From Candidatus Borkfalkia faecipullorum (lineage in GTDB: Bacteria; Bacillota; Clostridia; Christensenellales; Borkfalkiaceae), in the NCBI GenBank assembly GCA_019114245.1, contig DXFX01000072.1:1-32099 (forward strand): a DNA stretch of 32,099 nt, read 5' to 3'. Shown here piece by piece: positions 1 through 32,099 of this stretch. Below the pieces are notes generated by a model. That model was not told where the DNA came from and made no database searches. It saw only the letters and a list, made by a program, of their open reading frames with translations. The position numbers and the translations under genes are program-made. Position 1 is the first letter of the stretch, and the number at the start of each line of letters is the position of its first letter.

Positions 1-2
1 CT

Positions 3-143
3 AAGGGCAGGAATCTGTCAAGAGTAAGCCCTGCCACATTAAAAAAGAACCTGGCGCTTTTAAACGCCAGGCCCAAGAAAGTTTTGCATTTTCGAACACC
101 GCAAGATTTGTTCCTTGAAAATCTCGCAAAGTGTTGCACTTAG
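3..143 (+). mobile_element. C-terminal fragment of IS30-family-like transposase plus its right end (5' truncated by window edge)
   Basis: Frame 3 reads ...KGRNLSRVSPATLKKNLALLNARPKKVLHFRTPQDLFLENLAKCCT*, resembling IS30 transposase C-termini (LNxRPRKxLxxxTPxEVF). The same sequence recurs inverted at the right end of the window. Confidence 0.75.
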
Positions 144-157
144 TTTGACAATTCATC
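39..157. repeat. Left copy of ~119 bp near-perfect inverted repeat (partner at ~31973-32091)
   Basis: TTAAAAAAGAACCTGGCGCTTTTAAACGCCAGG...TTGCACTTAGTTTGACAATTCATC is the reverse complement of the right end, with one internal mismatch (CTT/CTC). Confidence 0.95.
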
Positions 158-172
158 ATTTTTTTTAAATCG

Positions 173-200
173 TTGCAAATATATATTTATGTGATATAAT
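173..200 (+). promoter_or_regulatory. Putative sigma-A promoter for LRR lipoprotein
   Basis: TTGCAA (173-178), 16 nt spacer, TATAAT (195-200), about 40 nt upstream of ATG 241. Confidence 0.5.
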
Positions 201-240
201 GTAATTATATAAATTTATCAGGCAAAGGGGTGCAGAGAAT

Positions 241-2028
241 ATGACGACGAAGAGGAAGATAGGCATAGCGGTGCTGACGATGGCGGCGGCGGGAATGCTG
301 TTCGGCATGGTTGCGTGCAGTGAGGCGGAAAAACTGAACCGGCCGCAGGCGTTGCATATCGAAAACGAAATACTGTACTGGGACGAAGTGGAAAATGCCG
401 AAGGGTATCTGGTGGAAGTAAACGGAGAGGAGTACGAAGCAGAGGAAAACGAATTCAGCTTTATAAAGATCGCCGTAGATCCGCAGGAATACACCTTCCG
501 CGTGCAGGCATACGGGCCTTTGTATGGAGAATACGGCAATTCTGCGTGGTCGGAAGAGGTGAGCTATACGCCGCAGATCGCAACGGGGTGGAGCGTTCGG
601 CAGACGGCAGACGGGAGCGGGACGGAAGTGTATGTCGAAGATCCTGCGCAGGTACAGGGCAAAGTGGTTATACCTGCCACGTACGGCGGCGTACCTGTCA
701 CGAACATAGCGGAAAACGCGTTTAAGGATTGCGCAGGGCTGACGAGCGTTGTGATGTCGGACAATATCAGGTACATAGGGAAGCTTGCGTTTTACAAATG
801 CCCGTCGCTGAAAAGCGTATACTGTTCGGACATGGCAGAATTGGCGGAAAACATATTTAGCGAATGCGAATCTCTGGAGCAAGTGCATCTGCCCGAGACG
901 CTGAAGAAAATGCCTGTACGGACATTTTATATGTGCTATTCCTTGCAGGAGATCACCCTGCCCGAGGGGTTGGAAGAGATGTCCAACAGTTCATTTCTTC
1001 ATTGTACGGCGTTGCGGGAGCTGAACGTTCCTGCGAGCGTTACGTCGATAAGGGCGCCCGTAATTTTAGGGTGCTCCGGGTTGGAAAAGCTGACCGTAGA
1101 GGAAGGCAATCCTGTATACCGCAGTGAAGGGAATTGCATTTTGACGATCGACGGGGAAGAGGTGATAGCCGGCTGTGAGGCGAGCGAGATCCCGCAGGGA
1201 ACAAAGCGGATCGGCGAAAAAGCGTTTTATTCAACTACACTTACGCAGTTATACCTGCCGGAAGGGATAGAGGAAATAGGGGAAGAGGCTTTTCTGTATA
1301 GCGCCCTCACGTCGGTGGAATTTCCCAAAACGCTGAAGAGGGTAGGTTCACGAGCATATTACTATAGCGAGGATCTGAAAGAAATTGACCTTCCCTATGG
1401 GTTGGAGATCATAGAAGACGGAGCATTCCAAAAGACGGATCTGGTCTGCGTGACCATTCCGTACAGCGTACGGGAGATCCAATCCAAAGCCTTTTATGAA
1501 ATATTGAACCTACTCGTCACATTGCCCGGCAGTGTGGGAAAAATAGGGTCCAAGGCTTTTTGTCGGGCAACAATTTATACGTCGGCAGATAAGACCGTGC
1601 CGGAAGGTTGGTATCAAGCCGACCCGCAATTACAGAGTTTGAACATTGATTGGGACTGGAGGTATGTTTGCAATGTAGTTTATGGATGCATCTTCGGTAA
1701 CGAAGACGGATTTCCATATGTGCAGCGTACCAATGTAATGGAAAGAGTATTTTTGGATAGTGGAATAATGGCAGGAGTTACAAATCTTGAATTTGATGCG
1801 CTATCAGAGTATGGCCAGGAGATCATCGTTCCGTATCGGGAAGGGTATACGTTTAAAGGCTGGGCAACGGAGGAAAACGGGGAGATCGTTATCGGATATG
1901 AGCTTTTTACCTATAAAAATATGTATGGCGAAGTCTTGTTGGAATATTACAGCACGTTCCCTTTGAGTACGTTGATCGCCCTGGAGGATGGATTGATGTA
2001 TTATCCGATATGGGAGAAAAATAATTAA
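241..2028 (+). CDS. Leucine-rich-repeat (BspA-like) surface lipoprotein with N-terminal FN3-like region and C-terminal Listeria-Bacteroides-type repeat
   Basis: Signal peptide with lipobox (GMVAC). Repeated I..NAF..C..L..V..P..(V/I)..I..F motifs. Tail GYTFKGWATEENGE...YPIWEKN. RBS-like AAAGGGG upstream. Confidence 0.85.
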   Translation: MTTKRKIGIAVLTMAAAGMLFGMVACSEAEKLNRPQALHIENEILYWDEVENAEGYLVEVNGEEYEAEENEFSFIKIAVDPQEYTFRVQAYGPLYGEYGNSAWSEEVSYTPQIATGWSVRQTADGSGTEVYVEDPAQVQGKVVIPATYGGVPVTNIAENAFKDCAGLTSVVMSDNIRYIGKLAFYKCPSLKSVYCSDMAELAENIFSECESLEQVHLPETLKKMPVRTFYMCYSLQEITLPEGLEEMSNSSFLHCTALRELNVPASVTSIRAPVILGCSGLEKLTVEEGNPVYRSEGNCILTIDGEEVIAGCEASEIPQGTKRIGEKAFYSTTLTQLYLPEGIEEIGEEAFLYSALTSVEFPKTLKRVGSRAYYYSEDLKEIDLPYGLEIIEDGAFQKTDLVCVTIPYSVREIQSKAFYEILNLLVTLPGSVGKIGSKAFCRATIYTSADKTVPEGWYQADPQLQSLNIDWDWRYVCNVVYGCIFGNEDGFPYVQRTNVMERVFLDSGIMAGVTNLEFDALSEYGQEIIVPYREGYTFKGWATEENGEIVIGYELFTYKNMYGEVLLEYYSTFPLSTLIALEDGLMYYPIWEKNN

Positions 2029-2131
2029 ATAAAACAGGAGGACAGACCGATGCAACTTTGTTATTTGTAAACCATGTATGCAAGAAAAAATAAAAAGGAG
2101 AAGAAAAAGCATCGGTCTTGCGTAAAAAACA

Positions 2132-2166
2132 AAAAAGAGGCTTTCGCGAAAGCGAAAGCCTCTTTT
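2132..2166 (-). terminator. Rho-independent terminator downstream of tRNA-Gly (minus strand)
   Basis: AAAAGAGGCTTTCGC-TTTC-GCGAAAGCCTCTTTTTTGTTTTTT on the minus strand. Confidence 0.8.
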
Positions 2167-2169
2167 CCT

Positions 2170-2244
2170 TGGAGCAAGAGACGGGAATCGAACCCGCGGG
2201 AACCAGCTTGGGAAGCTGGCGCCATACCATTAGGCGACTCTTGC
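2170..2244 (-). tRNA. tRNA-Gly (anticodon CCC), CCA encoded
   Basis: Minus strand GCAAGAG TC GCC TAATGGTAT GGC G CCAGC TTCCCAA GCTGG TTCCC GCGGG TTCGATT CCCGT CTCTTGC T CCA. All four stems form; anticodon loop TTCCCAA. Confidence 0.95.
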
Positions 2245-2345
2245 ATTGTTATCATTATACTATATTCGGCCGTATTTTGCAATCGAAATGCCTACCCGAT
2301 AAAAAAATTCCTGAAAAAAATATTTGCGCTTTCTCCAAAAGGCCA

Positions 2346-2376
2346 ACGCACCGCGCCGAATTTCGGCGCGGTGCGT
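2346..2376 (-). terminator. Strong hairpin downstream of apgM
   Basis: ACGCACCGCGCCGAA/TTCGGCGCGGTGCGT 15-bp stem immediately after the minus-strand stop; TTTT follows on the minus strand. Confidence 0.65.
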
Positions 2377-2382
2377 GCTCTT

Positions 2383-3594
2383 TCAGGAAAGCAGTTTTTT
2401 CATCAGCTGTGTGCCTTCTTCCAGCAAAATTCCCGTCTTTTTAGCCTGCTCCTCGTCGTAGGACGCGGCGCCGTTTCCGTTGTCCTTGCCCTCCTCGTAC
2501 AGCAGATAGGGTACGGGGTCGGATACGTGCGTGCGCACGGCAATGGGGGTGGGATGATCGGGGCAGATCAGCATTCGGAAAGGCTGGTTGGCTGTGCGCA
2601 GTCCCTCGGCAATGCGCTTTACAACCTGTTTGTCGATACATTCAATGGAATATACTTTGTGCGCAATGTCGCCCTGGTGACCGCATTCGTCGGGCGCTTC
2701 CATGTGGACATACACGAGGTCTTGCCCGCCGCTGAGCAGGGCGGCAAGGGCGGCGTCCGCCTTTCCTGTAAAATTGGTGTCGTAATTGCCCGTGGCGCCC
2801 TCCACGTCGATGACTTTCATTCCCGCAAGGATGCCTATGCCCTTGACGAGGTCGACGGCGGAAATCACGGCGCCTTTTTTGCCGAACTTGCTTTCAAAAT
2901 TTTCCAGCCGCGGCTTGGTGCCTTCTCCCCAGAACCACACGGAATTGGCGGGACGTTTTCCCGCGGCAATGCGCGCCAAGTTGATCGGATGATCGCGCAG
3001 GAGCTTTGCGGAACGCTTCATCATGTCCAGATATTCCTGCGCCTGCGGGCCTTTGGGCAAAAAGCCGCGGACGGGTTTGTCGGTAATGTCGTGCGGCGGG
3101 GTGAGGTCGTGTCCCGTTTTTCCGTGGTCGGCAACCAGGCAATGGCGGTAGCTCACGCCCGCATACAGGGTGAACTTTTCACTGTCGAAGTGCTGTTTGA
3201 GGAAGCCGATCAGCTCTCTCGCTTCCGCGGTGGAAATTTCTCCCGCGCTGTAATCGAGCATGGTCTTGTCCTCGTAGTTTTCCTCGTCCGAAAGGGTAAC
3301 GAGGTTACAGCGCAGGGTAACGTCCGTATCGCGCAGGGGAATGCCGATGGAGACGGCTTCCAGCGGGGAACGGCCCGTGTAGCATTCGCGCGGGTCATAG
3401 CCCATCACGGAAAGGTTTGCCACGTCGCTGCCCGGTTTGAAACCTTGTGGAACGGTGCGGCACAGCCCCACTTCCGCATTTTTTGCAAGCGCGTCGATGT
3501 TGGGTTTTTCGGCGGCTTGCAGGGGCGTCTTTCCGCCCAGCTCTTTCAGCGGCCAATCGGCCATTCCGTCGCCGAGGATGACGATGTATTTCAT
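2383..3594 (-). CDS. apgM: 2,3-bisphosphoglycerate-independent phosphoglycerate mutase, archaeal (ApgM) type
   Basis: MKYIVILGDGMADWPLKELGGKTPLQAAEKPNIDALA..., GSDVANLSVMGYDP, YVHMEAPDECGHQGD, CPDHPTP metal-binding motifs of the alkaline phosphatase superfamily. Confidence 0.9.
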   Translation of the reverse strand: MKYIVILGDGMADWPLKELGGKTPLQAAEKPNIDALAKNAEVGLCRTVPQGFKPGSDVANLSVMGYDPRECYTGRSPLEAVSIGIPLRDTDVTLRCNLVTLSDEENYEDKTMLDYSAGEISTAEARELIGFLKQHFDSEKFTLYAGVSYRHCLVADHGKTGHDLTPPHDITDKPVRGFLPKGPQAQEYLDMMKRSAKLLRDHPINLARIAAGKRPANSVWFWGEGTKPRLENFESKFGKKGAVISAVDLVKGIGILAGMKVIDVEGATGNYDTNFTGKADAALAALLSGGQDLVYVHMEAPDECGHQGDIAHKVYSIECIDKQVVKRIAEGLRTANQPFRMLICPDHPTPIAVRTHVSDPVPYLLYEEGKDNGNGAASYDEEQAKKTGILLEEGTQLMKKLLS

Positions 3595-3597
3595 AAT

Positions 3598-4278
3598 TTA
3601 TTCCCTTTGATCGGTCAGATCCCAGTCTATGGGCGCAATGCCGTGCGCCTTGAGGTACTCGTTCGCCTTGGAAAAGTGCCTGCACCCGAAAAATCCGTTG
3701 TATGCGGAGAGCGGGGAAGGGTGCGCACATTCGAGGACGAGGTGTTTTTTCGTGTCGATCAGCGGCTTTTTCGAGCGCGCATTCCCGCCCCACAGAATAA
3801 ACACGACGTGTTCGCGCTTTTCGGAGATCAGGGAGATCACGCTGTCCGTAAACCACGTCCAGCCGCAGTTTTTGTGCGAGTTTGCAAGGTGTGCGCGCAC
3901 CGTGAGGGCGGTATTCAGCAGCAGGACTCCCTGTTTTGCCCACTTTGTAAGATTCCCCGATTTGGGAATGGGGCATCCCACGTCGTCGTGCAGTTCCTTG
4001 TAGATATTCACGAGCGAAGGGGGCGGTTCCACGCCGTCCTGAACGGAAAAGCACAGCCCGTGCGCCTGCCCCTCGTTGTGGTAGGGGTCCTGCCCGAGGA
4101 TGACCGCCTTCACCTGATCCAACGGCGTGTATTTAAAGCAGTTGAAAATATCGTACATATCGGGATATACGACGTGATGGGAATATTCTTCTTTGAGAAA
4201 GGCGCGTATTTTCAGGTATTTTTCGTCCTGAAAGAGAGGCGCAAGCGCCTCGTCCCAGCCTCCGCCCAGTTTTATCAT
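3598..4278 (-). CDS. ung: Uracil-DNA glycosylase family 1
   Basis: VILGQDPYHNEGQAHGLCFSV, LLLNTALTVRAHLANSH, and HPSPLSAYNGFFGCRHFSKAN. Confidence 0.95.
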   Translation of the reverse strand: MIKLGGGWDEALAPLFQDEKYLKIRAFLKEEYSHHVVYPDMYDIFNCFKYTPLDQVKAVILGQDPYHNEGQAHGLCFSVQDGVEPPPSLVNIYKELHDDVGCPIPKSGNLTKWAKQGVLLLNTALTVRAHLANSHKNCGWTWFTDSVISLISEKREHVVFILWGGNARSKKPLIDTKKHLVLECAHPSPLSAYNGFFGCRHFSKANEYLKAHGIAPIDWDLTDQRE

Positions 4279-4290
4279 GGCTGTTTCCCC

Positions 4291-4938
4291 TTATTTTGTA
4301 CTTTCCGCAAAGATGTCCTGCATCCGTTCGCCCAGTTTTTGCAGGGCGTAGGCGCAGTTTGCGGCATAATCGCTTGCGCCTTTTTCGTTGGCGTTGTCGG
4401 AAATGCTCTTAAAGATCAGGCAGGGAACGCCCGCACTCCACGCCACGTGCGCCACGGATGCGCCTTCCATGTCGCAGACGTCCGCTTCCAGCGCCTGCAA
4501 AAGCTGCGCGTCCGCGCCCGTCTGAAAATGATCTGCCGAGGCAAGCACTCCCTTCGGGAATTTGTCCCCGCACACGAGGTCGAAGTGCGGCTGCGTGCGC
4601 TCGTCGTGCGTTCCCACGGGGGTACGGTTGATGGCGCTCAGGTCAAAGTCAGGCTCCACGGCGCGTTCTGCCTGCAACACCGTTCCCACGTGCATCCAGG
4701 CCGCTCTGCCGCCCGCCACGCCCAGGTTGAGCAGGGTGTCCGCTCCCTCCGTCAGGGCAAGCATCGCCGCCGCCGCGGCATTGTCCTTTCCAATCCCCGA
4801 TAGCACCAAGAGATAGGGGATCCCCCCAAATTCCGCGCGGTACACCTTCTTTCCGAATTTTTCCGCGCATTGTACGTCCTTGCTCTGCAAAAGCAGTACG
4901 TCCGCCTCTTTTTGCATGGCGGCTATGATTCCAAGCAT
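4291..4938 (-). CDS. mtnN: 5'-methylthioadenosine/S-adenosylhomocysteine nucleosidase
   Basis: MLGIIAAMQKEADVLL..., SGIGKDNAAAAAMLAL, LLNLGVAGG, DMEGASVAHVAW. Start placed at ATG 4938 because of upstream AGGAGG; the tracked ORF extends 22 aa further. Confidence 0.88.
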   Translation of the reverse strand: MLGIIAAMQKEADVLLLQSKDVQCAEKFGKKVYRAEFGGIPYLLVLSGIGKDNAAAAAMLALTEGADTLLNLGVAGGRAAWMHVGTVLQAERAVEPDFDLSAINRTPVGTHDERTQPHFDLVCGDKFPKGVLASADHFQTGADAQLLQALEADVCDMEGASVAHVAWSAGVPCLIFKSISDNANEKGASDYAANCAYALQKLGERMQDIFAESTK

Positions 4939-5049
4939 ACAGCGCCTCCTGTGTTTCTCATTTATTTTACCACAAAACAGGGCAATTTTGCAAATTCTGC
5001 GCATAGAAATTTTTTGTTTGTGAATAATTCATAAAAAAAGGAGGCTGTT

Positions 5050-6297
5050 ATGAACCCTTTTCAGCAACAGGCAAAAGAGATCACCAAAATCTACAAGAAT
5101 TGGAAGAGCATCAACGTAAAACCGTACGACAAAGAGACGGTAGACCCGTACACCCGCGTGCGTATCATCCTCATGAACGGCACGGAATTCGAGTCCGTCT
5201 GGAACACCTCTCGGCTCACGCGGCAGTGCGCCAACAACGACGTGCGCCGCGCCATGGCGCTCATCCGCCGCGGCGAACAGCAGCAGCAAAAGCGCATCGC
5301 CAATTTAAAGCCGCGCAACGAGAGTATGCTCGAACACACCATCGGCTACGAACAGCTCGCCGTCGACCTCACGGCCATCCTCGCCCAGCGCGAAAAGAAC
5401 GAATACGTCAAACACCAGCTGGATTTTGCGCTCCTGGAGGATTTTGACCATCTGTACAGATACGCCGACCTTCTTGACTACGAGCGCGGCATTCACGCCG
5501 AAAAGCTCGTGGGCAAATATACGGAGATCATGCCGGGCAGACCTACCGTCGCCGAACCGCGTTCCCCGCAGGACGACGTGCGCGCGTATATCAATAACTT
5601 TTTGAGCGATCCTATCACGCGGCTGAACGTCAACATCATCACGGCGGCGGAACAGCAGACGATGAACTACTATATGAACATCGCCAATCTGTACGAGAGC
5701 GAGCTGGGCAGACGGCTGTATTCGGAGATCGCCATGATCGAGGAACAGCACGTCACGGGCTACGGATGCCTGAAAGATCCCGCGCCCGATCTGTTCGAGT
5801 GCATGGTCATGCACGAGTACACCGAGGCTTATCTCTATTGGAGCTGTTACAACGACGAGACAGACGCGCGCATCAAGGAGATCTGGCTGATGCACTTTGA
5901 AGAGGAGCTTTCCCACCTGCACTTCGCCTGCTCCCTGATGGAAAAGTACGAGGGCAGGGTGTGGCAGCAGCTGTTCCCCGAAGGGGGAGAATTCCCGCAG
6001 CTTCTCAACTTTGCGCCGCAAAAGGAATACGTGCGCGAGGTTTTGAAGAGCGTTCGCCTCACGGCCAACGGCGAAGGGTACGAGGAAGTGGACAAACTGC
6101 CCGGGAACTTCCGCTTTTTCACCTACAACAAGGGCGTCAGCGGCAACGTCAAGGGCTTGGCAAGCCATATGGTCATCGAAAAGACGATCGGCAAATTCGG
6201 CAGGGATTACCGCTGTACGGACAAGCCGCATCCCGTCCGCGCTCTCGACGATACAAAAAAGGACAATACGGAGATCGCGCGCGTGCAGGGTGCATGA
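5050..6297 (+). CDS. Uncharacterised ferritin-like (putative diiron-carboxylate) helical protein
   Basis: 415 aa; GGAGG RBS. Ordered motifs AAEQQTMNYY (E), MIEEQHVTG (ExxH), MHEYTEAYLYW (E), FEEELSHLHFA (ExxH), preceded by YEQLAVDL and LEDFDHL. Confidence 0.6.
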   Translation: MNPFQQQAKEITKIYKNWKSINVKPYDKETVDPYTRVRIILMNGTEFESVWNTSRLTRQCANNDVRRAMALIRRGEQQQQKRIANLKPRNESMLEHTIGYEQLAVDLTAILAQREKNEYVKHQLDFALLEDFDHLYRYADLLDYERGIHAEKLVGKYTEIMPGRPTVAEPRSPQDDVRAYINNFLSDPITRLNVNIITAAEQQTMNYYMNIANLYESELGRRLYSEIAMIEEQHVTGYGCLKDPAPDLFECMVMHEYTEAYLYWSCYNDETDARIKEIWLMHFEEELSHLHFACSLMEKYEGRVWQQLFPEGGEFPQLLNFAPQKEYVREVLKSVRLTANGEGYEEVDKLPGNFRFFTYNKGVSGNVKGLASHMVIEKTIGKFGRDYRCTDKPHPVRALDDTKKDNTEIARVQGA

Positions 6298-6306
6298 TCG
6301 CAAGAA

Positions 6307-6344
6307 AAAACGCGGGGCGCAGGCTTTTGCCTGCGCCCCGCGTT
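6307..6344. terminator. Strong (bidirectional-looking) rho-independent terminator
   Basis: AAAACGCGGGGCGCAGGC-TTTT-GCCTGCGCCCCGCGTTTT right after the 5050-6297 ORF. Confidence 0.85.
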
Positions 6345-6359
6345 TTGCGCAAAATCGGC

Positions 6360-6388
6360 TTTACTTTTGAGAGACGTTATGGTATAAT
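6360..6388 (+). promoter_or_regulatory. Putative promoter for exonuclease-rsmF-pepF run
   Basis: TTTACT (6360-6365), 17 nt, TATAAT (6383-6388) in TATGGTATAAT context. Confidence 0.5.
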
Positions 6389-6419
6389 GAAGGAGAAATA
6401 TACGCGAGTGTTTTAGGTA

Positions 6420-7400
6420 ATGGAATACGTGTTTTTTGACATCGAGTGCGCCTGTGTCTACAAAAATGTGGCTAAGATCTGCGTTTTCGGATACTGCGTC
6501 TGCGACGAACAATTTCATATCCTGAAAAAAGAGGACATTCTCATCAATCCGAACGGGAAGTTCCACCTCACCGACCGCGGCGGGGAAGGGATCGTGTTGC
6601 CCTACGATTACGAGGAGTTCAAAAAATACCCCGATTTCAAGGCGTTTTATCCCAAGATCAAACAGCTTCTCGAAGGGGAGGACAAGCTGGTGTTCGGCCA
6701 TGCCGCCATCAACGACGTCAAGTATCTGTGTCTGGAAACGCGCCGCTATAAACTGCCTTCCTTTACCTTCCGCTTTGCGGATACCCAAATTCTGTACATG
6801 GCAATGACGGAAACGTACGACCGTCAGGCAGGCCTCGAAGCGCTGACGCAGATCTTCGAGATCGATTATACCCCGCACTGCGCCGCGGACGACGCATACG
6901 CCACCATGCGCATCGCGCAGGAAATGTGCGAGCGGGACAAATGCACTCTGCCCGAGCTCCTCAAAAAATACAGTATCCGTTTCGGGAAAATCGAAAATTA
7001 TCAGTTCAACAACAGTTCTTCCAACCGCCGCAACGAATACCTGCGTGAAAAGAGCAGGGAAAAGCGGGAGCGCGGCGAAAAGCGCGCCAGGTTCAACGAT
7101 TTCGTGTACGGTTACCGCGTCCGTCCGCAGTCGCAGGAATTGCGCGGAAAGCGGTTCAGCTTTTCCAGGAGCATCGAAGAGGAGTTCGCCCTCGCGAAGC
7201 GGCTTGTCAAGGAGATCGTAAAGCGCGGCGGAAAGTATTCTCTCAAGCTTTCGGGCTGCAACGCCTTTGTCGAGCGGGAGGGGGACGACAGCGTCCGCCG
7301 CAACGCCGCTTACAAGATGCGCGACGAGGGGAAGATCACGGATATTTATACGCTGGGCGAGTTTGAGCGCCTGTACGCTACGCAAGAAAATGATGAATGA
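6420..7400 (+). CDS. DEDDh-family 3'-5' exonuclease with C-terminal BRCT-like domain
   Basis: FFDIECA (Exo I DxE), FGHAAINDVKYL (Exo II), HCAADDAYAT (Exo III HxAxxD). C-terminus ELRGKRFSFSRS...IVKRGGKYSLKLSGCNAFVERE...RRNAAYKMRDEGKITDIYTLGEFERLY. Confidence 0.8.
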   Translation: MEYVFFDIECACVYKNVAKICVFGYCVCDEQFHILKKEDILINPNGKFHLTDRGGEGIVLPYDYEEFKKYPDFKAFYPKIKQLLEGEDKLVFGHAAINDVKYLCLETRRYKLPSFTFRFADTQILYMAMTETYDRQAGLEALTQIFEIDYTPHCAADDAYATMRIAQEMCERDKCTLPELLKKYSIRFGKIENYQFNNSSSNRRNEYLREKSREKRERGEKRARFNDFVYGYRVRPQSQELRGKRFSFSRSIEEEFALAKRLVKEIVKRGGKYSLKLSGCNAFVEREGDDSVRRNAAYKMRDEGKITDIYTLGEFERLYATQENDE

Positions 7401-8658
7401 ATATCTGCGCAGAATGCGCTTACAGCTTCCCGATTTTGAGAAATACGAACAGTGCCTTTCTCAGCCGCCTTACAAGGGGATCCGCGCCAACACGCTGAAG
7501 ATCGGGGCGCAGGAACTGAAAAAATTATTGCCGTTTGCACTCGACGGGGTCCCGTGGGAGAGCGACGGCTTTTATGTTACGCAGGAAAAGCCTGGCAAAA
7601 CGCCTTATCACGACGCGGGGCTGTATTACGTGCAGGAGCCGAGCGCCATGTGCGCCGCGCCCCTTCTGGACGTTCGCCCCGGGGAACGCGTGCTCGATCT
7701 TTGCAGCGCTCCCGGCGGAAAAGGTACGCAGCTTGCGCAGAAGATGCAGGGGCAGGGCATTCTTGTCCTCAACGAAAAGATCCCCGACCGCGCGCGCATT
7801 CTGCTGCAGAACGTCGAGCGTATGGGCGTTGCCAATGCCGTCGTCACCTGCGCCGATCCCGAAGCGCTCGCACAGCGCTTTGCGGGATATTTTGATAAAA
7901 TTCTGGTGGATGCGCCCTGTTCGGGCGAGGGAATGCTGCGCAAAGAAGCGGCTGCCGCCGAAAACTGGAGCGTGCAGAACGTGGAAATGTGCGCCGCGCG
8001 CCAGAAAAAGATCCTTGCTTGCGCGGTGAAAATGCTGGCAGGGGGCGGAAAGCTCGTCTATTCCACCTGCACTTTTTCCGAAGAGGAGGACGAGCGCAAC
8101 GTCGAATGGCTGCTGCACGAATTTCCCTTTCTCAAGCTGGAAGAAAGCCGCAAGATCTATCCCCACCGAGAGCGGGGCGAGGGGCATTTTGCGGCGCTCT
8201 TTTCCCGGGATGAGGGGGAACGCGCCCGCCTGCGCCCTGCTGCCGCGGCGGCGGAAAAGCGCCTGCAGACGCTCTGGAAGGATTTTTCCGCCGCGTTTTT
8301 AAAGCAAACTTTGCCCGGGAGACTGATCTCTTTCGGGAAAGGGCTTAGCCTCGTTCCCGAGGAGCTCTTTACGCTGGACGGACTGAAGGTATTGCGCGCA
8401 GGGCTTTTGTTGGGCGAGGACGCAGGGGGCAGGTTCGAGCCTGCGCACGCGCTGGCGCTGGGCGCCCCCCGGGATGCGCTTGCAAGCAAAGCGGAGCTTT
8501 CCGAGGAAGAGGTGCAGCGGTATCTTCGCGGCGAGGAATTGCCTTCCAAGGGCGGGAAAGGTTGGTGCGCCGTCTGTTATAACGGCTATCCGCTCGGCCT
8601 TGCCAAGGACGGCGTCGCATTGAAAAACCATTATCCGAAAGGATTGAGGATCAAATAA
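7390..8658 (+). CDS. rsmF: rRNA (cytosine-C5) methyltransferase, RsmF/RsmB (NOL1/NOP2/Sun) family
   Basis: YVQEPSAMCAAPLLDVRPGERVLDLCSAPGGKGTQLA, VDAPCSGEGMLRK, YSTCTFSEEEDERNV. ATG at 7390 overlaps the upstream stop. Confidence 0.85.
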   Translation: MMNEYLRRMRLQLPDFEKYEQCLSQPPYKGIRANTLKIGAQELKKLLPFALDGVPWESDGFYVTQEKPGKTPYHDAGLYYVQEPSAMCAAPLLDVRPGERVLDLCSAPGGKGTQLAQKMQGQGILVLNEKIPDRARILLQNVERMGVANAVVTCADPEALAQRFAGYFDKILVDAPCSGEGMLRKEAAAAENWSVQNVEMCAARQKKILACAVKMLAGGGKLVYSTCTFSEEEDERNVEWLLHEFPFLKLEESRKIYPHRERGEGHFAALFSRDEGERARLRPAAAAAEKRLQTLWKDFSAAFLKQTLPGRLISFGKGLSLVPEELFTLDGLKVLRAGLLLGEDAGGRFEPAHALALGAPRDALASKAELSEEEVQRYLRGEELPSKGGKGWCAVCYNGYPLGLAKDGVALKNHYPKGLRIK

Positions 8659-8668
8659 AGGAGAAGCA

Positions 8669-10348
8669 ATGAAATTTACACAGATCCCGTATCAGAGATA
8701 CGAAATTGAAAAATTGCAGGCCGCGTTTGAGGCGTTTTCCGCCCGCGCGGAGCAGGGAACGGAACAGCTCCTTTCCGCGAGGAAAGAGTTTTGGAATTCC
8801 GTGATCATGTACCAGACGGCCTCTGCGCTGGCGTTCTGCCGCTTTACGCTGAACACGAAGGACGAGTTTTACCAGGCAGAGAAAGGGTATTACGACCGCG
8901 TCAGCCCGCAGGCAACGCACATCATGACCGAATACGGCAAGATCATGCTCGCTCACCGCGCGCAGGCGGAGGGAAAGGTCAACCCCATTCTCTTTAAGAA
9001 GTATGAATGCGCGGAAAAATCCTTTGCGCCCTGCGTGGAAGAGGATTGCCGCCTGGAAAACGAGATCTCGACGGAATATTCCAAATTTATGTCCGAACTC
9101 TCCGTGCAGTGGCAGGGAAAGGCTCAGCCGCTGTCCGTCGTGCGCGGATTTTTGCAGGACAACGACCGCGAAGTGAGAAAGGCGGCGGCTTCCGCCATCG
9201 GCAAGGCATTGCAGTCGGGTAGGGAACGCCTGGATGACATTTTCGACCGCCTCGTCAAGGTCCGCACGAAGATCGCGCAGAAACTCGGCTATAAAAACTT
9301 TGTGGAGCTTGGCTACTACCGCATGGAGCGCATCGATTACGACCGCGCCATGGTGGAGCAATTCCGCAAAAACGTACAGCAGGATCTCGTTCCCGCCATC
9401 GCAAAACTGAAAGAGGAGGTCGCGCAGGAATTAAAGCTGGGAAACCTGTATTTCTACGACGATCAGATCTACAATGCAAACGGGGAACCCCGCCCGTTCG
9501 GCAACACGCAGCAGATCATGGCGGCGGCGCAGGAAATGTATGACGAAATGCACCCCTCTCTCGGCTGCTGTATGCGCTCCATGCAGGAAAACGAGGCGTT
9601 TGACGTGGAAGCGCGCGACGGCAAGTGGGGCGGCGGATACTGCGAGGGATTCCTCCAATACAAGCAGCCGTTTATTCTGGCAAACTTCAACGGAACGGCG
9701 GGCGACGTGGACGTCATGACGCACGAATTCGGCCATGCCTATGCCTTTACAAGGTCGTTTGAAGCGGAAGATCCCGAACCGGGCATCGGCGGAATGGAAA
9801 CGGCGGAATGCCACAGCATGAGCATGGAATTTTTCGCCGAAAAGTACATGGACAAATTCTTTACCGACCCCGCGGCGTATTGCAGGTCGCACCTGCTGCA
9901 ATCCCTTTGCTTTATCCCTTACGGCGTCATCGTGGACGAATTTCAGCACATCGTGTACGAAAATCCTCAGCTTACGCCCGCACAGCGCAACGAGGCGTAC
10001 CTCAAACTGGAAGAGAAATACAGGCCGTATCTGAGTTTTGAAGGCATTCCTTACCTGGAAGAGGGAACGCGCTGGCAGTACCAGATGCACATTTTTGAAA
10101 GTCCTTTCTATTATATCGACTATTGTCTGGCCCAGACGGTCGCACTCGGATTTTTTGTCAAGATGCGCGAGGATTACAGCGGCGCGCTGAAAACGTATCT
10201 CAACTTTGTGGAAGCGGGCGGAAGTAAACCTTTCAGCACGCTCGTGCGCGAAGCGGGGCTTCCCGATCCCTTCGGCACGGGAACGCTGAAAACGCTTGCG
10301 GATAAAATCACCGCCATCGCCGAGGAAGAGAGAAACTCCGCAAAATAA
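8669..10348 (+). CDS. pepF: M3-family oligoendopeptidase (PepF type)
   Basis: HEFGH zinc motif (DVMTHEFGHAYAF), ECHSMSMEFFAE third-ligand region, and M3 C-terminal features. RBS AGGAGAAG. Confidence 0.9.
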   Translation: MKFTQIPYQRYEIEKLQAAFEAFSARAEQGTEQLLSARKEFWNSVIMYQTASALAFCRFTLNTKDEFYQAEKGYYDRVSPQATHIMTEYGKIMLAHRAQAEGKVNPILFKKYECAEKSFAPCVEEDCRLENEISTEYSKFMSELSVQWQGKAQPLSVVRGFLQDNDREVRKAAASAIGKALQSGRERLDDIFDRLVKVRTKIAQKLGYKNFVELGYYRMERIDYDRAMVEQFRKNVQQDLVPAIAKLKEEVAQELKLGNLYFYDDQIYNANGEPRPFGNTQQIMAAAQEMYDEMHPSLGCCMRSMQENEAFDVEARDGKWGGGYCEGFLQYKQPFILANFNGTAGDVDVMTHEFGHAYAFTRSFEAEDPEPGIGGMETAECHSMSMEFFAEKYMDKFFTDPAAYCRSHLLQSLCFIPYGVIVDEFQHIVYENPQLTPAQRNEAYLKLEEKYRPYLSFEGIPYLEEGTRWQYQMHIFESPFYYIDYCLAQTVALGFFVKMREDYSGALKTYLNFVEAGGSKPFSTLVREAGLPDPFGTGTLKTLADKITAIAEEERNSAK

Positions 10349-10390
10349 ATTTCTGCCTCTTGAAACGTTAAAATACTTTAACAGGATAAG

Positions 10391-10428
10391 AAAACAGCCC
10401 TGCGGCAATTTTGCCGCAGGGCTGTTTG
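10391..10428 (+). terminator. Rho-independent terminator downstream of pepF
   Basis: AAAACAGCCCTGCGGCAA-TT-TTGCCGCAGGGCTGTTTGTTTT. Confidence 0.85.
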
Positions 10429-10625
10429 TTTTAAAAATTTGTCTTTTGTATAAAAGAAAAGCAAGGCAATTTTAAATGGAAAGCCGCGCACGGGGAACGA
10501 CAGGAAAAACTTGTACAAAGGAAAGCTATTCAAAGTGGAAAACAAAGAAATTTCTGTTAAACAGGACGGGATGAACTCCTTTTGCAGCTGTTGCACTCAA
10601 TAGTGGAATTCACCGCGCAAATAAA

Positions 10626-10660
10626 AAAGGAAGGAACATTTTGTCCCTTCCTTTTTGTTA
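10626..10660 (-). terminator. Terminator for the 10668-14336 minus-strand gene
   Basis: AAAAGGAAGGAACATTTTGTCCCTTCCTTTTT just beyond the minus-strand stop. Confidence 0.75.
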
Positions 10661-10667
10661 CTGAGGA

Positions 10668-13600
10668 TTATTTGTTTTCCTCGCCGTCATTCTTTTCGGA
10701 AGTTTCGGCGGGTTCCTCGGCGGGCTGATCGGATTTCTCCTCGCTCGCTTCGGGGGCGTCTTCCTCGACTTTGTAGATCTCTTCTTCAGAGATCTCATCC
10801 TCTTCGGGGAGAACGTCGTCCTGCATCTCGTCGTGTTCGGATTCTTCCAGCTTGAGCTTGCGGATATAGCGCTTGCGCGTATTGTCGTACATCGGCTTGC
10901 TCTTCTTGGAGCCTTTCACGCGGATGTTGGAAAGCAGTTTACGGATGAGCAGTGCAAGCAAAGTGAAGATGAGTGCCGCCGCAAGAACGATAGAGGAGAC
11001 AAGCAGCCATACGTTGTAGGTAGGTTCGTTTGTCGTATCGTCCTCATCCTCGGTTTCGTCGGAAGAGGAGGAAGTCACGGTCTGTTCGTATGCGGAGTAA
11101 TCTACGTAAGTGTCGTAGTATTCTTCGTTTGCCAGCTGGTACTTGTAATCGAAGTATGCCACCATGTCGCTGTACGTGCTTGCGTCGTAATCGGCGTAAG
11201 GATCGGATTCGTCCGTGCGGCTTGCGTCGTAGGACTTGTAATCGTCATCGTCGTACAGGGAGTAGTGGAAATAGACGAGTTCGTTGTTGTAATCTGCGGG
11301 AGCTTTCTTGTACGCATCCAGCAGTTCGTCCGTGCTGTCAAATCCCTTGGCTTCCGCATAATCGGTGAGGTTTTCGTCGCGCAGGGAATTGAACGAGGAT
11401 TCGTCCAGATCGCTGTAGCTTACCAGGTCGTACACGACAAAGCTGTTTGCTTCGTTTTCGATGCTCGCATCGCGGCTGCCCGACCAGACTTCCAGTCTGT
11501 AATCCTTGGCTTCGCTGCCCGTATGGATAAAGAAACGCACATAGATCCAGTCGGAGATCTCGGTAGCGGAAGGGTTGGTCACCTGGCGGCTGAGCGCCTT
11601 TTCGACGGGTGCGGACTGCAGGAGCGTTCCCGTGAGATCTACTCCTGCGGCGGAGAAATCTTTGACCGCGACGGAAAGTTTGTCATCTTCTTTATAGCGG
11701 TAGTAGGTTCCCTCTTCGTCGGATGCGTAGTAGACGATGTTGCCGTCCGAATCGATCAGGTTCTTGTCGTCGTCCTTGCCGTAGTTGGCGAGGTTCGCGT
11801 AATAAACGCCGCCCGTGTGTGCCTTGGTCGTCGACCACAGCCCGTTGCTCTGCAGATAGAACACCGTGTTCGTCTTGGAAGAGAATGCGTCGTCAGAAGG
11901 ATCGAGGTTGACCACGTTTCCGTCCGCATCGTAGCGATAGGAGATGCCGGAAGAGAAGGTGAGCTGCTCCTGATACTTTCTCTCGCCGAAGTCTTTGTCA
12001 GAGCTGTCGATGAGGTAGACGGTCGCGGTAGCGCCGGGGCTGAGTTTGAGCCGTAGCGTGACCTGCTTGTAAGAAGATGCCGCAATGGAAGTAGAGGAGT
12101 TTGCGATAAATCCGTACGCCTGTTTTGCGGTATTTGCGATCAGGAGAGGCTGGATGCAGTCATCGCCGAACAGATTGTTCCACAGGTCTGCCGCGGTAAC
12201 CGCATCTGCAAAGGTCGGATAGGAGGTGAGAATGTCCATCCAGTTTTCGCTGCCCGTTCCGCCCTTGGTGTAATTTTTCGCGTATTCCTTATTGATGACG
12301 CCTGCCTGCTTGTTGCCGTTGATGCCGTTCTGTGCGTCGTTTTCCAGCTTTTCGCCGCCGACATAGGTGCTGTTTCCGTACACACCTTTATAGTTGCGCA
12401 GGTTGGCAATGCTGTTTTCAATGGATGCGGTATCGGTGTAAGCTTCGGAGTCGAAAGAATTTTCGAGAGTGACGTCGCTGCCTTTGAGGGAAACTTCCAC
12501 AGCGTAGGTGCCCGTCGTCTTGACGTCGTACACGTCCTTGCTCACCTTGGTGTAGGAGAGGTCTGAGAAGGCTGCAAAGCCGGGGGTAAAGGACGTCGTT
12601 TCGGTAAATTCGGAAGTTCCGAAGGAGAACGCAAGCTCAAAGGTAAGCGTGCCGTCCGTCGTGTTGTTTACAAAGAAGAAGCATCTCTGCCAGCCGTCGA
12701 AGATATCTTCGTTGGCTTTCAGGGTTTCCGTGCTCTCTTTCTTGGAGTCGTCCACGAGGTCCACGGTGGTGAGGGTAGTGGTATCCACGGCGCCGATAGA
12801 AGTCTTGGTTTCGCCGTCGATCACGGAGATGGTGGCGCCTGTGCCGCCGCGCAGGTCGGACGTCTTGACCCAGAAGGAGAGGATCATGTACTCGTCCTTG
12901 GCAAGGGAGAAAGCGCTGTCTTCCACGGTTGCGGTGTAGGGCGCGCCCTTGCTGCTGTACAGGAGCAGGACTTTGCTGTCCCCGAAGGGCAGGCTGCTGT
13001 ATTTTTCAAAAGCTTTGGTAAGGACAGTGGAATAGGTGTTGTCGAAATCGGAAACGTTCTTTACGCCCGATTTCACAGTCTTGTCATCCTCGCGGCTGTT
13101 CAGGAAGCTCTCTGCGTAAGGATAGCTCTCAACCGTATATCCGCGCGCGTTTTCGGTATCGGAAACCGTCACGTTTGCGGGGAAGGCGAGCTTGGTCAGC
13201 TGTGTGCTGTCGAGGTTGAGGGAGAATGCGTTGGAGGTGACTTTGTTTGCGTCAAACTTTTGCAGATCGCTGCCGAAGGAGAGGTTGAGGCTGGTCTGCT
13301 GATCGGCGGCCACGTTTTCCGCGATCTCTGTCGCAAAGTCGGCAGATTTCATCACGGTGTATTCCAGGCCGTCAAAGAAGGCGTAGCCCTGAACGTATTC
13401 GAGGTAGTTGGAATTCTGTCCCTCTGCCTGTACGCCCAGTCCCAGCTCCACGCTGAACGTCGTGGTGGCGTAGGGGGAAGCGTTGAGGTAGAAGGTGTAC
13501 TGTTCCCAGCCGTTGTTTTCGGTAACGGAAGAAGTATCGATGTTCTTGACGGTGAGGGGATCCTGCGAAACGCCTCCGACGGTGTTGTTGATCCGGATGT

Positions 13601-14336
13601 AAGCGCCGCGGTTCCCGTTTACGGTCTTGCCGTCGTCAAACGTCATATTGGACGTTTTGACCCAGACGGAGATCTTAGCCGCCGTACCCGCCGCCAGAGT
13701 GATGGTGGAGGAGGTGTAGCGCGCCGCCGTACCCAGCTTGTTGGAACGGTAGTTGTGGAGCATCAGAACGTGCGTTCCGTTCTCCTCGTCCTCCGTTTCC
13801 TTTGCTGCGAAGGGAGTGCCGGGGTTCAGCTTTTCGGCTGCGGCCTTGATCGCGTCCGCATCGGGGTCCTTGTCGTCCTCCGTTGCGGCCTTGGCGAGAT
13901 CCCAACCGGGAATATCGTAGTTGTTGTCGATATCCGTGTAGTAGGGGTCGGGCAGTTCGGCGTCGTCGTCCGCGTCCTTATACTCGGTATAAGTATCGTA
14001 GGCGTCGGAGAACACGCTCCATTTCTTGGAGGTATCCACGATGCCCGATTTTGCCACGGAAGAGCTTGCGCTCACACTGCTGCTGTTGGAGCCGGCAGAG
14101 CTTGTCCAGTTTTCGGGACTGCCGATGAGATATCCTCCGTCGTTGTCGCTGAAGTACTCAAAATTGCCGTTTGCGAATGTTTGCGTATCGGTGCGCGTTT
14201 CCGTCGTGCTCGAATCGTCTTCGGTCGTCTTGTCGGAACAAGCCGTCAGAAAGAACGATCCGGCGGCAACGGTCATCACCGCCGAAAGCATCAGTGTTGC
14301 AATTCTCAGTTTTCTTGTTTGTTTGTTTTTTGCCAT
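10668..14336 (-). CDS. Large surface protein with N-terminal lipobox, repeated beta-sandwich/CBM-like modules, C-terminal TM and acidic cytoplasmic tail
   Basis: MAKNKQTRKLRIATLMLSAVMTVAAGSFFLTAC. Repeated SVWVKTS/SFWVKTSDL...GWEQYTFYLN/GWQRCFFFVNN...YAFFDGLEY/FAAFSDLSY. VWLLVSSIVLAAALIFTLLALLIRKLL then EEDEISEEEIYKVEEDAPEASEE tail. Start moved to MAKNKQ for RBS AAAGGTG. Confidence 0.75.
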   Translation of the reverse strand: MAKNKQTRKLRIATLMLSAVMTVAAGSFFLTACSDKTTEDDSSTTETRTDTQTFANGNFEYFSDNDGGYLIGSPENWTSSAGSNSSSVSASSSVAKSGIVDTSKKWSVFSDAYDTYTEYKDADDDAELPDPYYTDIDNNYDIPGWDLAKAATEDDKDPDADAIKAAAEKLNPGTPFAAKETEDEENGTHVLMLHNYRSNKLGTAARYTSSTITLAAGTAAKISVWVKTSNMTFDDGKTVNGNRGAYIRINNTVGGVSQDPLTVKNIDTSSVTENNGWEQYTFYLNASPYATTTFSVELGLGVQAEGQNSNYLEYVQGYAFFDGLEYTVMKSADFATEIAENVAADQQTSLNLSFGSDLQKFDANKVTSNAFSLNLDSTQLTKLAFPANVTVSDTENARGYTVESYPYAESFLNSREDDKTVKSGVKNVSDFDNTYSTVLTKAFEKYSSLPFGDSKVLLLYSSKGAPYTATVEDSAFSLAKDEYMILSFWVKTSDLRGGTGATISVIDGETKTSIGAVDTTTLTTVDLVDDSKKESTETLKANEDIFDGWQRCFFFVNNTTDGTLTFELAFSFGTSEFTETTSFTPGFAAFSDLSYTKVSKDVYDVKTTGTYAVEVSLKGSDVTLENSFDSEAYTDTASIENSIANLRNYKGVYGNSTYVGGEKLENDAQNGINGNKQAGVINKEYAKNYTKGGTGSENWMDILTSYPTFADAVTAADLWNNLFGDDCIQPLLIANTAKQAYGFIANSSTSIAASSYKQVTLRLKLSPGATATVYLIDSSDKDFGERKYQEQLTFSSGISYRYDADGNVVNLDPSDDAFSSKTNTVFYLQSNGLWSTTKAHTGGVYYANLANYGKDDDKNLIDSDGNIVYYASDEEGTYYRYKEDDKLSVAVKDFSAAGVDLTGTLLQSAPVEKALSRQVTNPSATEISDWIYVRFFIHTGSEAKDYRLEVWSGSRDASIENEANSFVVYDLVSYSDLDESSFNSLRDENLTDYAEAKGFDSTDELLDAYKKAPADYNNELVYFHYSLYDDDDYKSYDASRTDESDPYADYDASTYSDMVAYFDYKYQLANEEYYDTYVDYSAYEQTVTSSSSDETEDEDDTTNEPTYNVWLLVSSIVLAAALIFTLLALLIRKLLSNIRVKGSKKSKPMYDNTRKRYIRKLKLEESEHDEMQDDVLPEEDEISEEEIYKVEEDAPEASEEKSDQPAEEPAETSEKNDGEENK

Positions 14337-14494
14337 AGAACACCTTTTCACTGATCGTAGTGATATTAAAATCGTACTACATTATTTTAATATAAAAGAC
14401 CGCGAAATGCAAGCGATAATGTTGAAAAAAAGATGAAAATCTGATTATTTTTTTTAAACGGCGCAAACTGATACAATAACGGGGAGGGAAGGAT

Positions 14495-14857
14495 ATGCAA
14501 AAGGCCAAAAAAAATTTTCTGCTCTCGCTTGCGGGGTGCGCGGTGGGGGCTGTGAACGGCGCGTTCGGCGGGGGCGGGGGAATGATCGTAGTCCCCCTTC
14601 TGACGGGAGTGGGCAAAAAGCCCCCGCTCGTGGCGCACGCGACGGCAATTCTCATCATTTTGCCTGTCAGTCTCGTCAGTTCTGTCGTGTATCTCGTCAA
14701 CGGACTATTCGATACGGAGCTTTTTCTGGCGGTGGGGCTCGGCGTGATGCTGGGCGGATTTCTCGGCGCGCGGCTTTTGGGGAAGGTCTCGCCCGCCGCG
14801 GCAACGCTGGCCTTTGCCGCCGTAATGCTGGCCGCAGGGCTTAAAATGATCTTTTAG
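14495..14857 (+). CDS. TauE/SafE (TSUP) family permease, half-length N-terminal-type unit
   Basis: 120 aa, GAVNGAFGGGGGMIVVPLLTGVGKKPPLVAHATAILIILPVSLVSSVVYL; four hydrophobic segments. Confidence 0.8.
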   Translation: MQKAKKNFLLSLAGCAVGAVNGAFGGGGGMIVVPLLTGVGKKPPLVAHATAILIILPVSLVSSVVYLVNGLFDTELFLAVGLGVMLGGFLGARLLGKVSPAAATLAFAAVMLAAGLKMIF

Positions 14858-14869
14858 GGAGGAAAAATC

Positions 14870-15253
14870 ATGCGCTTTCTTGTCTGGCTGACGGCGGGGA
14901 TCGCCGGCGGCGTTCTCGGCGGTATGGGGATGGGCGGCGGAACGGTGCTTATTCCCATTCTCACTATTTTCTGCGGCGTGCCGCAGCATATGGCGCAATC
15001 GGTCAATCTGCTCACCTTTCTGCCCATGTCGGCGCTGTCCCTGCGCGTCCATTCGCAGAACGGACTTCTGGATACCAAGGGCGCGCTCTGGATGATGGTC
15101 CCCGCCACCGTTTTGTCTGCATTGGGCGCTGTTTTTGTGCAGGGAGTCGCGTCGGGCGCCCTGCGCGTCGGGTTCGGAATTTTTCTGTGCCTGCTCTCGC
15201 TGTACCAGTTTTACGGGGGCTGGAAATCTCTTCTCGCGCAAAAGGAAAAATAG
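14870..15253 (+). CDS. TauE/SafE (TSUP) family permease, second half-length unit
   Basis: 127 aa, GGVLGGMGMGGGTVLIPILTIFCGVPQHMAQSVNLLTFLPMSALSL; 12 nt after the previous ORF with GGAGG RBS. Confidence 0.8.
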   Translation: MRFLVWLTAGIAGGVLGGMGMGGGTVLIPILTIFCGVPQHMAQSVNLLTFLPMSALSLRVHSQNGLLDTKGALWMMVPATVLSALGAVFVQGVASGALRVGFGIFLCLLSLYQFYGGWKSLLAQKEK

Positions 15254-15273
15254 AGAATAATTTTCTCAAATTC

Positions 15274-15302
15274 TTTACAGTCGCGGGAAATTGTGATACA
15301 AT
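15274..15302 (+). promoter_or_regulatory. Putative promoter of the rnf operon
   Basis: TTTACA (15274-15279), 17 nt, TACAAT (15297-15302), with TGTGATACAAT extended -10 context. Confidence 0.55.
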
Positions 15303-15376
15303 AACTAATGTATATTCGGCGCAGCGCGCCGCCTGCGGGCGGGGCGCGTTTGCGTGTGATCATCGGAGGAATAGTT

Positions 15377-16663
15377 TTGGCTACATTCGGCAATGGGGTA
15401 CACCCCAAAGACTGCAAAGCGCTTTCGTCGGATGCGAAGATCGGCGTTCTGCCGGAACCCAAACAGGTTTGGATCCCGCTTTCGCAGCACATCGGAAAAC
15501 CCGCCGTTCCCGTCGTGGAAGCGGGGGAGCGCGTCCTGCGCGGGCAGCTGATCGCACGGAAAGAGGGCGGCGTTTCGGCAAACGTGTTTTCTTCTGTTGC
15601 AGGCGTCGTCAAGGGCGTTGTGGGACACATCACGGCATCCGGAAAAAAGCGCGACCACATTCTCATTGAAAACGATTTCACGGACGAAAGCACATCGCTT
15701 CCGCCGCTCTCTTCGCCCACGGCGGAGAGCGTGCTTGTCCGCATAGAAGAGGCGGGCATCGTCGGCATGGGCGGCGCGGGATTTCCCACGCACGTCAAGT
15801 ACAACGTGAACGGCAAGGCGGATATTTTCGTCGTCAACGCGGCGGAGTGCGAACCGTACATCACCTGCGACTACCGCATTCTGCTCGAATACGCGGAGGA
15901 ATTGCTGCGCGGCGTGCGCTATTGTATGCTTGCCTGCGGAGCAAAGAGCGCGGTCATCGGCATAGAAAAGAACAAGCCGAAGGCGATCTCCCTGCTTTCC
16001 TCTCTGTGTAAAGAAGGGGACGTGCGCGTGTGCGCATTGCGCACGCGTTACCCGCAGGGCGCGGAAAAACAGCTGATCTACAGCTGCACGGGCAGGATGG
16101 TCCCCGAGGGCGGACTGCCCATCGCGGCGGGCGTCGTGGTGTCCAACGTGCACACCGTTCTCAGCATTGCGAGAGCGGTGGAAAAGGGGCTGCCCTGTTA
16201 CGAAAGAGTGATGACGGTAAGCGGAAAATGCGTCAAAACTCCTTCCAACCTCTGGGTGAAAAACGGGACCCCCATGCGCGAGATCGCAGCGTACTGCGGC
16301 GCGGATGAGAATTGCGCGCGCATTGTCAGCGGCGGCCCGATGATGGGGGAAGCGGTGTTCTCCCTGAAAGTCTGCACAAGCAAGACGACCTCCAGCCTCC
16401 TGTTTCTGGACAGCACGGAATGCGAAAACAAGAAGGCGTCCGTCTGCATCGGCTGCGGCAGGTGCGTGCAGGCCTGCCCGATGGGACTTTCGCCCACGTT
16501 CATTGAAGATGCGCTGTTCCGCAAGGATTATGAGGAGGCAAAGCGGTACGGAGCGTCCTCCTGTATCGGCTGCGGCTGCTGTTCTTACGTCTGCCCCGCA
16601 AAGCGTTTTCTTGCGCAGAGCGTAAGGCTTGCAAAAAAAATTATAGCAGAGAGGAAAATTTAG
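15377..16663 (+). CDS. rnfC: Rnf electron transport complex subunit C
   Basis: GVHPKDCKALSSDAKI, GMGGAGFPTHVKY, NAAECEPYITCDYRI, two CxxCxxCxxxCP clusters. TTG start at 15377 preceded by GGAGGA. Confidence 0.93.
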   Translation: MATFGNGVHPKDCKALSSDAKIGVLPEPKQVWIPLSQHIGKPAVPVVEAGERVLRGQLIARKEGGVSANVFSSVAGVVKGVVGHITASGKKRDHILIENDFTDESTSLPPLSSPTAESVLVRIEEAGIVGMGGAGFPTHVKYNVNGKADIFVVNAAECEPYITCDYRILLEYAEELLRGVRYCMLACGAKSAVIGIEKNKPKAISLLSSLCKEGDVRVCALRTRYPQGAEKQLIYSCTGRMVPEGGLPIAAGVVVSNVHTVLSIARAVEKGLPCYERVMTVSGKCVKTPSNLWVKNGTPMREIAAYCGADENCARIVSGGPMMGEAVFSLKVCTSKTTSSLLFLDSTECENKKASVCIGCGRCVQACPMGLSPTFIEDALFRKDYEEAKRYGASSCIGCGCCSYVCPAKRFLAQSVRLAKKIIAERKI

Positions 16664-16664
16664 C

Positions 16665-18089
16665 ATGGCGGAGATCTCTAATTATAAAGTTGCGGCTTCG
16701 CCGCACAAACTGGACAATTCAGACACCCGCCGCGTGATGCTGGACGTGCTCATCGCGCTCCTGCCCTGTCTTGTCTGCGGCGTCGTCTTTTTCGGCCTGT
16801 ACGCGTTTTTGCTCGTTTTTCTGACAACGTTGACCTGTTTTGTGAGCGAACAGCTGTACAACCTCATCCGTAAAAAGCCCTTTACGTTTGATTTGTCCGC
16901 GCTGGTCACGGGCGTGATTTTAGGGCTGAACCTTCCGCCCCGCGCGCCGTGGTATCTCGCGGTGATCGGCGGCGTGTTTGCCATCATCATCGTAAAGATG
17001 CTGTTCGGCGGGCTCGGCAAAAACTTTGCCAACCCCGCGGCGACGGCGCGTGTGTTCCTGCTCCTCGCCTATTCTTCTTCCATGCTCCAGTACATCGGTG
17101 CGGACGTGGGCGGAAACATCCTTTCCACGGACATCGTCACCGCGCCCACCTATCTCAGCGGCGGCGTCTCCGCACTGCAGGGGAGCTTCTGGGGCGTGAG
17201 CGGATTCGGCGGATATGCTTTGCAACTGCTGTTCGGCGTCGTCGGCGGCAGCATCGGCGAAACTTGTAAAGTTGCCGTGCTTGCGGGCGGAGTATATTTG
17301 TGTGCGCGCAAGGTGATCGACTGGCGCATTCCCGTCGTATATTTGCTCACTTCTGCCACGTTCTTTCTCTTTTATTATCAAAGTGCGGAAGAGATGGTTT
17401 TGCAGCTGCTTTCGGGCGGACTGATGTTCGGCGCCGTGTTCATGGCGACGGACTACGCCACTTCCCCCAAATGGAAATACAACCGCGTTCTGTACGCGAT
17501 CGGGCTGGGGCTCATCACGGGCGTCATTCGCTGTTTCGGTTCTTATCCGGAAGGGACGTCGCTCGCAATCCTGTTCATGAACCTGCTCGTTCCCGTGATG
17601 GACAAGTACATTCTGCCCGTGCGGTTCGGTCAGCTTACAAAGGTGGGCAAACCCAAGCCGCAGGTGATGAAGTGGACGATGCGTATTGTCAGTCTTGTGC
17701 TTGTCCTTGCCATTGCGGCCGGTTCACTCGCATTCTGCCTGCGTCCGAGGACGTACGAATATATTCTCGATGCGCGCAGGGAAGAAGGAGCATATGTCGT
17801 GGAGATCGGCGGAACCTTCAATATCGGCGGCTGGCCGCAGGAAAGGGAATACACGGTCACGGTGGATGAAAAGAGTATGACGATTTCCGACATTGTTGCT
17901 GTCAAGGAAAATCAGTACGGCTATCTGGCAGAATTGTCCTTATTTATCGGGAAAACGCGGCACGAAGTGGCTACGCTTTCAAATCTCTCCACGGATTCTG
18001 AGTTTTCAGCGACGGTGAGCAATACCGCTTTGCGGGATATGCTGGTGGAATGTTTTGATTATATCCAAAGAGAAATGGAGGGGAATTGA
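16665..18089 (+). CDS. rnfD: Rnf complex subunit D with unusual C-terminal extension (FMN_bind-like)
   Basis: SPHKLDNSDTRRVMLDVLIALLP, FGGLGKNFANPAATARVFL, VFMATDYATSPK, then an extra TM (VSLVLVLAIAAGSLAFCL) and about 115 aa of extracytoplasmic tail. Confidence 0.9.
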   Translation: MAEISNYKVAASPHKLDNSDTRRVMLDVLIALLPCLVCGVVFFGLYAFLLVFLTTLTCFVSEQLYNLIRKKPFTFDLSALVTGVILGLNLPPRAPWYLAVIGGVFAIIIVKMLFGGLGKNFANPAATARVFLLLAYSSSMLQYIGADVGGNILSTDIVTAPTYLSGGVSALQGSFWGVSGFGGYALQLLFGVVGGSIGETCKVAVLAGGVYLCARKVIDWRIPVVYLLTSATFFLFYYQSAEEMVLQLLSGGLMFGAVFMATDYATSPKWKYNRVLYAIGLGLITGVIRCFGSYPEGTSLAILFMNLLVPVMDKYILPVRFGQLTKVGKPKPQVMKWTMRIVSLVLVLAIAAGSLAFCLRPRTYEYILDARREEGAYVVEIGGTFNIGGWPQEREYTVTVDEKSMTISDIVAVKENQYGYLAELSLFIGKTRHEVATLSNLSTDSEFSATVSNTALRDMLVECFDYIQREMEGN

Positions 18090-18090
18090 T

Positions 18091-18636
18091 ATGGATAAAA
18101 CAAAATTTCGCTCCATGTTGCAAGGCGTCCTCGTCCTTGCGGTGATCGCCCTGTGCAGCGGGCTGCTGCTGGGCTTTTTCAACATGATCACTTACGTCGA
18201 TCCTCTGCAGAGCGCATACGACAGGTTTGCCGAGGACACGGGCGCGACCTTCAGTAAAATGACCGACCCCGACGGCGAAGAGTATGAAAACGGTTTGGTG
18301 CTGTACTATGCTCTTTCCGACGACGGAAAGTACCATGCCTTCCTTGCTTCTGGCAAGGGCGGCTACGGCGGCGACGTGCAGGTGTACGTCTACGTGTCGG
18401 ACAACAAGATCACGAAGGCGGTTCTTGGTGAAAACGCGGAGACGCTGTGGGGAACCTTTGAAGAAAACTTCTTCGATCAGTTCATCGGCATCGACGTCAC
18501 GCAAAAGACGAGCTTCCTGCCTTCGGACGTGACGACGAGTTCCACGGCCAAACTGTCCATCCAGGCGGTGAGCAGGGCCATCGACGCCGTTATGACCTAT
18601 TACAATCAGAATGTGGGAGGGGAGAACAATGGATAA
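18091..18636 (+). CDS. rnfG: Rnf complex subunit G (FMN-binding domain)
   Basis: Position between rnfD and rnfE, single N-terminal TM, YGGDVQVYVYVSDNKITKAVLGENAET...F, SDVTTSSTAKLSIQAVSRAI. RBS GGAGGGG. Confidence 0.85.
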   Translation: MDKTKFRSMLQGVLVLAVIALCSGLLLGFFNMITYVDPLQSAYDRFAEDTGATFSKMTDPDGEEYENGLVLYYALSDDGKYHAFLASGKGGYGGDVQVYVYVSDNKITKAVLGENAETLWGTFEENFFDQFIGIDVTQKTSFLPSDVTTSSTAKLSIQAVSRAIDAVMTYYNQNVGGENNG

Positions 18637-19288
18637 ACGCAAGTTTAAAGAGACGCTTCTGGGCGGACTCATCAAAAACAACCCCACCTTTGTGCTGGTG
18701 CTGGGGACCTGTCCCACCATCGCCATGACGACGTCGCTGTTCCAGGCGTTTGCCATGGGCGTGGCGACGACTTTCGTGCTCATCTTTTCCAATTTGTTTG
18801 TCAGCCTTCTGCGCGGGATCATTCCCGACAAGGTGCGCATTCCCTGTTACATTGTCATCATTTCCACCTTTGTCATCATCGTGCAGATGGTGATGCGCAG
18901 GTATCTGCCCGAACTGTACACGACCATGCAGGCGTTTATCGCGCTCATCGTCGTCAACTGTATCATTCTGGCGCGCGCGGAAAGCTTTGCTTCCTGCAAC
19001 AAGCCCCTTTACAGTATGCTGGACGGCGTTTCCATGGGCCTTGGCTTTACCTGTGCGCTCTGCCTCATCGGCATCGTGCGCGAATTTCTCGCGGGCGGCT
19101 CCTTTGCGGGCTTTGCCATTCCCGGATTCCCCGCCATGCAGGGTGCGGGCGCAAGCGCGTTCGGGTTTATCACCTTCGGGTGCATGATGGCGCTTTTCAA
19201 TTTTGTCATTCAGAAAGTCAACGAGCGCAAGGCGCGCATGAAAGCGGCGAGCCTTCCCCTTACCGCTCAGCTTGAGGAGGTGAAATAA
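18629..19288 (+). CDS. rnfE: Rnf complex subunit E
   Basis: GGLIKNNPTFVLVLGTCPTIAMTTS, VVNCIILARAESFAS. Overlaps the rnfG stop. Confidence 0.95.
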   Translation: MDKRKFKETLLGGLIKNNPTFVLVLGTCPTIAMTTSLFQAFAMGVATTFVLIFSNLFVSLLRGIIPDKVRIPCYIVIISTFVIIVQMVMRRYLPELYTTMQAFIALIVVNCIILARAESFASCNKPLYSMLDGVSMGLGFTCALCLIGIVREFLAGGSFAGFAIPGFPAMQGAGASAFGFITFGCMMALFNFVIQKVNERKARMKAASLPLTAQLEEVK

Positions 19289-19869
19289 TGGCTACCGTCA
19301 TTTCTCTGATGTTCGCGGCGGTCATTTCGCAGAACATCGTTCTTGCACAGTATCAGGGCATCTGTCCCTTCCTCGGCGTTTCCAAAAAGATGTCCAGCGC
19401 GGCGGGCATGGGCTTTGCCGTCATCTTCGTCATGGCGGTGTCTTCGGTGTTCACGTGGCTGGTTTACAACCTCATTCTTCTCCCGCTCGGCATCGACTAT
19501 CTCTATACCATGGCGTTTATTCTCGTCATCGCCAGTCTCGTGCAGCTGCTGGAAATGATCCTCAAACGCTTTTCTCCCACGCTGTACAGCGCGCTGGGCG
19601 TGTATCTGCCCCTCATCACCACCAACTGCGCCATTCTCGGCACGGCAAACAGCACGGTGGTGTTCAACAACTATCCCTTCCTGCAGGCGTTTGCCGTCTC
19701 TGTGGCGACGGGCGTGGGCTTCCTCCTCGCCATCTGCCTGCTGGCGGGCGTGCGGTTAAAGACGGATAAGGCGGACATCCCGCAGTGTTTCAAAGGCTTC
19801 CCCATCACGCTGGTTTCGGCGGCGATCATGGCGATGGCGTTTGCGGGATTCTCCGGGATCCTCGCGTAA
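19288..19869 (+). CDS. rnfA: Rnf complex subunit A
   Basis: SQNIVLAQYQGICPFLGVSKK, PLITTNCAILGTA. Confidence 0.95.
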   Translation: MATVISLMFAAVISQNIVLAQYQGICPFLGVSKKMSSAAGMGFAVIFVMAVSSVFTWLVYNLILLPLGIDYLYTMAFILVIASLVQLLEMILKRFSPTLYSALGVYLPLITTNCAILGTANSTVVFNNYPFLQAFAVSVATGVGFLLAICLLAGVRLKTDKADIPQCFKGFPITLVSAAIMAMAFAGFSGILA

Positions 19870-19881
19870 GGAGGGCAGACG

Positions 19882-20676
19882 ATGCAACCGGTTTTACAAA
19901 TTCTTCTGGCGGGCGGGATCATGCTCGCCATCGCGGTGGTGTTCGGGATCATTCTCGTCATCTGTTCCAATGTCTTTGCGGTCAGACGGGACGAGCGCAT
20001 CGACCGCGTGGAATCTCTTCTGGCAAAATCCAACTGCGGCGGCTGCGGCAAAGCGGGCTGCGCGCAGTTTGCGGAGGCGCTCGTCAAGGGAGAGGTAAAA
20101 CTCTCCGATTGCCGCGCCACGCCTGCCGCCAACAAGCAGAAGATCGCAGAGATCCTTGGCGGCGGAGACATCGGGGAAGAGACGGTCGCCGTCGTGCATT
20201 GCAACGGCGGGGACGCCTGCTACAATAAGTACGATTATCAGGGCTACGGCGACTGCGCTTCCTGCGAAATGCTCGCGGGCGGCGTGAAGGCCTGCCCCGT
20301 GGGCTGTATCGGCAAAAAGACGTGCGTCAACGTCTGTCCTTACGGCGCCGTTTCCGTGGGGGACGAGGGATATTCCGCCGTCGATAAGGAAAAGTGCGTT
20401 TCCTGCGGCGTCTGTATTCAGAACTGCCCCAAAAATCTCATTTCCCGCATTCCCAAATCGGCAAAGGTGTACATTGCCTGTTCCAATCACGGCAAGGGCA
20501 AGGACGTCATGGAGCTTTGCAAGCACGGCTGTATCGGGTGCGGGATCTGTGAAAAGACCTGTCCCGAGGGCGCCATTGCCATGAAGGACGGCCTGCCCGA
20601 GATCGACTATTCCAAGTGCGTGGGATGCCTGAAATGCGTAGAAAAATGCCCGCGCAAGTGTATTAAGGAGCACTGA
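19882..20676 (+). CDS. rnfB: Rnf complex subunit B (polyferredoxin)
   Basis: LLAKSNCGGCGKAGCAQFAEAL plus multiple CxxCxxCxxxCP clusters. Confidence 0.95.
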   Translation: MQPVLQILLAGGIMLAIAVVFGIILVICSNVFAVRRDERIDRVESLLAKSNCGGCGKAGCAQFAEALVKGEVKLSDCRATPAANKQKIAEILGGGDIGEETVAVVHCNGGDACYNKYDYQGYGDCASCEMLAGGVKACPVGCIGKKTCVNVCPYGAVSVGDEGYSAVDKEKCVSCGVCIQNCPKNLISRIPKSAKVYIACSNHGKGKDVMELCKHGCIGCGICEKTCPEGAIAMKDGLPEIDYSKCVGCLKCVEKCPRKCIKEH

Positions 20677-21321
20677 ATGCGCTTTTCGACAGTCTTATTC
20701 GATTTTGACGGAACACTGTTCGATACCTCTCCCGGCATCTTGCGCTGTATGCGCGCCGCCCTTGAAAAAAACGGTTACGATGCGCACACGGACGAGTGGC
20801 TGAAACGCTTTATCGGCCCGCCCATTCTGCCCGCTCTAAAAGAGTTTTACGGAATGGAGGAGGCGCAGGCGGAAAAGGTCAAGACGGATTACCGCACCCT
20901 GTACGGGGCGGAAGGGGTGTTTGAATGTTCTCCCATGCCCGGGGCAAAGGAGTGCCTTTTGGCGCTTCGCGCGGCGGGCGTACAGATCGCCGTGGCGACC
21001 TCCAAACCCTATTATTTTGCGGAGGACATTTTAAAGCGTTACGATTTTTACCCGCTTTTTGACGCGGTTTGCGGCGCCCGTTCGGACGAGCATTCCGCAA
21101 AAGCGGAGATCGTGGCGGAAGCGCTCTCCGCACTCCGCGCTCCTCTCGGCCGCACCGTGATGGTGGGGGACAGGAAGTACGACGTTCTGGGCGCAAAGGA
21201 ATGCGGCATTCCCTGTATCGGCCTGGGTTCGGGCTTTGCGGAAGAGGGCGAATTTGAGCGGGCGGGCGCGATTTCTGTCGTACAGACCTTTCAGCAGCTC
21301 ACCCGGCTGCTGCTCGGTTAG
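20677..21321 (+). CDS. HAD-superfamily hydrolase, phosphoglycolate phosphatase-like
   Basis: LFDFDGTLFDTSPGI, VATSKP, MVGDRKYDVLGAKECGIPCIGLGSG; directly abuts rnfB. Confidence 0.88.
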   Translation: MRFSTVLFDFDGTLFDTSPGILRCMRAALEKNGYDAHTDEWLKRFIGPPILPALKEFYGMEEAQAEKVKTDYRTLYGAEGVFECSPMPGAKECLLALRAAGVQIAVATSKPYYFAEDILKRYDFYPLFDAVCGARSDEHSAKAEIVAEALSALRAPLGRTVMVGDRKYDVLGAKECGIPCIGLGSGFAEEGEFERAGAISVVQTFQQLTRLLLG

Positions 21322-21360
21322 CTCGCGCGCATATCTATTATATAAAGAGCCTTGATAGAA

Positions 21361-21397
21361 GTAAAAGGATTGTGCATTTTGTACAATCCTTTTTTCT
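21361..21397. terminator. Rho-independent terminator after the rnf-HAD run
   Basis: AAAAGGATTGT-GCATTTTGT-ACAATCCTTTTTT. Confidence 0.8.
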
Positions 21398-21642
21398 TGA
21401 AAATGTGAGTTCTTTGAGTATAATTTTTGAAAAAAAGTTAATAATTGACAAAAAGATTGTCATATAGTTTCAATTTGAAAAATATGAATATTTTTTTCAA
21501 AAAAAATGCACAAAAACGCAAAAAGATACTATACAAAAGCACTATTCGATGATATAATATATTCGGTTCAGTACAGTTTTTCACAGTTTGGGCGGGAGAG
21601 ACCCGCAGGTTCAGCTGTATACTTTGCATCAGAGGTGGCACA

Positions 21643-23157
21643 TTGGAAAAAATTGGTATTATCGACTTAGGTTCAAATTCGGCAAGGCTTGTCATCGTCG
21701 AATTGTTCGGTGACGGGCATTTTATGGTCGTGGACGAGCTGAAAGAGAGCGTCCGTCTCGGCCAGGACATGGAAAGAGACGGCTTTTTAAAGCCTCAGCG
21801 CGTGGCGGAAACCATCCGCACTCTGAAAATGTTCAAAAAGCTTGCGGATGCAAGCAAAGTAGACCGCATCATCGCCGTGGCGACTGCGGCGGTGCGCCGC
21901 GCCAAAAATCAGCGCAGCTTTCTGGATGAGATCCAGGCGACCTGCGGCATCAAAGTGAGGGTGCTCAGCGAGGAAGAGGAAGCTACGCTCGTCTATCGCG
22001 GCGTCATCAATTCCATGGACATTCCCAAGGGGCTCATCCTTGAGATCGGCGGCGGCAGCATCAAGATCGTCTACTACAACCGCCGCAATATGCTCAACTA
22101 CGTCACCCTTCCTTTCGGCGCGGTGACGCTGACCGATCTGTTCAAGGACGACGGCCTGTCCCCCGAAGAGCAGGCGGCCAAAGTAGAGGAGTTCTTCACC
22201 GAACAGCTTACGGGCATCGAGTGGCTGAAAGAGGTAGACCCCGACGTTCAGATGATCGGCGTGGGCGGCTCTTTCCGCAACATCTTCAAGATCAGCAAGA
22301 TGGTGCGCAAATACCCGCTGGACACGGTGCACAACTACGTCCTTCCCGTGGAGGATTTTGAATACGTTTACGACACCATCAAGGTGCTGGATCTGGATAA
22401 AAAGCGCAAGATCAAGGGGCTTTCCTCGGGCAGGGCGGACATCCTTCCCGCGGCGCTCGCCGTCGTGAAATCTTTCACGAGCTACATGAAGTTTGAAACG
22501 TTCACCATCGGCGGATCGGGCTTGCGCGAAGGCATCATGTTCAACCAGGCAATGCCCATCACGCAGGAAAAACCCATTTCGGACATCCTCGGTTACAGCC
22601 TGAACAGCCTCGTCAAATATTACGAATGCGACGAGAACCACGTGGAGCACGTCGTCAATCTTTCCGTTCAGCTGTTCAAGCAGCTGCGCGTGCTGCACAA
22701 ATTCTCCCGCCAGTACCTGAAAGTTCTCAAAGTGGCGGCAACGCTGCACGATTGCGGCAACCGCATCAAATTTTACAATCATCAGAAGCACAGCTGTTAC
22801 ATGATCCTCAATGCCACGCTGTACGGCATCACCCACCGCGAGATCGTGCTTGCGGCATTTGTGGCAGGATGCCATAAGAAAGAGGACATCGCTCCCGCCG
22901 ATTGGGCAAAATACAAGGACATCGTGCAGGAAGAGGACTTGGAAGCGGTGAAAAAGCTGGGCGTGATGCTCCGCATTGCCGAGAGTCTCGACCGCAGCTG
23001 CAGCGGCACGGTGAAAGGGATCAACTGCGACGTGCTGGGCGATTCCGTCATCATGAAGACGGAAGTGGAAGGGGATGCGTCCCTGGAGATCCGCGACGCC
23101 ATGACGGCAAACGCGGAATTCCGCAAATCTTTCCGCAAAAATCTTGAAATCCTGTAA
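21643..23157 (+). CDS. Ppx/GppA family exopolyphosphatase / guanosine pentaphosphate phosphohydrolase
   Basis: IGIIDLGSNSARLVIVE, AVATAAVRRAKN, LEIGGGSIKI, plus HD-like C-terminal region (AATLHDCGNRI). TTG start with AGAGGTGG RBS. Confidence 0.88.
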   Translation: MEKIGIIDLGSNSARLVIVELFGDGHFMVVDELKESVRLGQDMERDGFLKPQRVAETIRTLKMFKKLADASKVDRIIAVATAAVRRAKNQRSFLDEIQATCGIKVRVLSEEEEATLVYRGVINSMDIPKGLILEIGGGSIKIVYYNRRNMLNYVTLPFGAVTLTDLFKDDGLSPEEQAAKVEEFFTEQLTGIEWLKEVDPDVQMIGVGGSFRNIFKISKMVRKYPLDTVHNYVLPVEDFEYVYDTIKVLDLDKKRKIKGLSSGRADILPAALAVVKSFTSYMKFETFTIGGSGLREGIMFNQAMPITQEKPISDILGYSLNSLVKYYECDENHVEHVVNLSVQLFKQLRVLHKFSRQYLKVLKVAATLHDCGNRIKFYNHQKHSCYMILNATLYGITHREIVLAAFVAGCHKKEDIAPADWAKYKDIVQEEDLEAVKKLGVMLRIAESLDRSCSGTVKGINCDVLGDSVIMKTEVEGDASLEIRDAMTANAEFRKSFRKNLEIL

Positions 23158-23202
23158 AGAAACGTAGCCGCAAATTTATTTGCGGCTATTCTCTCCTTTG
23201 TT

Positions 23203-23763
23203 ATGAAAATCATCCTTGCAAGCGCCAGTCCGCGCAGAAAAGAACTTTTGAAAAAGCTTGTACCAGAATTTGACATTCAGCCCGCTTCGGGGGAGGAATG
23301 TGCAGATCTCACCCTCCCGCCGGAAGAGATCGTCCGCACGCTTGCAGAGCACAAGGCGAAGGAAGTTTTTGCCCTGCACCCGGAAGCGCTCGTGCTGGGC
23401 GCGGATACCATCGTGTGGTTTGGCGGGAAGCTTTTGGGAAAGCCGAAGGACGCGCAGGACGCAAGGGATACGCTGCGCGCGCTCTCGGGCAGACGGCACA
23501 GCGTGTTTACGGGCTGGTGTATTTTGGGGCAGGGCGTGCGCCGCAGCGGCGCCTGCCGTTCGGACGTTCTCTTTCACGAACTGTCCGAGTCCTTCATCGA
23601 CGAATACGTCGCGGGCGGCTCGCCGCTGGACAAGGCGGGCAGTTACGGCATTCAGGACGACGAGCGCCTCGTCGCTAGTTATGAAGGCAGTTACGACAAC
23701 ATTATCGGACTTCCTACGGAAGAATTGCGCACTCAGCTGCGCGGGATCGGGGTATTGAAATGA
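23203..23763 (+). CDS. maf: Maf family nucleoside triphosphate pyrophosphatase
   Basis: MKIILASASPRRKELLKKL, LGADTIVWFGGKLLGKPKD, GGSPLDKAGSYGIQDD. Confidence 0.93.
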   Translation: MKIILASASPRRKELLKKLVPEFDIQPASGEECADLTLPPEEIVRTLAEHKAKEVFALHPEALVLGADTIVWFGGKLLGKPKDAQDARDTLRALSGRRHSVFTGWCILGQGVRRSGACRSDVLFHELSESFIDEYVAGGSPLDKAGSYGIQDDERLVASYEGSYDNIIGLPTEELRTQLRGIGVLK

Positions 23764-24758
23764 TCAGACTTGCAATCGATTTGGGTTCATCGGTGACAAA
23801 GATCTATAAGATCGGCAGCGGCATCGTGCTTGCGGAGGCAAGCTGTCTCGCCGTGGCGTCCGGCACAAAGACGGTCAAGGCGATCGGCGAGGAGGCGAAA
23901 CAGCTGATCGGCAAGACGGCAGAATTTACCACCATCGTCTTTCCCGTGTTTGAAGCGGACATCGTCAACGAAGAGATGGCGGCCACCATGCTCCGTTACT
24001 TTCTGCAAAAAATCGAGATCGGCAAATCGCAGGCAAGGCGCGCGGAAGTGGTGTTCAACGTTCCCTGCGGCGCGCAGGACGCCTTGCTGGACAAATATTA
24101 CCGCCTTGCGGAAGCGTGCAGCCTCGGCACCGTGAATTTTGTGGAAACGCCTTTCCTGTCCGCGTTCGGGCAGAACCTCACCCTCAACGAGAGTTCCCCC
24201 GTGTTTGTGGTGGACATCGGCGGAGGCAATACAAACATTGCGGCGTTTTCTCTGGACGGGATCATTGCGGGCGTCAGCCTCAACATCGGCGGCGGGAATA
24301 TCGACAGCCACATTATCGACAAAGTTGCCGATTCGTTCAACCTGAAGATCGGGCTTCTTACCAGCGAAAAGCTCAAAGTTACGGCGGCAAGCCTGTACGA
24401 AGCGGACGACGAAAAATCCATCGTCAACGGCAGGGACATCTCCACGGGCAGGCCGCGTTCGGTGGCCGTTTCCTCGTCGGACATTTACGAATGCGCCAAG
24501 GTGTTTGCGGACAAGATCGTGGAATACACCAATCTCGTGCTTGCCAAACTCCCTGCGGAAGTTTCCGCATCCGTCTGGCACACGGGCATTTATCTTTCGG
24601 GCGGCGGCGCTAAACTTATCGGGCTGGACGATTACCTCGCGGACAAACTGCAGATGGACGTCAACCTTGCGGAGGAGCCGATGATGGCGGCGGTGCTCGG
24701 CGGCGGCAGAACGGTGGGCAACGCGGACATTCTGGAAACGGTCCGCATCGATTATTGA
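23760..24758 (+). CDS. MreB/Mbl-like rod-shape actin homologue (divergent)
   Basis: LAIDLGSSVTKIYKIGSGIVLAEASCLAV, IGEEAKQLIGKT, MLRYFLQKI, FVVDIGGGNTNIAAFS, YLSGGGAKLIGLDDYL. ATGA overlap with maf. Confidence 0.78.
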   Translation: MIRLAIDLGSSVTKIYKIGSGIVLAEASCLAVASGTKTVKAIGEEAKQLIGKTAEFTTIVFPVFEADIVNEEMAATMLRYFLQKIEIGKSQARRAEVVFNVPCGAQDALLDKYYRLAEACSLGTVNFVETPFLSAFGQNLTLNESSPVFVVDIGGGNTNIAAFSLDGIIAGVSLNIGGGNIDSHIIDKVADSFNLKIGLLTSEKLKVTAASLYEADDEKSIVNGRDISTGRPRSVAVSSSDIYECAKVFADKIVEYTNLVLAKLPAEVSASVWHTGIYLSGGGAKLIGLDDYLADKLQMDVNLAEEPMMAAVLGGGRTVGNADILETVRIDY

Positions 24759-24764
24759 AATTTC

Positions 24765-24797
24765 CGCACCCGTACAGGGTGCGGCTTTTTTGTTGCA
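24765..24797 (+). terminator. Terminator downstream of MreB-like gene
   Basis: CCGCACCCGTACAGGGTGCGGCTTTTTTG. Confidence 0.75.
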
Positions 24798-24930
24798 GGC
24801 CGACCGCAGGCAAGGTATCGATGCAAATTTTGCGAAATCTGCTGTTACGTGTTACTCGTTTTTCTGCGAAGGGTTGACCGCCCGCCCTGTTTTTGGTATA
24901 ATAATAGGGTAAGCATTTTCGGAGGAGAAG

Positions 24931-25131
24931 ATGGAAAAAGAGATCGTGCGCCTTGCGGAGGAACTCGGGATGGATCCCGATGCGGTGCGCCTGCTGGAAA
25001 ATACGCGCCTCCCGCTCGCGCCCGCGCGAATGCAGGAACTTGCGCAGGCTCTCACCGTACGGGAGAAATACAGCGAGGCGGCCGAGGCGCTTCCGCCTTC
25101 TTTCCGTTCAGGAGGACGACCAGAGCTATAA
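24931..25131 (+). CDS. Short hypothetical protein, possibly 5' part of a frameshifted gene
   Basis: GGAGGAGAAG RBS and a TTGACC...TATAAT promoter upstream. Coding-like 66 aa; the adjacent +1 frame continues to 25267 with protein-like sequence. Confidence 0.4.
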   Translation: MEKEIVRLAEELGMDPDAVRLLENTRLPLAPARMQELAQALTVREKYSEAAEALPPSFRSGGRPEL

Positions 25132-25334
25132 ACAGTGGGTATTCAGAGATCCTTCCCTTGCCCCCGAAAATTTCCCCGAAACGACCTCCCTGCAGAGGAG
25201 CATGAAAAAATTTGTGCTTGCGGGCGGAAAAGTGGGCAGCGGTCACGGGATCTTGCTGAAAAAATAAACAGGTTAAAAAGTTTTGCAAAAGGAAAACGAG
25301 GGCAGCAAACCGCCTTTGCGCCTTTTGCGGGAGC

Positions 25335-25362
25335 TTGACAAATTGATCGCCTGTTTTATAAA
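25335..25362 (+). promoter_or_regulatory. Putative promoter for ddh
   Basis: TTGACA (25335-25340), 16 nt, TATAAA (25357-25362). Confidence 0.6.
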
Positions 25363-25394
25363 CTGATAAAAAATTTATCCGAAGGGAGAGCATT

Positions 25395-26375
25395 ATGCAG
25401 AAAATCAGATTGGGAATTGTAGGGTACGGCAACCTCGGCAGGGGCGTGCAGTACGCGGCGGCACAGAATCAGGACGTGGAAGTCGTGGCAGTGTTTACGC
25501 GCAGGGATCCCGCATCCGTGCGCACGGTTCTGCCCGTCAAAGTGGAAAAGTATGACGACATGAAAAATTACGTCGGCAAGATCGACGTGATGATCCTTTG
25601 CGGCGGCAGCGCTACCGACCTGCCCGAGCAGTCCGTGCAGGTGGTAAAACTGTTCAACACGGTAGACAGTTTCGATACCCATGCCAACATTCCCGCCTAT
25701 TTTGAAAAGCTGGACGCCGCGGCAAAACAGAGCGGCAACCTGGGCGCCATGAGCATCGGCTGGGACCCCGGTCTGTTCTCTCTTGCCCGCATTTATTTCG
25801 GTTCGTCCCTCACAGACGGCAGTACATATACCTTCTGGGGCAAGGGGGTCAGCCAGGGCCATTCGGACGCCATCCGCAGGGTAAAGGGCGTCAAGGACGC
25901 ACGCCAGTACACCGTCCCCGTGCAGAGCGCGCTCGACCGCGTCCGTGCGGGCGAAAATCCCGAACTTTCCACGCGCGAAAAGCACACGCGCGAATGCTAT
26001 GTCGTCGCGGAAGAGGGCGCCGATCTCGCGCGCATCGAGCGTGAGATCAAGGAAATGCCCAACTATTTTGCTGATTACGACACCACCGTGCATTTTATTT
26101 CGGAAGAGGAACTGCGCCGCGACCACAGCGGCATTCCGCACGGCGGATTTGTGCTTCGTTCGGGCAAGTCCATGACGGGGAACAACTTCCTGATGGAGTT
26201 TTCCCTCAAGCTGGACAGCAACCCCGAATTTACTTCCTCCGTCCTCGTGGCGTACGCCCGCGCGGTGGTCCGCCTGCACGCGGAGGGAAAAACGGGCGCC
26301 GTCACCGCGTTTGACGTCGCGCCCAAATATCTTTCCCCGCTTTCGGAAGAAGAACAGCGCAAACAGCTGCTCTGA
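25395..26375 (+). CDS. ddh: meso-Diaminopimelate D-dehydrogenase
   Basis: IRLGIVGYGNLGRGVQ, VFTRRDP, LCGGSATDLPEQ, NTVDSFDTHANIP, GWDPGLFSLARI, FWGKGVSQGHSDAIRRVKGVKDARQYTVP. Confidence 0.95.
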   Translation: MQKIRLGIVGYGNLGRGVQYAAAQNQDVEVVAVFTRRDPASVRTVLPVKVEKYDDMKNYVGKIDVMILCGGSATDLPEQSVQVVKLFNTVDSFDTHANIPAYFEKLDAAAKQSGNLGAMSIGWDPGLFSLARIYFGSSLTDGSTYTFWGKGVSQGHSDAIRRVKGVKDARQYTVPVQSALDRVRAGENPELSTREKHTRECYVVAEEGADLARIEREIKEMPNYFADYDTTVHFISEEELRRDHSGIPHGGFVLRSGKSMTGNNFLMEFSLKLDSNPEFTSSVLVAYARAVVRLHAEGKTGAVTAFDVAPKYLSPLSEEEQRKQLL

Positions 26376-26380
26376 TCGCA

Positions 26381-26410
26381 GACCCGCACAACTTCTGTGC
26401 GGGTTTTTGT
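26381..26410 (+). terminator. Terminator downstream of ddh
   Basis: GACCCGCACAACTTCTGTGCGGGTTTTTGTG. Confidence 0.75.
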
Positions 26411-26514
26411 GTTTTTCCTGTGTATGATTATGCGCATAAATGTATAAATTATCGCAGAAAAACGTGAAATTTTACATTTTTCGCGCGAATTTTGGCAAAA
26501 ATTGCGCAAAGCTA

Positions 26515-26543
26515 TTGCATAAATTAAATAAACATGGTATAAT
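26515..26543 (+). promoter_or_regulatory. Promoter of paaK-iorAB-paaK-ACT operon
   Basis: TTGCAT (26515-26520), 17 nt spacer, TATAAT (26538-26543) with upstream TGG. Confidence 0.7.
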
Positions 26544-26555
26544 TATTTTTAACAG

Positions 26556-26572
26556 GTTCCCGCAACGGGAAC
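26556..26572 (+). promoter_or_regulatory. Perfect 7-bp palindrome GTTCCCG-CAA-CGGGAAC at the predicted transcription start / 5' leader
   Basis: Direct reading; lies 12 nt after the -10 box and before the RBS. Confidence 0.5.
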
Positions 26573-26590
26573 GGGGGAGAGGTTATTGCC

Positions 26591-27883
26591 ATGTTCAGTC
26601 CTGAAATAGAAAAGATCGACAGAAAATCGCTGCGGGAAATGCAGCTGGAGCGTCTGAAACACATTGTCCGCTATTGCTATGAAAACGTTCCTATGTACAA
26701 GAGGCGTTTCGATGAGATCGGACTGAAACCCGAACACATCAAGACGCTCAAAGACATCGAGCTGATCCCTTACACGACAAAGGACGATCTGCGGGACAAT
26801 TATCCCTTCGGTCTGTTTGCCGTTCCCATGAAAAAGATCATCCGACTGCACGCGTCCAGCGGCACGACGGGCAAACCCATCGTGGGCGGCTATACGCGCG
26901 CCGATCTGGACAACTGGTCCACCTGCATTGCGCGCATCCTCACCATGGCGGGCGCGACGGATGAGGACATCTTTCAGGTGTCTTTCGGGTACGGACTGTT
27001 TACGGGCGGATTCGGATTGCACTACGGGGTGGAAAAGCTGGGCGCCACCGTCGTTCCCGTATCGTCGGGAAATACGGAGCGGCAGCTCATGCTCATGCGC
27101 GATTTCGGCGCCACGGCGCTCATCGCCACGCCCAGCTATGCCATGTACCTTGCGGAAACGGCGAAGCGGGAGGGGATCTTGCAGGACTTGAAGATCCGCC
27201 TCGTCTGTATGGGTGCGGAAGCTTCCACGGCGGAAACGCACGAATCCCTGCAAAAGCTGTTCGGCGCCTTTCCCACGGAAAATTACGGGCTCACCGAAGT
27301 GGGCGGCCCCGGCGTTGCGGGCGAATGCCGCGAAAAGGCGGGAATGCACATCAACGAGGATATGTTTTATCCCGAGATCGTGGACATGGAACACAACAAA
27401 GTTCTTTCGGAAGGGGAACAGGGAGAAATGGTCATTACCACCCTCGTCAAGGAGGGAATGCCCGTCCTGCGCTATCGCACCAAGGACATCACCTCCCTCA
27501 CCTACGAGCCGTGCAAGTGCGGCAGGACGACGGCGAGAATGTCCCGCGTGGTCGGCAGGACGGACGATATGCTCATCATCCGCGGGGTCAACGTGTTCCC
27601 GTCCCAGATCGAGAGCGTGCTGATGGGCATGGACGAGCTCGGCAAGACGTACGAGATCATCGTGGACAGGGTCAATTACATGGACACGCTGGAAGTCCAC
27701 GTGGAAGTGGACGACGCCAGCCTTCTCACCGACTATTTCAAGCTGGAAGAGCTGGTGGCAAAAATCAAGCACAAATTGCGCGTGGTATTGCAGATCGACG
27801 TCAAAGTCAAGCTGGTAGAGCCTTTCTCCATCAGGCGTTCGGAAGGAAAGGTCAAACGCGTTACCGATCTTCGCAAAAAATAA
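26591..27883 (+). CDS. paaK: Phenylacetate-CoA ligase family (aryl-CoA ligase) protein, copy 1
   Basis: LHASSGTTGKPIVGGYT, YGLTEVGGPGVAGEC, YRTKDIT, DDMLIIRGVNVFPSQIE, RSEGKVKRV. Confidence 0.9.
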   Translation: MFSPEIEKIDRKSLREMQLERLKHIVRYCYENVPMYKRRFDEIGLKPEHIKTLKDIELIPYTTKDDLRDNYPFGLFAVPMKKIIRLHASSGTTGKPIVGGYTRADLDNWSTCIARILTMAGATDEDIFQVSFGYGLFTGGFGLHYGVEKLGATVVPVSSGNTERQLMLMRDFGATALIATPSYAMYLAETAKREGILQDLKIRLVCMGAEASTAETHESLQKLFGAFPTENYGLTEVGGPGVAGECREKAGMHINEDMFYPEIVDMEHNKVLSEGEQGEMVITTLVKEGMPVLRYRTKDITSLTYEPCKCGRTTARMSRVVGRTDDMLIIRGVNVFPSQIESVLMGMDELGKTYEIIVDRVNYMDTLEVHVEVDDASLLTDYFKLEELVAKIKHKLRVVLQIDVKVKLVEPFSIRRSEGKVKRVTDLRKK

Positions 27884-27913
27884 TCGAAAAAAATTCAGGT
27901 CAGGTCATCAATT

Positions 27914-29629
27914 ATGAAAAAACTGTTATTGGGCGATTTTGCCGTTGCGCGCGGCGCATGGGAAGCGGGCGTGCAGGTTGCCGCCGCCTATCCCGGCACG
28001 CCGTCTACCGAGATCACGGAAGAGCTTGCCCGCTATGACGACGTGTACAGCGAATGGTCCCCCAACGAAAAAGTGGCGTTGGAAGTGGGCATAGGCGCGT
28101 CCCTGCGCGGGGTGCGCACCATCGTATCCATGAAGCACGTGGGGCTCAATGTCGCCTGCGACCCGCTCTTTACGGCGTCTTACACGGGCGTGAACGGCGG
28201 GCTCGTCGTTGCGGTCGCGGACGATCCTTCCGTATTCTCTTCGCAGAACGAGCAGGATACTCGTCTCACCGCGGTCAGCGCGCAGGTCCCCGTGCTCGAA
28301 CCCTCCGATTCGCAGGAAGCCAAGGATTTTACAAAGTTTGCCTTCGAGCTTTCGGAAAAGTACGATACGCCCGTCATTTTGCGGCTCACCACCCGCGTGG
28401 CGCACTCGCAGAGCCTTGTCGAGCTGTGCGAGCGGGAAGAGCATCCCGCAAAGCCGTACGAGCGCAACATTGCCAAGTACGTCATGATGCCCGCCAACGC
28501 GCGCGTCAAACACGTCGTCGTGGAGGAGCGCACTGAAAAACTTTCCGAAGATTCCAACGGTTTTTCCGTCAACCGCATCGAAGAGGGGAGCAAGGAGCTC
28601 GGTATCATCTGTTCGGGCGGCGTGTACCAGTATGTGAAAGAGGCGCTGCCGCAGGCGTCCGTACTCAAACTGGGTACGGTGTGGCCGCTCCCGTACAAAC
28701 TCATCGAGCGCTTTGCAAAGAGCGTAAAGCGCTGTATCGTCGCGGAAGAACTGGCGCCCCATCTGGAAACGCAGATCAAGGCGCACGGCATTGCGGTGGA
28801 AGGGAAAAACATTTTCCCGCGGTGCGGCGAATTTACCGCCAACCTCATCCGCAAATGCGTTCTGGGCGAACAGACGGAAATAAAGAGCCATTCCGTCCCC
28901 GCCCGTCCCCCCGTGCTCTGCGCGGGCTGCCCGCACCGCGGCGTGTTCTATGTGCTCTCCAAGCTCAAACTCAACGTTCTGGGCGACATCGGCTGTTATA
29001 CGCTGGGCGCCGTTCCGCCGCTCGGGTCGATGGACGCCGTCGTCTGCATGGGCGCAAGCATCGGCATGGCGATCGGCTTTGAAAAGGCGGATCCCGAAGC
29101 GCACAGGCATTCGGTTGCGGTCATCGGCGATTCCACCTTTATCCACAGCGGCATCACGGGGCTCATCGACGCCGTATATAACAAGGCGAAAGTCACCGTC
29201 ATCATTCTCGACAACCGCACGACGGGCATGACGGGGCATCAGAACCACCCCGCCACGGGCAAGACCATCAAAAACGAACCTACATACGAACTCGACCTCG
29301 CGGAGGTCTGCCGCGCCGTCGGCGTGCGAGACGTCGTCACCGTCGATCCGGGCGATCTGAAAGCCACCGAACAGGCGGTGAAAGACGCGCTTTCCCATGA
29401 GGAAGTTTCCGTGGTCATTGCAAAGCGTCCCTGTGTCCTGCTCACCAAAAAGCTGTACCGCGGATTTCAGGTGAACGGCAACTGCAAAAAGTGCAAGGCG
29501 TGCCTCAAGCTCGGCTGTCCCGCCATTGTCAACGGCAAGGAGGGGATCTCCATCGACGTATCCCTGTGCACCGAATGCGGACTGTGCCAGGGCGTGTGCA
29601 AATTCAATGCGATCGAGGGGAGGGACTGA
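27914..29629 (+). CDS. iorA: Indolepyruvate:ferredoxin oxidoreductase, alpha subunit
   Basis: AAAYPGTPSTEITE, FSSQNEQDTR, PVLCAGCPHRGVFYVL, GDIGCYTLG, GDSTFIHSGITGL; C-terminal CxxCxxC ferredoxin region. Confidence 0.95.
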   Translation: MKKLLLGDFAVARGAWEAGVQVAAAYPGTPSTEITEELARYDDVYSEWSPNEKVALEVGIGASLRGVRTIVSMKHVGLNVACDPLFTASYTGVNGGLVVAVADDPSVFSSQNEQDTRLTAVSAQVPVLEPSDSQEAKDFTKFAFELSEKYDTPVILRLTTRVAHSQSLVELCEREEHPAKPYERNIAKYVMMPANARVKHVVVEERTEKLSEDSNGFSVNRIEEGSKELGIICSGGVYQYVKEALPQASVLKLGTVWPLPYKLIERFAKSVKRCIVAEELAPHLETQIKAHGIAVEGKNIFPRCGEFTANLIRKCVLGEQTEIKSHSVPARPPVLCAGCPHRGVFYVLSKLKLNVLGDIGCYTLGAVPPLGSMDAVVCMGASIGMAIGFEKADPEAHRHSVAVIGDSTFIHSGITGLIDAVYNKAKVTVIILDNRTTGMTGHQNHPATGKTIKNEPTYELDLAEVCRAVGVRDVVTVDPGDLKATEQAVKDALSHEEVSVVIAKRPCVLLTKKLYRGFQVNGNCKKCKACLKLGCPAIVNGKEGISIDVSLCTECGLCQGVCKFNAIEGRD

Positions 29630-29631
29630 TA

Positions 29632-30182
29632 TGGATATACTCATTGTCGGCGTCGGCGGTCAGGGGACCCTGCTTGCCAGCCGCGTTCTCGGAAAATACG
29701 CACTGGACAAGGGATTTGACGTCAAGCTCAGCGAAGTGCACGGCATGGCGCAGCGGGGCGGCAGCGTGATGACTTACGTCCGTATCGGCGAAAAGATCGC
29801 CTCTCCCATCATCGACGAGGGGCGGGCAGATCTCATCCTCGCCTTTGAAAAGCTGGAAGCCCTGCGCTATCTCCATTACCTCAAAGAGGGGGGAGAAACG
29901 CTCTATTCCACGCAGGAGATCATGCCCATGCCCGTCGTGACGGGCGCGGCGGAGTATCCGCAGGGCATCGAAGCGCTCCTGCCGGGTACGGGCGTGGACG
30001 CGCTCGCGCTCGCGCTGGAAGCGGGCAACGCAAAGGCGGCAAATTCCGTCATGCTCGGCGCGCTCTGCAAAAAGATGGGGCTGGACAGGCAGGCGTTTGA
30101 AGAAGCCCTGCTTGCAAGCATCCCGCAAAAAACCATCGAAATGAATAAAAAGGCGTTTGAACTCGGTTACAGCGCAGTCTAA
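29632..30182 (+). CDS. iorB: Indolepyruvate:ferredoxin oxidoreductase, beta subunit
   Basis: MDILIVGVGGQGTLLASRVLGKYAL, SEVHGMAQRGGSVMTYVRIG. Confidence 0.95.
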
Positions 30183-30204
30183 ACGCTTACGGATAACGGA
30201 GAAA

Positions 30205-31524
30205 ATGATGAAAGGTACACTCAAAGACTATATTTATCGTCCCGAATACGAATGCTTGTCGCGTTCGGAAATGGAAAACCTGCAGAGCGAGCGGCTGAGA
30301 AAGACGGTCGAACTCGTCTACAACAACTGCAAACCGTACAGGGCAAAGATGGACGAATTCAAGATCAAACCCTCTGACATCCGTTCCGTGTCCGACCTGT
30401 GCAAACTGCCGTTTACGGTCAAGCACGACCTGCGTGCGGCCTATCCGTTCGGATTTTATTCCGCGCCCGCAAGGGACATTGTGGAAGTGCACGCGTCCAG
30501 CGGCACGACGGGCAAACTCACCGTCGTCGGCTACACGCAGAACGACGTGGACGTGTGGGCGGAGATCGCCGCGCGCTCGCTTGCCATGGCGGGCGTGACA
30601 AAGGATTCCCTCGTTCACGTCGCCTACGGATACGGGCTGTTCACGGGCGGACTGGGCGCCCATTACGGCGCGCAGAAGATCGGCGCAAGCACCGTTCCCG
30701 CCAGCGCGGGCAACACCATCCGCCAGCTCACCCTCCTGCGCGATTTCGGCGCGACGCACCTTTGCTGCACCCCTTCCTATGCCATTTTCCTGGGTACGGA
30801 AATCCAGAAAGCGGGCATGGACATCAAGGATTTCAACCTGCAGGGCGGCGCCTTCGGGGCGGAACCCTGGACGTACCAGATGCGCGACGAGCTGGAAAGA
30901 CTGCTCGACATCGACGCGCTGGACATTTACGGACTTTCCGAGATCAGCGGCCCGGGCGTGGCGATGGAGTGTATGCAGAAAAACGGGAGCCATATCCAGG
31001 AAGATCACTTCATTCCCGAGATCATCGATCCGGAAACGCTGGAGCCGCTGCCGTTCGGCAGCGAAGGGGAACTCGTGTTCACCACCATCACTAAGACGGG
31101 ACAGCCGCTCATTCGCTACCGCACGAGAGATCTCTGCACCCTTTCGGACGAGAAGTGCGCCTGCGGCAGAACGACGGTCAAGATGAGCAAGGTCAAGGGC
31201 CGTTCGGACGATATGCTCATCATCCGCGGCGTCAACGTGTTCCCGTCCCAGATCGAGGCGGCCATCATGAACGTTTCCGGCGTCTCGCCGCATTACATGA
31301 TCTACGTCGACAGGATCAACAACCTCGACGTCATGGAGATCGACATCGAGCTTGCGGGAAATCTCACGCCCGACCGCATTTCCGACATCGAGAGCATCAA
31401 GAGGAAAGTGGAAACGGAAGTCAATTCGTACATCGGGCTGAGTGCAAAGATCAAGCTGTGTGAAAGCGGATCCATTCAGCGCAGCGAAGGCAAAGCCGTG
31501 CGCGTCATCGACAGGCGCAGTTAA
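30205..31524 (+). CDS. paaK: Phenylacetate-CoA ligase family protein, copy 2
   Basis: VHASSGTTGKLTVVGYT, YGLSEISGPGVAMEC, DDMLIIRGVNVFPSQIE. ATG 30205 preceded by GGAG. Confidence 0.9.
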   Translation: MMKGTLKDYIYRPEYECLSRSEMENLQSERLRKTVELVYNNCKPYRAKMDEFKIKPSDIRSVSDLCKLPFTVKHDLRAAYPFGFYSAPARDIVEVHASSGTTGKLTVVGYTQNDVDVWAEIAARSLAMAGVTKDSLVHVAYGYGLFTGGLGAHYGAQKIGASTVPASAGNTIRQLTLLRDFGATHLCCTPSYAIFLGTEIQKAGMDIKDFNLQGGAFGAEPWTYQMRDELERLLDIDALDIYGLSEISGPGVAMECMQKNGSHIQEDHFIPEIIDPETLEPLPFGSEGELVFTTITKTGQPLIRYRTRDLCTLSDEKCACGRTTVKMSKVKGRSDDMLIIRGVNVFPSQIEAAIMNVSGVSPHYMIYVDRINNLDVMEIDIELAGNLTPDRISDIESIKRKVETEVNSYIGLSAKIKLCESGSIQRSEGKAVRVIDRRS

Positions 31525-31547
31525 TTTTCGGATAAGGAGGATAAAAA

Positions 31548-31970
31548 ATGTTGGTCAAACAGCTTTCCGTATTTATGGAAAATCGCCCAGGCAGACTTTA
31601 CAAGCTCACGCACGCATTGGGGCAGGAGGGAATCGACTTTGTCACCCTCTCCATTGCGGATACCAAGGATTTCGGCATTGTGCGCTTTATCGCCCGCGAC
31701 AACGAGCGCGCCTATGAGATCCTGAAAAAAGAGGGGTTCACGGTGGGGATCACCGAGCTGATCGGCGTGGAAGTAAGCGACCGTCCCAACGCGCTCGCGG
31801 AAGTGGTGGCGCTGATCGAAGAGGCAAACATCAACATAGAATATCTCTATTCCTTTGTGCTTACCAATCACAACACGGCAAAGATCCTCATGCGCGTGGA
31901 GGATACCGACCGCGCGGTAAAACTGTTGCAGGAAAAGGGGATCAAGCTTCTCTCCGAAAAAATTCTTTAA
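31548..31970 (+). CDS. Tandem ACT-domain amino-acid-binding protein
   Basis: LVKQLSVFMENRPGRLYKLTHALGQEGIDF..., GVEVSDRPNALAEVVALIEEANINIEYLYSF; two ACT units. RBS AAGGAGG. Confidence 0.9.
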   Translation: MLVKQLSVFMENRPGRLYKLTHALGQEGIDFVTLSIADTKDFGIVRFIARDNERAYEILKKEGFTVGITELIGVEVSDRPNALAEVVALIEEANINIEYLYSFVLTNHNTAKILMRVEDTDRAVKLLQEKGIKLLSEKIL

Positions 31971-31972
31971 AA

Positions 31973-32091
31973 GATGAATTGTCAAACTAAGTGCAACACT
32001 TTGCGAGATTTTCAAGGAACAAATCTTGCGGTGTTCGAAAATGCAAAACTTTCTTGGGCCTGGCGTTTAAGAGCGCCAGGTTCTTTTTTAA
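31973..32091. repeat. Right copy of ~119 bp inverted repeat
   Basis: GATGAATTGTCAAACTAAGTGCAACACTT...CCTGGCGTTTAAGAGCGCCAGGTTCTTTTTTAA mirrors 39-157. Confidence 0.95.
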
Positions 32092-32099
32092 AGTCGCGG
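31987..32099 (-). mobile_element. C-terminal fragment of a second IS30-family-like transposase (5' truncated by window edge)
   Basis: Minus strand reads ...ATLKKNLALLNARPKKVLHFRTPQDLFLENLAKCCT*, the same protein as 3-143. Confidence 0.75.

Follow-up and report, generated by a model that had tools for sequence, protein, structure and literature searches.

In anaerobes, the Rnf complex is central to energy conservation, and it normally carries one covalent FMN each on RnfD and RnfG. The window analysed here, the whole stretch of 32,099 nucleotides from Candidatus Borkfalkia faecipullorum, encodes an RnfD of 474 aa. A first-pass annotation had noted an extra transmembrane segment and a soluble tail after the core of this protein, and both were located as it had quoted them, the tail at 17742-18086. 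The locus raises the question of what the tail is and what it would add to Rnf. Electrons are passed in Rnf from ferredoxin to RnfB, the RnfA/E cluster, the FMN of the mobile RnfG, RnfD, RnfC and finally NAD+, and the carriers of RnfD on this route are FMN and riboflavin (PMC12174285).

Results

The rnf operon and the membrane core of RnfD

The operon has the order rnfC-rnfD-rnfG-rnfE-rnfA-rnfB and is located at 15308-20676 on the forward strand. Profile matches identified rnfC (15308-16663), the Rnf-Nqr family genes rnfE (18617-19288) and rnfA (19288-19869), and rnfB (19882-20676), which encodes the multi-cluster ferredoxin subunit. The rnfD coding sequence (16665-18089), defined by the ORF list and profile matches, consists of a core and a C-terminal extension. 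Residues 9-322 (16689-17630) matched the RnfD/NqrB family PF03116 with 334.7 bits over model positions 2-296 of 296 and thus form a full-length membrane core. The rnfD model TIGR01946 matched aa 12-323 with 262.3 bits against a cut-off of 207. The flavin site of the core, assigned from RnfD alignment A2, is DIVTAPT (aa 156-162; 17130-17150) with Thr162 as acceptor. Thr162 was invariant and Asp156 nearly invariant in this alignment, and the G-A part of the motif is off consensus in the window. DIVTAPT was also present at the core site of several congeneric RnfDs and D..TGAT in others, the Thr being invariant. Near the operon, the reverse strand (10668-14351) encodes a protein of 1227 aa that is predicted to be secreted and lipoprotein-like; it carries a membrane helix at its C-terminus and an acidic tail.

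Predicted topology of the extension

RnfD and NqrB have 10 membrane helices (PMC12174285), and the C-terminal residues of RnfD are located in the cytoplasm in the Rnf complex of C. tetanomorphum (PMC9588780). At the end of the core of the window RnfD, the sequence contains a basic loop, RFGQLTKVGKPKPQVMKWTMR (17619-17684), with six K/R and no D/E, which is predicted to be cytoplasmic. Hydropathy and helix prediction placed an extra (11th) transmembrane helix at aa 333-358 (about 17661-17738), and the stretch IVSLVLVLAIAAGSLAFCL (aa 341-359) is strongly hydrophobic, with a Kyte-Doolittle value of 2.69. Because one helix is added, after a basic loop, to a core with a cytoplasmic C-terminus, the tail is predicted to lie outside. 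The added helix would bring the C-terminus of RnfD from the cytoplasmic to the outer face, and this prediction agrees with the outer-face placement proposed at first pass.

Conservation and flavinylation-type motif of the tail

The soluble tail, predicted to be extracytoplasmic, comprises a single domain of 115 aa (aa 360-474; 17742-18086). It contains the flavinylation-type motif DSEFSAT (aa 444-450; 17994-18014) with Thr450 as the predicted acceptor. Comparison of the window tail with those of two sister species gave dN/dS values of 0.03-0.06, at or near the level of the core, and the tail is under strong purifying selection. An origin of the tail by chance or as a frame artefact was ruled out by these values together with its distribution in the genus.

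The motif for flavin attachment by ApbE is D-x-x-[S/T]-G-A-[S/T]; attachment is abolished when the acceptor is lost and lowered when the G or A is changed (PMC12052999). DSEFSAT deviates from it at two fixed positions, with F for S/T and S for G. Motif conservation was rechecked with a profile from which the motif had been left out, and which located 57 domains in 28 RnfDs. D-x-x-x-[S/G]-A-T was present in 56 of these 57, so the conservation of D..AT is not a product of a motif-based search. Mean column identity across the tail-domain alignment was 53%. Among the 56 motif-bearing domains, 43 have S for G and 14, the window tail included, have F, L or V for S/T; the F of the window was seen in seven. 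Ordinary clostridial RnfGs with S at the G position also occur (DAISSAT, DAITSAT). The third of five tail domains in L124 (GDPNISAVNITLK) was the sole domain found without the acceptor Thr. ApbE is encoded in the window genome.

Relationship of the tail to FMN_bind and RnfG

No significant match was obtained when the window tail alone was searched against Pfam and NCBIfam profiles. Three of eight whole congeneric RnfDs tested contained both PF03116 and FMN_bind in one protein at the cut-off of 22 bits, with FMN_bind scores of 31.0 bits (E 4.1e-7) in L045, 22.4 in L046 and 22.0 in L042. Nine of 30 single tail domains matched FMN_bind at E values up to 1, the best being 2.7e-4. When the tail profile was aligned to RnfG by hhalign, an E value of 8.3e-7 was obtained over 91 columns, and DSEFSAT was aligned to the flavin motif of RnfG. 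The score of 44.6 compares with 9.2 for the reversed profile and 19.2 for the best of 60 column permutations. Most of the signal is held by the half with the motif and helix, which scored 33.8; the first 79 residues alone scored 19.3. In whole-genome searches the tail profile also matched RnfG of the same genomes (E about 1e-4 to 1e-3) and, at the motif end, secreted FMN_bind proteins, one of them with a canonical DAISGAT.

The AlphaFold model of the tail (pLDDT 85.9) shows a four-stranded sheet and a terminal helix (residues 88-112 of the domain; 18003-18077) beginning at the motif, with the acceptor Thr at the start of the helix. The acceptor of RnfG is likewise located at the start of its terminal helix (PMC9588780). 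A Foldseek search of the model against the PDB gave nothing at E < 0.001. NqrC chains were found at ranks 4, 20, 22, 42 and 50 among unrelated folds, in full-length alignments with TM scores of about 0.43-0.48 and non-significant E values of 0.09-0.8. A PDB profile search with the domain alignment gave one low-complexity match, which was judged to be due to chance. Because the Foldseek matches are weak, the fold assignment relies mainly on sequence. By these computations the tail appears homologous to FMN_bind/RnfG, as the first-pass annotation had suspected: sister domains match Pfam, the hhalign alignment is in register, D...AT is kept and the acceptor Thr is placed as expected in the model. 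On the structural side, the helix at the motif fits a kinship with FMN_bind and NqrC, and the Foldseek matches to NqrC did not reach significance.

Distribution and tandem copies

A profile search found the tail domain in 37 of 40 Candidatus Borkfalkia genomes, including all 14 of high quality. The tail, first seen in one genome, is thus a genus-wide feature, and its architecture varies from one to five head-to-tail domains of about 118 aa per RnfD. Two to five were present in 19 of the 28 congeneric RnfDs examined; the window RnfD carries a single copy. Among named genomes, the nearest relatives are Ca. B. avistercoris (L040) and Ca. B. faecigallinarum (L042), in the order Christensenellales. 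In a tree of 56 domains most grouped by position. The membrane-proximal unit was widely shared, and the further units were split into no fewer than two distinct groups; last-position units bearing TGAT motifs made up one, and middle and last units another. The window tail was placed among the single-copy tails of sister species. Some copies are recent, as they are nearly identical, such as repeats 2 and 3 of L037/L117.

Elsewhere in the family and class, tail-less RnfDs have frames of about 310-410 aa, apart from a few exceptions. In the family-wide survey long frames due to tails were confined to this genus, and other genera had frames of about 314-435 aa. The longer frames of G029, G050, G545, G539 and G567 were rejected as tails, being upstream or N-terminal extensions; that of G029 (498 aa) is lengthened upstream rather than C-terminally. 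A profile search of 396 genomes of the order found no other owner of this tail type outside the genus. The outside matches were only L136 and L137, which are weakly similar secreted FMN_bind-like proteins, and L135, a MutL-like protein judged to be a chance match; the tail type is therefore confined to the genus in this sample of the order. In L005, from a related genus, RnfD (1417-2505) has an extra C-terminal membrane helix and no soluble domain, and an ordinary rnfG is kept. This RnfD is possibly an intermediate or a relic.

The separate rnfG

A separate rnfG (18091-18636, forward strand) is kept beside the tail. Its FMN_bind domain (18361-18591; 25.3 bits) was the sole Pfam FMN_bind match in the window genome. 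The flavin site, DVTTSST (18526-18546), is non-canonical and is followed by two extra residues, compared with the expected DxxSGATxSS. RnfG of L123 has a similar site (DITTSST), and the RnfGs of the sisters L031 and L032 are canonical. Free RnfG is retained in Borkfalkia, usually with a canonical flavin site.

The window rnfG is mosaic in its 3' two-thirds (18281-18627). Its nucleotide identity to the sister L032, about 0.9 at first, is 0.35-0.7 across the soluble domain, and a value of about 0.9 is reached again in rnfE. The window RnfG is 56-59% identical to those of its sisters, with the other Rnf subunits at 88-98%, and 72% identical to the RnfG of L123, with which it has the odd motif in common.

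Discussion

Comparison with known systems

Like RnfG and NqrC (PF04205), the tail is predicted to be an extracytoplasmic domain preceded by a single membrane helix, and its antiparallel sheet leads into a terminal helix beginning at a D-x-x-x-x-A-T acceptor motif. It differs from them in being attached to the C-terminus of RnfD in addition to RnfG, and in lacking the long stalk of RnfG, as its first strand begins about 8 residues past the helix in the model. It also has mostly SAT instead of GAT, and occurs in one to five tandem copies. Multi-flavinylated proteins and RnfGs have tandem FMN_bind-type domains outside the membrane, some of them encoded in RNF clusters, and a role in long-distance electron transport or in delivery to a second acceptor has been proposed for them (PMC8238504, PMC10339131, PMC11334425). 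Multi-flavinylated RnfGs were proposed to give Rnf a second path (PMC8238504). In those systems it is RnfG or separate secreted proteins that bear the additional domains, whereas in Borkfalkia RnfD bears them. Most Borkfalkia-type tails score below Pfam detection and would therefore go unnoticed in a census based on Pfam.

In a different clostridial family, several genera have RnfD-RnfG gene fusions, seven of which were verified (L143, L148-L152 and L154). They resemble the Borkfalkia protein in being single polypeptides in which an RnfD core is followed by a membrane helix and then by FMN_bind. However, a complete RnfG is fused in them and no separate rnfG lies between rnfD and rnfE, whereas in Borkfalkia rnfG is kept and the tail, a domain distinct from RnfG, is shorter. 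NQR/RNF-like proteins also combine an NqrB/RnfD core with an extra C-terminal redox domain, but theirs is a cytosolic NAD-binding domain (PF00175) and not an extracytoplasmic FMN_bind-like one (PMC8238504). The Methanosarcina RNF with MmcA, as far as it is described where cited in PMC12174285, is similar in that added redox carriers let electrons leave to other acceptors, and different in using a multiheme cytochrome subunit instead of covalent flavin domains.

Multi-flavinylated proteins, multi-flavinylated RnfGs and NQR/RNF-like proteins with cytosolic extensions have thus already been described. We came across no account of FMN_bind domains on RnfD, or of Borkfalkia with Rnf, in the literature searched, supplementary tables and subscription papers aside. 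The Borkfalkia RnfD tail is real, conserved and genus-wide; its function is what we infer.

Possible function of the tail

We favour, with moderate confidence, the reading that RnfD bears an extracytoplasmic, RnfG/NqrC-type FMN_bind domain as its tail, providing a tethered auxiliary flavin that serves as a relay, buffer or side exit. The 11th transmembrane helix would fuse this domain to RnfD at the outer face, and the ApbE of the genome would attach FMN at Thr450 and, in the sister domains, at the equivalent Thr. The tail would then be flavinylated, though perhaps at lower efficiency in the window species. One or more tethered flavins would be positioned close to the mobile RnfG and to the FMN of RnfD on the outer face, where RnfG swings, and could exchange electrons with the flavins of both as an auxiliary relay or buffer. 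In multi-domain species they might form a short flavin wire that takes electrons from Rnf to a cell-wall or extracellular acceptor, and the normal route to NAD+ through RnfG, RnfD and RnfC would be kept alongside. We put forward only tentatively the further idea of a branched Rnf, in which one to five covalent FMNs, chained on the outer face of RnfD, would pass electrons from the flavins of RnfG and RnfD to cell-wall or external acceptors; the ferredoxin:NAD+ pump would thereby double as an extracellular electron outlet. No dedicated extracellular acceptor was identified.

The non-canonical RnfG site of the window, DVTTSST where DxxSGAT is expected, and the DIVTAPT of the RnfD core speak for another reading. 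The tail could be a second tethered shuttle of the RnfG type, working between the RnfA/E cluster and the RnfD flavin in parallel to RnfG and offering no exit, which would raise turnover or cover for a weakened RnfG site. RnfG is a mobile switch with small contacts (PMC9588780, PMC12174285), and the fusions that replace free RnfG in another clostridial family suggest that RnfG is able to work tethered to RnfD. But Borkfalkia keeps a free RnfG that is usually canonical, and up to five tandem domains in varying number are hard to fit into one shuttle position, and we consider this explanation unlikely.

Whether the domain holds a flavin at all had been left open at first pass, where a flavin-less docking domain was offered on equal terms. 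The FMN_bind-like part of that proposal stood. A domain of FMN_bind origin that holds no flavin and serves for docking or structure, for instance to position RnfG or anchor the complex to the cell wall, is less likely than was then allowed, since DSEFSAT keeps D, A and T. It would agree with the two off-consensus positions of this motif, the loss of Thr in one L124 domain and the weak similarity to the NqrC fold. It is at odds with the presence of ApbE in the genome and with the retention of D, A and T in 56 of 57 domains found by the motif-free profile, against a mean column identity of 53%, and we regard it as distinctly doubtful. Convergence of the D...SAT motif in an unrelated alpha+beta extracytoplasmic domain would be in keeping with the lack of a significant match in the PDB by sequence or fold. 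It is nevertheless highly improbable: sister domains score over the Pfam FMN_bind cut-off, the hhalign match to RnfG stands against its controls, and RnfG is recovered by the tail profile in whole-genome searches.

If the auxiliary-flavin reading is true, the predicted number of covalent flavins per Rnf complex rises from two to up to seven. Similar tails may be overlooked elsewhere, because most such domains escape Pfam. Borkfalkia would then offer a compact natural test of whether flavin chains move electrons away from Rnf.
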